Below are positions 1-64,000 of a stretch of DNA of 64,000 nucleotides, piece by piece. Within the stretch, counting starts at the first letter, position 1. The number at the start of each line of letters is the position of its first letter. Made by a program: the position numbers and the translations under genes. The notes beneath the pieces were generated by a model. The model was not told the DNA's origin. It ran no database searches and was given only the letters and a program-made list of their open reading frames with translations. This DNA comes from Adhaeribacter arboris. Its GTDB lineage: Bacteria > Bacteroidota > Bacteroidia > Cytophagales > Hymenobacteraceae. The DNA lies in NCBI RefSeq assembly GCF_003023845.1, contig NZ_PYFT01000001.1:5580001-5644000 (forward strand). Reading direction: 5' to 3'.

Positions 1-1
1 C

Positions 2-538
2 AAAGCAACGATTAAAGATCAGGCTAGCTATTATAGTACTATTACCCAAATAAAAAAAGATACAACACGCTATACAGTTAGTACTTTTTTTATATCGGGA
101 AATTTGAAAGAAAATGGTATCTATGAGGTCCGCAATTTTCCGGTTATCTGGGAAACATTATACCAACTTGATTTTTCAAATGCGTTAAAAGAAGGACTTT
201 TTAAGGAGTATTATCCTAATCAGCAACTCAAGTTCGAAGGAAAGTTTAGGAAGGGATTTGGGGAAGGAAAACACCGCCGGTGGTATGATAATGGGCAATT
301 GCTTTCTGAAACAACCTTGGTCAATGGGCGTGAAGAAGGAAAAGTAATGAGCTATTACGAGAATGGAAAGCCAAGTACGCAATACAAAGCCAGTAGTGGT
401 AAAATCGAGGGGGAATTAGTAGAATACTATACAAATGGCCGGAAAAGATCCCGGGCAACTTTCAGTAATGGCCTATTAGTGGGAGATATTATCTATTATG
501 ATTCGAAAGAAAACGAAGGTCCTAAAAAAAGTAAATAA
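2..538 (+). CDS. MORN/YwqK-like repeat protein, 5' truncated
   Basis: The reading frame is open to the first bases of the window, so the gene starts upstream and the TTG at 104 is only an internal codon. The visible part carries short repeats of the type YYxNGxxxxxxxFxxGxxxG (for example YYPNQQ, WYDNGQ, YYENGK and YYTNGR), which is the MORN-variant repeat of the YwqK antitoxin-like family. In that family repeats form a beta sheet; the biochemical role is usually unknown. It lies 132 bp upstream of the giant RHS gene on the same strand. MORN/YwqK proteins are often found near toxin loci, but an antitoxin role here is only inference. A start and any signal peptide lie outside the window. Confidence 0.75.
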   Translation, partial: KATIKDQASYYSTITQIKKDTTRYTVSTFFISGNLKENGIYEVRNFPVIWETLYQLDFSNALKEGLFKEYYPNQQLKFEGKFRKGFGEGKHRRWYDNGQLLSETTLVNGREEGKVMSYYENGKPSTQYKASSGKIEGELVEYYTNGRKRSRATFSNGLLVGDIIYYDSKENEGPKKSK

Positions 539-670
539 GACTTTGTTTATTTAATCTATTATTTTTTCATATACCTGTAATATAAATTAATACAGAATAA
601 GGAATGCTCTTATAGCAGGGTTAGGCTAGCACCTAAGCTTGCGAGGGATGATTATTGTTTAAACTTTTCT

Positions 671-3600
671 ATGCTACACATTTACAAACCCATTTTTCTT
701 GTTAGTAATACGTTTTTAGATAAAAAGGTAAGCTTAGTAGTACTCCTAATACTATGTGCTATCTTACAGGTACAGGCGCAAACCCCAACTATTTTCAGTC
801 CTTATGGTTCACCTTGCGTTGGTGCTAATCAGGTATTTGCACTTCAGGGAGGCAGCGCTAGTTCCTGGGGCGTACAGAACGGCACTATTTTATCGCAAAG
901 TTCTACCAGTATTCAGGTTCGTTGGACTACAGTGGGGAGTGGTTATGTATATGCTTATTATAACAGCTCTACCTATCCGTATAATGGTACAGTATCTTCG
1001 CCTACTTACTCTATCTCTAGTAATGTAACACCATCCGTGAAAATAGCGGCAAATAAAACGATTATTTGCGGCAATGGGCAAGATGCCGTCACATTTACCG
1101 CTACTCCTACTAATGGAGGTACTAGCCCGACTTATCAGTGGTACAAGAATGGCACAGCCATCTCGGGAGCAACGGCCAAAACTTACGTTGCTACTTCCGC
1201 TAATTTTACTTCCAATGATGCTATTACCTGCGTACTTTATTCTAATTACCCCTGTGTCACAAGCTATAATTCTAGTCCCTCCAACGCATTAAAAGTGAGT
1301 GTTAGTATTGCTACCCCAATAAGTATCTCTATTAGAGCAAGTACACCGGTTTGTGCCGATGGTAAAGGAGCGTTTATTGCCGATGTTAGCGGCGGGACGA
1401 GTTATACTTATAAGTGGAGGGTAAATGGTATAAGCAGAACAAGCGATACGCCTAATGCGCCTTCCTATGTATTATCATCTACTTTTAATAGTAATGACAA
1501 AGTTACTTGTGAGATAACTGCTACTGGAAATTGTTTATCTAATAATCCGGCAACTTCTAATACTCTGCTTGTAACTAGAGCAGCAAGCGTAACCCCTTAC
1601 GTGAGTATTACGCCTACCAGTGGCGCTACGCCCTCGGCGGAAGGATATTATTATACTTGTTTGGGTAGTAGTATTACTTTTACCGCAACACCGGGTAGCA
1701 ATGGGGTGGGAGCAGCGGGTTACTCCTGGACAGTGGCCGGACAAGCGGCTGGTACGGGTGCTACTTGTACCGTGCCTAATTATATTGGTCAGAATGTATC
1801 CGTTACTATGAATGCCACTGGCTCCTGTTTAACTAGTAATACGGCCACCAATACGATCAGTATACTTATTAAACCAAATGTAGGTCCACTAACGGCTATA
1901 AGTGGACTTGCGAGCCGTTGCCAAGGAGCCGGAACCGATACTTACAACAGTTCGGCTGCTAATGCTACTCATTATAGTTGGAGTCTTACCCCAGCTACGG
2001 CAGGTACAATTAATAATTTAGGAGTTGTTACTTGGGCAACTGATTTTACTGGTTCTGCTACCATTACCGTAACAGCTTTTGGTTGTGGGCCTTCTCAATC
2101 AGCTACTAAAATGGTTACCGTAACGAAACCGCTGGCAAACGCTGGAGTGGCAAAAGTTATCTGCTCGGGAGGTACAACCAGCATAGGAGTAGCGCCCGCG
2201 GAGGGTTATACGTATAAGTGGAGTCCGGCCACTGGCTTGTCGAGCGCTAATGTAGCCAATCCAACCGTAAATTTAACGAATACAACGTCTGAACCGGTTA
2301 GTCATACATATACGCTTACTACTACCATTAATGGTTGCTCTGCCACGGATCAGGTAGTAGTAACAGTAAACCCGGCAGTAGTAGCAGATGCTGGAGCCGA
2401 TAAAGCAATTTGTATTGATAATTCTACTGTACTAACAGCTACCGGGGGAATAACTTATAACTGGTACCCTGCAGCTGGGTTATCAGATCCTAATATTGCG
2501 AATCCAATGGCTTCTCCAACAGAGACTACTGTTTACCGGGTAACCGTTACTAATGCGTATGGCTGTTCGGCCACGGATGAAATAGTTGTTACCGTAAACC
2601 CAAAACCAATAGCTTCAATAACCTATACCAACCCTGATAATATCTATCAGAGCGATAAAAAAGTTTTAACCGCTAGTACGGGTAAATCTTACCGCTGGAG
2701 TACGGGAGCCACGACTCCTAGCATTACGGTAACTGCGGCAGGAAATTATTCGGTAATAGTAACGAACGATGGGGGTTGCTCCAGCGAGGCCACTATTGCC
2801 CTGGAACCTAACAATTATAATTATGTAGTCAGCAATACAATCTTAACGGAAGGCATCACCAGCGAAGCCCAAGTAGAAAACCTTTCGATAGAGCAACGTT
2901 CCCAAAGTATTGTTTATTTCGACGGATTGGGCCGGGAATTACAAACGGTTGTTACCCAAGGAAGCCCCACGAAAAAGGATATAGTGCAACCAATTGCCTA
3001 CGACGCTTTTGGTCGTCAGACTACCACTTACTTGCCATATACAAGTGGTGATAATGGCTATTTTAAAACCGATGCCTTACTACCTGATTATTCTGCCAGT
3101 CAGCAGTACTTATTTTATCAAAATGCTGCCGCCAACGCGGATAAACACGCGGCGGATACTGCTCCTTACGCTCTAAACGTTTTGGAAGCTTCGCCTTTAA
3201 ATCGTGTAATAGAAAAAGGAGCTGCCGGGGCGGCTTGGCAACCCATGGCTGGTAGCGAAGCCGGCAAAACCGTTAAGATTACTGAGCGCACGAATACTGC
3301 TAATGAAGTAAGACTTTGGAGGTATGAGTATGCGACTGATCGCACTACAGCAGCAAGCTTTTACGAAGCGCGGCAATTGTATGTAACCGAGCAGCGCGAT
3401 GAGCACAATGCTCTTACGCTCGAATACAAGGATAAGGAAGGCCACATAGTCCTGAAAAAAGTGCAGGAAAGCGCTACTACTCCGCAGGATGATTCGGGTT
3501 ACTTGTTAACTTACTACGTGTACGACGATTTGGGTAATCTGCGCCTCGTAGTGCCACCACAAGGCGTTCGCTCGCTGCCGAGTGGTACGGCTACCTGGGC

Positions 3601-6600
3601 TCCGGAAAAAGAATTCATACATACCTGGTGCTTTCAGTACGATTACGATGCCCGCCAGCGGATGATTTTAAAGAAAGTGCCGGGAGCACAACCAATTCGA
3701 ATGGTTTATAACCGGCGCGATCAACTCATCTTAACCCAGGATGGCGAACAGAGTAAGACTAACCAGTGGAGCTTCACCAAATACGATGCCTTCAGCCGGC
3801 CGATTCTGTCGGGTATGCTCACGGATAATCGTACTCATGACCAAATGCAAGCAGCAGCGGCTGAGGACTTAACTCCGTTCGAAACCCAGAACAGCACTGC
3901 TTCGTCTGGTTACACACTTACTAATTCATTCCCGACGAACGTAACCGACGCCGACCTGCTCACCATTACTTATTACGACGGTTATAACTATCCTGCCTTA
4001 CAAAATACTACGTTCGCTTTTACCGCGCCAGGCAGTCCAGCCAATGGTTGGGCTTCGGATTACTTTGAACGAGTAAAGGAGCAAGTAACAGGTCAGCGGG
4101 TAAAAGTACTGGGTAGCTTTACCTGGCTCACTACCGCCAACTATTACGACGATAACTACCGCCTTATTCAAACAGTGGCCGATAACAGCGTAGGTGGCAT
4201 TGATCGCTTGGCGAGCCGTTACGATTTTACCGGTAAAGTATTGGAAACTCTGGCAACGCACACCAAAGGCAACCAAAGTCATATTGTAACTACCTCCTTT
4301 ACTTACGACCACGGGGGCCGGTTGCTGCAAACTACCCAGCAGATGGATGGCGCCAACCCGGTTGTGCTGGCAACTAATCAATACAACGAATTGGGCCAAC
4401 TCATCGACAAAAAGCTGCATCGGTCTGTTAGCGACAATAATTATTTACAAAGCGTGGACTACCGCTATACTATCCGGGGCTGGCTCACGCACATTAATAA
4501 TACCGCCTTGAGTAACGATAATGGTACTACGAACGACGATACGAACGATGTCTTCGGTTTTGAACTGACGTATAACCAGCCCACTTCCGACCCGAAGGCC
4601 AAAGCGCAGTTTAACGGCAATATTGCCGAGAGTTTCTGGAAAACCAGCACCGATAAGCAATTGCGCGGCTACCATTACGCCTACGACCCGGTGAACCGCT
4701 TAACCGGAGCCGCTTATTTGGCTCCCTCGGCCAGCACCGAAGATTACAGCGTTTCTAACATCAGTTACGATGCGAATGGCAATATCCGGACGATGAATCG
4801 CAAAGGATTACGCGCCGAAGTAGACGGCGTAAAAACTTTCGGCGACCTGGATAAGCTAAAATATAGTTATAGTGCGGCCAGTGGTAACCAACTATTAGGA
4901 GTAGACGACACAGAGACGACGGCTACGCCGCACGATTTTGAAGATTTAAACGCGCGTAAGTACCATGAAGCAGCTCCGGAATATGCCTATGATGCAAACG
5001 GTAACCTTATCAAGGACGATAACAAAGGCATTACGCATATTACTTACAATCATTTGAACTTGCCGCAGCGCATCTATTTTGGCTCTGATAAATATCTGGA
5101 TTTTAGCTACAATGCCGCCGGAATAAAGCTGCGTAAACGAGTAGTAGAAAGTGGTAAAGCCGATAAAGTAACTGATTACAGCGGCAGCTTCGTGTACCAA
5201 AATGATACCCTGCAGTTTGCGCATAGCAGCGAAGGCCGAGTTTTGTATAAACCGGCTACTAACACTTGGCAGTACGAGTACCACCTAAAAGATCACTTGG
5301 GTAATCTGCGGGTGTCGTTTGCCGAACCAACGGTAGAGCAACATTTAGCTACGATGGAGGTCGAACGGGCCGAGCAGGAAACGAAATTTAAAGATTTTGG
5401 TAACACTAAAGTGCCAGTAGCCACGGCTTTAGACCATACGCATACAACTACTTACTCCACGGGAGCCACGCCGGAAGTAGTGCGGCTCAACCGGGGTCGG
5501 AGTGTAGCCGACATCCGGCCTAGCTTGAGCTTGCGTGTGATGCCCGGCGACCACGTACAAGCGAAAGTCTACGCCAAATACCTAGATTTACGGCAAAGCC
5601 AACTCAACGCCAATGTGTTGCTAGCAGCACTGACCGGAGCCGCTGGTTACTCGATTACCAGCGACGGCGTGCTAACGACCGTAGTAGATAATGCCTCCGG
5701 TACGGCTGCTACCCTGCAAAACGGCGGCAGTTCCGACCAGCAGCCCCACGCTTATCTCAATTATTATCTCTTCGACGAGAACAACCACCGCATTACCTCC
5801 GGTTACGAGCAGGTAAATAGTACTGCGGCGATGTATGATGCCGCGAGTACCAACGGCAATCACCAGGAATTAGTGTTAAATATCCCTCCCATCGAAAAAG
5901 CTGGTTATTTACGCATTGAACTTAGCCATGATGTGGCCGAAAATATCGATATTTACTTCGATGATTTAACTATAACGCATCAGCACGGTTTGATTGTACA
6001 GGAAAACCATTATGATCCCTGGGGTCTGAACTTAACCGGTATTGAAAGTAAAGGTCAGCCCGATCATAAATTCCAGTACAATGGTAAAGAGAGGCAGGAG
6101 GAATTTGGATTAAACTGGAGTGATTATGGAGCTAGATTCTATGATCCACAGCTAGGCCAATGGCATAGTGTGGATCCGCTAGCCGATAAGATGCGGAGGC
6201 ATTCACCTTATAACTATGCGTTTGACAATCCGATTAGGTTTATTGATCTGGATGGAATGGCACCCCAAAACCCAGAAGGAGATGACCCCAACCTTAAGTA
6301 TGGCAAAAAGGCAAAAGCTTCGGATGTTGCTCCTTCATCAGAGAAAGTCTTAAAAGAAATAGCTAAAGATGCTGGTTTAGAAGAATTAACTATAACTAAT
6401 ACTGCACGCACACCCGCTCATCAAGCAAGAGTTATGTACGAAAATAAAGTGAAAGGTAAATCTTCATCATACGGAAGACCAGGAAAAGAAGTACTTAAAG
6501 TTTACGATAAAATGGCTGGAAAAAATTCCCCAAAAGAAATAAAAAGTGCAATGACAGATAAAATAAATGAATTAGGGCCAACAACAGTGTCGCATCATGC

Positions 6601-6853
6601 AAGTGATCCAAGTACCCTCACAGTTGTAGATGTTTCTATAGCAAGTGTAAAAAGTCAAGGAGGGTTTAATGCTCAAAGAAATTTTGTAAATACAGTTGAA
6701 AGTTATGTAGAAAAAGGAGCTGTGTCCAAATTTTTACATCCTGGCAACAATAAAGGTGAAGCTGCTTATCACATTGAAATCAAGGTGACTGCGGAGCCAC
6801 AAAGGGGTATTCCTATGCCTAAAATGGATTATTCTCAATTAATTACTTGGTAA
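671..6853 (+). CDS. Secreted RHS repeat protein with DUF6443 and a C-terminal M15-peptidase-like toxin domain
   Basis: A 2060-residue polymorphic-toxin-type protein. A Sec signal peptide ends near residue 36 (QVQAQ). Residues about 40-700 are Ig/PKD-like repeats rich in Thr, Ser and Asn with paired Cys. A DUF6443-like domain begins near residue 713. RHS/YD repeats follow up to the core motif YDPQLGQWHSVDP at about residue 1823, ending with DLDGMAP near 1860. The last 200 residues change character: Lys-rich, AT-rich codons, and a pattern TARTPAHQARVMY, then SHH (1974-1976), VVD (D1987) and AYHIE (H2034). This resembles the His/Asp/His zinc site of M15 D,D-carboxypeptidases. In RHS proteins the shell encloses a C-terminal toxin that is variable between strains. 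The peptidase assignment is inference; a neighbouring small secreted protein fits as immunity protein. Confidence 0.85.
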   Translation: MLHIYKPIFLVSNTFLDKKVSLVVLLILCAILQVQAQTPTIFSPYGSPCVGANQVFALQGGSASSWGVQNGTILSQSSTSIQVRWTTVGSGYVYAYYNSSTYPYNGTVSSPTYSISSNVTPSVKIAANKTIICGNGQDAVTFTATPTNGGTSPTYQWYKNGTAISGATAKTYVATSANFTSNDAITCVLYSNYPCVTSYNSSPSNALKVSVSIATPISISIRASTPVCADGKGAFIADVSGGTSYTYKWRVNGISRTSDTPNAPSYVLSSTFNSNDKVTCEITATGNCLSNNPATSNTLLVTRAASVTPYVSITPTSGATPSAEGYYYTCLGSSITFTATPGSNGVGAAGYSWTVAGQAAGTGATCTVPNYIGQNVSVTMNATGSCLTSNTATNTISILIKPNVGPLTAISGLASRCQGAGTDTYNSSAANATHYSWSLTPATAGTINNLGVVTWATDFTGSATITVTAFGCGPSQSATKMVTVTKPLANAGVAKVICSGGTTSIGVAPAEGYTYKWSPATGLSSANVANPTVNLTNTTSEPVSHTYTLTTTINGCSATDQVVVTVNPAVVADAGADKAICIDNSTVLTATGGITYNWYPAAGLSDPNIANPMASPTETTVYRVTVTNAYGCSATDEIVVTVNPKPIASITYTNPDNIYQSDKKVLTASTGKSYRWSTGATTPSITVTAAGNYSVIVTNDGGCSSEATIALEPNNYNYVVSNTILTEGITSEAQVENLSIEQRSQSIVYFDGLGRELQTVVTQGSPTKKDIVQPIAYDAFGRQTTTYLPYTSGDNGYFKTDALLPDYSASQQYLFYQNAAANADKHAADTAPYALNVLEASPLNRVIEKGAAGAAWQPMAGSEAGKTVKITERTNTANEVRLWRYEYATDRTTAASFYEARQLYVTEQRDEHNALTLEYKDKEGHIVLKKVQESATTPQDDSGYLLTYYVYDDLGNLRLVVPPQGVRSLPSGTATWAPEKEFIHTWCFQYDYDARQRMILKKVPGAQPIRMVYNRRDQLILTQDGEQSKTNQWSFTKYDAFSRPILSGMLTDNRTHDQMQAAAAEDLTPFETQNSTASSGYTLTNSFPTNVTDADLLTITYYDGYNYPALQNTTFAFTAPGSPANGWASDYFERVKEQVTGQRVKVLGSFTWLTTANYYDDNYRLIQTVADNSVGGIDRLASRYDFTGKVLETLATHTKGNQSHIVTTSFTYDHGGRLLQTTQQMDGANPVVLATNQYNELGQLIDKKLHRSVSDNNYLQSVDYRYTIRGWLTHINNTALSNDNGTTNDDTNDVFGFELTYNQPTSDPKAKAQFNGNIAESFWKTSTDKQLRGYHYAYDPVNRLTGAAYLAPSASTEDYSVSNISYDANGNIRTMNRKGLRAEVDGVKTFGDLDKLKYSYSAASGNQLLGVDDTETTATPHDFEDLNARKYHEAAPEYAYDANGNLIKDDNKGITHITYNHLNLPQRIYFGSDKYLDFSYNAAGIKLRKRVVESGKADKVTDYSGSFVYQNDTLQFAHSSEGRVLYKPATNTWQYEYHLKDHLGNLRVSFAEPTVEQHLATMEVERAEQETKFKDFGNTKVPVATALDHTHTTTYSTGATPEVVRLNRGRSVADIRPSLSLRVMPGDHVQAKVYAKYLDLRQSQLNANVLLAALTGAAGYSITSDGVLTTVVDNASGTAATLQNGGSSDQQPHAYLNYYLFDENNHRITSGYEQVNSTAAMYDAASTNGNHQELVLNIPPIEKAGYLRIELSHDVAENIDIYFDDLTITHQHGLIVQENHYDPWGLNLTGIESKGQPDHKFQYNGKERQEEFGLNWSDYGARFYDPQLGQWHSVDPLADKMRRHSPYNYAFDNPIRFIDLDGMAPQNPEGDDPNLKYGKKAKASDVAPSSEKVLKEIAKDAGLEELTITNTARTPAHQARVMYENKVKGKSSSYGRPGKEVLKVYDKMAGKNSPKEIKSAMTDKINELGPTTVSHHASDPSTLTVVDVSIASVKSQGGFNAQRNFVNTVESYVEKGAVSKFLHPGNNKGEAAYHIEIKVTAEPQRGIPMPKMDYSQLITW

Positions 6854-6901
6854 AAATAAGTTATAAATCTAAAAACTACTTCTTTACATAATATTAATGC
6901 T

Positions 6902-7456
6902 ATGAAAAATTTAAGTATTATATTTCTATTAACAATGAGTTTATTGCCTCTAAAGGTATTAACAAGTACAAATGCATTTAAAAAAAGCTCAGTATTTCAA
7001 TCAAATAGTATAACAAACCTTTCATATCTAAAGAATAAGCAAGAAATTATTTATTTCAATTATGATGAATTAAATAAAAGAGGAAATGGAATATTAAAGA
7101 ATCGCTATATTTTTCAAGTAAAGCCATGGAATAATGAAGATGAATATGGCATTACATTCGTAAGTTTAACAACTAATTCAAAAAAAGAGATACTAGGTAA
7201 TGAAGCTAAAGTAAGTGAATACAAAGCATATTTAGAGGCAGAAATTCGGATGCTTACTAAAATTTTATTGAAAGATAAAATAGCTATTCAAGTAATAGAA
7301 AGTTCTATAGCTTCTAAAAAAGGTAAGTTCAATTTAAAGAATGGTATTTATAGCCTTATTACTGATGGGGGTAACTATGACGAAATTTCAGTTCAAGTAA
7401 TGCACTTTGATTACTATTCAGATTTAATTACAATAAGTTGTCGAGCAGTTAATTAA
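6902..7456 (+). CDS. Small secreted protein, candidate immunity protein for the RHS toxin tip
   Basis: A 184-residue protein starting 48 bp after the RHS stop codon on the same strand. Residues 1-22 form a Sec signal peptide (MKNLSIIFLLTMSLLPLKVL), so the product should act outside the cytoplasm. The rest has no family I recognise; it is Lys/Glu/Ile-rich with predicted mixed alpha/beta character. Codon use is as AT-rich as the toxin tip just upstream and unlike the RHS shell, which suggests both arrived together. In polymorphic toxin loci the gene directly after the toxin normally encodes its immunity protein. A periplasmic location would suit protection against a peptidoglycan peptidase. The immunity role is inferred from position only. 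Confidence 0.6.
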   Translation: MKNLSIIFLLTMSLLPLKVLTSTNAFKKSSVFQSNSITNLSYLKNKQEIIYFNYDELNKRGNGILKNRYIFQVKPWNNEDEYGITFVSLTTNSKKEILGNEAKVSEYKAYLEAEIRMLTKILLKDKIAIQVIESSIASKKGKFNLKNGIYSLITDGGNYDEISVQVMHFDYYSDLITISCRAVN

Positions 7457-7686
7457 ATGGTTTGTTGAATTCTCATGTGTTAACTATTAAGTAGATTAGC
7501 TTAATGGAGTACATTTAATCAAAGTCGAATGTTAGAGTCTAGTCTGATGCTAATGTATATATAGTAAAATAGGTGATTATAATAGATTATGTTATTTGCG
7601 TAAGTTATATGGTTGAGTATATAAGTAAAAATAAATATATAATTTTTAATACTTTTAAATGAGGGTAAGATTTTGCTCCGACATAG

Positions 7687-8925
7687 ATGAACATGTTAAT
7701 TATTTCCAAATCAAAGAGCCTAATTACAAATTCTGTATTGTTGATTTTAACGTTAAAGTTATTTCTTTTTTTTCATTTAAATAGTTACGCTCAACAGCAA
7801 AATATAAATCAAAATACAAATTTATTTGAGCTGTCTATGCAAGATTTACTTTCAGAACAGGATAGCTCACAGGTGTCAAGCATATCAGATTCTTTACAAT
7901 TTAAAACAGTCATTGATAGCCTGAGACATTTAAACCAAGAATCTACTAAATTGGAACACAAAGTAGATAGCTTGCTGCAGGTAGTTACCGGTAGAGTAAA
8001 AGGATTAAGTAAAGATGAGATTTCGAATACCGAGCTGTCTAATTTAATTGAAAATGGAAAGCAAGTAATACCATCAGACGTACTACCAACCAAAGCAGAC
8101 CAAGTAATTACAAAATTAAACCAAATTACTATTTCCCAAAAATTACCCGACCAACTCCATTTAATTAAATCAAGCTTACCTAACATTCCTCTCGCGCAGA
8201 AAGTAGCAGGCGTAGAAGTAATAAAGAAGTTACCAGATGCGAAAGCAGCAGCGGAACTGGCAAAACAAGCCGCTTCGGATGCGGCCGAAACTTACTTCGG
8301 AAAGCAGTCAACGGCTCTTGACCAGGCGCGAAACGAATTAACTAAATATAAAGGCCGGCTGGAGAAGGTAGAAAGCTTAAAAGATTTACCTAAAGGAATG
8401 TTCCGGTTGAATCCGCTCCGCAATAAACCCTGGTACGAACGGGTAGTACTGGGCAGTCAGTGGCAGTTTAGTAAACAGGAACGATACCGCATTGATTTGG
8501 GGCCTTCGGTTGCCTGGCTGTTTACGGATAAGTTGTCGGCGGGAGCAGGCTTTCAGTACCGATTGAGCGTGAGTACGAAGCAGAAACCTTGGGTAAGCAG
8601 TTCCGATAAAGTGTTTGGTTATTTTGCCTTCAGCGATTTTCAGGTGACAAAAGGCTTTTTTGCCCGGTTCCATTACGATATTTTAAATACTTCCGTTCCT
8701 CGCCTGAACTCGTGGCAACAAGCTGAAATAGTAGAACAACGCTGGGTAAATGGTTTGTCGCTTGGCATAGGTAAGAGTTATACGTTTTATAAGAAAATAA
8801 ATGGTTATGCTTTGATGCAGTATAACCTGTTACACCAGGCTGGGGAGAGTCCTTACTTAAAACCCGTACAGGCAAAAATCGGCTTCTATATCAACGGGAA
8901 ATACTTAACTAAATCAAAGCCATAA
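7687..8925 (+). CDS. Envelope protein with coiled-coil region and C-terminal beta-barrel-like domain
   Basis: A 412-residue protein with an N-terminal signal peptide (cleavage near residue 36, NSYAQQQ). Residues about 40-240 are helical and rich in Gln, Lys, Leu and Ser with heptad-like spacing, probably coiled coil. Residues about 255-412 consist of alternating aromatic/polar strands separated by short turns (WQFSKQERYRIDLGPSVAWLF and onward), consistent with a small outer-membrane barrel. No named family is recognised. It is the last gene of the RHS locus, 230 bp after the candidate immunity gene. It could be an envelope anchor or an export partner for the RHS protein, but that is inference. 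An alternative ATG lies two codons downstream. Codon use moves from AT-rich at the N-terminus to the genome norm at the barrel. Confidence 0.6.
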   Translation: MNMLIISKSKSLITNSVLLILTLKLFLFFHLNSYAQQQNINQNTNLFELSMQDLLSEQDSSQVSSISDSLQFKTVIDSLRHLNQESTKLEHKVDSLLQVVTGRVKGLSKDEISNTELSNLIENGKQVIPSDVLPTKADQVITKLNQITISQKLPDQLHLIKSSLPNIPLAQKVAGVEVIKKLPDAKAAAELAKQAASDAAETYFGKQSTALDQARNELTKYKGRLEKVESLKDLPKGMFRLNPLRNKPWYERVVLGSQWQFSKQERYRIDLGPSVAWLFTDKLSAGAGFQYRLSVSTKQKPWVSSSDKVFGYFAFSDFQVTKGFFARFHYDILNTSVPRLNSWQQAEIVEQRWVNGLSLGIGKSYTFYKKINGYALMQYNLLHQAGESPYLKPVQAKIGFYINGKYLTKSKP

Positions 8926-9013
8926 TTTTTAAACCAACTTAATTTAAAAACAATAAAATAAGTTAGCCAGATAAAATTTAATTGTTTAGCTAAATAGAAG
9001 AGAGGCATTCAAT

Positions 9014-9021
9014 TACCTTTG
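9014..9021 (+). promoter_or_regulatory. Candidate -7 promoter element for the cobalamin adenosyltransferase gene
   Basis: TACCTTTG matches the Bacteroidota TAnnTTTG -7 element about 110 bp upstream of the ATG. No clear -33 TTG is seen at the expected distance. Confidence 0.35.
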
Positions 9022-9131
9022 CCGGTAGTAATTTACTAGAACGCCGCAAGCTTTTAGCAAAGTGAAAGGCAAGTAGTCTTAAATTATTTTCACTTTCTTA
9101 CATAACAATTAAATTTTGAGGCTTATTTACC

Positions 9132-9680
9132 ATGAAAATATACACCAAAACCGGCGACCAGGGTTTAACCAGTTTAATTGGCGGCACGCGGGTACGAAAA
9201 TCACATTTGCGTATTGAAGCTTATGGTACGGTGGATGAATTGAACTCTTATATAGGATTGGTACGCGACCAGCCGGTAAATGAATTCCGGAAAAACTTAT
9301 TGCAGGAAATCCAGGATCGGCTATTTACCATTGGGGCATTGTTGGCTTCTGACCCCGACAAAGTCAAAAAAAACATTCCGGACTTACACGAAGCAGATAT
9401 AATCCGATTAGAAGTTGAAATGGATGGGATAGATGCTATTTTACCGCCCTTAAAAGCCTTTATTTTACCTGGTGGGCACCCCGCGGTATCGTTTTGCCAC
9501 GTTGCTCGTTGCGTTTGCCGACGCGCCGAACGTTTAATCATTGCCTTGCAGGAAGAATCGTTTGTGGAACCTATTATAATTAAATACTTAAATCGCCTTT
9601 CTGATTACTTATTTATGCTGAGCCGCCAGATGGCGCACGAGCTAAAGGTAGAGGAACTATCCTGGCAACCGCGGTTGTAG
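9132..9680 (+). CDS. PduO-type ATP:cob(I)alamin adenosyltransferase
   Basis: A 182-residue protein that transfers the adenosyl group of ATP to cob(I)alamin, giving adenosylcobalamin for B12-dependent enzymes; cytoplasmic and normally trimeric. The N-terminal ATP-binding signature is present (KIYTKTGDQGLTSLIGG, residues 2-18), followed by RIEAYGTVDELNSYIGL (about 27-43). The C-terminal half has FILPGG, CRRAER and the YLNRLSDYLFMLSR helix typical of the family. Length is normal for PduO-type enzymes. The start ATG is followed directly by the family N-terminus. It is a single-gene unit between the RHS locus and ilvE; no cobalamin riboswitch is visible upstream. No other cobalamin gene lies in the window. 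Confidence 0.93.
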   Translation: MKIYTKTGDQGLTSLIGGTRVRKSHLRIEAYGTVDELNSYIGLVRDQPVNEFRKNLLQEIQDRLFTIGALLASDPDKVKKNIPDLHEADIIRLEVEMDGIDAILPPLKAFILPGGHPAVSFCHVARCVCRRAERLIIALQEESFVEPIIIKYLNRLSDYLFMLSRQMAHELKVEELSWQPRL

Positions 9681-9795
9681 TTTAAGAAACCGTAAAATGT
9701 AAACTCAAAAATAGGTTTCCTCATAACCGGACAACTTCATTCCTTCTTGCACCCAGGTAATTGCCGTAATCCCAGTATATTCTCTAAAAATTTGT

Positions 9796-9803
9796 TACTT
9801 TTG
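9796..9803 (+). promoter_or_regulatory. Candidate -7 promoter element for ilvE
   Basis: TACTTTTG fits TAnnTTTG and lies about 78 bp before the ilvE ATG. The upstream -33 element is not convincing. Confidence 0.45.
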
Positions 9804-9880
9804 CTTCGTGCATCCGTTATAAAAGAGTATATATTTTTTATAAGCGATTCTTTATAGTTAATTTTTTAATTTCTTTTCCT

Positions 9881-10945
9881 ATGCTCGACACGCAGACGAT
9901 CCAGATACAAAAAACTACCGAATCTCGGTTATCGGCCGTAGATTTTGCAAATCTTGATTTTGGTGCAGTTTTTTCTGACCACATGCTGGTTATTGATTAT
10001 GCCAATGGTGAGTGGCAAACGCCTACTATTGTTCCCTTTGCTGATTTTAAATTAAGTCCGGCTAATCCGGCTTTGCACTACGGACAAGCCATTTTTGAAG
10101 GCTTAAAAGCTTATAAAAATGAGCAAAGCGAAATATCCGTTTTTCGTCCGGTAGCTAACTTAGACCGGCTAAACATTTCGGCAGAGCGTTTATGCATGCC
10201 TACTTTACCGGAAGAACTGTTTATGCAAGGTTTAACCGAATTGCTGCGCCTCGATGCCGATTGGATTCCTTCGGCTCCGGGTAGTGCCTTGTATATCCGG
10301 CCATTTATGTTCGGAACCGGCGAGTTTTTAGGAGTAAGACCCGCAACGGAATACCGCTTTGCCATTATTACCTGTCCGGTAAATGCTTATTATTCGGCGC
10401 CTTTACGGGTTAAGGTAGAAGAAACGTATGTGCGGGCAGTAGAAGGAGGTTTTGGTTTTGCGAAAGCTGCTGGTAATTACGCCGGATCTTTGTTACCGGC
10501 TAAAAAAGCTTTTGAAGCCGGTTACCATCAATTACTCTGGACAGACGGTAAAACCCACGAATATTTTGAAGAATCGGGTACCATGAACTTGATGTTCGTA
10601 ATTAACGATACTTTACTAACGCCGGCTTTAAGTACTTCCATTTTGGCAGGTATTACCCGCGACAGTATCCTGCAATTAGCCAAAGATCAAGGCATAACGG
10701 TAGAAGAGCGCAAAGTTTCGGTAGGGGAAGTAATGGAAGCCATTCAGCAAGGTACTTTGCAAGAAGCATTTGGCTGCGGTACGGCCGCTGTTATTTCGCA
10801 CATTGTTACCATTGGTTATCAGGGTCAGGATTACGAATTACCACCCGTTAATACCCGGAAATATTCTCCGCAATTAGCTCAAGTCTTAGATGATATCCGC
10901 ACGGGCAAAGCTCCGGATACCCACAATTGGATGGTTCAGATTTAA
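9881..10945 (+). CDS. ilvE: Branched-chain amino acid aminotransferase
   Basis: A 354-residue PLP enzyme of fold type IV that transfers amino groups between glutamate and the 2-oxo acids of leucine, isoleucine and valine, the last step of their synthesis and first step of breakdown. Family signatures seen include HYGQAIFEGLKAY, FRPVANLDRLNISAERL, YIRPFMFGTGEFLGV, the PLP lysine K195 in GFGFAKAAGNYAGSL, and the EESGTMNLMFV and GCGTAAVISH phosphate-binding segments. Length is typical of the larger (class II) bacterial BCAT group. It stands alone, without other ilv/leu genes beside it. The ATG chosen follows an AT-rich leader with a possible promoter at 9796. Confidence 0.95.
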   Translation: MLDTQTIQIQKTTESRLSAVDFANLDFGAVFSDHMLVIDYANGEWQTPTIVPFADFKLSPANPALHYGQAIFEGLKAYKNEQSEISVFRPVANLDRLNISAERLCMPTLPEELFMQGLTELLRLDADWIPSAPGSALYIRPFMFGTGEFLGVRPATEYRFAIITCPVNAYYSAPLRVKVEETYVRAVEGGFGFAKAAGNYAGSLLPAKKAFEAGYHQLLWTDGKTHEYFEESGTMNLMFVINDTLLTPALSTSILAGITRDSILQLAKDQGITVEERKVSVGEVMEAIQQGTLQEAFGCGTAAVISHIVTIGYQGQDYELPPVNTRKYSPQLAQVLDDIRTGKAPDTHNWMVQI

Positions 10946-11111
10946 AATTAGGTTATACGTAATAGGTTGTAAGTAGTAAGTTTGGTAAGTTTTAATTACC
11001 GCTTACGGCTTACAACCTTTTATTTTCTTCCTACTTCTTAATGTAACAACTTAAATTCTCAATAGTAAAACAACAACCTAAAACCTACTACTTATAACTT
11101 ATAACGTAAAC
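10946..11111. repeat. Intergenic imperfect inverted repeats of a TTATAAGT/GTAAG family
   Basis: The spacer between ilvE and prfB holds an imperfect inverted repeat (10964-10973 with 11009-11018) and further copies of related words. The 14-mer at 11097-11110 recurs in reverse complement at 43154-43167, also in an intergenic spacer. This looks like a small dispersed intergenic repeat family rather than coding DNA. Confidence 0.55.
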
Positions 11112-12189
11112 ATGACGGTAGAACAAATTAAAGATTTAAAGGCCCGGGTAGAGGCTTTGAGGAGGTATCTTTGACTACGATGCGAAAAAAACGCAGGTAA
11201 CCGAAACGGAACAACAAACCACTGCTTCCGGCTTTTGGGATGATTCTAAAAAAGCCGAAGCAATTTTAAAAGAAATAAAATCAATTAAAATCTGGACTGA
11301 TCAGTTTGAGGAAGTAGCTACCCGGTTAGCTGATCTGGAAGTATTATTTGACTTTTATAAAGAAGGGGACGTTTCGGAGGAAGACATTACCCGGGAATAC
11401 GCGGATACCTTGGCCTTATTAGAACAGTTGGAATTTAAGCGCATGCTCAGCAACGAAGAAGATCAACTGAGCGCCATTTTAGAAATTAATCCGGGAGCCG
11501 GCGGTACCGAGAGCCAGGATTGGGCCGAAATGCTGATGCGGATGTATATTATGTGGGCGGAAAGTCATCGGTACCAGGTTAGACAGTTAAATTACCAGGC
11601 CGGCGACGGAGCTGGTATTAAGTCGGCTACGCTTGAAATTAACGGCGACTTTGCGTATGGCTATTTAAAATCAGAAATTGGGGTTCACCGTTTAGTGCGC
11701 ATTTCTCCCTTTGATTCCGGAGGACGCCGCCACACCTCTTTTGCTTCGGTATTTGCTTATCCTTTAGTGGACGACTCCATTCATATTGATATCAATCTGG
11801 CCGATATTGAATGGGATACGTTTCGGTCGGGGGGGGCCGGTGGGCAAAATGTAAATAAAGTAGAAACTGCCGTACGCTTAAAGCACAAACCTTCGGGTAT
11901 TATCATTGAATGCCAGATAGAGCGGTCGCAGCTGATGAATAAAGAACATGCCATCAACATGTTACGCTCCCGCTTGTACCAAATAGAAGTAGACAAACGC
12001 AACGAAGAGCGCGATAAACTGGAAAGTACCAAAAAACGCATTGATTTTGGTTCCCAAATCCGGAATTACGTTTTACACCCGTACAAATTAATTAAAGATT
12101 TACGTACCGGCATAGAACGGACCGACGTACAAACCGTTTTAGACGGAGATTTAGACGAATATATTAAAGCTTTTTTAATGCAGAGTTAA
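11112..12189 (+). CDS. prfB: Peptide chain release factor 2, with programmed +1 frameshift
   Basis: RF2 recognises UGA/UAA stop codons and triggers peptide release. The gene is split: codons 1-20 run from ATG 11112 to CTT 11169-11171, followed by an in-frame TGA (11172-11174). Skipping one T continues as GAC at 11173 and gives a 358-residue protein of normal RF2 length. The slippery context is the classic one: an AGGAGG Shine-Dalgarno-like hexamer (11160-11165), TAT, CTT, TGA C. Downstream, the stop-codon-reading tripeptide SPF is at residues 198-200 and the catalytic GGQ at 243-245. In this family RF2 shortage favours frameshifting, so the site autoregulates synthesis. Annotators that ignore the shift would call only the segment from about 11410. 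It is likely transcribed alone; a terminator follows at 12275. Confidence 0.96.
11160..11175 (+). promoter_or_regulatory. prfB: prfB programmed +1 frameshift site
   Basis: AGGAGG, 3-nt spacer TAT, slippery CTT and stop TGA followed by C form the conserved RF2 autoregulatory frameshift signal. The SD-like hexamer is notable because translation starts in this window mostly lack one. Confidence 0.95.
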
Positions 12190-12274
12190 ACTCTGTGGCT
12201 TAGATAAGCAAATTCTTTTTACTATTCAATTATCTCAATAATCTAAATAATTAATTTTATCTTATAAATAATAT

Positions 12275-12310
12275 AATAAAAGCGTGCTTTAGTTAAAGTA
12301 CGCTTTTATT
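12275..12310 (+). terminator. Rho-independent terminator after prfB
   Basis: A 16-bp stem (12275-12290 with 12295-12310, one G-U pair) with a 4-nt loop, flanked by A- and T-rich arms. The rest of the 480-bp spacer up to 12669 is very AT-rich and holds no ORF; it must contain the promoter of the first SusC gene, but no clear TAnnTTTG was seen. Confidence 0.85.
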
Positions 12311-12669
12311 ATTTGTACAGGTATCTAGCTGATATTTTTAAAAGTATTTAACTTTAGTATTTGATTTTTTAAAAATATATAATAAAGTTAAATATAGTTA
12401 AGTTTTATTGCATAATCCAAAATGAAAATGACTGCGTTGTATTTAAATTATAAAAATTATTTTACAATTTTTAATTAAGATATAATCTTATATAAATCTT
12501 AATTAAATTATAATAAACTAATCTTCAAGTATTTAGAATCAAAATTATAAAACTTCCGTATATAAGTGCCTAAACTAGGCAATATTAAGATTTTGTTAAT
12601 TCGCTCAAAATCTTTAAAATTGAACATAGTTCTTATATTTTTTAACTAAAACAAACTAAAACCAACAAA

Positions 12670-15600
12670 ATGAAAAAAATTCTACTGATGAATTTTCTTT
12701 TTGTCATGATGCTGTTGCAAACGGCATTTGCACAAGATAAGAAAATCTCGGGCCGGGTTCTCGACGCAGCGTCGAACCAGGGCTTACCTGGAGTAACGGT
12801 ATTGGTGAAGGGTACCTCTACGGGTACTGCTACCGATGCGGAAGGTAATTATTCTTTAAATGTACCTAATACGGGTACCTTAGTATTCAGTTTTATCGGT
12901 TACACTACTATAGAGCAAGCTATTGGCGCTGCTTCTACCGTAAACGTTTCGCTAGCGGCCGATACCCGCCAGTTAAATGAAGTAGTGGTTACCGCCTTAG
13001 GGGTAGAAAGAAGCCGTAACTCTTTGCCGTACGCGGCCACTCAAGTTGCGGGGGATGATGTTACAAAAGCTCGTAACCCAAACTTCTTGAACTCTTTATC
13101 GGGTAAAGTATCAGGGGTAAATATCAGACAATCGAACAACATCGGTGGTTCTACCAACGTGGTTATCCGGGGTAATAAATCCTTGTATAACAGTAACCAG
13201 GCTTTGTTTGTAGTAGACGGAGTGCCAATTAGTAATGCCAACACCAATCAATCGGATCAGTATACCGGCCGGGGTGGCTATGACTACGGTAACGTAGGGG
13301 CCGACGTTAACCCCGACGATATTGCTTCGGTAAGTATCTTAAAAGGTGCTGCGGCAACTGCTCTTTATGGTTCCCGTGCCTCTAACGGGGTAATTTTAAT
13401 TACTACTAAAAAAGGTAAAAAAGGTAATGTAAATGTTACTCTTAATACGGGTGCCACAATGGGCTTCGTGGATAAGAGTACTTTTGTTAAATATCAGGAT
13501 CAATATGGGGCTGGTTACGGCGCTTATTATGGTCCGAACGAAGATGCTTACTTTCAACAGTATAACAGACCTGGTTTCGAACCGGGAGCATTGTATGTTC
13601 CATTTACCGAGGATGCTTCTTATGGAGCTGGTTTTGATCCTAATTTAGCTGTATACCAATGGAACTCTTTAGATCCTACATCTCCCACTTATGCTCAAAA
13701 AACTCCTTGGGTAGCCGCTAAAAATGATCCCAGCTATTTTCTGAAAGATGCGGTAGGATTTAATAATAATATTACCATTGATGGGGGTAGTGAAGCCGGA
13801 ACTTTTAAATTAGGCTATACCAACACCAAAGACAAAGGTATTTTACCTAATAGCGAAATCAACAAGAACATGGTAAACTTTGCCGGTTCACTTAATTTAA
13901 CACCAAAATTAGTAACCAGTGCCAACATTAATTTTACCAAAATCGATGGTTTAGGCCGTTACGGTACGGGTTATGACTCCTGGAACCCAATGCAGCAATT
14001 CCGGCAATGGTTTCAAACCAATGTTGATTTAAAAGAGCAAAAAGATGCTTATTTCCGGAACAAGCAAAACATAACCTGGAACCCCAGAAGTGCTACCGAC
14101 TTACGGCCCATTTATTCGGATAATCCTTACTGGGTACGTTACGAAAACTACGAGAACGATGAGCGTTTTCACTATTTTGGTAACGTAGTAGCTACTTACA
14201 AATTTACGGATTGGTTTGATGTAATGGGTCGGGTTACCCTGGACTCTTACGACGAATTACAGGAAGAAAGAAACGCGGTAGGTAGTACCGGTACTCCTTT
14301 TTATACTCGTTATAACCGTACCGCCCGCGAAACAAACTACGACCTGATTGCTAACTTCAATAAAAATATTACCGAAGATTTTACCTTTAAAGGTTTATTG
14401 GGTAGCAACTTCCGCAGACACCAGATTAATACTATTTTTGCGCAAACCAATGGTGGTTTAGTAGTTCCGGGAATCTATTCTTTATCTAACTCGGTAAACC
14501 CGCTGAACCCACCGTTTGAAAATGACCAGAGATACGGGGTAGATGGTTACTTTGCGAGTGCTACTTTCGGTTTTAAAGAATTGGCCTTTTTAGATTTGAC
14601 TGCCAGAAGAGACCAATCTTCTACTCTACCTAAAGGTAATAATATTTATTACTATCCTTCAGCGGCTGGTAGCTTTGTGTTCTCCGAATTATTTAAAGAT
14701 ACCCCATGGTTATCTTACGGTAAAGCCCGCGTTAACTACGCCGAAGTAGGTAATGATGCTCAGGTTTATTCTGTATATAATACGTATGGCAAACAAGACC
14801 AGGAGATTAACAGCTCTACTCGTCCTTCGGTAGGTAGTTTTGGTTCTATTCCGTTATTCTCCTTACCTAATACCCGGAATAACCCAGAATTAAAACCCGA
14901 AAGAACGAAGAGTTTTGAAGCGGGGTTAGAAATGTCTTTCTTAACCAATCGCGTTGGTTTTGATGTTACCTACTATAAGTCAAACACGGTAGACCAAATT
15001 ATTCCAATTCAGGTATCAACTACCAGCGGGTTTAACTTTAAATATGTAAACTCCGGTGAAGTACAAAATAAAGGTTTTGAAGTTACTGCTTTTGTTAACC
15101 CTATTAAAAACGATAACTTCTCCTGGACTTTAAACGCTAACTGGACTCGGAACCGCAACAAGATTTTATCTTTAGCTCCTGGTACCGAAAACCTGGTAAT
15201 ATCCACTTACCAAGGCGGCGTATCTTCTAACGCCAGTGTTGGTCAACCTTTTGGTACTATTCGGGGTACAGGTTTCGTATTTAACGACAGAGGTGAAAAA
15301 GTAATTGATTCTAATCCAGCCAGTGCTACTTATGGCTTATACAAGCAATCGCCTTCTACTACTGTAATTGCGGATCCCAATGCTTCCTGGATAGGTGGTG
15401 TTTCAAACACCTTAGAATACAAAGGCGTTTCTTTATACTTCCTGATTGATGTACGGCACGGTGGTCAGTTGTTTAACTTAGATACCTATTATGGTTACGG
15501 TACGGGTATGTACCCAGAAACAGCGGGTAATAATGATTTAGGTAACCCATCCAGAGATCCGGTAGGAGAAGGTGGGGGCATTATCTTCTCGGGTGTGAAA

Positions 15601-15945
15601 GAAGACGGTACTCCTAATGATATTCGCATTGATAATACCGAAGGGGTTTATGGTTATAATCAGCCTCGCCAAATGCACGTGTATGATGCTGGATTCGTTA
15701 AGTTAAGAGAAGCTTCTTTAACTTACTCTTTACCTGCTGCTTTCATCAACAGAATTAAACCTTTCAAAGGTGTGGATCTTTCTTTAACCGGTAGAAATTT
15801 ATGGATTATTAAAAAACATGTTCCGTATGCCGATCCGGAAGATAATTTAGGTGCTGGTGGTAACGGTAACTACGGATTAGGTTATATGTCCGGTTCTTAT
15901 CCCACTACTCGCAATATCGGTGTTAACTTAAGATTTAGATTTTAA
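12670..15945 (+). CDS. SusC/RagA-family TonB-linked outer membrane protein (pair 1)
   Basis: A 1091-residue outer-membrane transporter. A signal peptide ends at residue 21 (AFAQ). Residues about 24-110 form a carboxypeptidase-regulatory-like domain (SGRVLDAASNQGLPGVTVLV), then the LNEVVVTALG segment that precedes the plug domain (about 115-240, with VDGVPISN and SRASNGVILITTKKGK). The remainder is a 22-strand-type beta barrel ending in the aromatic LRFRF. SusC proteins form TonB-dependent channels capped by a SusD lipoprotein and import oligosaccharides or peptides. The matching SusD gene begins 10 bp downstream. The substrate cannot be read from sequence; no glycoside hydrolase, sigma factor or regulator sits next to it on this strand. 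Confidence 0.95.
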   Translation: MKKILLMNFLFVMMLLQTAFAQDKKISGRVLDAASNQGLPGVTVLVKGTSTGTATDAEGNYSLNVPNTGTLVFSFIGYTTIEQAIGAASTVNVSLAADTRQLNEVVVTALGVERSRNSLPYAATQVAGDDVTKARNPNFLNSLSGKVSGVNIRQSNNIGGSTNVVIRGNKSLYNSNQALFVVDGVPISNANTNQSDQYTGRGGYDYGNVGADVNPDDIASVSILKGAAATALYGSRASNGVILITTKKGKKGNVNVTLNTGATMGFVDKSTFVKYQDQYGAGYGAYYGPNEDAYFQQYNRPGFEPGALYVPFTEDASYGAGFDPNLAVYQWNSLDPTSPTYAQKTPWVAAKNDPSYFLKDAVGFNNNITIDGGSEAGTFKLGYTNTKDKGILPNSEINKNMVNFAGSLNLTPKLVTSANINFTKIDGLGRYGTGYDSWNPMQQFRQWFQTNVDLKEQKDAYFRNKQNITWNPRSATDLRPIYSDNPYWVRYENYENDERFHYFGNVVATYKFTDWFDVMGRVTLDSYDELQEERNAVGSTGTPFYTRYNRTARETNYDLIANFNKNITEDFTFKGLLGSNFRRHQINTIFAQTNGGLVVPGIYSLSNSVNPLNPPFENDQRYGVDGYFASATFGFKELAFLDLTARRDQSSTLPKGNNIYYYPSAAGSFVFSELFKDTPWLSYGKARVNYAEVGNDAQVYSVYNTYGKQDQEINSSTRPSVGSFGSIPLFSLPNTRNNPELKPERTKSFEAGLEMSFLTNRVGFDVTYYKSNTVDQIIPIQVSTTSGFNFKYVNSGEVQNKGFEVTAFVNPIKNDNFSWTLNANWTRNRNKILSLAPGTENLVISTYQGGVSSNASVGQPFGTIRGTGFVFNDRGEKVIDSNPASATYGLYKQSPSTTVIADPNASWIGGVSNTLEYKGVSLYFLIDVRHGGQLFNLDTYYGYGTGMYPETAGNNDLGNPSRDPVGEGGGIIFSGVKEDGTPNDIRIDNTEGVYGYNQPRQMHVYDAGFVKLREASLTYSLPAAFINRIKPFKGVDLSLTGRNLWIIKKHVPYADPEDNLGAGGNGNYGLGYMSGSYPTTRNIGVNLRFRF

Positions 15946-15955
15946 TTAAATAGAA

Positions 15956-17386
15956 ATGAAAAAAATATTAATATTCTGCATCCCGGCACTGATGTTCGCT
16001 ACATCGTGTAAAGATTTGGATGATTACAATAACTTAAACCCTAAAGCAGCTACTGTTGTTCCGGGCGTTTCTTTAGTAAGTAATGCCCAACGAGTATTAG
16101 CTAATACGGTAAATACCCCCGATTATAATATAAACCCATTCCGGTTTTATGTGCAGCATTGGGCAGCCACTACCTACCCGGATGAAAGTCAATTTATTAT
16201 TGAAACCAGATCTATTAACCGTTTTTTCTGGGATCCTTTATACCGGGATGTATTAAGTGATTTAAACGAGGGTAAAAAAATTATTACCGCGGATGCCGTT
16301 TTAGATCCGAAAGTTAAAGCCAATCAATTAGCGGCTGTAGAAGTTCTGGAAGTTTATGCCTGGTCCGTATTGGTAAACACTTTTGGTGATGTTCCTTACA
16401 CCGAAGCTTTAAATGCGGATAACGTTTTACCTAAATTTGATGATGATGCCGCTATTTATGCGGATTTGGCTACCCGCTTAGATAAAGCTATTGGTATGTT
16501 TGATGCCACTGCGGCGGGTTTAGGTACCGGTGATTTATATTACAGTGGCAACGTCGCTAATTGGGTTAAATTTGCTAATTCTCTGAAGTTGCGTTTGGGT
16601 ATGAACTACGCCGATGTAGATCCTGGCAAGTCAAAAACAATGGTAGAGGCTGCAGTGCCTAATGTTTTTACCTCTAATGCCGACAATGCCAAAATCACTT
16701 ATTTAAATGCATTACCCAACCGTAATCAACTGTACGAATCTTTAGTGCAAAGTGGCCGGTCTGATTTTGTCGGTGCTAGTACTTTAGTTGATCCAATGGT
16801 TGCTACTAACGATCCACGACTTCCAATTTATTTTAAACCAGTGGCAGGTAGTGCTACTTTTAAAGGAGGAACGGCTGGCGCACCGAACAGTGCAACTAAT
16901 AATTCTACTCCTGGTGCCGCCTTGGAAAATCCTACCCTACCTGGAATGCTGTTAACTTACTCCGAAGTGGAGTTTTTATTAGCAGAAGCCGTAGAAAGAG
17001 GATACGCAGTTAGTGGAACCGCAGCCCAACATTATAATGCTGGCGTTACTGCTTCTATTTTAGAATGGGGCGTTACTGCTGCTGCGGCTGAATCGTATTT
17101 GGCCCAGCCCGCGGTTGCCTATGCTACAGCAGCGGGTGATTGGAAGCAGAAAATAGGTACTCAGAAATGGATTGCCTTGTATAGCCAACCAACTCAGGCC
17201 TGGACGGAATGGAGAAGATTAGATGCTCCTAATTTAGTAAAACCAGCGGCGGCCATCTCCGAAATCCCGCTTCGATTAACGTACCCGACTACGGAAGCTA
17301 ACTTAAATACTACTAATTACCAAGCTGCTTCATCTGCAATTGGCGGCGACGTGGTAACTGCCAGAATTTTCTGGGATAAGTTGTAA
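15956..17386 (+). CDS. SusD/RagB-family nutrient-binding outer membrane lipoprotein (pair 1)
   Basis: A 476-residue lipoprotein with a signal peptide and lipobox FATSC, so Cys18 is the lipidated residue. The pattern NLNPKAATVVPG after the signal, the segment KFANSLKLRLGMNYAD and the region YSEVEFLLAEAVERGY are typical of the SusD-like_2 group of helical TPR-containing substrate-binding lids. The protein should sit on the SusC barrel encoded 10 bp upstream, and both are probably translated from one mRNA that ends at the strong hairpin at 17399-17456. The substrate is unknown. Confidence 0.92.
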   Translation: MKKILIFCIPALMFATSCKDLDDYNNLNPKAATVVPGVSLVSNAQRVLANTVNTPDYNINPFRFYVQHWAATTYPDESQFIIETRSINRFFWDPLYRDVLSDLNEGKKIITADAVLDPKVKANQLAAVEVLEVYAWSVLVNTFGDVPYTEALNADNVLPKFDDDAAIYADLATRLDKAIGMFDATAAGLGTGDLYYSGNVANWVKFANSLKLRLGMNYADVDPGKSKTMVEAAVPNVFTSNADNAKITYLNALPNRNQLYESLVQSGRSDFVGASTLVDPMVATNDPRLPIYFKPVAGSATFKGGTAGAPNSATNNSTPGAALENPTLPGMLLTYSEVEFLLAEAVERGYAVSGTAAQHYNAGVTASILEWGVTAAAAESYLAQPAVAYATAAGDWKQKIGTQKWIALYSQPTQAWTEWRRLDAPNLVKPAAAISEIPLRLTYPTTEANLNTTNYQAASSAIGGDVVTARIFWDKL

Positions 17387-17398
17387 TTTTTAATTTCT

Positions 17399-17456
17399 AA
17401 TTCTAGTGCATAAAAAAAGGCGAACTATGATTCGCCTTTTTTTATGCACTAGAATT
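17399..17456. terminator. Strong bidirectional hairpin terminator after SusC/D pair 1
   Basis: A perfect 26-bp stem (17399-17424 with 17431-17456) and a 6-nt loop, with runs of A and T inside the arms. It separates the two SusC/D units. Confidence 0.9.
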
Positions 17457-17607
17457 ACGAATAAGCTTTTAATAAATAATTACTCCAATTTAATTAAGGA
17501 AGAACAATTTTTAATCTAATTAGGGATTTTTAATTGTTTTTTCAATTAGAGGCAATAAAAATTTAAGATTATAAATTAAAAAGCAATATCATTTTTTATT
17601 TCCTAGC

Positions 17608-17615
17608 TAATTTTG
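17608..17615 (+). promoter_or_regulatory. Candidate -7 promoter element for SusC/D pair 2
   Basis: TAATTTTG matches TAnnTTTG 43 bp before the SusC ATG. A -33 TTG at the right spacing is not present, so this is tentative. Confidence 0.4.
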
Positions 17616-17658
17616 GTAAATTGTACCTAAGTATTATTATCTATCAAATCAAACTAAA

Positions 17659-20600
17659 ATGAAAAAAATTTTACTATTGAGTTTTCTCCTGTTTACGATG
17701 CTTCTGTTGCAGGCCAAAGCTCAAGACAGAACCATTACCGGTAAAGTTACCGATGGTTCTAACAGCCAGGGCCTTCCGGGCGTTACAGTATTGGTGAAAG
17801 GCACTTCCACTGGAACATCGACGGATACAGAAGGTAATTATTCTCTACAAGTGCCTACAACAGGACAAACCTTAGTATTTAGTTTTATTGGCTATCTTAC
17901 CCAAGAGCGTCCTATTGGTAGTACTACTGTTTTAAATGTTACTCTTCCTGTGGATGCCAAACAATTACAAGAAGTAGTGGTAACGGCTTTGGGCGTAGAG
18001 CGGGAAAAAAGAACTCTTGGTTATGCGGCTCAAAATGTTGCTCCCCAGCAAATTTTAAATTCCCGGGAGCCTAACCTGGTAAATGCGCTGGCGGGTAAAG
18101 TGGCTGGAGTGCAAATTAATAACTCCGGTGGTCAGGCGGGTTCTTCTTCGCGGATCGTTATTAGAGGTAATACTTCCTTAACGGGCAATAACCAGCCTTT
18201 ATTTGTGGTAGATGGTATTCCGATTGATAACTCTACCAACCGGGGTATTTCAGAAAATACAGAGAGTGCTTTATTTAATGGGTATGCCGGTAACCGGGGT
18301 ATTGATATTGACCCAAATATTATTGAAAATGTAACGGTATTAAAGGGTGCCTCCGCTACTGCGTTATATGGTTCCAGAGGTGCTTTTGGGGTTATCTTAA
18401 TTACTACTAAAAAAGGACAAAAATCTGCTGACCGGAAATACCCGAGAGTTTCTTTATCTTCTAGTGTAGCTTTTGACGATGCTATTACCGAAGGTTATCA
18501 AAACAAATACTTACAAGGTTTAAATGGTTTGTACCGGAATGGTTTGCCGTTAGGCCAAGGTGGTTACGCTCAAACTCCGAACGGCGCTTCTCAAGGAACA
18601 ACCAGTTGGGGACCTCACCGCGATTCGGTTAGCCAGGCCGTAATTGACTCAATTGGTATGCCGCGCGTTTTTGACCCGAGAAAAGATTTTTATAGAACCG
18701 GCCAAGTTTGGAACAACTCTCTATCTATTAGTGGTGGGGGCGACAAATCAACTTATATCGTTACCTACTCCAACCTAAACCAACAGGGGATTGTACCGAA
18801 TAACACCTTTAAGCGCAATAGCGTTTTAGCAAGCTTTTCCTCGCAGTTAAGCGAAAAATTCAGTGTTAGTACCTCGGTAAACTACATTAATTCTAAAAAC
18901 AATAGGATGCCGGAAGGGAATACAAAACGGTCTTATTTATACAGCTTAAACTTTGCCCCGATTAGTTTTGATAACAAAGCTGCTTTTGAGCAATTTGGTA
19001 ACCGTAGCTGGACAACTGGAACTGGCTTTAATAACCCTTACTGGTTAACGGAGAATTCGACTATGCCTAATACCGTGGATAGAATTATTGCTTCTAATGA
19101 GGCAACTCTGGAAATTTTACCGTGGTTAAAATTAACTAATCGGGTAGGTTTAGATACTTACACCGACAACCAAAAGGAACATGTAAACATAGGTACTCTT
19201 TCGGTACCGAATGGTAGAATGTTCGAATCTTTGATTAAGAGAACGCAAATTAATAATGACTTGATTTTGGCAATTAATAAAAACTTTAGTGAAGACTGGG
19301 TTTTAAATGCTTTAATTGGTCACAATGTAAATCAACGTTCATACACCAGCAGAACCATTCAAGGTTTTAACCTCGGTCAACCTGGCTTCTATGATATTAC
19401 TAACGTAGAATCTACCCAACCTTTTCAATCCGATACGGAAAGAAGATTAATTGGTCTTTATGCCAGTGCTACCGTAGATTACAAAAATTATTTATTCCTG
19501 AATTTAACGGCCAGAAACGACTGGTCTTCTACGTTGCCCGCCGGTAATAATTCTTACTTCTATCCATCTGTATCTTTAGGTTTTGTATTTACCGAAGTTC
19601 TTGGCCTGGCTAACAACACGTACTTCCCTTATGGTAAACTGCGAATATCTTACGCGCAAGCTGGTAACGATGCCAGTGAATACCTAACTAACCAAACTTA
19701 TCAGCAAGCAAACCCAAGCGATGGTCAAAGAGGTAATATTAACTTTCCGTTTCAGGGAGTTAATGCTTTTCAAACGGGTACCTTGTTAACTAACAATAAT
19801 CTAATTCCGGAAATTGTAACCGAAAAAGAAATTGGAGCTGATTTAAAATTCTTTAAAAACCGTTTAGGAGTAGATGTTTCTCTTTATGATAAAGTGAGTA
19901 AATCGCAAATTCTGCAACAGGAAATTAGTTCTTCCAGTGGTTTTGTGGAGCGCGTAATTAATGCCGGGGAAATTCAAAACAGAGGTATTGAATTAACAGT
20001 ACAAGCTACGCCTATTGCAGTTAAAGATTTTACCTGGGATGTTCAACTAAACTATGGTAAAAACAACTATCGTCTTAAATCTATTGCCGAAGGGGTAGAT
20101 AATATTTTCTTAGGTGGTTTTGAATCTCCACAAATAAGAGCAGATAAAACCTATGGTTACGGCGTAATCTGGGGCCAAGGATTTAAACGCAACGATGACG
20201 GAAAATTAGTTATTGGCGATGATGGTTTGCCTTTATTAGCGGATGAATTAGGACCAATTGGTAATTCTACTCCAAAATGGGCGGGTGGATTACGGAATAC
20301 TTTCACTTACAAAGGTATTTCTTTATCTGCTTTGTTTGATGCCCGTAAAGGTGGCGACATCATGAATATGGATTTGTTCTATTCTACTTTCTACGGTACA
20401 GCTAAGGTAACGGAGCAAAGAAATACGACTATTGTTTATGATGGCGTGAAAGAAGATGGCTCACCTAACACTACTCCTGTTTTGCGTGATCAGGATTATT
20501 TCCTTAACTGGTATTCTGCTGTTGATGAAAACTTTGTGGAAGATGGCAGCTTTGTTAAATTAAGAGAAGTTACCTTAAGTTACTCTTTACCTCAGGCTTT

Positions 20601-20787
20601 ATTAGCTAAAACTCCATTTCAAGGCGTTAGTTTTTCTGCAACCGGCCGTAACCTGTGGCGCAGCACCGATTTTAGCTACGGCGATCCGGAAGGTAACTTA
20701 TTAGGAAATACCAATGCGCAAGGTTTTTACCACGCAGTAACCCCTTCTACCAAAGGCTATACCTTCGGGGTAAACATTCAATTTTAA
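17659..20787 (+). CDS. SusC/RagA-family TonB-linked outer membrane protein (pair 2)
   Basis: A 1042-residue paralogue of the SusC protein encoded 5 kb upstream. It has a signal peptide (ends near residue 21, AKAQ), a regulatory-like domain (ITGKVTDGSNSQGLPGVTVL), LQEVVVTALGVEREKRTLGY, a plug domain with VDGIPIDN and GSRGAFGVILITTKKGQ, and a beta barrel ending in GVNIQF. The first 120 residues are nearly the same as in pair 1, whereas the barrels diverge, which suggests gene duplication followed by a change of substrate. The SusD partner follows after 15 bp. The unit is separately terminated, so the two pairs can be expressed independently. Confidence 0.95.
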   Translation: MKKILLLSFLLFTMLLLQAKAQDRTITGKVTDGSNSQGLPGVTVLVKGTSTGTSTDTEGNYSLQVPTTGQTLVFSFIGYLTQERPIGSTTVLNVTLPVDAKQLQEVVVTALGVEREKRTLGYAAQNVAPQQILNSREPNLVNALAGKVAGVQINNSGGQAGSSSRIVIRGNTSLTGNNQPLFVVDGIPIDNSTNRGISENTESALFNGYAGNRGIDIDPNIIENVTVLKGASATALYGSRGAFGVILITTKKGQKSADRKYPRVSLSSSVAFDDAITEGYQNKYLQGLNGLYRNGLPLGQGGYAQTPNGASQGTTSWGPHRDSVSQAVIDSIGMPRVFDPRKDFYRTGQVWNNSLSISGGGDKSTYIVTYSNLNQQGIVPNNTFKRNSVLASFSSQLSEKFSVSTSVNYINSKNNRMPEGNTKRSYLYSLNFAPISFDNKAAFEQFGNRSWTTGTGFNNPYWLTENSTMPNTVDRIIASNEATLEILPWLKLTNRVGLDTYTDNQKEHVNIGTLSVPNGRMFESLIKRTQINNDLILAINKNFSEDWVLNALIGHNVNQRSYTSRTIQGFNLGQPGFYDITNVESTQPFQSDTERRLIGLYASATVDYKNYLFLNLTARNDWSSTLPAGNNSYFYPSVSLGFVFTEVLGLANNTYFPYGKLRISYAQAGNDASEYLTNQTYQQANPSDGQRGNINFPFQGVNAFQTGTLLTNNNLIPEIVTEKEIGADLKFFKNRLGVDVSLYDKVSKSQILQQEISSSSGFVERVINAGEIQNRGIELTVQATPIAVKDFTWDVQLNYGKNNYRLKSIAEGVDNIFLGGFESPQIRADKTYGYGVIWGQGFKRNDDGKLVIGDDGLPLLADELGPIGNSTPKWAGGLRNTFTYKGISLSALFDARKGGDIMNMDLFYSTFYGTAKVTEQRNTTIVYDGVKEDGSPNTTPVLRDQDYFLNWYSAVDENFVEDGSFVKLREVTLSYSLPQALLAKTPFQGVSFSATGRNLWRSTDFSYGDPEGNLLGNTNAQGFYHAVTPSTKGYTFGVNIQF

Positions 20788-20802
20788 TTACCTAATTCAA
20801 TC

Positions 20803-22281
20803 ATGAAAAGAAAAAGTTTATTACTTCTAATTATAAGTTTGTTTTCAACAACATTTTATAGTTGCGAAAACTACCTTGATATCAATTACGATCCGAATGC
20901 TCCAAAAGAAGTAACGGAAAAGTTAATGCTACCTGCTATTCTGAGCACCTTTTCGTACGAGATAGCCGGTGGTTTTCCGGTTCGTATTTCTGCTAACTGG
21001 ACCAAGTACCTCGCTTTTGCCGGTACTGGACCCCACGAAGGTCAGTACCGTTTAACCGCTAATGAAACGGATAATTTCTGGCGCTATTCTTCTTACACAG
21101 ATATAATGAAAACCAGTACCGAATTGATTGCCAAAGCGGATCAGAACGGTAATCCGGCTTACAGCGCCATTGCTAAAATTATATTGGCCTGGAACATGTC
21201 GTACATTACAGATGCTTTTGGCGATGCTCCTTTTTCCCAAGCTTTTCAGGGTGAAACGGGCGTTACAAAACCTGCTTACGACAAGCAGGAAGATATTTAT
21301 AAGCGCATACAGGTATTATTGGATGAAGCAATAGTGGATGCCGGTAAAACAACCGGTATTCAGCCCGGAGCCGAAGATTTTATATACGGCGGTGACATGG
21401 TACTATGGCAAAAGTTAGCTCACACATTAAAAGCCCGCTTTCACTTACGGCTATCTAATGCCCCTGGTTATAATGCTGCTACGCAAGCTAATTTAGCTTT
21501 AGAGGCATTAGATGCGGGTACTTTATCTAGTAACGATGAAATGCCTAAATTTAATTACATTAATGCCCCAAATGCGGAAAACCCCTGGTACCAGTATACA
21601 ATAGATGGAAAGTGGAGTACTGCTTATAAACCTTCTATTTTCTACCTTAATTTATTAAATTCTAAAAATGATCCGCGGTTACAGTACCAGGTAGATCCGG
21701 TTGCGGAGGGGGACAATGAAGGTCAATACGTAGGGGTTACAAATGATGCTACGCCTACTGGCCTAGCTAACTACTCGGCTATTGGTTCTTTTTACAGTGC
21801 GGCCGATGCCCCGCTTTATCTTTTAATTTATGCCGAAGTTCCTTTTATCAGAGCCGAAGCAGAATTTTTAAAAGCGGGTAATACTATTACTCCGGCGGTA
21901 GTTACAGCTTACAACGAAGGTATTGCGGCTTCCATGGGTATGTACGGAATTGATGAAGCAGCTATCGCAACTTATCAAACGGCTAATCTATTGCTCCCAA
22001 CAACTGCCTACGAGCAAATAATGACCGAAAAATATATTGCAAATTATTTGCAGTTTGAGTCGTATAATGATTTCAGAAGAACGGGTTACCCGAATTTACC
22101 TTTAAATACGGAAACATATCCGGATACAGAATTAGAAGTAGCGCCAGTACTTGAAAGTATTCCGGTTAGATTCCCTTATCCTTCTTCTGAAAGATCTTAT
22201 AACCCGGACAATATTCCTGCTGAAGTACCATCGGCATTTTTACAGGCCATGCTGGTACCCGTTTGGTGGGATAAGCAGTAA
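20803..22281 (+). CDS. SusD/RagB-family nutrient-binding outer membrane lipoprotein (pair 2)
   Basis: A 492-residue lipoprotein; the signal peptide runs to TTFYSC, with Cys21 as the likely lipidated residue. The sequence CENYLDINYDPNAPKEVTEK, then WKxxAHTLKARFHLRLSN-type helices and LLIYAEVPFIRAEAEFLKAG place it in the SusD-like_2 group (usual length 450-550). It should cap the SusC barrel encoded just upstream and take part in binding an unknown nutrient at the cell surface. A terminator follows at once. Confidence 0.92.
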   Translation: MKRKSLLLLIISLFSTTFYSCENYLDINYDPNAPKEVTEKLMLPAILSTFSYEIAGGFPVRISANWTKYLAFAGTGPHEGQYRLTANETDNFWRYSSYTDIMKTSTELIAKADQNGNPAYSAIAKIILAWNMSYITDAFGDAPFSQAFQGETGVTKPAYDKQEDIYKRIQVLLDEAIVDAGKTTGIQPGAEDFIYGGDMVLWQKLAHTLKARFHLRLSNAPGYNAATQANLALEALDAGTLSSNDEMPKFNYINAPNAENPWYQYTIDGKWSTAYKPSIFYLNLLNSKNDPRLQYQVDPVAEGDNEGQYVGVTNDATPTGLANYSAIGSFYSAADAPLYLLIYAEVPFIRAEAEFLKAGNTITPAVVTAYNEGIAASMGMYGIDEAAIATYQTANLLLPTTAYEQIMTEKYIANYLQFESYNDFRRTGYPNLPLNTETYPDTELEVAPVLESIPVRFPYPSSERSYNPDNIPAEVPSAFLQAMLVPVWWDKQ

Positions 22282-22298
22282 GTTTAATAATTGTTTTA

Positions 22299-22331
22299 AT
22301 AAAAAGGCAGGTACTTTACCTGCCTTTTTAT
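22299..22331. terminator. Terminator after SusC/D pair 2
   Basis: A perfect 15-bp stem (22299-22313 with 22317-22331) with a 3-nt loop, five As on one arm and five Ts on the other. Confidence 0.9.
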
Positions 22332-22414
22332 TTGCTTAGATTCAAGCATTTGAGTTTACCAGAAGATGTTCCAGACACCAATCTAATCAGTCAAATCCTT
22401 CTCTTTTTTCACTC

Positions 22415-22870
22415 TCACCTTTTAAACTGACTTTCGTAGATTTCAATCCATTGTTGTGGCGTAATTTTGGAAGCCAGTTCTCCTATTAATGGATAAGGTA
22501 TTTGCTCGATTTTCTTAAACCGAATGCAGCTTTTCCCCATGTCTAGTTTGGTTTTCACCTGTTTAGAATATTCTTCTTTAAACCAGTTTAGTAGCTCGGG
22601 ACTAGCGTACAAACCCATGTGGTACACCGCAATAAAGTTTTTTTGCGAAGCAATATTAATAAAAGGTAAAGGTTCTTGCGGGTTGCAATGATATCCCGGC
22701 GGGTAAAGCGATAAAGGAACTACGTACCCAATCATACCGTAGCTCATTGCTTCGGAAAAACCTTCCGGTAAATTTTGCCTGATAACCTTTCTTAGTTCGT
22801 TTATTGCCTGTTGTTTGTCTTCGGGAAGTGTCTCCAGGTAATGTTCGGGTGTTAATACCTTAGTTTGCAT
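22415..22870 (-). CDS. DUF1801 (YdhG-like) domain protein
   Basis: A 151-residue soluble protein. The pattern LPEDKQQAINELRKVIRQNLPEGFSEAMSYGMIGYVVP, followed by PFINIASQKNFIAVYHMGLY and the Gly-Lys-Ser-Cys-Ile-Arg-Phe segment (GKSCIRFKKIEQIPY), matches DUF1801 proteins of the YdhG group. The fold is related to the iron-sulfur frataxin-like YdhG structures; the function is not known. It begins 49 bp after the membrane protein gene on the same strand ends and may be co-transcribed with it. Confidence 0.85.
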   Translation of the reverse strand: MQTKVLTPEHYLETLPEDKQQAINELRKVIRQNLPEGFSEAMSYGMIGYVVPLSLYPPGYHCNPQEPLPFINIASQKNFIAVYHMGLYASPELLNWFKEEYSKQVKTKLDMGKSCIRFKKIEQIPYPLIGELASKITPQQWIEIYESQFKR

Positions 22871-22919
22871 AAGATCATCGAAATAATTTAAAGTTTGCCT
22901 TCTGGTAATATCCTAGGTT

Positions 22920-24083
22920 TTATAAATACCGCAGCCAGGTTTTTTCCGGATGGTTTGATCGGTAGCGTTGGTACCAATGGCATAATGGATACAAAGCCAC
23001 CACTACACTTAGCCAGATGAAGTAAATAACCGCTAAATTCACCCCACTCGGTTGTTTCGGCCGGCCAAACAGGAAGGTGCCGAATTGTAAATCGTCCCAG
23101 TGAAAACCTTGCAGAAAAACCATGGCTAACAAAATAAGGTGCAGCAAATACCAGTGAATGATATAATAAAATAAAGGTACTTTCCCGTAGGTACTAATAA
23201 TCTGCACCAGCTTATTTTTAAAGCCATCCACTAACCAAAAAATTAAAAACATTATACCCAAGGTCATGCAAGTATATAGCAAAGAGGGCGGGTATTTAGT
23301 CGTATTCAGAAAAGATAGGAAAGTAAATAATCCTGCATTTTGCATCGACCAGGCGGCGGGATCGCCATAAATGTTACTGAATCGTAGACAGATAAAAAAG
23401 ACCACGGTAGCCAAACCTGTTCTCCAGAAAAAGCTTTTGCGCTGAGCTACCGGCAAAGTAAATAAAGGCCCTACGGAAAACCCAATCAACATAATACCTA
23501 ACCACGGAATAGGAGGATAGCCTACAAAAAAGGTAAGTTGCGGTGTAATCTGGAAAATATTAGGATTAAATAAGGTTAAAGCTACCCGAGAAAGCGGTGT
23601 AGCAGCGCCTAAAGGAAGAATAGATACAAGATTATGCCCGAAAACGATAAGTAAGCCAATTAATCCAATTACCCGGGCAGGTAACTTCAGCAATAAAGCT
23701 AATACGATAAAGCTAAAGCCGATAGCCGCAATTACCTGAAAGAAGAAAGTTCGGAACTTTAAATCGAACCAAATACCAAACGAAATAATCGTAAATTCTA
23801 AAATTATCAGCCAAATTCCCCGGCGCAGCAAGAATTTACGGGCTTCCGTTACATTGCCAGTTCTTTGCAACGAAAGATAAGCCGAAGTACCGGATAAAAA
23901 AACGAAGATAGGAGCGCACAAATGCGTGATCCAGCGGGTAAAAAACAAGGCGGGAGTAGTGGTACTTAGGTCAGTAGGGCTCTGCGTTAAAGAACTTATA
24001 TGAAGTAAATCGCGAGTATGGTCCAGGGCCATTATAATCATTACCAAGCCCCGGGTAAAATCAATTGCGTTGATTCGCTGCAT
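22920..24083 (-). CDS. DUF1624 membrane protein, heparan-alpha-glucosaminide N-acetyltransferase-like
   Basis: A 387-residue inner-membrane protein with about ten hydrophobic helices. The N-terminal motif RINAIDFTRGLVMIIMALDHTRD (with D27-type aspartate and H) and FFTRWITHLCAPIFVFLSGTSAYL are hallmarks of the DUF1624 family, which is related to lysosomal HGSNAT that acetylates glucosamine groups across a membrane using acetyl-CoA. In bacteria the acceptor is generally unknown, possibly a cell-wall or exported glycan. Three intact signature segments suggest an active enzyme. The gene is followed by a DUF1801 gene; no sugar-modifying partner is adjacent except the glycosidase-like gene 209 bp upstream. 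Confidence 0.85.
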   Translation of the reverse strand: MQRINAIDFTRGLVMIIMALDHTRDLLHISSLTQSPTDLSTTTPALFFTRWITHLCAPIFVFLSGTSAYLSLQRTGNVTEARKFLLRRGIWLIILEFTIISFGIWFDLKFRTFFFQVIAAIGFSFIVLALLLKLPARVIGLIGLLIVFGHNLVSILPLGAATPLSRVALTLFNPNIFQITPQLTFFVGYPPIPWLGIMLIGFSVGPLFTLPVAQRKSFFWRTGLATVVFFICLRFSNIYGDPAAWSMQNAGLFTFLSFLNTTKYPPSLLYTCMTLGIMFLIFWLVDGFKNKLVQIISTYGKVPLFYYIIHWYLLHLILLAMVFLQGFHWDDLQFGTFLFGRPKQPSGVNLAVIYFIWLSVVVALYPLCHWYQRYRSNHPEKTWLRYL

Positions 24084-24292
24084 AAGCTATTTGCTAAAGT
24101 TTTTAAAAGAATACCTAACCGGATTTACTTTGCTGGGTGAGCTTCATTAAGATAGGAATAAAACTTTTCTTTACCAATTACAATGGCTAATCCAATATTG
24201 CAGTAGCTTGGTAATAAACCAAAGATTAGTAAATTTTTAAATGAGCTGGGTTTGCTAATAATTATGTAAGTATTTACGAGCAAATCAGGTAC

Positions 24293-26959
24293 TTACTCGG
24301 CAATCTTTGTAACCCGCATATAATCCAGTAGAGCCCGGTTTACTTCAGTATTCATATTTTCGTTAGTAGGCTCAAAGGCTAAGGCTAAATCGTGGGGGCC
24401 TTGCTCCAGTCTTACTTGTACCGCGTTCGTAAAACCCCAATCCGACCATTCGTCGGCGCCGCGTTGGGGCAGTACGATGGTGCCTAAGATTTTATTATTT
24501 AGTTTAAGCGTACGGATGGCACATTTATTATTGGTACTGATTGGCCCTTCCCCGTTAGCATACCGGAAATCAATCGCGTATAATCCGGGCGCCGGTATTA
24601 AAATCTGTACGGTGAGATTTGTGTTTTTACTAATTTCCAGGAAATCAGCTGTATAGCTTTCTTCCCCCGCCAGATTAGCTTCGGGAGTATCTTTTTTCAG
24701 GGAGTAAAGATGTTGGTTTTCTTCTAAAGATACTGCTAATGGCTCACTAGCAAAAGACTCGTGCCCTTGGTTATTTACCGCTATTATTTGGTATTCAGTA
24801 TAAACCGTAGGCGAAATGGTAATTTGGGTAGCTCTCGTATGCAGAAATTCTTTTCCGTTCCGCAGGATTTTATAGTTCTCGGCTTCAGCTATTTTTTGCC
24901 AGGACAAAATGCCTTGTGCGTACGAAACCTCCGGCATTGTGGGCGAAAATTCTACCGGTACTTTAGTTATTTCAGCTTCCGGTAAGTTATTATTTTCCAG
25001 CTCAATTTTAATAAAATGCTGCCCTTGTAAAGTAGCTGGTAGTATAGGTGCCGCGAGTTCTTTATCGTTCAGGGTTATACTTTTAATTTGGTTGCCATAT
25101 CCTTCTAACCCGATATCCAGAATAGCATTCCGGTAGGTAAAGTTTTTTAAATTTTTAAGTCCTTGCCACGCCTTTGGAACCATTGGTTTAAAAACTAAGC
25201 CGTCTGGTTGAAGTTCCATTCCAAAAATCACTTTATAGATCAGGCTCAAGTTACCGGCTAAACTCCAGAGCATATTACTGGAATTAATTTGCGTGCCGGC
25301 ATAATCGCCGTTGCTGGCGACAAAGTTTTCCTGGTTGGTTAAGAAAAGCGCTGCCGGGCGGTAAATGGCACTCATGCTTTCAAGTAACGCTTTTTCATTG
25401 CCGGCTTTAGCCGTAGCCAAAGACCAATACGCTTGTACAAACGGCCAAACCGCATTATTATGGTAGGATGGAATAGTAGGTATTTGGGGATAAATGCAAG
25501 GAATACCGTAAGGAGTAATGGGCGTTCGGGCTACAAGCAATTGTTGTTTTTCATCGTCCGCAATATCAAAAAGTACGCATAAGGCTTCTCCCAAAGCTTC
25601 TGCTTTAGGCGACAAAATTTTAAAATTGCGGCCGTATCGAAATTGCCCGTAGTAGCCTTTTGCCGGTAACCATAAGTGCTCGTTTATTGCTGATTTTACT
25701 TTTTCGGCTAATTGGCTATATTTTATCGCTGCTGGATTATCAGCCAGCAAATTGGCCATTTGCGCCAGAAGGTTACAAGCCTGGTAAAAAAGAGCATTCG
25801 TGCTTAAACATTCCGATTCGTAAATATCGGCCGGCTGCATCCACTGTGGGTAGGTTTGTTCCCGCCAGTCCAAGAAGGAGGACTCGCCCCGGAACAAGCC
25901 GGTCTTCGGGTTATAGAGGTTAATCAGGTCATCTTCTAGAGAATTTTTAATAATCCGGTAAGATTTCTTCAGCCAGTTAGTATCGCTGGTAACTGTATAA
26001 AGTTCCCAGGCGGCAATCGCCCATACAATTCGGTCGGAAGAAACTGGGTAAGCGCCCCCAGTGCCGGTATCCTGAATAATGCGCCGGTTTTTATTTACTT
26101 TCCGCAGCAGACTTTTACGGGCCACTTGGGGCTGTACAATTGCCATGGCTAAAATAATGCTGTAGCTAATATCTCGGGTCCAGACACCAGCCCATTCTTT
26201 ACCCGTCCGGAAGGTATTATCCGGTTCTACGGCATTTAGCATTTCTTCTAACCCTAAGTTGTACAGAGCATCCATTATGGGGTAACCAGAGGAATACTGC
26301 GGGAAAGCGGTTGTATTTTTAGATAACTGCCAGCTGGTAGGGTTAGTGGTTTCCGTTGGATCAGGATTCAGGAGTAAGGTAACTTCAAAAATGCCTTCTT
26401 CTTTTGTATTTTGTAATTCTAGTTCGGGTTGATTGGCTAGATTAGCGAAGTTCCAGGTTAAGGGCGCGGGCTGGCCCGCGACAAATACGCCTTTAAAATC
26501 TTCTTGATAAATTTTTTCGCCGGTATAAGTTGTGTAAAAGCCGGATTGCTCAAAAGCATCTAACACCGGGCTTAAATTCAGGCGAATTTTAAATTTGGTA
26601 TTAGGGGTCAGATAGGTATCGGTGGGCACTTTGCCCGGTAATTTTAATGGGGAACCAAAAGTAATAATGGGGGTTTCGGAGTAACCATTTTGCGCTATAC
26701 AGACAAACTGGTGATCTTTGCCCGGCTCCATTTCGTTATCGTGGCCGTTAATACTAAACTTAAACGTAAGCAGCGGGTTAAGGAAATTATTCGCGCTGGA
26801 TACATAGTTAGAGATTACTTTCGTGGGGGATAGTACGTGCGCCACAAAATTTTGCTGCACCACCTGGGCCGGATAAATGGTATACTCCTCCGATTGCCAG
26901 ATAGCGGTTGCATCGCTAGCCGGATGTTCTGAATGCTGTGATTGGCAAAACTTGCCCAT
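24293..26959 (-). CDS. (Alpha/alpha)6-barrel glycosidase-like protein, intracellular
   Basis: An 888-residue protein counted from the ATG at 26959; the longer version begins with a TTG directly after a TAG stop and is less likely. The N-terminal 220 residues look like a beta-sandwich. The centre (about 220-630) contains WAGVWTRDISYSIILAMA, GTGGAYPVSSDRIVWAIAAWELY, FRGESSFLDWREQTYP and YHNNAVWPFVQAYW, which resemble the catalytic six-hairpin barrel of amylo-alpha-1,6-glucosidase/MGH1/rhamnosidase-type hydrolases. The C-terminal part has a fibronectin-like segment and a carbohydrate-binding-like module ending LLDYMRV. Substrate is not assignable. No signal peptide is present even though the modular layout resembles secreted enzymes. 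It lies 127 bp after the MG2/plug gene on the same strand. Confidence 0.7.
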   Translation of the reverse strand: MGKFCQSQHSEHPASDATAIWQSEEYTIYPAQVVQQNFVAHVLSPTKVISNYVSSANNFLNPLLTFKFSINGHDNEMEPGKDHQFVCIAQNGYSETPIITFGSPLKLPGKVPTDTYLTPNTKFKIRLNLSPVLDAFEQSGFYTTYTGEKIYQEDFKGVFVAGQPAPLTWNFANLANQPELELQNTKEEGIFEVTLLLNPDPTETTNPTSWQLSKNTTAFPQYSSGYPIMDALYNLGLEEMLNAVEPDNTFRTGKEWAGVWTRDISYSIILAMAIVQPQVARKSLLRKVNKNRRIIQDTGTGGAYPVSSDRIVWAIAAWELYTVTSDTNWLKKSYRIIKNSLEDDLINLYNPKTGLFRGESSFLDWREQTYPQWMQPADIYESECLSTNALFYQACNLLAQMANLLADNPAAIKYSQLAEKVKSAINEHLWLPAKGYYGQFRYGRNFKILSPKAEALGEALCVLFDIADDEKQQLLVARTPITPYGIPCIYPQIPTIPSYHNNAVWPFVQAYWSLATAKAGNEKALLESMSAIYRPAALFLTNQENFVASNGDYAGTQINSSNMLWSLAGNLSLIYKVIFGMELQPDGLVFKPMVPKAWQGLKNLKNFTYRNAILDIGLEGYGNQIKSITLNDKELAAPILPATLQGQHFIKIELENNNLPEAEITKVPVEFSPTMPEVSYAQGILSWQKIAEAENYKILRNGKEFLHTRATQITISPTVYTEYQIIAVNNQGHESFASEPLAVSLEENQHLYSLKKDTPEANLAGEESYTADFLEISKNTNLTVQILIPAPGLYAIDFRYANGEGPISTNNKCAIRTLKLNNKILGTIVLPQRGADEWSDWGFTNAVQVRLEQGPHDLALAFEPTNENMNTEVNRALLDYMRVTKIAE

Positions 26960-27086
26960 GATAAACAACTAAATCTAAGAAAACACGCTTTCGCGCACCG
27001 TCATTAATGCGGAGGGAAGATAAGAAGTAAAATCAATTCTTTAGGTAAGTAAAGAAATTCTTGCTGGCTTCGGCCTGAAATAAAAA

Positions 27087-29564
27087 TTATAATGCTGCGG
27101 ATTTTACCTCGAAGGTAAAGCTTGTGCTACCCGCCAAACCGTTCGGAGAAAGCCCTTGGATCAATACCCTGTATTTGCCGGCTTTATCTGAGGTAAAAAA
27201 ATCTAGTTTCTGATTGCCCGTTGTGTCGGTAATAACTTGAGGCTTCCAATAGAGCAAATTTCTTAAATCGGGCAGGCGGCTTTGTTTTTCGGCGGCGGTT
27301 TCGTAGCGGGGGGCGTAAAACTCTCTTTGTCGCTGCAATCCTTCGTATTCCAACACAAACGTGTGCGGATCTAACGTGTAACCTTCTAAATCGCCTTTAT
27401 ACGTGGAAAAACTGACCAGTCCGTTGTAAGACAAAGTTCCTTGAAAATAACGGCTGGTAATAACTTCCAGTTTCTGAATCTTAAGCGGATCCATCGCCAT
27501 TATTTTGTTAATATTAAAAACCGGTACCCCATCTAACAATACCAGCGGGTTCTCCTGAAAAATAGTTTTGTTTACGTTATCATACACCATAAAATGAAAC
27601 CCATCTTTCCGGATTCGGACTTGTACGCCGGGCACGTACTCCCGCAATACCTCTTCCATAACCTTAAAACGGGTATAATCATCTAACCGGTATTTCTCGT
27701 CGGGCTCCCCGTAAAAAGCTAGACTATCCATTTTGGGCCAGCGGAACGAAAGAGCCGGCTTTTTATAGAAATTATTCTGTACCTGCATTTGCACGTGCCT
27801 TTGAACAATATCGGAGGTAAATTTTTCGGATAAAGTAAAAAGTGGTACCTGACTGGCGGAATAATTAGGCGAGAAAGGACTAAAAATCTCGAATTGATAA
27901 AGGCTATCTTGGCGGGTATGGGTTTGCACCACTATTTCCCGGGAACCATAAGAATCTTTTGTTTCAAATTGCAGGGTGCCTTTATCTGTACTAATTGCAT
28001 GGTATACGCGAACCAAACGACTCGGCGAGGCCAAGTAAGTTAAAATACCCGGCGCCGGTTGCCCCGTACCTCGCTGCGTAATCCGGCCCCGAACCAGGTG
28101 ACCATTTAATTCCGGAACAAACTCTAACGAATCACGCTTATTGGTAAAAATACTTTCCCAACGAAATCGTCGCCAGCCTTGGGTTAACATTAAGTTGTCC
28201 GCGGCGGTTGTTACTTCTGGTTCCCCAGAAGTAAAGTAGTATTCCGGATTTTCAATCGTTCCTCTCAGGTCGGAGCTTAGCCATAAGTAGCTGTTAATGG
28301 AAGGCGGCGGAAGTGAAGGAAGCGAATCTAAGCGGTAAACAGAAACAGATAAATTAGCGGGTATCGCCTCTTTTAAGGAGTTAGCGGTAGCTACTTGTAA
28401 ACTTACTTTTTCGCGGGTAGGGTAGTTATTTTTATCGGTGGTAGAAGTAATAATTAATTTTTGGGAAGGTCGCTGAAAATACAATCTTTCGCAGAGCGGC
28501 TGTTTGCGCGAATTTAATAGAGTGAAGTGCGAAATACCCTGGGCTAAATCTTTCTTGTTAAGCGTAAACGCAGCAGTTCCATTATTCAAGCGATTACCTA
28601 AGGCTACGGATATTTTCTGGCGGGCATGTCCTAGCAAAAAAACATCTTCGAAAGTTTGCCCGGTTACATTGGTTTGCACGGTTATTTTAATCTGTTCCGG
28701 GTTGGTATCTTCCAGGTGCATAACGTAGCCTTGCTCATAAACGGGAGGTAAGGCTTGCGTGATAATGGTACCATCAACTAATTTTAAAGTAGCCGTGTAC
28801 CTGTCAACTTCGGTGGGCGTAAAATCAAAGTGCCCTAAACCAAATTGGAAGGTTTTAAAGGAGGCTAGTACTTTGCCTTGTTTATCTTGGATGCTTCCTG
28901 CGGCCTCTAATCCCCGTCCTGATTTATCCGTAACTTTAAAAGCTACCGTGCTGGCAATTCCTTTCACCAGATTGCCGCCTTCCGGAAAAAACTGAGCCGC
29001 ATAAGTGGCCGAATCTTTGGCTGGTTTTACCCCGGAAGGAGTTAACGTATTTAGAATAGTTACCGGGCTTTGAAAAAAATAATCCGGACTAAAGTTTTTC
29101 ATCCAGTTCGTATAGGCCCGCACCAAATAATTCCCGGATGCCAGCGAAGGAGGTAAAATAAACGAACCTTGACCAGTAGCTTCGGATAAAGCAATTTTGC
29201 CCTGTAACACGGGTTTTTGCTCTTTATCAAGTACCTCCACGTAGGCAATTTTACTTAAAATTAAAGGTTTATGAAAAGTGCCGTCTACGGCGTAAATTTT
29301 AAACCACATCGTCTCGCCAGCCAGGTACAGTGGTCGGTCCAGGTGCAGAAACAGCTTTTCCGGTAAAGTGTGTTCGCTATACTGATTAAATTGCTGGTTT
29401 ATGCTGGATAAAATTTCACTCTGGCTATACACCGGGTTTGAATGGGTAAGCCCCACCCACAGGCAGAGTAAACCGAAAAGCCGGCCGATGACAGTATTTT
29501 GTTTATAACCCCACAAAAAGTTTTTTCCTTGACGTATCAATGCTTTAATACTAATTATTTCCAA
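27087..29564 (-). CDS. Secreted MG2-like protein with a TonB plug-like domain
   Basis: An 825-residue protein of a type common in Bacteroidota. After a signal/anchor segment (about 27-47, VIGRLFGLLCLWVGLTHS), the motif PEKLFLHLDRPLYLAGETMWFKIY is the macroglobulin MG2-like signature, followed by several more beta-sandwich repeats (about 150-480). Near residue 640-740 lies a TonB-plug-like region with VQVRIRKDGF, NPLVLLDGVPVF and LEVITSRYFQG, but there is no barrel afterwards; the C-terminus is a Ser/Gly-rich beta domain. Its role is unknown; envelope location is inferred from the signal. It starts within the last 10 bp of the DUF4249 gene, showing translational coupling in a TonB-receptor operon. 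Confidence 0.75.
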   Translation of the reverse strand: MEIISIKALIRQGKNFLWGYKQNTVIGRLFGLLCLWVGLTHSNPVYSQSEILSSINQQFNQYSEHTLPEKLFLHLDRPLYLAGETMWFKIYAVDGTFHKPLILSKIAYVEVLDKEQKPVLQGKIALSEATGQGSFILPPSLASGNYLVRAYTNWMKNFSPDYFFQSPVTILNTLTPSGVKPAKDSATYAAQFFPEGGNLVKGIASTVAFKVTDKSGRGLEAAGSIQDKQGKVLASFKTFQFGLGHFDFTPTEVDRYTATLKLVDGTIITQALPPVYEQGYVMHLEDTNPEQIKITVQTNVTGQTFEDVFLLGHARQKISVALGNRLNNGTAAFTLNKKDLAQGISHFTLLNSRKQPLCERLYFQRPSQKLIITSTTDKNNYPTREKVSLQVATANSLKEAIPANLSVSVYRLDSLPSLPPPSINSYLWLSSDLRGTIENPEYYFTSGEPEVTTAADNLMLTQGWRRFRWESIFTNKRDSLEFVPELNGHLVRGRITQRGTGQPAPGILTYLASPSRLVRVYHAISTDKGTLQFETKDSYGSREIVVQTHTRQDSLYQFEIFSPFSPNYSASQVPLFTLSEKFTSDIVQRHVQMQVQNNFYKKPALSFRWPKMDSLAFYGEPDEKYRLDDYTRFKVMEEVLREYVPGVQVRIRKDGFHFMVYDNVNKTIFQENPLVLLDGVPVFNINKIMAMDPLKIQKLEVITSRYFQGTLSYNGLVSFSTYKGDLEGYTLDPHTFVLEYEGLQRQREFYAPRYETAAEKQSRLPDLRNLLYWKPQVITDTTGNQKLDFFTSDKAGKYRVLIQGLSPNGLAGSTSFTFEVKSAAL

Positions 29565-30742
29565 AAATCTGGTTTTATATTGGTGCCTCTTAGCCGGCAG
29601 TCTACGCAGGAAATGGAAGCCGCCGTATAGCCAATTAAGCGCGGAATACCTACCGGTGGATAAATAGGCGTTACCGGTAAGTAAATACCCGGTGCAAAAT
29701 AAGTTTCCACATCTTCTATTGTAAAATATCGAATATAATCAATAACAATGGAGTCAAGCGGAGGACAATCTTCGTAGCCGGTAGAAAATCGGCCCCAGGT
29801 TTTAGGTAATTCTTCTCTGTCTACGAATATTCTTTTCTGCGTTTCGGAGTGGGCTCCAATAAAGCCAATTATCGGTTCTGTTGGATTGGTTACACAATGA
29901 ATGTTGCCGGTTAACTGCGTAGGAAGGGGGTCGAATAAAGAACCAATATTTTCGGTATTTTTTCGTAGCGCTTCGTAATACGCGTATTCTTCCTGGCTGA
30001 GAGCATATTGTTTGACTAAAATACTATAACGCCGACCTAATTTTACGGAACCTTGCGGAATTAAAACCAAAGGATAATTAGATATTACATCTTGATTCAG
30101 CCGGGCCGTAGTGCCAATTCTTATGGCCGAGGAATTTTCGGTTTTCCAGCAAACATAAATGTTGTCGTTCGAATTGCGTGATTTTACGCCGTTGTCCCGG
30201 TACTCTAAAGAAGTAGAATAAGCCGAATTAAACTCCCAGGTCTCTTCGTATTTCCAGCGGTAGAATTTAGTCTCATTGGCGGCATCCTGGCTGCTCACGT
30301 AAATTTGCAGGCCATTGTTTTTGGGTTGCCAGGTAATATTATCAATAGCGGGAGTAACTTTAACCGGAACGTAATCCGAAGTATATTCTTTCCCGGCTAC
30401 GGTGGTAAAATGTAACCGGTATTTCTTAAGAGGGTCTAAAGTTAAATTATCCGAAATGTACGTGCCGGCGTCTTGTTCCCTTAACGCATATTGCATTCCA
30501 TTTTCTTCTTCCAGATACACCGAAGCCCGGCTTTCGGCGGGCGGAACAGTATCGGCCGTTAAGTTAATGGTACGCGATAATTTTATGCTGGTAATGCCCT
30601 GACTGTTAATATAACCATCTACTACTACAAAACTTTCGGGTATGTCTTTTACCTTAGGATCAAACGGGTCTACGCAGCTGCTCAACGATAAGAGCAGAGC
30701 AAAGAATAAGAGCGTTGGCCGGTAACGAATGGATAAACTCAT
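29555..30742 (-). CDS. DUF4249 lipoprotein
   Basis: A 395-residue lipoprotein with signal peptide and lipobox LSLSSC (Cys23). The signature CVDPFDPKVKDIPESFVVVDGYIN and SIKLSRTINL directly after the Cys is characteristic of DUF4249 proteins. Such proteins are usually encoded next to a TonB-dependent receptor and are thought to be its surface partner, in a manner similar to SusD, though direct proof is limited. Here the start codon overlaps the stop of the receptor gene by one base (TAATG), and the end overlaps the next gene by 10 bp. All three genes are therefore likely one transcript. Confidence 0.9.
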   Translation of the reverse strand: MSLSIRYRPTLLFFALLLSLSSCVDPFDPKVKDIPESFVVVDGYINSQGITSIKLSRTINLTADTVPPAESRASVYLEEENGMQYALREQDAGTYISDNLTLDPLKKYRLHFTTVAGKEYTSDYVPVKVTPAIDNITWQPKNNGLQIYVSSQDAANETKFYRWKYEETWEFNSAYSTSLEYRDNGVKSRNSNDNIYVCWKTENSSAIRIGTTARLNQDVISNYPLVLIPQGSVKLGRRYSILVKQYALSQEEYAYYEALRKNTENIGSLFDPLPTQLTGNIHCVTNPTEPIIGFIGAHSETQKRIFVDREELPKTWGRFSTGYEDCPPLDSIVIDYIRYFTIEDVETYFAPGIYLPVTPIYPPVGIPRLIGYTAASISCVDCRLRGTNIKPDFWK

Positions 30743-33531
30743 TAAAATTTAAAATTATACGTGACGGTAGGAATAGGCCGGCCAAAAATGGAGAGCTGGT
30801 ACCCGTTAATTTGGGTGCCTTCCGATTTAAAATAAATAGAATACGGATTTTTACGCCCGGTCAGGTTATAAATAGCCAAGGTCCAGGAGCTATGCGCCAA
30901 CTTCTGCACTTTATGATTGCCTTCCATATTCATGGCAAAATCGGCGCGGTAATAATCGGGCACCCGGTACGCATTTCGGTCAGAATAATAAACCCGGTAC
31001 GAATTGTCGACGAAATATTTAGCTAATGGCAAAGTTATCGGGCGGCCGGTATTGTAGGTGAAGTTTAACGATGTGCTAAACCGGCGGCTAAACCGGTAAT
31101 TACCAATTAAGGTGAAATCATGGGGTTTGTCGAAATTACTGGGATAATACGAACCACCATTAATTTTATCGGAAGTAGTGCCTTCGTTTACTTTTACCAA
31201 CGACCGGGAATACGTATAACTTACCCAACCATTAACTTTACCCGTCAGCTTTTTTACCATTACTTCTAATCCGTAGGCTTTGCCCGCGGCGTTTACTACA
31301 TCGGTTTCTATGTGATGGTTTAACAAGAGAGTGGCCCCGCTTTTATAATCCACAAAATCGTGCATCTTTTTATAATAAGTTTCGACGGAAGTTTCGATGG
31401 TGTTAGATTTAAAATTACGGTAGTATCCCAATGCTACCTGGTCGCCGATTTGCGGCCGGATGTACGAATCGCTCAATTTCCAGATATCGGTAGGCGACAT
31501 GGCGGCGGTATTAGAAAGCATGTGAATGTACTGGCGCATCCGGTTGTAACTCATTTTTACCGATGAGTTTTCGGTAAGCGCTAATTTGGCCGAGAGGCGG
31601 TATTCTGGTCCGTGGTATTTTGCTAGTACGTCTCCCGCTTTATACTGCAGCGTATCGGTAATGGTACTTTCGCTTCGGGAAATACCAGGTAAATACTGGT
31701 ATACTTGTTTGGGGCCTAAAGCCTGATACAGGGAGTATCGCAAACCAATAGAAACGGAAAGCCTAGTGGAAATATCTATTCTATCCGAAGCATAAAGAGC
31801 GCTTTCTACCGCTTTTTCCCGGCTCAACACATCGGTGACCATTAAGGATTCGGTGCCTAACGGTTTTAAGCTGCCGGGAGCAATATGGTACAAAATAGAA
31901 CTCGCCCCAAAATCAAAAGTGTGTTTAGCGTTATGAAAATAACTAAAATCGGCTTGAACGTTCGATTGGTTGATGCTGTAGTTAAGTTTGGAGGCATTTA
32001 CCGGATTAATGTCGCTGGTAATATTATACTGGTAATAACTATAAGCCCCGGTTAAAACGCCGTATAATTTATTATTAAAAATATGCTTCCATTTTAAGCT
32101 GGCATTCTGATTTAAATACTGGTACAACGTATCGGCGGCTAGTTTAAATTTATCGCGGCTCCGGTAACCAGTGGCGTAAATACTGTTTTTAGAATTTATC
32201 TCGTGGCTGATGTGCGCATTTAAGTCGTAGAAAGCCGCAGAGCTATTTTTAAAACTGCTGTTCGGTAACTTTTGCAAAATCCAATCGGAGTAAGTACTGC
32301 GGCCACTTACAATAAAAGCACTTTTATCTTTTATTATCGGACCTTCTAAGGTAAGCCGACTGGTAAGTAATCCGATGCCGCCGGAGCCGGAAAATTGTTT
32401 TTTATTGCCATCGCGGGTAGCTATTTCCAGCACCGAAGATAATCGCCCGCCGTATTTGGCCGGCACCGCGCTTTTATATAGTTCTACCGTTTTTAATATA
32501 TCCGGATTAAAGGCCGAAAAAAAGCCAAATAAGTGCGCCGGATTGTAGATAGTAGCATCGTTAAAAAGAATTAAGTTTTGGTCGGTAGCTCCGCCGCGTA
32601 CGTTCATGCCGGTATTGCCTTCGCCCACCGATTTTACGCCGGGTAAAGTAAGTACCACCCGCAAAATATCGGTTTCCCCGAAAGCGGTGGGTACCTGGCG
32701 CATAGTTTTAATATCCAGTTTTTCCAGACCCATTTGCATACCGGCTACATTTTTATCTTTTTCCGCTTCAATTACTACTTCTTTCAGGGGCGTTATGTCT
32801 TCTTCTACTTCAATTTCCAGTTGGCCATCGCTCTGCAGCAAAAGCTGGCGTTTGGTATTTTTTATCCCCGAGCCCCGAATAAATAAATCATGCCGCCCCA
32901 AAGGTAAAGTGAGCGAGTAATAACCAAACTGGTCGGTGGTGGTGCCGATAGAAGGAGATTGAATGTAAACAGCCGCCCCAATTACCGGCTCTCCGGATTT
33001 TACATCGCGCAAGTGACCCGCTAAGGTAGCTTTGCCGGCGCTGGTGTTTCCACCGGACCTGCCTATTTCGTACAGTTTCCGTTCGGCTAAAGTTAAAGAG
33101 CGGGAATTACCAGAAGTTGTTACCGAGGAATTATTTGGCTGGCTGTTTTGGGTGATGGCGTTGTTTGCCGCTTCGGGTTTAAAATAATTATCCGGTAAAT
33201 TTAAGTTCAGGGCTACTCCCGAGGTAATATAAACCCGGTTTTCTGCATCTACCGCGAAATGCAAGGCAGTACCATTCAAAACCGTAGTAAGTACCGTTGC
33301 CAGAGGTTGATCTTTTACCTGAACCGTAACAAATAAACTATCTACTGCCGTAGAGTCATAAAAAAAATGGTAGTTGGTTTGTGCTTCTACCGAGTGGACG
33401 AATTGATTAAAACGTAAGTTTTTAAAATCCCCGGTAATTACATTATTTTTGGTATTCTGCCCGTAACTAACCCCACTTTTTGTAATCAGAAGCAGGAAAA
33501 TTAACAAGCGGTAGTAACAATTCATAAACAA
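30742..33531 (-). CDS. STN-domain TonB-dependent outer membrane receptor
   Basis: A 929-residue receptor. Signal peptide to GVSYGQ (about residue 25). Residues about 36-105 form an STN (secretin/TonB N-terminal) domain (FKNLRFNQFVHSVEAQTNYHF region), followed by a Ser/Asn-rich linker, a carboxypeptidase-regulatory-like domain (about 165-255), a plug with LPGVKSVGEGNTGMNVRGG and a beta barrel ending VTYNFKF. In other Bacteroidota, STN domains contact FecR-type anti-sigma factors, so transport may be coupled to transcription control; no FecR or ECF sigma gene is in the window. The DUF4249 gene overlaps its stop codon. Confidence 0.92.
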   Translation of the reverse strand: MFMNCYYRLLIFLLLITKSGVSYGQNTKNNVITGDFKNLRFNQFVHSVEAQTNYHFFYDSTAVDSLFVTVQVKDQPLATVLTTVLNGTALHFAVDAENRVYITSGVALNLNLPDNYFKPEAANNAITQNSQPNNSSVTTSGNSRSLTLAERKLYEIGRSGGNTSAGKATLAGHLRDVKSGEPVIGAAVYIQSPSIGTTTDQFGYYSLTLPLGRHDLFIRGSGIKNTKRQLLLQSDGQLEIEVEEDITPLKEVVIEAEKDKNVAGMQMGLEKLDIKTMRQVPTAFGETDILRVVLTLPGVKSVGEGNTGMNVRGGATDQNLILFNDATIYNPAHLFGFFSAFNPDILKTVELYKSAVPAKYGGRLSSVLEIATRDGNKKQFSGSGGIGLLTSRLTLEGPIIKDKSAFIVSGRSTYSDWILQKLPNSSFKNSSAAFYDLNAHISHEINSKNSIYATGYRSRDKFKLAADTLYQYLNQNASLKWKHIFNNKLYGVLTGAYSYYQYNITSDINPVNASKLNYSINQSNVQADFSYFHNAKHTFDFGASSILYHIAPGSLKPLGTESLMVTDVLSREKAVESALYASDRIDISTRLSVSIGLRYSLYQALGPKQVYQYLPGISRSESTITDTLQYKAGDVLAKYHGPEYRLSAKLALTENSSVKMSYNRMRQYIHMLSNTAAMSPTDIWKLSDSYIRPQIGDQVALGYYRNFKSNTIETSVETYYKKMHDFVDYKSGATLLLNHHIETDVVNAAGKAYGLEVMVKKLTGKVNGWVSYTYSRSLVKVNEGTTSDKINGGSYYPSNFDKPHDFTLIGNYRFSRRFSTSLNFTYNTGRPITLPLAKYFVDNSYRVYYSDRNAYRVPDYYRADFAMNMEGNHKVQKLAHSSWTLAIYNLTGRKNPYSIYFKSEGTQINGYQLSIFGRPIPTVTYNFKF

Positions 33532-33581
33532 TACTTTTAGGCTGACGAAGAAACTTGATTTTTTAAACTGGGTTCCTTCTT

Positions 33582-34346
33582 TTAGGGCGATTTACCTGGG
33601 GGTAGATTGTTGTAATATTGGATTAGTTTAACCAGAGCATACTCCCGGGTTTCTTTTTTAAATTTTAGATGCTGATTGCGGCTGTATTTTTGGAGCTCCT
33701 TTTTGTTGTCGGTCAGTATTTTCAGAACGGCTTTCTTTTTGCTCACCGGATAGTATTGATCATTTTTGCGGATAAAGAATCTATCTTCGGTTATAAATTC
33801 TCCTTCCATGCCTCGGATGGTAGCATCTTCGTACACTCTTTTCACCCTTTTGGCAAGTAATTTTGTTTTGCCGTCCACGAGCAAATCATAAAAGCCCGTT
33901 TTAACCGGAGATTCGCTTAAAGTGTCGGCGGCTAAGCGAATAAAAGTATGGTCATGTACTTTAAAATAGTTTACTTTTTTGTTTTCGAGCTTAAACAGCA
34001 GAGAGCCGTTCGGCTCGGAAATAACAATCTGGTCCAGCAGGACGTCGTACAACAAGGGTACGTTCGTAAACAAATACCCGTCGTAGTACACATCCCCTTC
34101 TTGTTCTTCACCGGATCTAAAAAACTGGTGCCCTTTTAAGTAATATTTATCGTAGGTTAAATATTCTTTACCATTAAAAAGAATTTTCTGGTCGCCAATA
34201 GCTTGGTCATACTGGGAAATTAAATTATTTATTCTGGTGGCCAAATAAGCCGAGTCGTTAGTTGCCACCTGGCTAAAAGCCTGACTAGAAATAATTACTC
34301 CCAGTAATGTAAAGAAATAGTTTGATTTTATTAAAAAGCGCTTCAT
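33582..34346 (-). CDS. Small secreted protein of unknown function heading the TonB receptor operon
   Basis: A 254-residue protein with a signal peptide (MKRFLIKSNYFFTLLGVI, cleavage near SQAFSQ). The body is rich in beta strands, with repeated Tyr/Lys/Gly segments (LFNGKEYLTYDKYYLKGHQFF, DVYYDGYLF) and a basic C-terminus. I do not recognise a named family. It ends 50 bp before the STN-type receptor gene on the same strand, so it probably belongs to the same transcript. An envelope role with the receptor is inferred from location only. Confidence 0.7.
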   Translation of the reverse strand: MKRFLIKSNYFFTLLGVIISSQAFSQVATNDSAYLATRINNLISQYDQAIGDQKILFNGKEYLTYDKYYLKGHQFFRSGEEQEGDVYYDGYLFTNVPLLYDVLLDQIVISEPNGSLLFKLENKKVNYFKVHDHTFIRLAADTLSESPVKTGFYDLLVDGKTKLLAKRVKRVYEDATIRGMEGEFITEDRFFIRKNDQYYPVSKKKAVLKILTDNKKELQKYSRNQHLKFKKETREYALVKLIQYYNNLPPGKSP

Positions 34347-34989
34347 TCCATTACTTTTAACTAAATAAAACGGCCTGTAAGAATTAATTTTTTCAGACTA
34401 CTAGCATTAATTCTTAAACCAATTTTCTGCATTGCTTTAGCCCAAGTATTTCTCTCTACTTCAACTATATAGTAATCCTAAATGTAGTACAAATTCTAAG
34501 ATATCCATCAAGGTAAAGCACAACTTTATTTTATGGGCCGTAGGTTTCTTCGTTCCAACTCGGTCAGCCGTATTTGCTGCTGAAAATCTCTTCTGATAAA
34601 AGTAGTTAATGGCTGTTGCCTGGCCTCAGACAGATGGGCAAATGAGATATTTTTGGATCTTAGGTAAGCTATTATTTTTCATAGGGTCTATTTTGCTTCT
34701 AAGGGTATTTATGATTATACCTGCTTTCGGTTAAGCAAAATTTTATTTAAAACTTTTAGAAATGGGCCAAGACCAAAACTAATGCTCGGAAATTAGCCTC
34801 TATTAATAGGTAGTAGATCAAAATTTCTTTTCTGTAATAACATACTATCTATATATAAGAAAAAACATTTTAATAATTAAACAAGATTAGCATTGGGTTT
34901 ATGCGATAAGAAAGTTTGATTCTCTATTTAGCTAAATTATACCGAACGATTAGCCTGGTTTTAGTTGTAGTGATGGAAACGATAAAATT
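34347..34989. other. Intergenic region with a possible short gene remnant
   Basis: No gene of normal length is visible. A start-less minus-strand frame (34526-34678, 51 codons, reading ...SEARQQPLTTFIRRDFQ... and ending in LRPIK) has protein-like composition and may be a decayed gene end. The rest is AT-rich. Promoters of the minus-strand receptor operon and of the 58-codon gene at 34990 should lie here but were not identified. Confidence 0.3.
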
Positions 34990-35166
34990 ATGGAACTGAA
35001 AGACTACCCTATTTTACAAGAAGAAGAATACGATGCTATGGCTCACCGCCTGAACCTGTTAGCGGAGGCATTAGAAAATGTAAATCCAGGTGCGAACGTA
35101 CCTAAATCGAAAGAACTAAAACAAGCCGCCCGGGAGGTTTTATATTTCTTCCGACAATTAATCTAA
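34990..35166 (+). CDS. Small 58-residue helical protein
   Basis: ATG 34990 to TAA 35166 encodes 58 residues, beginning MELKDYPILQEEEYDAMAHR and ending FFRQLI. The sequence is amphipathic, acidic at the N-terminus and basic in the middle, predicted as two or three helices. Two points support it as real: a coding-like composition, and a good terminator 18 bp after the stop codon. It stands alone. I do not recognise a family. Function is unknown. Confidence 0.6.
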   Translation: MELKDYPILQEEEYDAMAHRLNLLAEALENVNPGANVPKSKELKQAAREVLYFFRQLI

Positions 35167-35184
35167 TCTGAAAAAGAAGCTAAG

Positions 35185-35207
35185 AAGGCCCCGACAAGGG
35201 GCTTTTT
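35185..35207 (+). terminator. Terminator of the 58-residue small gene
   Basis: A GC-rich stem (35185-35192 with 35198-35205, with one G-U pair near the base) and a 5-nt loop, followed by TTTTTT; a standard Rho-independent terminator on the plus strand. Confidence 0.85.
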
Positions 35208-35257
35208 TCATTTATATTGGTTATCTGGCTGCACTTTGTTGAGTATTCATACTTTTA

Positions 35258-35533
35258 TTACTTTATTAAACCTGGGTACTCTGAGAAATAGACATTCATC
35301 CCGATTTCTCCCATTATTTTCATTGATTCAGCATTGAGTACACCACCACCTCCAGATGCATCTTTTCTAATATCAAAACCCATATCTGCCACATAACTTC
35401 CTTTTGGCAAATTCTTTCCTTCTATTCTAAGCCAATTTTCAAGTGAATCAATCTGATTGGGCAAATCCCAAACATCATCGCAGAGAAAATCTATACTTTC
35501 ATAATTTGCCTCATTGTAAATATTTATAGGCAT
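35258..35533 (-). CDS. Small conserved-looking protein of unknown function
   Basis: A 91-residue acidic soluble protein, without a signal peptide. It contains LENWLRIEGKNLPKGSY, DMGFDIRKDASGGGGVL and IGMNVYFSEYPG, which look like conserved strands and loops of a single compact domain, but I cannot name the family. It lies between the convergent 58-residue gene and the ABC ATPase gene on its own strand (87 bp away). Its isolated position beside another orphan small gene fits an accessory spot. Function cannot be stated. Confidence 0.55.
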   Translation of the reverse strand: MPINIYNEANYESIDFLCDDVWDLPNQIDSLENWLRIEGKNLPKGSYVADMGFDIRKDASGGGGVLNAESMKIMGEIGMNVYFSEYPGLIK

Positions 35534-35620
35534 GTTTTTTTGTTTTGGATAAACTGCCGGATAAATTACCTGATAGGTGTTAATGGGGAAAGGAGGGAGA
35601 AGAAGAATCTAAACTCCTGT

Positions 35621-36334
35621 TTAAACCGGCACCGAATGCCGCATAATTTCCTTATTTATCTCATCCGATTCTATTAAACCATCGCGCAGGCGGACAATGC
35701 GGTGGGCATATTTGGCGATATCCTCTTCGTGGGTAACCATAATAATAGTATTTCCTTTGGAGTGCAGGTTTTCGAAGAGCTCCATTATTTCGTATGAAGT
35801 TTTCGAATCCAGGTTACCGGTAGGTTCATCGGCGAGCATAATGCTCGGGTTGTTTACCAAGGCCCGGGCAATGGCTACCCGCTGGCGCTGTCCGCCCGAA
35901 AGTTCATTGGGTTTATGTTTGGCGCGGGGGCCTAAGCCTACACTTTCCAGGGCTTGCATGGCTTTCTCTTCCCGGACACTTTTGCCATAACCCGCGTAAA
36001 TTAACGGTAAAACAACATTATCCAGGGAGGTAGAGCGAGGTAGTAAATTAAACGTTTGAAAGACAAAGCCAATTTCTTTGTTTCGGATTTCGGCCAATTC
36101 GTTATCGGTCATATTACTCACGTCTTTGCCATTTAAAATATATTGCCCGCCAGAAGGCGTATCCAGGCAGCCCACAATATTCATGAGAGTAGATTTGCCG
36201 GAACCCGATGGGCCCATAAAGGCCACGTATTCACCCCGGTTTATATTTATCGACACACTTTTAAGGGCATGAATGGTTTCACTACCCATGTGGTAGACCC
36301 GCGAGATGTCTTTCGTTTCGATAACTATGCTCAT
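35621..36334 (-). CDS. LolD/MacB-type ABC transporter ATP-binding protein
   Basis: A 237-residue ATPase. Walker [10 protein letters not shown] is near residues 41-49, the signature [15 protein letters not shown] near 144, Walker [13 protein letters not shown] near 165, and the switch His in IMVTHEED near 201. The insertion [27 protein letters not shown] is typical of the MacB/LolD/FtsE group, which power MacB-like or lipoprotein-releasing permeases rather than solute importers. No permease gene lies next to it, so its partner is elsewhere. The adjacent upstream spacer has a 22-bp repeat also found at 44588. Confidence 0.9.
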
Positions 36335-36433
36335 AATTAGTGGCGTTCCTAATTTTAAACGATAAAGCTGTTGTTTATTCTATGTAACCGGAAATGGATT
36401 TAACTTTTAAAGAAACTAGTTTAATTCTTTTAA

Positions 36434-36455
36434 AGTACTTCAACGAAATTAGTTT
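36434..36455. repeat. 22-bp intergenic repeat, copy 1
   Basis: AGTACTTCAACGAAATTAGT plus TT is identical at 44588-44609. Within this copy a related half (36412-36423, GAAACTAGTTTA) lies 33 bp from GAAATTAGTTTA (36445-36456), about three helical turns. It sits between the ABC ATPase gene start and the TPR gene end. It could be an operator or a mobile-element remnant. Confidence 0.5.
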
Positions 36456-36537
36456 AGATAACCATTTGCCCTAGATACAGCTAATCCTAAAGGTATTAAT
36501 CTAGCAACGAACAACTAATAACAAGCAACTACTTCTA

Positions 36538-39500
36538 TTATTCCCAGCCCGGAAAAGCGGCTTGTTTCTCTTTTAATTTTTGCTCGTACGTCGTTTGAAA
36601 GATAGCATACTCTGCCGGACTTAGCAAGTTTTTTAATTCCTGCGCCGCGGTTTGCGCAAAATCAATAAAGCCGAGTTTAATACTACTAAAAATATAAGCC
36701 TGATACAAGCGAGGCGAAAACGGATTATACTTAATACTACTTAAAAGTAAATCGTAGGCTTGATTGTCGTTTTTCTGAACGCGGCTAAAAAAATCAGCGG
36801 CCGCTAATACCGCATCTTCGTCGTAGATTAAGGCTTGCGGAACTTGCCGGTAAAAAGCTCTGGCTTGCTGTGGATTAGTTTTTTCGGCTACTACTGCCTG
36901 GTAAAATAATTTATGGTTTTGGCCGCCACTTGGGTTGGTAAGTGCAGGTACTAGCTTATCTAATTCACGTACATTATTTTGCTTTACTAATAAATCAGCC
37001 CGCAGAAAGTTAAGGGCGGCTGCTAAATTTTTATCTTGAGCCGCATAAGATTGGGCAGTTTGAATGGTTTGAGCCGCCGCTGTTAGATTATTGTTTTGTA
37101 AATAGTGCCGCGCTAACTCTAGTTGTCCCAACCCTTTAAAATTACCGGCAGTGATAGAGGTTACTACACTTTCAAATTCAGGAGTTTTTAAATCTGGTTG
37201 GTACAAAATCAGGTAAGCTACTTTGGCTGAGTCGGAAGCGGTAAGTACACTTTGCGTAGTTAAATTAAGTACGTTGGCCAGAAAGGTAGCCTGGGCTTTA
37301 AGTTTAGGCTCTTTTATTTCCGAAACTGCTTGGGAAACGGCTGCATACGCCGCGCCTTTATCCGGGGTATGAGCCAGGGCGTACAAATACGGCAGTTCTG
37401 CTTCCGGTATTTTATTCGTACGGGCTTTATCGAAATAACCAACCGCCGCTTGGTATAACTTCTGCTCCATCAGCCAGGAACCAATTAAATAATAATAAAA
37501 ACCAGCGGTATTCGGCGAAGCCAAGGCTTGATTTTCTAAAGTTGTGCGGGCCTCATTTACCTGACCGGAATAATACTGCGCTAAACCTTTTAATAAAATT
37601 AGATTCTCGGCGTAAGGTGTATTTTCTTGTTGCGCCAGGTACTGGTTAATGCGCTTTACTGTTGCCGGATTGGATTGTCCGATATGCTCCAAAGTAGTAT
37701 GGTAAAATAAAGCAAATTCGGCCGGCGTAAGTACTTTAGCCGGAAGATTTATATCATTGGAACCGGCAGTTGTTTTCTCTTGGAGCAGATTTAATAAAGT
37801 TACATTACTTTGCCAGGCTAACCATTTACCAGAGGTGGAGCCTTGTTCTGCTAAAGCTACCGCCTGTTGGGGATTTCCGTTTTTTAAATAAAAAGCCAGT
37901 AAATTACTCTGTACCAGTTCCCGGTGATTACCCGCTTCGCTCAGCGCTTGCTGATAAAAATACTCCGTAGAATCTACGAGCGAAGTGGTTTCGTAGAGCA
38001 ATGCTTTATTTGTCAGCAAAGCCGTACTGTTCGGGAAAGTGCGTAATCCCTGGTTTAATAAAAACAAATGATTAAAGAAGCTTTTCGGGTCGGTTTGCGT
38101 ACCGGCTAAACGGGCGTAAACTTTTTCAGAAGGTTGGCCGGCTAAGGCATCTTTTAATAAATTTATTTCGGCGGTACTGTAGGCGCGCTCGCGGTAAAGG
38201 CCTGCCAGGGCGTATGTTGATTTTAAATTATGATGGCTAAACACGGTACCCTCCGTGTAAAAACGTTCGGCGAGTAATAGGTTATCGGCAGCTTTATAAA
38301 AATCACCGAGGTAATTATAGTAACCAGCTTGAGCCTTGTTGTAAACGCTAAACGTAGACCGGAAAATTAACGCCAGCAGCAATAAACTCCCCATGAGGTA
38401 AACCGTGTAAAAAGGCATTTGTTTAGGATCGAATACTACTTTATGAACGGCTAACCGCTGTTGAATGAGCTTATAAAAATTAAGTAAAATATACAGGAAA
38501 AACAGAAAACCGTAGGCCAAATGCGTATACACAATAACATCGGTAAAAGCAGAAATAAGCGGGGTATTGGCCGTAGCAAATGCGTACCCAATACTTAACA
38601 AGCTAATAATAGCCAAAGTCAGATACAAATAAGAAGCTCCGGTGGTAAAGGTAAAATACTGCTGGTACTGAACTTTCCGTCTTTTCCATCCCCAGTATCC
38701 GGCTAGCGTGGATAAGAAAAGAATAATAAACGGATCTACGTAGTAAAAATCCAGCTGTATAATTGCGGCATTTTTGAGGTAGAGCAATAGTAAATTAAGT
38801 AAGTACAAAAGGCCAATCAAGATAAAATGCCATAAACCGTAGCGACGTTCCGGCGACGGGCCCTGTGTATTTATCCAAAGCAAAGCGTGAATGTTTTCGA
38901 AGGCCACCAGAAAAATAAACAAGCACGTTGCTACAAATGCTCCCAGGCTGCTGTAATGCACTACCTGCATGGCCGATAAAGTAGCGGAAAACGGCGATTG
39001 AGAATTCAGGAAAGCCGCCAGAGCGACCAGAATTCCGAGAAAAGTAAAAAAGCGGACCCACAGCGAAACTTGAGTAACAAAAGCCTGAAAAGCATAACTT
39101 ACCAGCACTAATATTCCCAACACCAAAATTAAAAATACCTGATTATCATCGGGAGTAGCCCGTAACAAGTCAAAGTTGCAGGTAGCCAGAAAAAGCATCG
39201 CCAAAATCATGGCCACGATATAAGGCAATCGCAGAAAGGTGCTGATAATAGTAAAGTATACGGCCAGAGCTAAGCTTAAAATTCCTAAGAAGATAGCGGC
39301 TAATTCGGGTCGCAATTCGGGTAAACCCACGTCAAAGCGTTCAGAAACCAGAAAACCGGTAACCGGTACCAGAAACGTTTGAAAAAGATCGGTAAACCGG
39401 GAAAACGTGGCCGAAATCGGGTACAGTTCGGCTTGTGGTTGCCACGGCATCACCTGCTCGGCGCCGGTAAAATAATGGTAAATGGCCAGGCTTAATGCGG

Positions 39501-39579
39501 CTAAACCCAGCAGGAGTAATAAATAAAAAAGAAAAGGGCCGCCTTTACGCCGGCCGCCCAGTAAATTTTGTTCTGCCAT
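36538..39579 (-). CDS. Polytopic membrane protein with C-terminal TPR domain
   Basis: A 1013-residue protein. The first 430 residues contain about a dozen hydrophobic helices (for example FLFYLLLLLGLAALSLAIYH and IILFLSTLAGYWGW); residues about 430-1000 are helical TPR-like repeats with patterns such as YYLIGSWLMEQKLYQAAVGYFDKA and ALNFLRADLLVKQNNVRELD. This two-part architecture is common in Bacteroidota and is of unknown function; the TPR part probably binds proteins at the inner membrane. It ends next to and starts 15 bp after gatC on the same strand, so co-transcription with gatC and the PlsC-type gene is likely. Confidence 0.75.
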   Translation of the reverse strand: MAEQNLLGGRRKGGPFLFYLLLLLGLAALSLAIYHYFTGAEQVMPWQPQAELYPISATFSRFTDLFQTFLVPVTGFLVSERFDVGLPELRPELAAIFLGILSLALAVYFTIISTFLRLPYIVAMILAMLFLATCNFDLLRATPDDNQVFLILVLGILVLVSYAFQAFVTQVSLWVRFFTFLGILVALAAFLNSQSPFSATLSAMQVVHYSSLGAFVATCLFIFLVAFENIHALLWINTQGPSPERRYGLWHFILIGLLYLLNLLLLYLKNAAIIQLDFYYVDPFIILFLSTLAGYWGWKRRKVQYQQYFTFTTGASYLYLTLAIISLLSIGYAFATANTPLISAFTDVIVYTHLAYGFLFFLYILLNFYKLIQQRLAVHKVVFDPKQMPFYTVYLMGSLLLLALIFRSTFSVYNKAQAGYYNYLGDFYKAADNLLLAERFYTEGTVFSHHNLKSTYALAGLYRERAYSTAEINLLKDALAGQPSEKVYARLAGTQTDPKSFFNHLFLLNQGLRTFPNSTALLTNKALLYETTSLVDSTEYFYQQALSEAGNHRELVQSNLLAFYLKNGNPQQAVALAEQGSTSGKWLAWQSNVTLLNLLQEKTTAGSNDINLPAKVLTPAEFALFYHTTLEHIGQSNPATVKRINQYLAQQENTPYAENLILLKGLAQYYSGQVNEARTTLENQALASPNTAGFYYYLIGSWLMEQKLYQAAVGYFDKARTNKIPEAELPYLYALAHTPDKGAAYAAVSQAVSEIKEPKLKAQATFLANVLNLTTQSVLTASDSAKVAYLILYQPDLKTPEFESVVTSITAGNFKGLGQLELARHYLQNNNLTAAAQTIQTAQSYAAQDKNLAAALNFLRADLLVKQNNVRELDKLVPALTNPSGGQNHKLFYQAVVAEKTNPQQARAFYRQVPQALIYDEDAVLAAADFFSRVQKNDNQAYDLLLSSIKYNPFSPRLYQAYIFSSIKLGFIDFAQTAAQELKNLLSPAEYAIFQTTYEQKLKEKQAAFPGWE

Positions 39580-39594
39580 TTACGGTTTTAAACG

Positions 39595-39882
39595 TTAATC
39601 CAGCACTTTTGGTACTCTAAAATAATCAGAATCTTTGCGAGGAGCGTTTTTAAGGCCTTCTTCGTGCGTGATAATAATTTTCGGTTCATCCGGCCGCAAT
39701 ACATTTACCTCTTCGCTCATGTGCAATAAAGGCTCTACCTGAGAAGTATCGAGTTCCCGCAGCTTTTCCATCCAGTCCAAAATTTTATTCAGATCCTGCA
39801 GCATTTCCTGTTCTTTGGTTAAATCAAATTCCAGACGGGCTAAATGTGCTAATTTCCGGATCGTTTGTATATCGGTGCTCAT
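39595..39882 (-). CDS. gatC: Asp-tRNA(Asn)/Glu-tRNA(Gln) amidotransferase subunit C
   Basis: A 95-residue subunit of the GatCAB amidotransferase, which makes Gln-tRNA(Gln) and Asn-tRNA(Asn) from misacylated tRNAs; GatC stabilises GatA and GatB. The N-terminal IRKLAHLARLEFDLTKEQEM and the following DLNKILDWMEKLRELDTSQVEPLLH and NVLRPDEP segments are diagnostic. Start at 39882 is fixed by the family N-terminus. The gatA and gatB genes are not here. The first 59 bp overlap the end of the acyltransferase gene in another frame, an unusually long overlap that implies coupling or a lengthened upstream gene. Confidence 0.93.
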   Translation of the reverse strand: MSTDIQTIRKLAHLARLEFDLTKEQEMLQDLNKILDWMEKLRELDTSQVEPLLHMSEEVNVLRPDEPKIIITHEEGLKNAPRKDSDYFRVPKVLD

Positions 39883-40627
39883 AATGATTATGTAAACTTA
39901 AATCGGCTTGAATTATTTTAAATACTTTACTTTTTAAATCTTCCAGATCGGCCAGGGTAAGATCGGCAGTAGATATAGGTTCAAAGAACGTAATTTTTAA
40001 GGAGTGCCAGTGCACAATAAATTTACCATCTACGTCCGGCAAGAAAATATGATTGTAGGGCATAGAAACCGGTACAATAGGTATTTTCTTTTCAATCGCT
40101 AATTTAAACGGTCCGTCTTTAAAAGGGAGCATGTCGTAACCGGCAGTTTCGGCAATGGTGCCTTCCGGGAAAATAACTACCGATCGTCCCTGATCAAGCG
40201 TGCGCCCCGACTGAATGTACGATTTGGCCCGGCTCACCGCGCTATTCCGATCCACGGAGATATACAACTTATTATAAATCGGCCCCCAAAGCGGTACTTT
40301 CGCCAGCGATTTTTTACCCACGAAATTTAAATACCCCGGTACACTGTTTAACAACAACGGAATATCAATGTAAGAACTATGATTGGGGGTATAAATATAA
40401 GGTGTGTTTTTAGCAAGCAAAGCCTTACGGGTAATTTGCAGCGGTAAACCGTACAAGCGCAATTGTATATACGACCAAAAACGATTAAGCCCATGCGCGT
40501 ACGGGTACCAGCGAGGTTTCTGTACCAAAACCACAAAAAAAGGATAAAGCAGAAAAAAAGGTATAATAAACGAAATAACGCACCAGCCAGCGTAAATCTT
40601 ACGTACTATTTTTACCAGCAGCTTCAT
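39824..40627 (-). CDS. plsC: 1-acyl-sn-glycerol-3-phosphate acyltransferase family protein
   Basis: A 267-residue membrane-bound acyltransferase that likely adds the second acyl chain in phosphatidic acid synthesis. The N-terminal hydrophobic helix (about 12-35), the catalytic HX4D box NHSSYID (about 78-84), the glycerophosphate-binding FPEGTIAE (about 153-160) and VPVSMPYNH are seen. The last 20 residues (SLHNHYEHRYTNDPEISTFS onward) lie beyond the usual domain and are encoded by the same DNA as the start of gatC. This tail may be a recent C-terminal extension. Whether it is a true PlsC or another lysophospholipid acyltransferase cannot be decided. Confidence 0.85.
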   Translation of the reverse strand: MKLLVKIVRKIYAGWCVISFIIPFFLLYPFFVVLVQKPRWYPYAHGLNRFWSYIQLRLYGLPLQITRKALLAKNTPYIYTPNHSSYIDIPLLLNSVPGYLNFVGKKSLAKVPLWGPIYNKLYISVDRNSAVSRAKSYIQSGRTLDQGRSVVIFPEGTIAETAGYDMLPFKDGPFKLAIEKKIPIVPVSMPYNHIFLPDVDGKFIVHWHSLKITFFEPISTADLTLADLEDLKSKVFKIIQADLSLHNHYEHRYTNDPEISTFSPSGI

Positions 40628-40784
40628 GAAGGCAAAAGTACAAATATTCGGTTTAAGTTCACGTACGGACTTGCTTTTTCCGGTTTCCGATTTAAAATAA
40701 CCTCAAAAGTTGGTATGAAACGGAACCAAGTTTTCACAGAAATTTGAAGATACCAAAGAGTGATTGAAAGAAGAAATTAAAAAA

Positions 40785-41339
40785 TTATTGCGGATGTTTT
40801 AAAACTTTATCTGCTTTTAAAATACCGGCGATGCTTAAAGCATCCGTAATTTCGCCGGCCATTACCATGCGCACGGCTTCGGCGAGCGGCACCTTTTTAA
40901 TATGCAACTCTTCTGTTTCTTCGTGTTCGGTTTCGCCGGCAGTTAAATCCTGGGCTAAAAAAAGAAAGCCAAATTCGCTGGTAACCGAGTTAGAAGTATG
41001 AATGCGGCCCAGATTTGTCCAGGTAGCGGCGGTAAAACCAGTTTCTTCTTTTAATTCGCGTTTGGCCGATTCCAAGGCATCAATGCCGTGCGGGCCACCG
41101 CCTTCCGGAATTTCCCAGGAGTACTCGTTTAAAGGATAACGATATTGGCCTACCAGGTAGGTATTGCCATCGGCATCAATGGGCACTACGCCAATAGCCA
41201 TATTTTTGAAATCGACTACCCCGTAAATGCCGCGGCCACCTTTCGGGTTAATTACCTGATCTTCGCGGAGGCTGAGCCAAGGATTTTCATAAATAGGCTG
41301 GGAAGAAAGAGTAGTCCAGGGGTTTTCGTGTTCGTTCAT
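40785..41339 (-). CDS. NUDIX hydrolase, ADP-sugar pyrophosphatase-like
   Basis: A 184-residue protein counted from the ATG at 41339. The longer reading to 41432 has an upstream extension made of repeat-derived residues (CNLQPTTCNLT) and is rejected. The Nudix box is GGGPHGIDALESAKRELKEE plus TGF; the REL-EE core that binds metal is intact, while the usual Glu eight positions before the Arg is Ile. Context around it (VDFKNMAIGVVPIDADGNTYLVGQYRYPL and WEIPEGG) matches ADP-ribose/ADP-sugar pyrophosphatases that split NDP-sugars into NMP and sugar phosphate. It stands alone, 157 bp upstream of the acyltransferase gene. Confidence 0.88.
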   Translation of the reverse strand: MNEHENPWTTLSSQPIYENPWLSLREDQVINPKGGRGIYGVVDFKNMAIGVVPIDADGNTYLVGQYRYPLNEYSWEIPEGGGPHGIDALESAKRELKEETGFTAATWTNLGRIHTSNSVTSEFGFLFLAQDLTAGETEHEETEELHIKKVPLAEAVRMVMAGEITDALSIAGILKADKVLKHPQ

Positions 41340-41594
41340 GGTTAAGTTGCAGGTTGTCGGTTGCAGGTTACAAGTTACGAAAGTGCCGTTAATCTGTTTA
41401 AAATGTAATATTAACAAATAATTGCTACGCATTTCAGGCTAAATAATGCCACACCCCGGAAAGTATTGCCCCTAAGTAACCAATAGTAAGGGTATGTTAT
41501 CCGTCTGAAAATAAATGAGTTAATAAGCAATCCGTTAGGGGAGACACATCGTAGGTTTTTTGTTCTTTAAAACCTTCAACTAAAACTTTCGAAA

Positions 41595-43151
41595 ATGAAA
41601 AAAAGCTTTTACCAGATTAAATTGGCTGCTCTGGCTATGCTGCTATTGTCATTCGCCAGCTGCCAGAATGATTTTGACTCCGCCTCCGAAAAAGAAGTAA
41701 ATTCTTCCAGCGACTTACTGATGAGCCGACCCAAGCTAGATATTACTTTTTATGCCTTACAGCGTGGGTCAATCCTCCACAAGCTTAATACCGATGATCC
41801 AGGGAAAATAATAAAAGCCATCACCATTACCGGATTACAGGCCGATGAAAAAATATTAGCCATTGATTTCCGGCCGGCTACCGGGCAGTTGTATGGGGTG
41901 GGCAGTACCAGCCGATTATACGCCATTAATTTAAATTCCGGCGCTGCTACCATGATTGGTATGGAACCTTTTACTCCGGCTCTGGAAGGTAATTTAACCG
42001 GGTTTGATTTTAACCCAACCGTTGATCGCATCCGGATAGTAACAAATACCGGACAAAATCTGCGGTTAAACCCCGAAAACGGCAAGGTGGCGATGGAAGA
42101 CGCCGACATCAACGGGGCATCCGGTGCCATGATAGCCGCTGTAGCGTATACCAACAGCATGGCGGGAGCAGCTACCACTACTTTATACGATATTGACGTG
42201 AGTAAACAAAAACTTTACAAACAAGATCCTCCTAACGACGGTAAATTAGTAGAAGTAGGCGATTTAGGTTTGAAAATAAGCGGCGAAGGTGGTTTTGATA
42301 TTGTAGCTAAAGGAAATAAAGCACTGGCTCTTTTTAACGTGGAAGATAAATCAACCTTGTTTACGGTAGATTTAAAAAATGGTCATACCCAAGTACTGGG
42401 AAGATACGCTAAAAGCCGGCAGTACACCGGTATCGCTATTCCTACCCCGCCCGTAGCCTACGCCGTGAGTTTGATGAACGACCTTTTAATTTTTAACCCG
42501 AAAGATCCAGCCAGTATTATCTCCAAGCCTATTACCGGATTACAAGCCGACGAAAAAGTTTTGGGTCTTGATTTCCGGCCAAAGAACGGTCAACTCTACG
42601 CTTTGGGCAGTACCAGCCGCATCTACACAGTTAATGCGGCTTCGGGGGCCGTTATGGAAGTGGGTAAATTAACTACCCGTTTAAGTGGTTCAGTCTTTGG
42701 TTTTGATTTTAACCCGGTTGCCGATCGCATCCGGATTGTGAGCAGCAATGAGCAAAACCTACGGGTAAACCCGGATGATGCTACGGCTACCGTGGATGGT
42801 AATATTAACGCCGATACAAAGAATCTGGCTGTTACTGCAGCCGCGTACACCAACAATTTTGCCGGTACTATGACGACTGAACTCTTCGTGCTGAATTCGG
42901 CCGAAAACAAGCTTTATCAGCAAAATCCACCTAATGAGGGCACTTTGATGTTAAGAGGAAATCTGGGGATAAATGAAAATGGAGTGAACGGTTTTGATAT
43001 TGGCGGAACCAGCGGAATGGCTTACGCTCTTTTAACCACCAAAGATGGTAAAACCAAACTGTACCGTATTAATTTAGCTAGAGGAGCGGCTACTCCGGTA
43101 GCTAATTTTAGTTCAACTGTAAGAGGTTTTACTTTGGGCTTAGGTTTTTAA
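41595..43151 (+). CDS. Lipoprotein with two tandem DUF4394 domains
   Basis: A 518-residue lipoprotein (signal peptide with lipobox LLSFASC, Cys23). Two near-identical halves, about 50-280 and 285-510, each carry ITGLQADEK, LDFRPKNGQLYALGSTSRIY, FDFNPVADRIRIVSSNEQNLR, VAAYTNS..TTTLYDID-type and NGFDIG motifs. This is the DUF4394 pattern, in which repeated strands form a beta-propeller-like fold. Function is unknown; a surface or periplasmic binding role is plausible. Duplication of the whole domain is unambiguous from the repeated motifs. It is a single gene followed by a repeat and a terminator. Confidence 0.9.
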   Translation: MKKSFYQIKLAALAMLLLSFASCQNDFDSASEKEVNSSSDLLMSRPKLDITFYALQRGSILHKLNTDDPGKIIKAITITGLQADEKILAIDFRPATGQLYGVGSTSRLYAINLNSGAATMIGMEPFTPALEGNLTGFDFNPTVDRIRIVTNTGQNLRLNPENGKVAMEDADINGASGAMIAAVAYTNSMAGAATTTLYDIDVSKQKLYKQDPPNDGKLVEVGDLGLKISGEGGFDIVAKGNKALALFNVEDKSTLFTVDLKNGHTQVLGRYAKSRQYTGIAIPTPPVAYAVSLMNDLLIFNPKDPASIISKPITGLQADEKVLGLDFRPKNGQLYALGSTSRIYTVNAASGAVMEVGKLTTRLSGSVFGFDFNPVADRIRIVSSNEQNLRVNPDDATATVDGNINADTKNLAVTAAAYTNNFAGTMTTELFVLNSAENKLYQQNPPNEGTLMLRGNLGINENGVNGFDIGGTSGMAYALLTTKDGKTKLYRINLARGAATPVANFSSTVRGFTLGLGF

Positions 43152-43499
43152 GTTTTACGTTATAAGTAGTACGTTTTAAGTTATACGTTATTGATTTATA
43201 CGAGCTTGTCCATCAGATACGTAACCTGAACGTACGGTAGAATTGATTTTCTCTTTTTAATTGAGAACAATCAAAAGCCGCTGCCTTTTATAAGCTGAAA
43301 GGTAGCGGCTTTTAATTTAACAGAAAAGGTATGTAGGTTGGAGTTACCGAGGAAACTATTATCTCCTCGCGTTTAGCACTATATTATTCTCTAAGTTTTA
43401 GTTAATAGGTAGATAATCTCCGAAAATTTAAGATAAACTCAACATTTATTGGTTATTTACGAGCCAAAATTACAAAAGCTTATAACCGAAAACTTAAAA
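43152..43499. other. Spacer with repeat and terminator, no gene
   Basis: Contains a TTATAAGT-type repeat copy (43154-43190 region) and a terminator at 43273-43313. No ORF is supported. Confidence 0.6.
43273..43313. terminator. Terminator between the DUF4394 and FRG genes
   Basis: A 16-bp stem (43273-43288 with 43298-43313, one G-U pair) and 9-nt loop with A/T runs on both arms; it can serve the two convergent genes. Confidence 0.85.
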
Positions 43500-44291
43500 T
43501 CAGATAGTAGTATAATGGCGGCGCAACCACTCGCTTAAACCGTTAAGCCCCGGAAATAATACCCGTTCGGTAATATTGGCTTGGTCTAGTTTATCGCGGA
43601 TTTCCCATTTTAAACGCGCCGGAATAATAATCCGGAAATACAAATCCGGATTTTGTTTCAGCCAATCGCTGAGCAAGGCCGTTGGCTTCGACATCATGGC
43701 AAACAAAGCAAATTGATGCACTATTCTACCGTCCAGCGAAGGTGGTTCCAGAAATATAACGTAATCTTCCTCCTGAAAAGCGCCTAATTCTTTCAGCGAA
43801 CTGCAGACCGGCTCCAATACTTCAGGGGTAAAAACATTCGAACCTTCCTCCGAAATGGCATCTTTCAGCACCAAGGGCAAATGGGAGTTCGACCGTACGT
43901 AATTCACGCACCAAATTACAGCATCCGTATCGTAGTGCAATAAATTATTAGTGGCAAAATGCAAGGCTACGTAAGGGGAGTAAGTCCAGTCGAGCAAACG
44001 GGTGGGCAAACCATGGTGCTGCGCTACGGCTAGCCAATTCCAGATTGAATTGCCCGGGGCAGCATCGCGGTGCGCGTATTTCCTAAAATTGCGCAGTAAA
44101 TGCGTTTCCAGCTTTGGATAATCACCACCGAGCCGGATTAAGCTAGTGGTTAACTCAAAATTTTTATTCCACATGCCCCGGTAAACATAAGAAGAGCGGT
44201 AACGATTAATTTTCGGGTCCCAAGAATCATTAAATAGCGCCCTTTGCAATTCCTCCCAAGAGTTAACCAAAATATCGTTATCTGATGACAT
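43500..44291 (-). CDS. FRG domain protein
   Basis: A 263-residue soluble protein. The FRG (Phe-Arg-Gly type) domain is seen as YVYRGMWNKNFELTTSLIRLG, LLRNFRKYAHRD, WNWLAVAQHHGLPTRLLDWT and YSPYVALHFAT, followed by the C-terminal IFLEPPSLDGRIVHQFALFAMM segment. The domain is widespread in bacteria and phages, its activity has been uncertain, and it is often found in mobile regions or next to defence genes. This copy is a lone gene whose stop faces the DUF4394 gene. No partner is adjacent. Codon use is like the neighbours. Confidence 0.85.
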   Translation of the reverse strand: MSSDNDILVNSWEELQRALFNDSWDPKINRYRSSYVYRGMWNKNFELTTSLIRLGGDYPKLETHLLRNFRKYAHRDAAPGNSIWNWLAVAQHHGLPTRLLDWTYSPYVALHFATNNLLHYDTDAVIWCVNYVRSNSHLPLVLKDAISEEGSNVFTPEVLEPVCSSLKELGAFQEEDYVIFLEPPSLDGRIVHQFALFAMMSKPTALLSDWLKQNPDLYFRIIIPARLKWEIRDKLDQANITERVLFPGLNGLSEWLRRHYTTI

Positions 44292-44752
44292 ATTTAAAAA
44301 GGGACAGTTAAAGTTTACTGTTCCGTATACGTGAATCCGGTAAATTGTATAATTATTTACCGGAAGATGCTTGCCACCACCCAGAGAAATTTACCCGATC
44401 TAGAAAATGTAAGCTTGATTTAAGGACTGGTGGAGCCACGACCTGTCTTTTGTTCCAGGCAATAAATATGAAAGCAAATTGTTTTAATAAAAATTAATTT
44501 CCCTATTTTCACCACGCGATGAGCTGGCACTGAAGCAAAATTTTACGCTTAACTATTTAAATAAAAGGTTTGCACTAAAATTTATTTAGTACTTCAACGA
44601 AATTAGTTTGGCCTATGCCTTACACTAATTTATTGGTAAGCACCAATTTATTAATCGAACAACTACTTATACAACCGGTTTTGCCTTCATTCAGCAAAAA
44701 TCTACTTAGTAGATTTTACAACAGACAAGATAATTTTTTACGCCTTATAAAA
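44292..44752. other. Promoter-bearing spacer before the sugar ABC operon
   Basis: No gene is supported; an upstream in-frame extension of the binding protein (from 44615) is AT-rich and unlike a signal peptide. The 22-bp repeat copy 2 lies at 44588-44609 and could be a regulator site for the operon. No TAnnTTTG box was found. Confidence 0.4.
44588..44609. repeat. 22-bp intergenic repeat, copy 2
   Basis: Identical to 36434-36455 and 144 bp before the ATG of the sugar-binding protein gene. Possible common operator; function not shown. Confidence 0.5.
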
Positions 44753-45793
44753 ATGATAACTAATCGAAGCAGATTTTTGAAAAATGCCCTGGTTCTGGGA
44801 GCAATGGCTCTTGGTTCTGTTTTTACGGCCTGTAATAATAATTCTGGCTCCACGCAGGAAAATAGCACTAATGCTAAGCCAACAGCGGGTGAGACGTTAA
44901 AGATTGCCGTAATACCAAAAGGTTCGACGCATACCTACTGGAAAAGTGTACACGCCGGCGCCATGAAAGCAGCCAGCGAGTTAGGTAATGTAGAAGTTAT
45001 TTGGCAGGGACCGCAAAAAGAAGACGACCGGCAAATGCAAATTCAGGTGGTTCAAAACTTTATCAGCCGCGGGGTGAACGGTATTGTTTTAGCTCCCCTC
45101 GACGAACGAAGCTTAGTACCGCCCGTGAAAGCCGCTATAAAACGTAAAATTCCGGTAGTAATTTTCGACTCCGATTTGGGTTCAAAAGAATACGCCAGTT
45201 TTGTGGCTACCGATAATTTTGCGGGAGGTAAATTATGCGCGCAACGGTTGGCGGAGTTGACCGGCGGGAAAGGAAAAATAATAATGCTGCGTTACAGCGA
45301 AGGCTCGGCCAGTACTCATGCTCGCGAAGAGGGTTTTTTAGCGGGCATGAAAGAATATGCTCCTGATGCCCAACTGGTTTCTACGAACCAGTACGCCGGC
45401 GCTACCATGGAAAAAGCTTTTCAGGCTTCTCAAAATTTGTTAAACCGTTTTGCTGACGTAAATGGTATTTACTGCCCGAATGAATCTTCCACGCAAGGAA
45501 TGTTGCGGGCTTTGCAAACGGCCGGCAAAGCGGGCAAAGTAAAATTTGTGGGCTTTGATTCGAATGAAACTTTAATTACGGCCTTAAATGCGGGTACTAT
45601 TCAGGGATTAGCTTTGCAGGACCCGTTTAACATGGGATACCAGGGAGTAAAAACCGCAGTAGCTGTTATTAAAGGGGATGCTTTCGAAAAGCGCATTGAT
45701 ACCGGAATTACTATGGCTACGAAAGAAAATATCAATGATCCTAAGATTAATGCCTTGCTCACGCCCGATTTAAAAAAATGGCTGAATGAGTAA
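44753..45793 (+). CDS. Sugar ABC transporter substrate-binding lipoprotein
   Basis: A 346-residue protein of the RbsB/type I periplasmic binding protein family, counted from the ATG at 44753. From this start the N-terminus is a lipoprotein signal (KNALVLGAMALGSVFTAC), while the upstream extension to 44615 has no such logic. Core features are LKIAVIPKGSTHTYWKSVHAGAMKAA, GVNGIVLAPLDE, VVIFDSDLG, ARQ-like AREEGFLAG and GLALQDPFNMGYQGVKTAV. It should deliver a monosaccharide to the permease encoded downstream. A stable hairpin in the 116-bp gap to the ATPase gene may keep this gene expressed at a higher level than the transporter genes. Confidence 0.9.
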   Translation: MITNRSRFLKNALVLGAMALGSVFTACNNNSGSTQENSTNAKPTAGETLKIAVIPKGSTHTYWKSVHAGAMKAASELGNVEVIWQGPQKEDDRQMQIQVVQNFISRGVNGIVLAPLDERSLVPPVKAAIKRKIPVVIFDSDLGSKEYASFVATDNFAGGKLCAQRLAELTGGKGKIIMLRYSEGSASTHAREEGFLAGMKEYAPDAQLVSTNQYAGATMEKAFQASQNLLNRFADVNGIYCPNESSTQGMLRALQTAGKAGKVKFVGFDSNETLITALNAGTIQGLALQDPFNMGYQGVKTAVAVIKGDAFEKRIDTGITMATKENINDPKINALLTPDLKKWLNE

Positions 45794-45814
45794 TTAGGCT
45801 TTAGTCGATAGTCC

Positions 45815-45858
45815 ATAGTCCATAGTCTGTGGACCATAGTCCACAGACTATGGACTAT
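45815..45858. repeat. Perfect 19-bp inverted repeat between sugar-binding protein and ATPase genes
   Basis: A hairpin with arms 45815-45833 and 45840-45858 and a 6-nt loop; the words TAGTCCATA are also repeated directly upstream. There is no T-run, so it looks more like an RNA-stabilising or intergenic repeat element than a terminator. Confidence 0.7.
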
Positions 45859-45909
45859 AATTTTATAGGTACAGCCAGTTAAAATCTTATTCATTTAAAT
45901 CTAAATTTC

Positions 45910-47406
45910 TTGCTGCTTTCTTTAGAAAATATAAGCAAAAGCTTTGGGCCGGTAAAAGCCTTAAAGAACGTTAGCTTGCAGGTAGAGCGTGGCGAAGTGC
46001 ACGCGTTAATCGGCGAAAATGGGGCGGGTAAAAGTACCCTCATGAAAGTTTTGAGTGGAGCTTACACCGCGGATGGCGGCACCATGCATTTAGATGGCCA
46101 GTTATACGCGCCGGAATCACCGGCGGCGGGTCGTCAGTCGGGTATTGCCATGATTTACCAGGAATTAACTTTAGCGCCTCATTTGTCGATTGAAGAAAAT
46201 ATAATGCTGGGGCTGGAACGCACTTCGTTTGGGTTCGTGAAAAAGCAGCGGCAGCAGGTAAAAGAAGCACTCGACTGGTTAGGACAAGGTCACCTTGACC
46301 CGGATATGCCGGTTAATCGCTTAAGCTTAGGTAAACAACAACTGGTAGAAATTGCCCGCGCTTTGGTGATTGAATCAAGAGTGGTTATCCTGGATGAGCC
46401 TACCAGCTCTTTAACCGCCGAAGATGCCCGCGCTTTGTTTAAAGTAATCCGGAAGCTAAAAGAAAATAATATATCGGTTATTTACATCAGCCACTTTCTG
46501 GAAGAAGTAATGGAAATAGCCGACCGGTTTACCGTAATCCGCGACGGAGAATCTATCACTTCCGGTAACATATCCGAAGTTACTATTCCGGAAATAATCC
46601 GGCACATGATTGGCCGATCGGTAGAGGAGTTATACCCGCATCTTCCGCACCAAATTGGGGAGCCGGTTTTAACTGTTCGCAATCTGGTAACGGCTCCGTA
46701 TCATAAAGAAATAACTTTTACGCTCCGGCGAGGTGAAATTTTAGGCATTTCGGGCTTGGTAGGGGCGGGGCGTTCCGAAACCATCCGGAGTATTTTTGGC
46801 TTGGAAATCGTTCGTAATGGTCAGGTAAAAATTAAAAATTACCCGGAACTCAACGCCGTATACATTAATCCGGGCAAGGCTTTAGGCACCGAAATGGATT
46901 TATTAAGCGAAAACCGGAAAGAAGAAGGCTTAGCTTTAAATTTATCCGTTGCCAATAACATTACTTTATCTGCCCTAAGTAAATACAGCAAATTCGGACT
47001 ATTAAATTTGAACCAAGAGCACGAAACTGCTTCTAATTGGTCGGAAAAATTGCGCATAAAATGCCGTGATCCGAAACAAGCTATTGGTAGTTTATCGGGC
47101 GGAAATCAGCAGAAAGCTTGTATTGCGCGTTTATTGCACCACGATAGCGACATTTTATTCTTGGATGAACCCACCCGGGGAATTGATGTAGGAAGTAAAG
47201 CCGAAATTTACCGGTTAATTCAAACCTTAGCCTCCGAAGGTAAAGCCATTGTAGTTGTAAGTTCTTATTTACCGGAATTATTGGGAGTGTGCGATACCCT
47301 AGCGGTTATGTACCGGGGCCAGATGTCGGAGATTAAACCAATTTCCGCCTGGAATGAGCACGATATTATGCTTTATGCTACTTCCGGAGCAGAAGCAATG
47401 GCCTAA
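45910..47406 (+). CDS. Sugar ABC transporter double ATPase
   Basis: A 498-residue protein with two fused nucleotide-binding domains, as in RbsA, AraG and XylG. First half: Walker A GENGAGKST (about 36-44), signature LSLGKQQLVEIARAL, Walker B VVILDEPTSSLT. Second half: degenerate Walker A GLVGAGRSE, signature LSGGNQQKACIARLL, Walker B ILFLDEPTRGID; the weak second P-loop is normal in this family. The start is TTG at 45910; no ATG in frame lies nearby. It powers the permease encoded downstream. Together with the binding protein upstream this is a complete importer of a monosaccharide, pentose or hexose not determined. Confidence 0.93.
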   Translation: MLLSLENISKSFGPVKALKNVSLQVERGEVHALIGENGAGKSTLMKVLSGAYTADGGTMHLDGQLYAPESPAAGRQSGIAMIYQELTLAPHLSIEENIMLGLERTSFGFVKKQRQQVKEALDWLGQGHLDPDMPVNRLSLGKQQLVEIARALVIESRVVILDEPTSSLTAEDARALFKVIRKLKENNISVIYISHFLEEVMEIADRFTVIRDGESITSGNISEVTIPEIIRHMIGRSVEELYPHLPHQIGEPVLTVRNLVTAPYHKEITFTLRRGEILGISGLVGAGRSETIRSIFGLEIVRNGQVKIKNYPELNAVYINPGKALGTEMDLLSENRKEEGLALNLSVANNITLSALSKYSKFGLLNLNQEHETASNWSEKLRIKCRDPKQAIGSLSGGNQQKACIARLLHHDSDILFLDEPTRGIDVGSKAEIYRLIQTLASEGKAIVVVSSYLPELLGVCDTLAVMYRGQMSEIKPISAWNEHDIMLYATSGAEAMA

Positions 47407-47546
47407 TTTATTTGGTAATAGAAGAGCTTGTTGCCGGACCTTGCAGAATAAATATTTTTAATTTTATTTACCGGGTTTAAACTGAATTTAGCCAAAGTAT
47501 ATTTTACCCGGTTTCGGTTTCTACCTATTTGATTTTTATCTGATAT

Positions 47547-48521
47547 ATGAATAAAGTTTTAGCCAGGTTTGGGCCGTTTTTCGGGCTGCTGTTTGTGATA
47601 ATTCTGTTTACCATTCTATGTCCGCCGCAGTTTAATTCTTTCGATAACGTAAAAACCATTCTTACTCAAAGTGTTATTGTGGGAATTGCGGCCTTTGGCA
47701 TGACCATGGTCATTATTTCCGGCGGGATTGATTTAAGCGTAGGATCTCAAATTGCTTTAGGTACGGTGGTTATTGCTACCATCATGAATCTGCAGGGTGG
47801 TTCCGAGGCTACTTCCGTAGGGGGAATTATGCCTCTTGTGGCAGCTTTAGCGGCAATTGGGGCTTGTGCTTTATGCGGTTTAATTATTGGGTCGTTTATT
47901 TCCCGGTTTACTATTGTGCCGTTTATTGTTACGCTGGGTATGATGCAGATTGCCCGCGGCGTGGCAAAATGGATTGGGAAAGAACAAACCATTAGTACGC
48001 CACCCAACTGGTTGCAGGATTTAATGTTGTTAGATCCGGAACCATCGTGGCTGGTATTCGCACCGGGAGTTTGGATAACCGTATTGTTATTTGCCATACT
48101 GGCTATCCTTTTAAAATATACGGTATTTGGCCGGCATATTTTTGCTATTGGCTCCAACGAACTCACGGCCCGCCTTTGCGGCATTAAAGTAAATCTCAAC
48201 AAAGCTATGATTTACACGGTAAGCTCCATATTTGTGGGTATTGCTTCGGTAATGCAGTACAGCAACTTAACCGTAGGCGATCCTACGGCGGCGAACGGGA
48301 TGGAATTAGATATTATTGCGGCGGTGGTAATTGGCGGCGGATCTTTAAGTGGAGGGGAAGGTAGCGCTTTGGGTTCCATTATTGGAGCATTGATAATGGC
48401 GGTTTTGCGTAATGGCTGTAATATGTTGGGCTTGCCCAATTACGTGCAGGAAATTATCATCGGGATAATTATTGTGGGTGCCGTTTTAATAGATCGCTTA
48501 AAGCACCGCATTAACGCTTAG
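47547..48521 (+). CDS. Sugar ABC transporter permease
   Basis: A 324-residue membrane protein of the RbsC/BPD_transp_2 family with about eight to ten helices. The family segments AAFGMTMVIISGGIDLSVGSQIALG, GRHIFAIGSNELTARLCGIKV, DIIAAVVIGGGSLSGGEGS and AVLRNGCNMLGLPNY are all present, the third containing the EAA-like cytoplasmic loop that meets the ATPase. It should form the membrane pore with the ATPase encoded upstream. A very stable hairpin follows, closing the operon at the point where the convergent sugar-acid genes end. Confidence 0.93.
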   Translation: MNKVLARFGPFFGLLFVIILFTILCPPQFNSFDNVKTILTQSVIVGIAAFGMTMVIISGGIDLSVGSQIALGTVVIATIMNLQGGSEATSVGGIMPLVAALAAIGACALCGLIIGSFISRFTIVPFIVTLGMMQIARGVAKWIGKEQTISTPPNWLQDLMLLDPEPSWLVFAPGVWITVLLFAILAILLKYTVFGRHIFAIGSNELTARLCGIKVNLNKAMIYTVSSIFVGIASVMQYSNLTVGDPTAANGMELDIIAAVVIGGGSLSGGEGSALGSIIGALIMAVLRNGCNMLGLPNYVQEIIIGIIIVGAVLIDRLKHRINA

Positions 48522-48552
48522 TAGCATTTTTTAGTAAGGAAGCTCTCCGAAT

Positions 48553-48619
48553 AGTTAATAAAAAAGTCCGACAGAAGATTTTACAATTAAAAATCTTCTG
48601 TCGGACTTTTTTATTAACT
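48553..48619. terminator. Bidirectional terminator between sugar ABC operon and aldehyde dehydrogenase
   Basis: A perfect 29-bp stem (48553-48581 with 48591-48619) with a 9-nt loop; A-run on one side and T-run on the other allow it to act on both convergent transcripts. Confidence 0.92.
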
Positions 48620-48676
48620 GACAAAATTTATCTTCTTCTGAAATTAGTAGTTAGCCAGCTTTAATAACTGCATCCG

Positions 48677-50251
48677 TTATATTTTATCTTTCGTTAACTG
48701 ACCATTCACATTGCGCCAAATATTCAAAGGGTTGCTATTTTGTAGTTCTGCTGGTAATACACTATCCGGAAAATCCTGGTAACAAACGGGTCGGCTGAAC
48801 CGGTAGATAGCCGCCGTCCCCACCGAAGTGGTACGCGCATCGGTAGTAGCCGGGAAAGGTCCGCCGTGTACCATGGAGGCACAAACTTCTACTCCCGTCG
48901 GGAAGCCATTAATTAGTAAGCGGCCAACTTTCCGTTCCAAGATTGCGACCAGATCGGCGTATTCTACCAAATCCTCCGGGGTAGCTTGCAAGGTGGCCGT
49001 TAAGTGCCCGTGTAAGCCATTGGCAATAGCCATTAACTCTTCTTTACCCGTAGCCGAAATGTAAACCGTAGAAGGTCCAAATACTTCTTCGCCAATTTCC
49101 GGAGTAGCCAAAAAAGTAGTTGCATCGGTACGAAGTAAATGCGGAGTACCGCCGCAAGCGCTCTCATTGCTTATGCCGGTAGCTAGTACCGAAACGCCCG
49201 CCGTTTGCGTTAGCTTTTGAATGCCCGCATCAAAAGCTTGCTTTATGGTAGGAGTTAGCATGGTGCCCGCCGATAAACCCGTAAATACCTCCGTGGTTTT
49301 ATTTAAAAATTTTTCTGCTTCCGTAGATTGCTGCGCTACCACTAAACCCGGATTGGTACAAAACTGACCAACGCCCATAGTTACAGAAGTCGCAAGCCCT
49401 TGCGCTAAATTCTCGCCCCGTTCTTTCAAAGCCCCTGGTAAAATAAATACCGGGTTAGTGCTGCCCATTTCGGCATAAACCGGAATAGGTTCAGGTCGGC
49501 GGGCTGCTGCGTCGAAAAGAGCCTTGCCGCCCCGGTATGAGCCGGTAAAGCCAATGGCCTTAATAAGCGGATGTTCTACCAAATCCATGCCTACCGCCGT
49601 GGATTGCCCGTGTACCATCGAAAATACGCCATCGGGCATATTAGTGGCCTGAGCTGCCCGCAACACTGCTGCCGCCATTAACTGCGAAGTGCCCGGATGA
49701 GCCGGGTGGCCTTTAACTACTACCGTACAACCTGCCGCCAACGCCGATGCCGTATCGCCGCCGGCTACCGAAAAAGCCAAGGGGAAATTACTCGCTCCAA
49801 AAATACCCACTGGTCCCAAAGCAATATTCATTCGCCGCAAGTCCGATTTAGGCAAAGGTTTCCGGTCGGGTATGGCCGTGTCAACAGTGGCATCTACCCA
49901 GGAACCTTCCCGTAATAAGGCGGCAAACATATTTAACTGACCAATGGTACGGCCTCGTTCACCCTGTAAACGGGCTTCGGGCAAACCAGATTCTTCCTGG
50001 CAAAGGGTTATGAGGGCATCGCCTAAGTTCATGATTTCTTCGCCAATTTTCTGCAGGAAATCTGCCCTTTCTGCTCCTGTTTTTTTCCGGTAGATTAAAA
50101 AAGCGGCTTCCGCTTTCTCTGCTGCCGCCGCTACTGCTTCCGGGGAACTTTCGGTGAATTCGGTGGTTAACCATTCGCCTTTAGTCGGGTTAAAACCCCG
50201 GAACGTTTTTGATGGAGTTGAAACTTCCGTAAGTATATTTTTATCAGTCAT
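48677..50251 (-). CDS. Aldehyde dehydrogenase (NADP+), 2-oxoglutarate semialdehyde dehydrogenase-like
   Basis: A 524-residue enzyme. It has the cofactor segment VGIFGASNFPLAFSVAGGDT, the Glu-containing AEMGSTNPVFILP region, the catalytic Cys in GVGQFCTNPGLV and EEVFGPSTVYI. The overall pattern (N-terminal FNPTKGEWLTTEF, long C-terminal GWRHTD-like segment SMVHGGPFPATTDARTTSVGTAAI) is that of NADP-dependent KGSADH-type aldehyde dehydrogenases that convert 2,5-dioxopentanoate to 2-oxoglutarate. That is the last step of non-phosphorylative pentose or sugar-acid breakdown. The FAH-family gene lies 173 bp upstream on the same strand. Substrate is inferred from family and neighbours. Confidence 0.88.
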   Translation of the reverse strand: MTDKNILTEVSTPSKTFRGFNPTKGEWLTTEFTESSPEAVAAAAEKAEAAFLIYRKKTGAERADFLQKIGEEIMNLGDALITLCQEESGLPEARLQGERGRTIGQLNMFAALLREGSWVDATVDTAIPDRKPLPKSDLRRMNIALGPVGIFGASNFPLAFSVAGGDTASALAAGCTVVVKGHPAHPGTSQLMAAAVLRAAQATNMPDGVFSMVHGQSTAVGMDLVEHPLIKAIGFTGSYRGGKALFDAAARRPEPIPVYAEMGSTNPVFILPGALKERGENLAQGLATSVTMGVGQFCTNPGLVVAQQSTEAEKFLNKTTEVFTGLSAGTMLTPTIKQAFDAGIQKLTQTAGVSVLATGISNESACGGTPHLLRTDATTFLATPEIGEEVFGPSTVYISATGKEELMAIANGLHGHLTATLQATPEDLVEYADLVAILERKVGRLLINGFPTGVEVCASMVHGGPFPATTDARTTSVGTAAIYRFSRPVCYQDFPDSVLPAELQNSNPLNIWRNVNGQLTKDKI

Positions 50252-50424
50252 GATGATCGTATTTAAAGATTGGGAAACCTGATTATTTAAATTTCGAGAA
50301 ATAAGGTTTACGTACTTTTATCCTAATGTCGTTACTTGAACTTAGCTTTAGGTTGATTTAAGAAAAGAAAATAAGGTAAACTAAAGTGTTTAAGCCGGCA
50401 CTATCCGAACCGGCAGACTGGTTT

Positions 50425-51261
50425 TTAGCGGACGTAGTTTATTAATGTACCAATATGTTCAATACTAATCCGGATTTCATCGCCGCTGGCTAAGGTAAAA
50501 TCATTAGGAGGAATAATGCCAGTGCCGGTCATCAGGTAAACGCCGTAACTAAAGCTGCACTCCCGAAACAAAAAGTCTACTAATTCCTCATGCGAACGCT
50601 TAATTTGATTTATGCTGATCGTATCTGAAAATACCGTTTTTTCTTTGCGGATAATTTCGAGACTGATATTGGCATCCTTATCAATTTTATTTTCCGCAAG
50701 ATATAAGCCGGGTCCAATGGCGGCGCTGTTATCGTAGGTTTTAGCCTGGGGTAAATACAGCGGATTTTCGCCTTCGATGCTGCGGGAACTCATATCGTTG
50801 CCAATGGTGTAACCTGCAATTTGGCCTTTGTTGTTGATAAAAATAGTTAATTCTGGTTCCGGAACATCCCAGGTAGAATCTTTCCGGATGTGCACCGCAC
50901 CCAAATGGCCAACCGTACGGGCAGCAGTAGCTTTAAAAAATATTTCCGGCCGTTCGGCATCGTATACTCGATCGTAAAAATCACCCCCGCCCGCATCTTT
51001 CGATTCTTCCATTCGGGCATTTTTACTGCGATAATAAGTAACGCCGGCGGCCCAAATTTCTTGCCGCACGATTGGTACTAACAACTCATCGGCAATTAAT
51101 TGCGTACCGTTTGTTTCTGGGCGGAGCCGGCTGATCTCGGCTTTTACTTCCTCGTACAAGTTTTCCCGATTGATAAACCTATCCCAATCTGTATCCTGCG
51201 ACAGGTAAAAAGTTTGATCTTCTTCAATGAGAATGCCGGTCTTTAGACGATATAATTTCAT
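50425..51261 (-). CDS. Fumarylacetoacetate hydrolase family protein, possible 2-keto-3-deoxy-sugar-acid dehydratase
   Basis: A 278-residue protein of the FAH family. The family metal site is visible in the [15 protein letters not shown] region (acidic EPE residues), and the sequence [17 protein letters not shown], the K in [15 protein letters not shown] and [22 protein letters not shown] are typical. FAH-fold members include hydrolases, isomerases and the 2-keto-3-deoxy-pentonate dehydratases. With the aldehyde dehydrogenase downstream a dehydratase in a Weimberg-type route is the most economical reading, as those two enzymes act in sequence. An aromatic-degradation hydrolase is the alternative; the remaining pathway genes were not seen here. 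Confidence 0.8.
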
Positions 51262-51450
51262 AGTTCTTTCAATTTATTCTTTACAAACCTTTAAAGATAG
51301 AAGAGAGACGCTGAAAATGTATAATCTTTCTGATAATTTAATTAAACCATTACTTCATTAAAAAGGGTCGTGGTTAAAGCGGCCGTTTACTAGTAAATAA
51401 TACGAGGAGATAAACCGAGGAGCAAAAATTTAACAGGTAAAATAAAAAAA

Positions 51451-51483
51451 CGCCGCCGCTATTTTATTTAAATAGCGGCGGTG
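51451..51483 (-). terminator. Terminator of the RNA helicase gene
   Basis: A GC-rich stem of 12 bp plus a wobble pair (51451-51464 with 51470-51483), followed on the minus strand by a run of seven Ts. Confidence 0.9.
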
Positions 51484-51545
51484 CAGGTAGTAGATTCTAA
51501 AAGAGTGAAAATGCTATTTATTTCTAAAAAGCATGCTTATTTTTA

Positions 51546-52805
51546 TTAGTTTTTAGAGGCATTAGACCATCTTTTAGGCGCATTTCTGTTTCTAGAGTTA
51601 CTCTTATTAAAAGATCCATTTGCTTTGTTTTCCGTGATGGGTGTTGCTGCTTTCGAGTGCGCAACGGGCGTCATTGGATAAGGATGATCCTGTATTACCG
51701 GAATAGTTTTAGCAATTAGTTTATTTATGTCGCGGAGATAAAGTTGTTCCTCAGCGTCGCAGAAAGACCAGGCAATGCCGTTCGCACCCGCCCGCCCCGT
51801 ACGACCAATCCGGTGCACATACGTTTCGGGTACATTAGGTAATTCAAAATTAATCACGTGGGTTAATTCTTCTACGTCAATGCCGCGGGCAGCGATATCC
51901 GTAGCCACCAATACGCGCGTTTGCCGGGTTTTAAAATTAGTTAAAGCACGTTGCCGGGCATTCTGCGATTTATTGCCGTGAATAGCTTCAGCCCCAATCC
52001 CGGCCCGGTTTAAATCTTTCGCTACTTTATCGGCGCCATGTTTCGTGCGCGTAAATATTAAGGCCGTTTCAATAGAAGAATCGGCTAATAAGTGAAGTAA
52101 TAAAGGTTTTTTATCGTTTTTCTGAACGTAATAAACGGCCTGTTCAATAGTATGGGCCGTTGAGGAAACAGGTGTTACTTCTACTTTAACCGGATTTACC
52201 AGAATAGTGTCCGCTAATTTTACGATCTCGGGCGGCATGGTTGCGGAAAAAAACAAAGTTTGTCTTTTTGCCGGCAATTTCGTGATTACTCTTTTTACGT
52301 CGTGCACAAAACCCATATCCAACATCCGATCGGCTTCGTCGAGTACGAATAAATTTAGGTGCTGCAAGCTAATAAAGCCTTGATTCATTAAATCGAGTAA
52401 ACGACCTGGGGTAGCAATCAAAATATCTACGCCGGCGCGTAAAGCATCTGTTTGTGCTTTCTGCGGTACCCCGCCAAAAATTACCTGATGCCGTAAGTTG
52501 GTATAACGGCCGTAAGCCGCAAAACTTTCCCCAATCTGGATAGCTAGTTCGCGGGTAGGCGTTAAAATTAAGGCTTTTACGGGCCGGTAACTCTTGGTAG
52601 GTGTTTGTTGGTTGTGCAATAATTGAATTATAGGAATAGCAAAAGCAGCCGTTTTACCCGTGCCGGTTTGGGCACAGCCGAGTAAATCATGTTTCTTTAA
52701 TATAATAGGAATTGCTTTCTCTTGAATAGGAGTAGGATTCGTGTATCCTTCGGTTTGTAAAGCCTTTAAGATAGGCTCCATTATCTGTAAGTCGGTAAAT
52801 AACAT
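51546..52805 (-). CDS. DEAD-box RNA helicase, RhlE-like
   Basis: A 419-residue ATP-dependent RNA helicase. All motifs are present: Q motif [14 protein letters not shown] (about 19-32), Walker A AQTGTGKT (motif I), PTRELA, TPGR, DEAD in [16 protein letters not shown] in FFSATMP, ARGIDV and [11 protein letters not shown] basic Ser/Asn-rich C-terminal tail (about 375-419) likely binds RNA. Such RhlE-type proteins take part in ribosome assembly and RNA decay and are often cold-induced. It stands alone and is closed by the terminator at 51451. The start ATG gives the family N-terminus [15 protein letters not shown]. Confidence 0.93.
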
Positions 52806-52986
52806 TCTTATTTTTCTTGAATAGCGGCCTGTTTTAGATTTGTACAGATGATTTAATTCAGGCTAGATAGTAATTTGTGGTTTAGATTATTCAACTGAAG
52901 CTGATAATCTTCAGAACTATAAGCGTAATACTAGGTTTATGGTTCAATTTGGAAGGTAATCAGCTACAATTCGGTAAATATAAAAC

Positions 52987-53018
52987 AAAAAAGGTAGATA
53001 TATCTATCTACCTTTTTT
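52987..53018. terminator. Terminator downstream of the 164-residue lipoprotein gene
   Basis: A perfect 14-bp stem (52987-53000 with 53005-53018) with a 4-nt loop and A6/T6 ends, placed 20 bp after the stop codon of the minus-strand lipoprotein gene. Confidence 0.88.
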
Positions 53019-53037
53019 ATAGTGGTTATATACTTTT

Positions 53038-53532
53038 TTATTGATTCTTTTCCCAATCTTCGAACTGCATAGTACCCACGTTTTGGCTGAATACTTTTTT
53101 AAAGTTTAAAGTTTGATCGGCACCGATTTCTACATTTTTATAAGAGTAAGCCTGGCTACCGGGTAGGTCAGATTTGTTAATTACGACATAAACCAAATAT
53201 TTCCCTGGTTTGATTTTTTCCGTCATGACTACTCCAATTGCCCCATATTCCGCGCTAACGTAGGTTTTAGTTGTTTTATCAAAGATTCTCCCTACGTAAA
53301 TTTCTGATCCGGAAGCGGCTATATCATAATCACGGTTCTCGGTTCTCCACATCCAGATGGTACAGGTTATGGGAGCTTTGACCGCCTTACCTGTAGCCGG
53401 ATCTTGCGTTATTTTAAAAACTCCTAAGTCTACTTTAGCGGATTCCTCGTCGGGATTAACTTCTTCGTCTTTCTTGCAACCGCTAAATGTAAATACCGCA
53501 AGGAGTAATAAAAAGGAAAATAGGTTTTTCAT
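53038..53532 (-). CDS. Small lipoprotein of unknown function
   Basis: A 164-residue lipoprotein: signal MKNLFSFLLLLAVFTFSGCK with Cys19, then an acidic linker KKDEEVNPDEE typical of Bacteroidota surface lipoproteins. The body looks like a single beta-sandwich (VDLGVFKITQD, TIWMWRTENRD, KYLVYVVINK). The acidic residues just after the Cys resemble the lipoprotein export signal that directs lipoproteins to the cell surface in this phylum. No family is recognised. It is expressed as a single gene with its own terminator. Confidence 0.75.
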   Translation of the reverse strand: MKNLFSFLLLLAVFTFSGCKKDEEVNPDEESAKVDLGVFKITQDPATGKAVKAPITCTIWMWRTENRDYDIAASGSEIYVGRIFDKTTKTYVSAEYGAIGVVMTEKIKPGKYLVYVVINKSDLPGSQAYSYKNVEIGADQTLNFKKVFSQNVGTMQFEDWEKNQ

Positions 53533-54328
53533 AAAATATAAATTAAGGAAATAAATAGTAATATACTTGGTAAATGTTAAAAGGAAATTCTGTTATAAAA
53601 GGGATAGATTTTTCTATATGTAATAAAAATCATGCCAGTAGAAAGTTTTAGAGGGTAGTAAAACTTTAGTTAAGATAAATAATCGAAGGAATGTTTATAT
53701 TTTAGTTTGATTGGTAAACTAAAATCGGTTTGTAATAGTTTAATTCAGAATAAATTTTTTACTATTTAACTATACTATTTTCTAATTAAGGTTTATAAAT
53801 AGAGAAAATGCAAATAATAAATTCTGGAATATACTTGATGGTTAGTTTTACTAAATACTTTTATACCGTTTAAAGTAAGGGAATAATTCATTTACATTCA
53901 TATAAAGCACACCGTATTACTTACTTAACTATTGCTACTGGAGCCGATAAAAGCCTGGTTAAGGTTAATAATTTTATCTTTTTGGGTGGTGTTTTTATTT
54001 TGAAATCTTTCACCATAGAACCGGGTTCCAACGCTATACTAGCAACGCCCTCACAAAAGCTACCTACTAAAAATTTACCTATCAGGATACTATTTACCTT
54101 AAACTTAAGACTGCTCACGAAAATTTACTTCCAGACCCAGAGGAATTGGATGTTAAGGATAATCGGGATTGGCTCGATTGGCTACATACTCGCCTTATAA
54201 GCGAGCTGGATGCATAAATTGCTGGGCAAATGTTAGAACTAATTATAAGAAAAGTGTGCTGTTAAAGAGCAAGCAGGTAATAATCAGATGTACGTTGTAC
54301 CTCTGAAAAAGAAAGAACTGTTTTTTAG
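53533..54328. other. AT-rich intergenic region with a start-less ORF fragment
   Basis: No intact gene is supported. A plus-strand frame open from 54071 to 54217 lacks an ATG and reads with protein-like composition near its end (LLPDPEELDVKDNRDWLDWL), so it may be a gene remnant with the start lost. An overlapping minus-strand frame (53921-54118) looks like a shadow. The remainder is AT-rich. Confidence 0.35.
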
Positions 54329-54565
54329 TTACTTAGTCCTGAGATTATTAGCGGTACTGCCGTCGAGTTGTTCTGCATCCCATTCGTTTTCGGCCCCAAC
54401 ATTACCAACTTCTTCTTTCCCTTCGTAATCGTGATCAAAGGCGTCGGTTTGGTTGCCCGATAGGGGATCGGGATTAGCATCCGGTAGTATTTTGCTATCG
54501 TCGGCGTTGGTAATTTGTTCGTTTTCTTTGGGTGGTTGTACCGGTTCGGTTTTATTCGTTTCCAT
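54329..54565 (-). CDS. Small acidic disordered protein
   Basis: A 78-residue protein rich in Asp, Glu, Asn and Pro, probably disordered, starting METNKTEPVQPPKENEQITN. It is preferred over the slightly longer overlapping frame (54325-54582), which is basic, Pro/Ile-rich and unlike a cellular protein. No family is recognised. It lies between an intergenic region and the TPR-like gene on the same strand; they may share a promoter region. Function is unknown. Confidence 0.6.
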   Translation of the reverse strand: METNKTEPVQPPKENEQITNADDSKILPDANPDPLSGNQTDAFDHDYEGKEEVGNVGAENEWDAEQLDGSTANNLRTK

Positions 54566-54673
54566 AATATGGCTTTTAACACCTCATACGAAAATTCTGC
54601 CGTTAGGTAATGACTACTTGTATTTTAGATTATTTATTTGCTTCGATCGGAAGATTTAAAAATTAATAAATGA

Positions 54674-55975
54674 TTATTCATTAGTCGATTTCGTTTCTGA
54701 GCGCAGCGTTACGTTGCTGGCGGGTGTTTTGCCGCCGCCTTGTTTAATGGTAGCAATGGCTTTGTCAATTTTATAGCCTTTATTCTGAAACTCGGCCCGG
54801 TGCATTTCCAGAATATCAATCGCCTTCTGGCGTTGATTAGAAGCCAGCAATGGTTGTACTTTTAATAGTAATACTTTTATCGCCTGATCAGTGGGAGCCG
54901 CTAATTTAACGTAGGCATCTACCTGGTCGTCCTTGAATCCCCGGAAATTATTAAGCAGCATGTTTAACCCGAATGTGGCCAGTTCCACATCGTTTTGAAC
55001 ATCGTTTTTGTAAGGATAATCCGGGTATTTGGTTAAAAATTGGGTATACACTTCAGGATCGCCGCTATCGGTGTATAAAATATAAATTTTATTCCAGGCT
55101 TCGTATATTTTTTTACTGTTCGGGTATTTTTGAATGTAGCGTTCGTACTCCGGAATAGACGGAAAAGAAGTATACTTGGCAAAAATGCTATCTTCGGCTA
55201 CTTTCACAAACTTACTATCCGGATAATTAGCAATATAGGCTTCGTAACTGGTTTCAGTATCGTCGGCGGTTAAATGCTTAAATAAGGCTACTTCGTATTT
55301 TTGTTTGGCTTCTTCTAAATAAGGGCTTTCCGGATAATTATCTATAAAGAACTTATACGCTTTATAGTCTTTGGATTCGGTAACTTTGGTGTAAATTAAT
55401 TTATCGTATTTCTTTTTAACCTCGGCTTTGTTCTTTGAATTGGGGTATTTCTTAAGAAAAGCGCTGTACGCTTTATCGGTGTTTTCGCGTAAGGTTTCCT
55501 GAAAAGTTAATTCTTCTTTTAATTCATTGGCTTTATCGGCATAAAGTGAATTTTTATGGATATCCAGGTATTCCTGAACAGCTTCCAAGGTATTTTTTTG
55601 AATTACTTCTGCAAAAGATAAAGAATCCAACTGATTTTGGAGATCAATGATCGCCTGTTCGTTGATTTTAGCTTTCAGTAGTTTCTTTTTAACTTTTTCG
55701 TTTACAGAAGGAAAGGCTCCTTTGGCATTTACAATATGAACATAGGCTTTTTCAAGGTCACGCGAGGTGTAATCCGGTAAACTAAGTAATTTACTCATCC
55801 CATATAGGGCCGCCACATCATCCGGATTTTCGGATAAAGATTTATAAAAAATTGTAAATGCTTTATCGTATTTCTTCTTCTGTAAAGCCTCCAAACCATC
55901 GTCAAAAGCAAAGGCTTGCCCGAAGCTGCAGGCTATTAATAAAAAAGTAAAAATAAACTGTAACGGTGCGCGCAT
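54674..55975 (-). CDS. Secreted TPR-like repeat protein
   Basis: A 433-residue protein with a signal peptide (ends QAFAF, near residue 24). Residues about 25-90 contain TPR-like helices (LEALQKKKYDKAFTIFYKSL, DVAALYGMSKLL). Residues about 130-330 contain repeats of about 35 residues with the words FIDNYPESPYLEEAKQKYE, YIANYPDSKFVKVAED and YIQKYPNSKKIYEAW, a pattern like the BamD/YbgF outer-membrane lipoprotein TPRs. It likely binds other envelope proteins in the periplasm. The C-terminal tail is basic and Ser-rich. No partner gene is adjacent. Confidence 0.75.
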   Translation of the reverse strand: MRAPLQFIFTFLLIACSFGQAFAFDDGLEALQKKKYDKAFTIFYKSLSENPDDVAALYGMSKLLSLPDYTSRDLEKAYVHIVNAKGAFPSVNEKVKKKLLKAKINEQAIIDLQNQLDSLSFAEVIQKNTLEAVQEYLDIHKNSLYADKANELKEELTFQETLRENTDKAYSAFLKKYPNSKNKAEVKKKYDKLIYTKVTESKDYKAYKFFIDNYPESPYLEEAKQKYEVALFKHLTADDTETSYEAYIANYPDSKFVKVAEDSIFAKYTSFPSIPEYERYIQKYPNSKKIYEAWNKIYILYTDSGDPEVYTQFLTKYPDYPYKNDVQNDVELATFGLNMLLNNFRGFKDDQVDAYVKLAAPTDQAIKVLLLKVQPLLASNQRQKAIDILEMHRAEFQNKGYKIDKAIATIKQGGGKTPASNVTLRSETKSTNE

Positions 55976-56138
55976 GGAAGAGTGAAATAAAAACCTTGTA
56001 TAAAGTAATACTATAATTAAGAACCTACAAAATAGAAACTTACAAATGCTGGAGTATAATTTATCATACTGCTAAAACTATTCCTTGGTTCTGAATATTA
56101 TTACAAATGAATGTTATTTGCTGCATGTAAATTCTCAT

Positions 56139-56192
56139 GAAAACCGCGGAAAAAAATGTTTAGAAGTTTAATAAATCTTCTGTGGTTTTTTT
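56139..56192. terminator. Possible terminator hairpin
   Basis: A 12-bp stem with two G-U pairs pairs AAAACCGCGGAA with TTCTGTGGTTTT and is followed by T residues on the plus strand; the large loop makes this a weak call. It may close the VOC/phosphatase unit on the minus strand. Confidence 0.4.
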
Positions 56193-56265
56193 ACAAAAAC
56201 GAAAGAAAATCATTTATTTAGGTTTACCCGGAATGTTTTGGCTTTAGCTCTTTGCCCAAGCTCAA

Positions 56266-56637
56266 CTAACCTGGCAGTTCGGTAAATTCCAGAGTGTGGC
56301 CATCCGGATCTTCCAGGAAGATTTGCCACATGCCATCCGGCCGTTTTTTGGGACCCATAAAGTTTAACCCAGCGGCTCGTAAATATGCTTCGGTTTCCTG
56401 AATAGAGGCTACTTTTAAAGCAAAATGATTGCCGCGATGGTGGCTATGTACGGCCTGGTACCGGTCGCCGATTAAGTGCAGTTCTTGGTGTGGTCCCAGC
56501 GCAAACCAGGCACCCGGAAAATCAAAAGCGGGGCGCGCCAGGGAACGGAAGCCAAGCAAATCGCCGTAGAAACGGCAACTTGCCGGAACGTCCTGCACGT
56601 GTAAAGCAACGTGGTTTAATTCTAAAATATTTAACAT
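56266..56637 (-). CDS. VOC (glyoxalase/bleomycin-resistance) family protein
   Basis: A 123-residue vicinal oxygen chelate fold protein. The two beta-alpha-beta-beta-beta repeats are seen as ILELNHVALHVQDVPASCRFY...LLGF and NHFALKVASIQETEAYLRAAGL, ending with FLEDPDGHTLEFTEL. His9, a second His in GNHFALKV and the C-terminal Glu in HTLEF fit metal ligands of lactoylglutathione lyase-like members. Substrate is not known. The phosphatase-like gene lies 40 bp upstream on the same strand and is probably co-transcribed. Confidence 0.88.
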   Translation of the reverse strand: MLNILELNHVALHVQDVPASCRFYGDLLGFRSLARPAFDFPGAWFALGPHQELHLIGDRYQAVHSHHRGNHFALKVASIQETEAYLRAAGLNFMGPKKRPDGMWQIFLEDPDGHTLEFTELPG

Positions 56638-56677
56638 GGTACTATTTTTAAGGGTTAGAGCAAGCCTGAATCCGTAA

Positions 56678-57685
56678 TTAGGTTGTAAGCAAATTGTTTT
56701 TAATTAGCAGCTCGCGTAAAACAGGTTGTACCTGCTGCTGAATATGTTCGTTCGCGAAAAGCATAAAACCCACTGGCGAGGTAACATCTAATTTCGGGTT
56801 AAGCGGTTCGCTTAATTCATTGGTAATAATAATTCCGGCTTCGCTACCAATCAAATGAGCGGCTACATCGTACGGGTGGCATACCAAACCAATTGTTTTT
56901 CCTTCGCGCGCCAGCCGATTGTAAAGCAAAGGCCGGAGGTCGGCAATAAACCGGTCATGTCCCATCAGAACTTCGTACAACTGCCCACCGCTCGAAATAT
57001 ATTGGTCTTCAAACAAAATAGCTTTGCCGGCGGGCATATTTGGCGCTAAAATCTGAATTAATTCGTCATCTAAATGGGCTAATAGGGCCCGTCCGGGAGG
57101 AAAGAACCGGGCAATCTGGCTAAAACCGCCTACAATGGTGCGGGCTTTAGAAGGAGAAATATTCCGGGAAACAATTTCGCTGGTTTTTAAATCGCGGGTA
57201 AAAGCAAAAGCACCTTTATTTTTAATGGCCCATATGGTGTCGCTCAGGAACGAACGCGAAGTAGGCAGCTCCGTCATTACAGCTACCTCAATATCTTGCA
57301 AACAAGTTTCCGAACCTTTATTGGGCGCTGCCCCGGCCAGAAAAAAAGCCGACCGTTTATCGTACATAATGCCCCGGGTGCCATCAATGGGGTCAATAAT
57401 CAGCCGGATTTGGGCTTGGTCCGAAGGCATGCCCACGGGTAGTACCATTTCGTTAACGCCTTCCGCAATTAACACGATACCACCTAATGGAGGAGCATAA
57501 GTTGTTAAACGAGGAATTAAAATTTCTTCTACGTCGCGGTCAATCTGGTAAATAGTATCGTCTTCGCCTTCTTTATAAATGGCGCTCAACGCCTCCACCG
57601 AACTCTGCCGGAGCGATTGATGAACTTTTTGGCACACGGCTTCCCCGAGTTCGCAAAGAATATTTTTTATTAATTCATGATTCAT
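56678..57685 (-). CDS. Inositol monophosphatase family protein
   Basis: A 335-residue metal-dependent phosphatase of the FIG/IMPase fold. The signature IIDPIDGTRGI holds the metal-binding DPIDGT motif near residue 97, and YDVAAHLIGSEAGIIITNE matches the second metal-ligand region (WDxAAG-like). The protein is longer than typical inositol monophosphatase (about 260), with an additional middle section (about 180-240). A plausible substrate is a sugar phosphate or inositol phosphate; the exact one cannot be told. It is the first gene of a two-gene unit with the VOC protein. A GGAGG sequence lies just before the ATG. Confidence 0.85.
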   Translation of the reverse strand: MNHELIKNILCELGEAVCQKVHQSLRQSSVEALSAIYKEGEDDTIYQIDRDVEEILIPRLTTYAPPLGGIVLIAEGVNEMVLPVGMPSDQAQIRLIIDPIDGTRGIMYDKRSAFFLAGAAPNKGSETCLQDIEVAVMTELPTSRSFLSDTIWAIKNKGAFAFTRDLKTSEIVSRNISPSKARTIVGGFSQIARFFPPGRALLAHLDDELIQILAPNMPAGKAILFEDQYISSGGQLYEVLMGHDRFIADLRPLLYNRLAREGKTIGLVCHPYDVAAHLIGSEAGIIITNELSEPLNPKLDVTSPVGFMLFANEHIQQQVQPVLRELLIKNNLLTT

Positions 57686-57962
57686 GCCTAGGAGGTAAAT
57701 AGCTAATATCCGGAATTTGCACCGGAAATTAAAATTTCTTCCCAGTACCAGGTTAGCACTTCAGGTAAACAAACTGCATTTAAATTAGTATCCCCGTGCC
57801 ACCGGCGCAGTAAAGTTAAGGAGTACGGCAGAGCTATATAAAAGCATAGCAAGATAAAGTTATTCAACCTGTCTGGTAAACGGCGAAAGAATAATCCTGT
57901 AAATTGCTGCCGAATAGATAATTTCTATTCTATACAAAAAGATTCAGATTACTTCTACTATA

Positions 57963-58796
57963 ATGACCAAAGAGCAGTTATTCGACCAAATTAAAAAAAA
58001 GCACTCGTATTTATGCGTTGGTTTAGATACCGACTTACAAAAAATACCCGTCCATTTACGCGATCTAGAAGACCCCATTTTTGAGTTCAACCGCCAGATT
58101 ATTGATGCTACGGCGGATTTGTGCGTAGCTTATAAACCGAATATTGCCTTTTATGAAGCTCTTGGGCCGAAAGGTTGGATAAGCCTCGAAAAAACCTTAA
58201 ACTACATTCCGAAGGATATTTTTACCATTGCCGATGCCAAACGCGGCGATATTGGCAATACTTCCGAACTCTATGCCCGGGCTTTTTTTGAAAATTTAAA
58301 TTTTGATTCGATCACCGTTGCTCCGTACATGGGCGAAGATTCGGTAAAGCCATTTCTCTTGAAAGCTGATAAATGGGTGATTTTACTAGCGTTAACCTCT
58401 AACCCCGGGAGCGCCGATTTTCAGCTTTTGCAAACCGATGATGGTACCGACGATTATTCCCGTTGTTTGTTCGAGAATGTACTAAGTACGAGTAAATCCT
58501 GGGCCACCGATGAACAATTAATGTACGTAGTAGGCGCTACCCGGCCGGATTTTATTCAGCGCGTACGCGAAATAGTACCCAATCACTTTTTGTTAGTTCC
58601 GGGAGTGGGCGCCCAAGGCGGCAATTTGGCGGATATTTCGCGTTTGGGGATGAACCAGCAATGCGGCCTGCTCGTGAACTCGTCGCGTACTATTATTTAC
58701 GCTTCCAACGGCACCGACTTTGCCGAACAAGCCCGTGCCGCTGCTTTGTTGATCCAGCAGGAAATGGCAGGTTATTTAAGTCGGTACTTGGGGTAA
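57963..58796 (+). CDS. pyrF: Orotidine-5'-phosphate decarboxylase
   Basis: A 277-residue enzyme that converts OMP to UMP, the last step of pyrimidine synthesis. It is of the longer bacterial type 2 family: [27 protein letters not shown], the catalytic [15 protein letters not shown] (D91, K93), [26 protein letters not shown] and [11 protein letters not shown]. All active-site residues are in place and the length is normal for the type. It stands alone, 172 bp before the AAA-DUF4435 gene. The ATG is preceded by no clear Shine-Dalgarno sequence. Confidence 0.96.
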
Positions 58797-58968
58797 GATT
58801 GTGAAGTAAATATGGCTGTTGACTGTAGTGTCCTTTCGAAGAATTTTTAAGTATGAAGAAATAATATCTATAACTTTAAAAAAGTTTGCCTAATTGTAAC
58901 GTATTTGGCCTCTCTTGAAAAAATAAGTTAAGTGATATAATATCTGTGTAATACTATTTTATAAATAG

Positions 58969-60588
58969 ATGAAAGTAAGCAAGATTGAATTAGTAAACTT
59001 TAAAAGGTTTACTGACTTAACTATTTCAGACATACCTGAGACAGCGAAACTCGTTTTATTAATAGGCTCAAATGGCTCTGGCAAATCCTCGTTGTTTGAT
59101 GCTTTTGATTGGTTAAACGTCCCGTATAAAGCTAGGACCTATAGCGATGATGAAGCATCTGATTACTATCAAAAGAAAAAAAACGAAGAACCAAAAGTAG
59201 TGGTAAAATTTACCAGTGGCGATTTAATTGAAAAAACTGGTTATAATATCATCAAAGGAACGGAGCTGGTTAAGAAATTTATAGGAAGAAGCAGTATTCG
59301 CATAGTGCCTAGAAATTCTAACGATGCCAATCCCTCTGCTGTATCCACGGATATGGATAGCCCTATCACTTATATTGAAAATGACACCCGTTTTATTAAT
59401 GATGTATTCCTTTATATCCAAAAGATAAATCAAGCTTTAAGAGAGCCTGTATTTAGTGGTAAACAAGCAGATACTTTAAAAATTTTTAGGGACTTTATTG
59501 AGCCATTAAATAGTTCACTTCTTAAAATATTCGGGGGTGACGAAACTACAACTATTCAAATTGCAGAGTTTCAAGACGCAACTCCTCGCACTCCAGCCAA
59601 GTTGATTTTTAAAAAAGGTGAATCAAAAATCAATTATGACTTATTAAGCCACGGTGAGAAACAAGTAATTATCTTACTTATAAACTTTATAGCAAGAAAA
59701 GAATATTATAGCAACTCCATAATTTTTATCGATGAAATGGATAATCATTTAAATACTGCTTTACAAGCAAGTTTATTAGAGGAGATTGTTACTAAGTGGA
59801 TTTCGGATGACTCTCAACTTTGGACTGCTTCGCATGCTTTAGGTTTTATAGACTACGCCAGAAATAGTGATATTGCTTCAATTATTGATTTAAATTTAAT
59901 AAATTTTGACACCAAACAAGAACTAATACCTTTATCTAAGAATAAACTAGAGGTTTATGAAATAGCAATTCCCAAAGCAACTATTGCTTCCATTCTTAAA
60001 GGATATAAGCTAGTTATAGTTGAGAATAAAAATGATGAATATTTCAATTCTGCTTTAGGCCAAGATGGTTTTCTATTCTTACCGGCAAATAACAACCGAG
60101 AGGTTTTTTTGACAGTCAAAAGCGACAAAGATAAGTTAGGATTAAGAGATAGAGATTATTTAAAATCGGAAGAAATTGAAAAAATCAGAGGTCAACTGCC
60201 AAATTTAAAAATATTACTTCTTTCTACATTTGAGAATTACATCTATCATCCAGATAACTTTGGAGAATTAAGATATGCTAAATTTGATAAAGAAGAATAT
60301 ATCGCTGAAATCTTAAGGCAAAAGAATGAGAAGCTTATTGATGTAGTAAGTGAAATTGGCACATCACGAACTCATTATATTGAATTTAAGGATTGCATAA
60401 AAGATGATGGTAATATTAAGCCAATTACGGAAGCATTAAAGAGTAATATATTCGATGACTTTTATCCGTTTTTTAACATGAAAAAGCATTTCAATAAAAA
60501 ATACCTTACAAGATTTAATTATACAATCAGTGATTTGGCCAAAACACAGTGGTTTAGAGGTGAAATTTTACGAGTGCTTAATAGCTAG
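58969..60588 (+). CDS. AAA ATPase fused to a DUF4435/TOPRIM-like domain, PARIS-like defence candidate
   Basis: A 539-residue protein in one frame. N-terminal half: SMC/ABC-like AAA_15 domain with Walker A GSNGSGKSS (33-41), signature-like SHGEKQ (227-232), Walker B IIFIDEMD (D255, E256) and a switch His in SHALG (H289). C-terminal half: LVIVENKNDEYF (E352, D356) and GLRDRDYL (D394, D396), then TFENYIYHP; this acidic E...DxD layout matches the DUF4435/TOPRIM nuclease fold. In the PARIS system AriA is such an ATPase and AriB the DUF4435 nuclease; fused forms are known. The gene is more AT-rich than its neighbours and sits alone between pyrF and the DUF2851 gene, as an inserted accessory gene would. 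Defence function is inferred; an OLD-like role is the alternative. Confidence 0.72.
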   Translation: MKVSKIELVNFKRFTDLTISDIPETAKLVLLIGSNGSGKSSLFDAFDWLNVPYKARTYSDDEASDYYQKKKNEEPKVVVKFTSGDLIEKTGYNIIKGTELVKKFIGRSSIRIVPRNSNDANPSAVSTDMDSPITYIENDTRFINDVFLYIQKINQALREPVFSGKQADTLKIFRDFIEPLNSSLLKIFGGDETTTIQIAEFQDATPRTPAKLIFKKGESKINYDLLSHGEKQVIILLINFIARKEYYSNSIIFIDEMDNHLNTALQASLLEEIVTKWISDDSQLWTASHALGFIDYARNSDIASIIDLNLINFDTKQELIPLSKNKLEVYEIAIPKATIASILKGYKLVIVENKNDEYFNSALGQDGFLFLPANNNREVFLTVKSDKDKLGLRDRDYLKSEEIEKIRGQLPNLKILLLSTFENYIYHPDNFGELRYAKFDKEEYIAEILRQKNEKLIDVVSEIGTSRTHYIEFKDCIKDDGNIKPITEALKSNIFDDFYPFFNMKKHFNKKYLTRFNYTISDLAKTQWFRGEILRVLNS

Positions 60589-60667
60589 AGTATTCTTAAA
60601 TAGCAATTAGTTTAGCCTATTTATGTTTTTATGCTTATTCTTGTAAATACCCTCCGCTTACCGTACC

Positions 60668-61975
60668 ATGACCTCCGCTGTGCCCTTTAAAGAAGATTTT
60701 CTGCATTATGTGTGGCAGCAGCAGTATTTCGATAAAGCCGATTTAGTTACCTCGCACAATGAAGCAGTGCATGTACTAAAACCAGGGTTTTATAATACCA
60801 ATGCCGGTCCGGATTTTTATAATGCTCGACTGCGAATAGGAACCGAAGAATGGAACGGCAGCGTGGAGATTCATGTCTACGCCTCGGATTGGGAAAAACA
60901 CTCCCACCAAACCGACCCGAAGTACAACCAGGTAATCTTGCACGTAGTTTGGGAAAACGATAAACCCGCGAGGCGCGCCGATGGTACAGAAATACCCACG
61001 ATAGCTCTACACGGGCGAATTCCTTTACACCTGGTAAATACCTATCAGCAATTTTTAGAAAATCGCGAGGAAATTCCGTGTAGTCCTTTTGCCCCCCAGG
61101 TACCTGGCTTGATTAAAACCAGCATGCAGGAACGGGTTCGGATGGAACGCTTGCAGACGAAAGCCGACCGGGTACTAACTATTTTAACTACCACTCAAAA
61201 CAATTGGGAAGAAACTTGTTATGCCTGGCTATTAAGTAGTTTCGGGTTTAAAATAAACCAGACGGGCATGCTGCGTCTGGCCCAGGTTTTACCTTACGCC
61301 ATTTTGCGCCGCCACCGGCATCAGTTAATCGCGCTCGAAGCGTTATTGTTTGGCCAAGCTGGTTTTTTGCTGCCCGATGCACCGGATGATTATTGGCGTA
61401 CCTTATTTCAGGAATTTACTTATTTACAACACAAATATGCGTTACCCACTGGCTTAAAACGGGCCGACTGGAATTTTTTGCGGCTCCGGCCGGCTAATTT
61501 CCCTACGGTAAGATTGGCGCAATTGGCGGCTTTGCTGCACCAACAAGAACATTTATTTTCCAATTTGCTTTCGGCTAACTCTATGGCTGCTTGGCAAACC
61601 TACTTTCAGGTAGAACCAGCAACCTACTGGCAAACGCATGTATTACCGGGCCAAGAAACCAGAAAGGCACCTAAAGGTTTGGGGAAAAGCAGCATTTACT
61701 TATTACTAATAAATGCGGTAGCTCCCTTACTAGTGGCGTATGGCAAATATAAAAACGACGAAAGTTACGTAGAGAAAGCCATTGCCTTACTGGAACAATT
61801 ACCCCCGGAAGATAATCGTATTACCCGTTTGTACACCGGTTTGGATTTTTACCACCAAACCGCTGCTGATTCGCAGGCATTGCTGCAGCTAAACCAAAAT
61901 TATTGTGTGCCACGTAACTGCCTGCAATGCAGCATTGGTAGTTTTATTTTAAAGAAAAATCACTTTGCCCGATGA
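60668..61975 (+). CDS. DUF2851 family protein
   Basis: A 435-residue soluble protein of a family almost limited to Bacteroidota. The N-terminus FKEDFLHYVWQQQYFDK, NAGPDFYNARLRIGTEEWNGSVEIHV and SDWEKHSHQTDPKYNQVILHVVWEND are diagnostic. The acidic/His residues in GSVEIHVYASDW-HSH suggest a nuclease-like active site, but the function is unproven. The C-terminus has three Cys (CVPRNCLQC) that might bind a metal. The stop overlaps the start of the following membrane protein gene by four bases (ATGA), showing coupling. Confidence 0.88.
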   Translation: MTSAVPFKEDFLHYVWQQQYFDKADLVTSHNEAVHVLKPGFYNTNAGPDFYNARLRIGTEEWNGSVEIHVYASDWEKHSHQTDPKYNQVILHVVWENDKPARRADGTEIPTIALHGRIPLHLVNTYQQFLENREEIPCSPFAPQVPGLIKTSMQERVRMERLQTKADRVLTILTTTQNNWEETCYAWLLSSFGFKINQTGMLRLAQVLPYAILRRHRHQLIALEALLFGQAGFLLPDAPDDYWRTLFQEFTYLQHKYALPTGLKRADWNFLRLRPANFPTVRLAQLAALLHQQEHLFSNLLSANSMAAWQTYFQVEPATYWQTHVLPGQETRKAPKGLGKSSIYLLLINAVAPLLVAYGKYKNDESYVEKAIALLEQLPPEDNRITRLYTGLDFYHQTAADSQALLQLNQNYCVPRNCLQCSIGSFILKKNHFAR

Positions 61976-63282
61976 ATGGGTTGTATGTACTGGCAAATAT
62001 TTTATTCATAAGCCTAATTTCTTACCGTGGACGGAAGCAACAAACGGTTCCTTTCTTAAAAGTTATTTTCTGGCCCGCTTTAGTTTTTAAACTAATTTGT
62101 GGCCTATTGGTAGGTTATCTTTACCAGCATTATTTACTTGGCGGCGATACCTTCGTGTACCAGCAACAAGCTGAAATTCTGAGCCGGTATGCTTCGCAAG
62201 ACCCCAGCAATTACCTGAGTTTTTTACTAACCGGCGAGTACCAAAGCGTGTATTTGTACGATGTAATGAAGTACCGGGAGTATTCCAATTCTTTCTTTAT
62301 GGTGCTGGTGCTGCATTTTTTAAATTTTGAAACCGGGTATAATTATTATTTAAATGCGGTTTACTTTTCGCTGTTTAGTTTTTATGGTTGCTGGCAACTA
62401 ACGGTAACTATTACCAAGGTTTTTCCGGCTACCAAAGTAGCGGCCGCTTTGGCTTTTTTGTTTTTTCCGTCGGTCGTTTTTTGGTCGTCGGGGGTGTTAA
62501 AAGAAAGTATTTTGGTGGGCAGTTCAACCTTGCTGCTCGCCGTGGTACTGCAATTTGTTTATCAACCTGGTAATCAAAAAGTAGTCTTGCGTAGCATTGC
62601 CTTACTTGTGGCAGCGTTTTTTTGCTTCAAAATCCGGTTTTATTTTGCCGTGGCTTATTTTCCATTACTTGCCGGCTTCGCTCTGGTAGAATTGGCTGCG
62701 CGGAGGTGGCACCTACCCAGGCAAAAAAAACTTTACTTCTATCTTGTTGCCTTACTGGTTCTAGGGATAGGAGCTTCTTTTTTGCACGAGGCGATAAATT
62801 TGGATTATTTTTTCCGGGAGTTAATAAACAGTTACCAAACCTCAAAATTAGCTACTACCCGCAAAGCTTTTATCGATTTGCCCCATTTACAGCCTACTTT
62901 CGCTAGTTTAATTCAATATGCCCCGAAAGCTATCGGTAGTGCTATTTTTCGGCCTTTTCTCGGTGAAATTAATTCGGTAGAGTACTGGTTAGCTGGTTTT
63001 GAAAATTTACTGGTGTTGCTGCTGGCAGTAATTAGTTTACTTTCTTTTTGGAAGCATAAATCTAATTTGCCAATTACACTCGTAGTCTCCTTATTGATTT
63101 ATATTCTGTTGCTGGCCGGCTTAATTGGTTTTTCTACCGCTAATTTGGGTTCGGTGAGCCGGTACAAGGTAGCCTTTATGCCCTTCTTGCTGTATTTACT
63201 CTTACAAACCGGAGCGAATCAAAAAATCCTAACCAGATTGGAAAACTGGGTAAATGACCTGTTAAGCAATAAAGCGAAATAA
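61972..63282 (+). CDS. Polytopic membrane protein, GT-C-like
   Basis: A 436-residue protein with about ten to twelve hydrophobic helices. After the second helix, the periplasmic-type loop GGDTFVYQQQAEIL contains an acidic residue in a position similar to the catalytic Asp of GT-C glycosyltransferases, and FFPSVVFWSSGVLKESILVG resembles their later helix segments. I do not recognise a named family, so the GT-C reading is weak. It begins inside the stop codon of the DUF2851 gene and is likely translated from the same mRNA. Downstream is an acetyltransferase gene with its own promoter. Confidence 0.7.
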   Translation: MNGLYVLANILFISLISYRGRKQQTVPFLKVIFWPALVFKLICGLLVGYLYQHYLLGGDTFVYQQQAEILSRYASQDPSNYLSFLLTGEYQSVYLYDVMKYREYSNSFFMVLVLHFLNFETGYNYYLNAVYFSLFSFYGCWQLTVTITKVFPATKVAAALAFLFFPSVVFWSSGVLKESILVGSSTLLLAVVLQFVYQPGNQKVVLRSIALLVAAFFCFKIRFYFAVAYFPLLAGFALVELAARRWHLPRQKKLYFYLVALLVLGIGASFLHEAINLDYFFRELINSYQTSKLATTRKAFIDLPHLQPTFASLIQYAPKAIGSAIFRPFLGEINSVEYWLAGFENLLVLLLAVISLLSFWKHKSNLPITLVVSLLIYILLLAGLIGFSTANLGSVSRYKVAFMPFLLYLLLQTGANQKILTRLENWVNDLLSNKAK

Positions 63283-63290
63283 ACCAAGGG

Positions 63291-63321
63291 TTGGAAGCCG
63301 GTTCGGAAACCATTATCTTTG
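63291..63321 (+). promoter_or_regulatory. Bacteroidota-type promoter for the acetyltransferase gene
   Basis: TTG at 63291-63293, a 20-nt spacer and TATCTTTG at 63314-63321 match the Bacteroidota TTG-N19-21-TAnnTTTG promoter, about 95 bp before the ATG. Confidence 0.7.
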
Positions 63322-63416
63322 CGGATTATTCATCATAAGGTATTGGTTAGGCTTGTTTTAACAGCAATAGATAGCTTCTGGCAAGTTTAACCCGGGTACT
63401 TTTAATTTTTTCATTT

Positions 63417-64000
63417 ATGCAGAATCCTGTAATTATATTAGGTGCCCAAAAACTGGGCATTGCCGCGCTGGATATTTTTCTAAGCAACCATGTAATTGTG
63501 TACTGCTTCCTGGACGACGAAGTGAAACTGCACCAAACGGAGGTAAACGGCATTACCATAATGGGTACCACCGACGACCCGGAATTTCTAAAGATTTTGG
63601 GCAAGAAATGCGAAGTTTTTGTAGCCGCCGAAGAAACTGCCACCCGCAAGAGTTTAATTAACTTGTTAAAAGACGAGTACCAGGTCATACCGGTAAATGC
63701 CATTCACAAGTTTACGTCGGTGTCAGAGCATGCCTGGCTGGGACACGGTAATTTAATAAACGCCGGCGCCGTGGTAAATGCCAATGCCCGCATAAACAAT
63801 AATTGCATTATTCATTCTAATGCCTTAGTTGACTCCGGGGCGAAGATTGCCGATTTCGTGCAGATTGGCGCGGGTGCTAACGTGGGCTCTGACGTGGAAG
63901 TCGAGGAAAGTGCCTTTATCGGCGCGGGTGCCGTAGTAGTAGCCGGCGTAAAAATCGGGAAAAAAGCCCGGGTGGGAGCCGGCGCCGTAGTTGTAGCCGA
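63417..64000 (+). CDS. PglD/NeuD-type sugar O-acyltransferase, 3' truncated by window end
   Basis: Starts at ATG 63417 and is still open at base 64000 (194 codons seen). The N-terminus VIILGAQKLGIAALDIFL is the Rossmann-like nucleotide/acyl-CoA part of PglD/NeuD proteins; from residue about 105 hexapeptide repeats begin (GNLINAGAVVNANARINNNC, IADFVQIGAGANVGSDVEVE, GAGAVVVAGVKIGKKARVGA), which fold as a left-handed beta helix and bind acetyl-CoA. Enzymes of this family acetylate nucleotide-activated sugars used in glycan synthesis. The C-terminal part is missing, so the active-site His could not be checked. It is transcribed from its own promoter. Confidence 0.9.
   Translation, partial: MQNPVIILGAQKLGIAALDIFLSNHVIVYCFLDDEVKLHQTEVNGITIMGTTDDPEFLKILGKKCEVFVAAEETATRKSLINLLKDEYQVIPVNAIHKFTSVSEHAWLGHGNLINAGAVVNANARINNNCIIHSNALVDSGAKIADFVQIGAGANVGSDVEVEESAFIGAGAVVVAGVKIGKKARVGAGAVVVA

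Follow-up and report, generated by a model that had tools for sequence, protein, structure and literature searches.

The gene considered here lies in a 64,000-nucleotide stretch of the Adhaeribacter arboris genome (contig NZ_PYFT01000001.1, positions 5,580,001 to 5,644,000), which is referred to below as the window. An ATG-started open reading frame at 58969–60588 on the forward strand encodes a protein of 539 aa in a single frame, as described in the initial annotation; translation, Pfam searches, alignment and hhalign comparisons identify it as a putative one-chain ABC ATPase–DUF4435/Toprim-like protein. Upstream lies pyrF, encoding orotidine 5'-phosphate decarboxylase (57963–58796, forward strand; PF00215, 1e-24), and downstream a DUF2851-family gene (60668–61975, forward strand; PF11013, 3e-143). 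The gene had been described as lying alone between housekeeping genes; both neighbours are indeed on the same strand, the DUF2851 gene being of unknown function. The AT-richness noticed earlier is also evident, with GC 0.316 and GC3 0.26 in the gene against GC 0.456 and 0.457 and GC3 0.49 and 0.46 in pyrF and the DUF2851 gene, respectively. Comparison of empty and filled sites delimits, with approximate edges, an inserted segment from the pyrF stop to the DUF2851 start (58797–60667, no strand assigned), consisting of a 172-nt AT-rich leader, the gene, and a 79-nt tail. Terminal repeats were searched for at the insertion, and no direct match of at least 8 bases was found, the inverted matches being of 8 bases only. 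A scan for sigma-70 promoters, which does not cover other promoter types, was uninformative (10 found versus 8.6 expected).

Two other parts of the window deserve mention. A 2060-aa protein with DUF6443, which we take to be RHS-like, is encoded at 671–6853 and followed by a 184-aa ORF (6902–7456) that gave no Pfam match at E ≤ 0.01 and adjoins an AT-rich stretch (GC 0.27 in 7001–8000); the arrangement resembles an RHS-type protein gene followed by an orphan. The ORF at 11410–12189 resembles a release factor (RF-1, and PCRF starting at profile position 80), but read in this frame from its first listed start it lacks the N-terminal part, and we presume that this may be a programmed frameshift of prfB.

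The N-terminal half of the 539-aa protein (residues 1–320, boundary approximate; 58969–59928, forward strand) matches the Pfam families AAA_21 (1.4e-12, 48.7 bits), SMC_N (1.8e-12), AAA_15 (38.5 bits), and AAA_23, and is therefore assigned to ABC ATPases of the SMC/Rad50/OLD type; the earlier name "AAA ATPase" is misleading if taken in the AAA+ sense. Catalytic motifs were compared by aligning the window protein and five relatives of 23–62% identity. The Walker A motif GSNGSGKS (59065–59088, forward strand), previously placed at residues 33–41, is present but ends at residue 40, with G33, N35, G36, G38, K39, and S40 invariant and S34 and S37 variable. The ABC signature SHGEKQ (residues 227–232; 59647–59664, forward strand) retains S227, G229, E230, and K231 in all sequences, varying at H228 and Q232. 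In Walker B, SIIFIDE (residues 250–256; 59716–59736, forward strand), both D255 and E256 are invariant, as is H289 (59833–59835, forward strand), which we take to be the switch histidine (H-loop). Identity in all six aligned sequences extends to E352, D394, D396, E422, and Y424 of the C-terminal half, and on this measure the motifs are evidently not due to chance. Apart from the Walker A end, the motif positions given in the initial annotation (227–232, D255/E256, H289, E352, and D394-x-D396) agree with translation and alignment. Among the best 25 of 97 PADLOC models matched by the protein, mad3 (61.9 bits) and AriAB (59.5 bits) stand on top. When the PDB was searched with the family profile, the best match was 9n69, titled retron IA complex in the Foldseek table, and AriA was matched with E 0.0014.

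The C-terminal half (residues 321–539; 59929–60585, forward strand) was identified by hhalign against DUF4435 sets and by aligned catalytic positions. E352 (60022–60024, forward strand), the Toprim glutamate, corresponds in the alignment to the glutamate of the AriB VEG motif and is followed on the same strand by the Toprim DxD, D394-R395-D396 (60148–60156), and by a further conserved acidic position in E422-N423-Y424 (ENY; 60232–60240). The Pfam DUF4435 model (PF14491) gave no match in the window protein at E ≤ 1 or in the whole genome at E ≤ 10; in one protein of a sister group (L013) the match is weak (17.3 bits, cut-off 27), and no match was found in four other full-length family members scanned at E ≤ 0.5. 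By its sequence, this half is too divergent for the Pfam model, and since Pfam misses the window protein, profile–profile comparison was performed. The set of close C-terminal sequences comprised nine members: the window protein, its homologue in a congener (G735), five ATPase-linked relatives, and two proteins with another N-terminal half. The initial hhalign runs against three AriB sequences only were not significant (E 0.086 and 0.15), and the broader sets were collected after this result. Nine DUF4435 loci were gathered, one of which (L091) was left out because it is cut by a contig end; of 14 OLD loci, 12 were used in hhalign and 10 in the phylogenetic tree. The fused AriAB set had three members, two called by PF14491 and one (L054) placed by eye.

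Against the DUF4435 part of the three fused AriAB proteins, the close set gave E 6.8e-8, over 134 columns covering part of the C-terminal half. The value was 3.2e-9 when four AriB sequences were joined to the fused ones, and 1.6e-8 when five stand-alone DUF4435 proteins were also included. Matches to AriB alone (E 0.0017) and to the stand-alone DUF4435 proteins alone (E 0.0021) were weak. The 12 OLD Toprims gave E 0.2 and a pyrF control 0.15. With 13 sister-group sequences added to the close set, the values became 2e-13 for fused AriAB, 1.7e-4 for the OLD Toprim, and 0.24 for the pyrF control. In a joint alignment, the Toprim E, the DxD, and the next E were aligned in 34 of 34 sequences, and the LPANN segment of the window protein aligned with LPAGN of AriB; as it was built from candidate homologues, this alignment backs homology without testing it independently. 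The C-terminal half is thus judged, at the level of sequence, to be homologous to the DUF4435 domains of fused AriA–AriB, so that the DUF4435 fusion first proposed for this gene holds by profile–profile comparison (E 6.8e-8 against 0.15 for the control) but not by the Pfam model. A PDB sequence search with the close-set C-terminal profile gave no match, and searches with the AriB, sister-group, and L010 C-terminal profiles returned unrelated rows only, with no nuclease. The best PADLOC model for three sister-group proteins (L010, L013, and L014) is AriAB, at 96–113 bits.

Structure prediction was informative mainly for a relative. The AlphaFold model of the window protein itself (7 rows) has pLDDT 48 and is not usable as evidence; in Foldseek it matched mainly ATPases of the SMC/Rad50 and PtuA kinds. 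The model of the sister-group protein L010, which is 25% identical to the window protein (10 rows), reaches pLDDT 79.6, with values of 74 to 97 for the blocks of ten residues that begin at residue 341. It predicts a strand leading into E347, then a helix and a strand, and a strand leading into D410xD412, which would be the Toprim order, as judged from the general layout of Toprim folds rather than by computation. The Foldseek list for this model is headed by GajA (8u7i, 9.4e-11; 8x5i), OLD of Thermus scotoductus (6p74, 3.4e-10), PtuA, and retron Eco8. TM-scores are low (0.22–0.57), as can be expected if the two predicted domains are placed differently. AriA and AriB were absent among the best 50 Foldseek rows for both models. 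The Toprim-like C-terminal fold is therefore supported by profiles and by the model of a relative, but not by the window protein's own model.

A tree of 37 ATPase halves places the window protein in a close clade of eight rows, one being a phage fragment (L009), with support of 100/99. This clade and two sister groups (four and nine rows) form a larger clade (99/98), outside which fall AriA (three rows, 100/100), OLD (10 rows, 45/49), and the fused AriAB proteins, whose three rows do not cluster together in the best tree. The deep order of the tree is unclear, several outer rows are long-branched, and SMC, Rad50, and RecF rows were left out; for these reasons, what is claimed is that the window ATPase forms a separate clade among the 37 rows, as the sequence tree supports, and not which relative is nearest. 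The suspicion that the gene might represent a new clade, apart from AriA, fused AriAB, and OLD, was thus well founded, and no clustering with non-defence ATPases was seen in this tree without SMC, Rad50, and RecF rows. Parts of one study list further uncharacterised OLD clades, U1–U11 (PMC12796447), and the window clade could be among them. In the literature consulted, mostly in partial texts, no description of the window clade was recognised.

The closest anatomical parallel is PARIS. In that system, phage anti-restriction proteins lead to abortive infection, AriA forms a hexamer, and tRNA is cleaved. According to passages of PMC9122126, the fused form is AriA–AriB in one chain, with AAA_15 or AAA_21 plus DUF4435; cut-offs are 32 bits for AAA_15 or 27 for AAA_21 and 27 bits for DUF4435 (PF14491), and a single-protein fusion profile is applied at 80 bits for the AAA_15 type and 20 bits for the AAA_21 type. 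The window protein exceeds both ATPase cut-offs (AAA_21 48.7, AAA_15 38.5 bits), has no DUF4435 match at 27 bits (searched to E ≤ 1), and has a C-terminal domain whose homology to DUF4435/AriB is found by hhalign (0.0017 for AriB alone). The PADLOC AriAB models, which may not be the profiles of PMC9122126, gave 59.5 bits for PDLC02981 and 22.4 bits, in the ATPase part only, for PDLC02982, a model that also has matches in all 14 control genomes (E ≤ 10). By its predicted anatomy, the protein would work like a fused PARIS; membership in PARIS is not claimed, because DUF4435 is missed at 27 bits, the fusion-profile scores do not decide the matter, and PARIS-type function is a prediction. It shares with fused PARIS the order of ABC ATPase and DUF4435/Toprim in one gene, the catalytic positions, and a similar size (539-aa and 638-aa open frames at L092 and L097), and differs in a DUF4435 domain too divergent for Pfam, an ATPase in a separate clade, and an hhalign match limited to those 134 columns. 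With two-gene PARIS it has in common the two domain types, E...DxD...EN, and the LPANN/LPAGN alignment; it differs in being one chain, with no AriB-type release, and in its weak match to AriB alone. The resemblance to fused AriA–AriB proposed in the initial annotation is thereby upheld for the two-domain layout, by the profile match, the ATPase motifs, and the catalytic positions. The predicted product combines an intact ABC ATPase half, with Walker A, signature, Walker B, and switch histidine, and on the same chain a divergent DUF4435/Toprim nuclease-type half with an apparently intact E...DxD...E. On these grounds we consider it probable that the gene encodes a one-polypeptide PARIS-like abortive-infection protein; its defensive role, trigger, and substrate are assigned by inference.

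The same ATPase–Toprim layout is found in class 1 OLD enzymes, which cut DNA, and a defence nuclease of that kind, acting on DNA rather than tRNA, is a rather unlikely alternative. Like OLD class 1 and Gabija GajA, the window protein is a one-chain ABC ATPase plus Toprim, and the match at the fold level comes from its relative L010, whose Foldseek hits to GajA and OLD span the whole length. The OLD Toprim value of 1.7e-4 obtained with the combined set points the same way, and parts of PMC12796447 describe OLD class 1 genes as stand-alone in variable neighbourhoods, as here. Against this, the close set is far nearer DUF4435 (3e-9) than OLD Toprim (0.2), the ATPase clade falls outside the 10 OLD rows (although the OLD split is weak, 45/49), and the OLD-like Toprim family PF20469 has no match in the window protein (E ≤ 1) or in its genome (G000; E ≤ 1e-8). 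The GajB helicase partner of Gabija is also absent, the immediate neighbours being pyrF and DUF2851. A tested one-gene ABC ATPase–TOPRIM protein, IbfA of 518 aa, which PADLOC assigns to HEC-04, shares architecture and size with the window protein, but belongs, according to parts of PMC12111858, to a four-gene transcription unit, whereas the window gene is solitary. IbfA/HEC-04 was considered as the nearest tested relative and rejected, as pairwise BLASTP similarity was limited to Walker A (E 0.001). Septu and retron I-A PtuA share the ATPase half, but the window gene has no HNH partner next door and a Toprim-type half instead. Toprim-linked OLD ABC conflict systems in general have been described before (PMC12839542, in part).

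The distribution of the family is sparse. Matches were found in five of 395 genomes of a phylum sample (E ≤ 1e-20), namely that of the window itself, two with close full-length relatives, one with a sister-group protein (matched over residues 1–354), and one with a C-terminal match. An overlapping class sample gave six of 395 (E ≤ 1e-15): the own genome and three with close relatives, besides one with a sister-group protein and one matched in the C-terminal part. In the family sample, five of 150 genomes matched (E ≤ 1e-15), three of these with sister-group proteins, and in the genus two of eight, including the window's own (E ≤ 1e-15; one of the six without a match is 78% complete). Only one of 72,556 plasmids matched, with a sister-group protein (29%), and none of 50,697 phage records did; pattern scans of viral collections gave no full-length close-clade member among the matches listed. 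Peptide patterns in the GTDB collection retrieved one relative, at 61%, in a Rickettsiales MAG; provided that this contig is correctly binned, the distribution of the gene family appears to extend across phyla.

Within the genus, filled sites in the window and G735 have a homologous leader and tail, and in five genomes (G730, G731, G732, G733, and G734) the site is empty, with only 35–70 nt between the parts matched by pyrF and by the DUF2851 gene; the 78% complete G736 gave no pyrF match. Among four genomes, pyrF and DUF2851 Ks pair the window with G732 and G735 with G733. Between the window and G735, Ks is 0.48 for the inserted gene, 1.50 for pyrF, and 2.70 for DUF2851, and although Ks across genes of unlike GC is a rough yardstick, its larger values being near saturation, this difference indicates that the gene was most likely transferred between the lineages after their split. 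Ka/Ks for the same pair is 0.086 over the gene, 0.097 over its ATPase half, and 0.071 over its C-terminal half; both halves are evidently under purifying selection. The window and G735 share MTSA(V/A)PFKEDF, whereas the residues upstream of FKEDF are different in G732 and G733, so that the right edge of the insertion appears to fall among the first codons of the DUF2851 gene. Presence or absence at one site together with lateral transfer is usual for defence genes.

The neighbourhoods add a note of caution. At six independent close-clade sites, all genes are on one strand with short gaps, and the flanking pairs are pyrF/DUF2851 (window), ilvB/ilvN (L001), SLFN_AlbA_2/SNF2 (L004), MauE/permease (L005), mfd/AMP-binding enzyme (L020), and DegT/UDP-glucose dehydrogenase (L022). 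In the Rickettsiales MAG (L001:2228–3847), the gene is flanked by those for the two subunits of acetolactate synthase, lying after the large-subunit gene and one base ahead of the small-subunit gene. Same-strand placement at six of six sites has a chance of 0.12, given that 26 of 37 window genes are so placed, and this pattern alone is not unusual; for the tight-gap count (6 of 37 genes), thresholds were picked after the data were seen. A defence-type family is absent from the immediate neighbours at five of the six sites, which weakens the defence reading a little. This tight, same-strand placement without such neighbours would also suit a host-function ATPase–nuclease for chromosome or cell-cycle upkeep, as Cran1 in Sulfolobales, and one OLD-family member is apparently non-defence according to parts of PMC12796447. 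We nevertheless regard such a function as highly unlikely, as it would be expected to be kept and vertically inherited, whereas the gene is laterally transferred and unmatched in six of eight genus genomes (one 78% complete) and 145 of 150 family genomes (E ≤ 1e-15). Scarcely plausible is a selfish or toxin-like gene persisting by addiction with no protective role: the solitary, laterally moving insertion with no partner gene beside it would fit, but the insert holds no antitoxin-like partner, and purifying selection on both halves speaks for a kept enzymatic function, while not telling which one.

Context in favour of defence comes from the C-terminal domain found elsewhere. In two proteins, a 922-aa frame in G348 and a 925-aa frame in G685, an unrelated N-terminal part precedes the close C-terminal domain, which is 33–38% identical to that of the window clade over about 200 residues. 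These fusions (920–922 aa) and the GmrSD gene beside one of them are located at L112:5855–8617 and 8671–10380 and L113:7495–10263. By eye, the N-terminal part is possibly PIN-like (F[VA]DTN); a weak PIN_5 Pfam match in the G348 fragment (0.0098) is under the cut-off, and the N-terminal part of the G685 protein has no PIN Pfam match. No paper with both DUF4435 and PIN as whole words was found in the literature consulted. A GmrSD gene adjoins the fusion in G685 (PF03235 5e-36, PF07510 8e-23), and this neighbour, together with SLFN_AlbA_2 and SNF2 at the L004 site, suggests a defence context.

A truncated relative occurs on a 95-kb viral contig, L009, which carries phage DNA polymerase, ligase, and methyltransferase families (in three of five proteins scanned). 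Its product (L009:5992–6954, 320 residues) is 54% identical to the ATPase half, lacks the Toprim half, and reads IDDMDCN where the window protein has IDEMDNH, changing the Walker B E to D, and SYGEKQ for SHGEKQ. The next long ORF is on the opposite strand, ending 50 bases on, and a scan with the fragment found only L009 itself. By its sequence, this ATPase-only gene may be a product of decay or a decoy; as a decoy, its altered ATPase half could poison the host's assembled sensor. That the DUF4435 half is the portable effector of a sensor-swapping family, countered by a phage-borne dominant-negative protein such as that of L009, is a doubtful proposal, raised here as speculation.

For the PARIS-like abortive-infection protein favoured here, a mechanism can be outlined by analogy with AriB and with OLD/Gabija. 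The ATPase halves would assemble and keep the Toprim half inactive, until the assembly is altered by some sign of infection, which may be a phage product such as the anti-restriction DNA mimics that act in PARIS. The Toprim halves would thereupon dimerize and cleave RNA by a two-metal mechanism, the substrate most likely being tRNA if the target of AriB can be carried over, and translation, and with it phage growth, would stop. AriB is a two-metal tRNase according to parts of PMC12409363, and in PARIS this effector is released on activation (PMC12409363, in part; PMC11455837). Since effector and sensor form one chain in the window protein, and AriB-type release would need chain cleavage, activation is expected to occur in cis, inside the assembled particle. 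No report of function for any close-clade member was found in the literature looked through.

A one-chain relative of this kind would show whether the PARIS sensor–effector pair fires without release, linking PARIS to OLD/Gabija. As the clade is missed by Pfam DUF4435, on which the PARIS rule is partly based, such solitary genes may be undercounted. The congeners with filled and empty sites offer a natural comparison for phage sensitivity.
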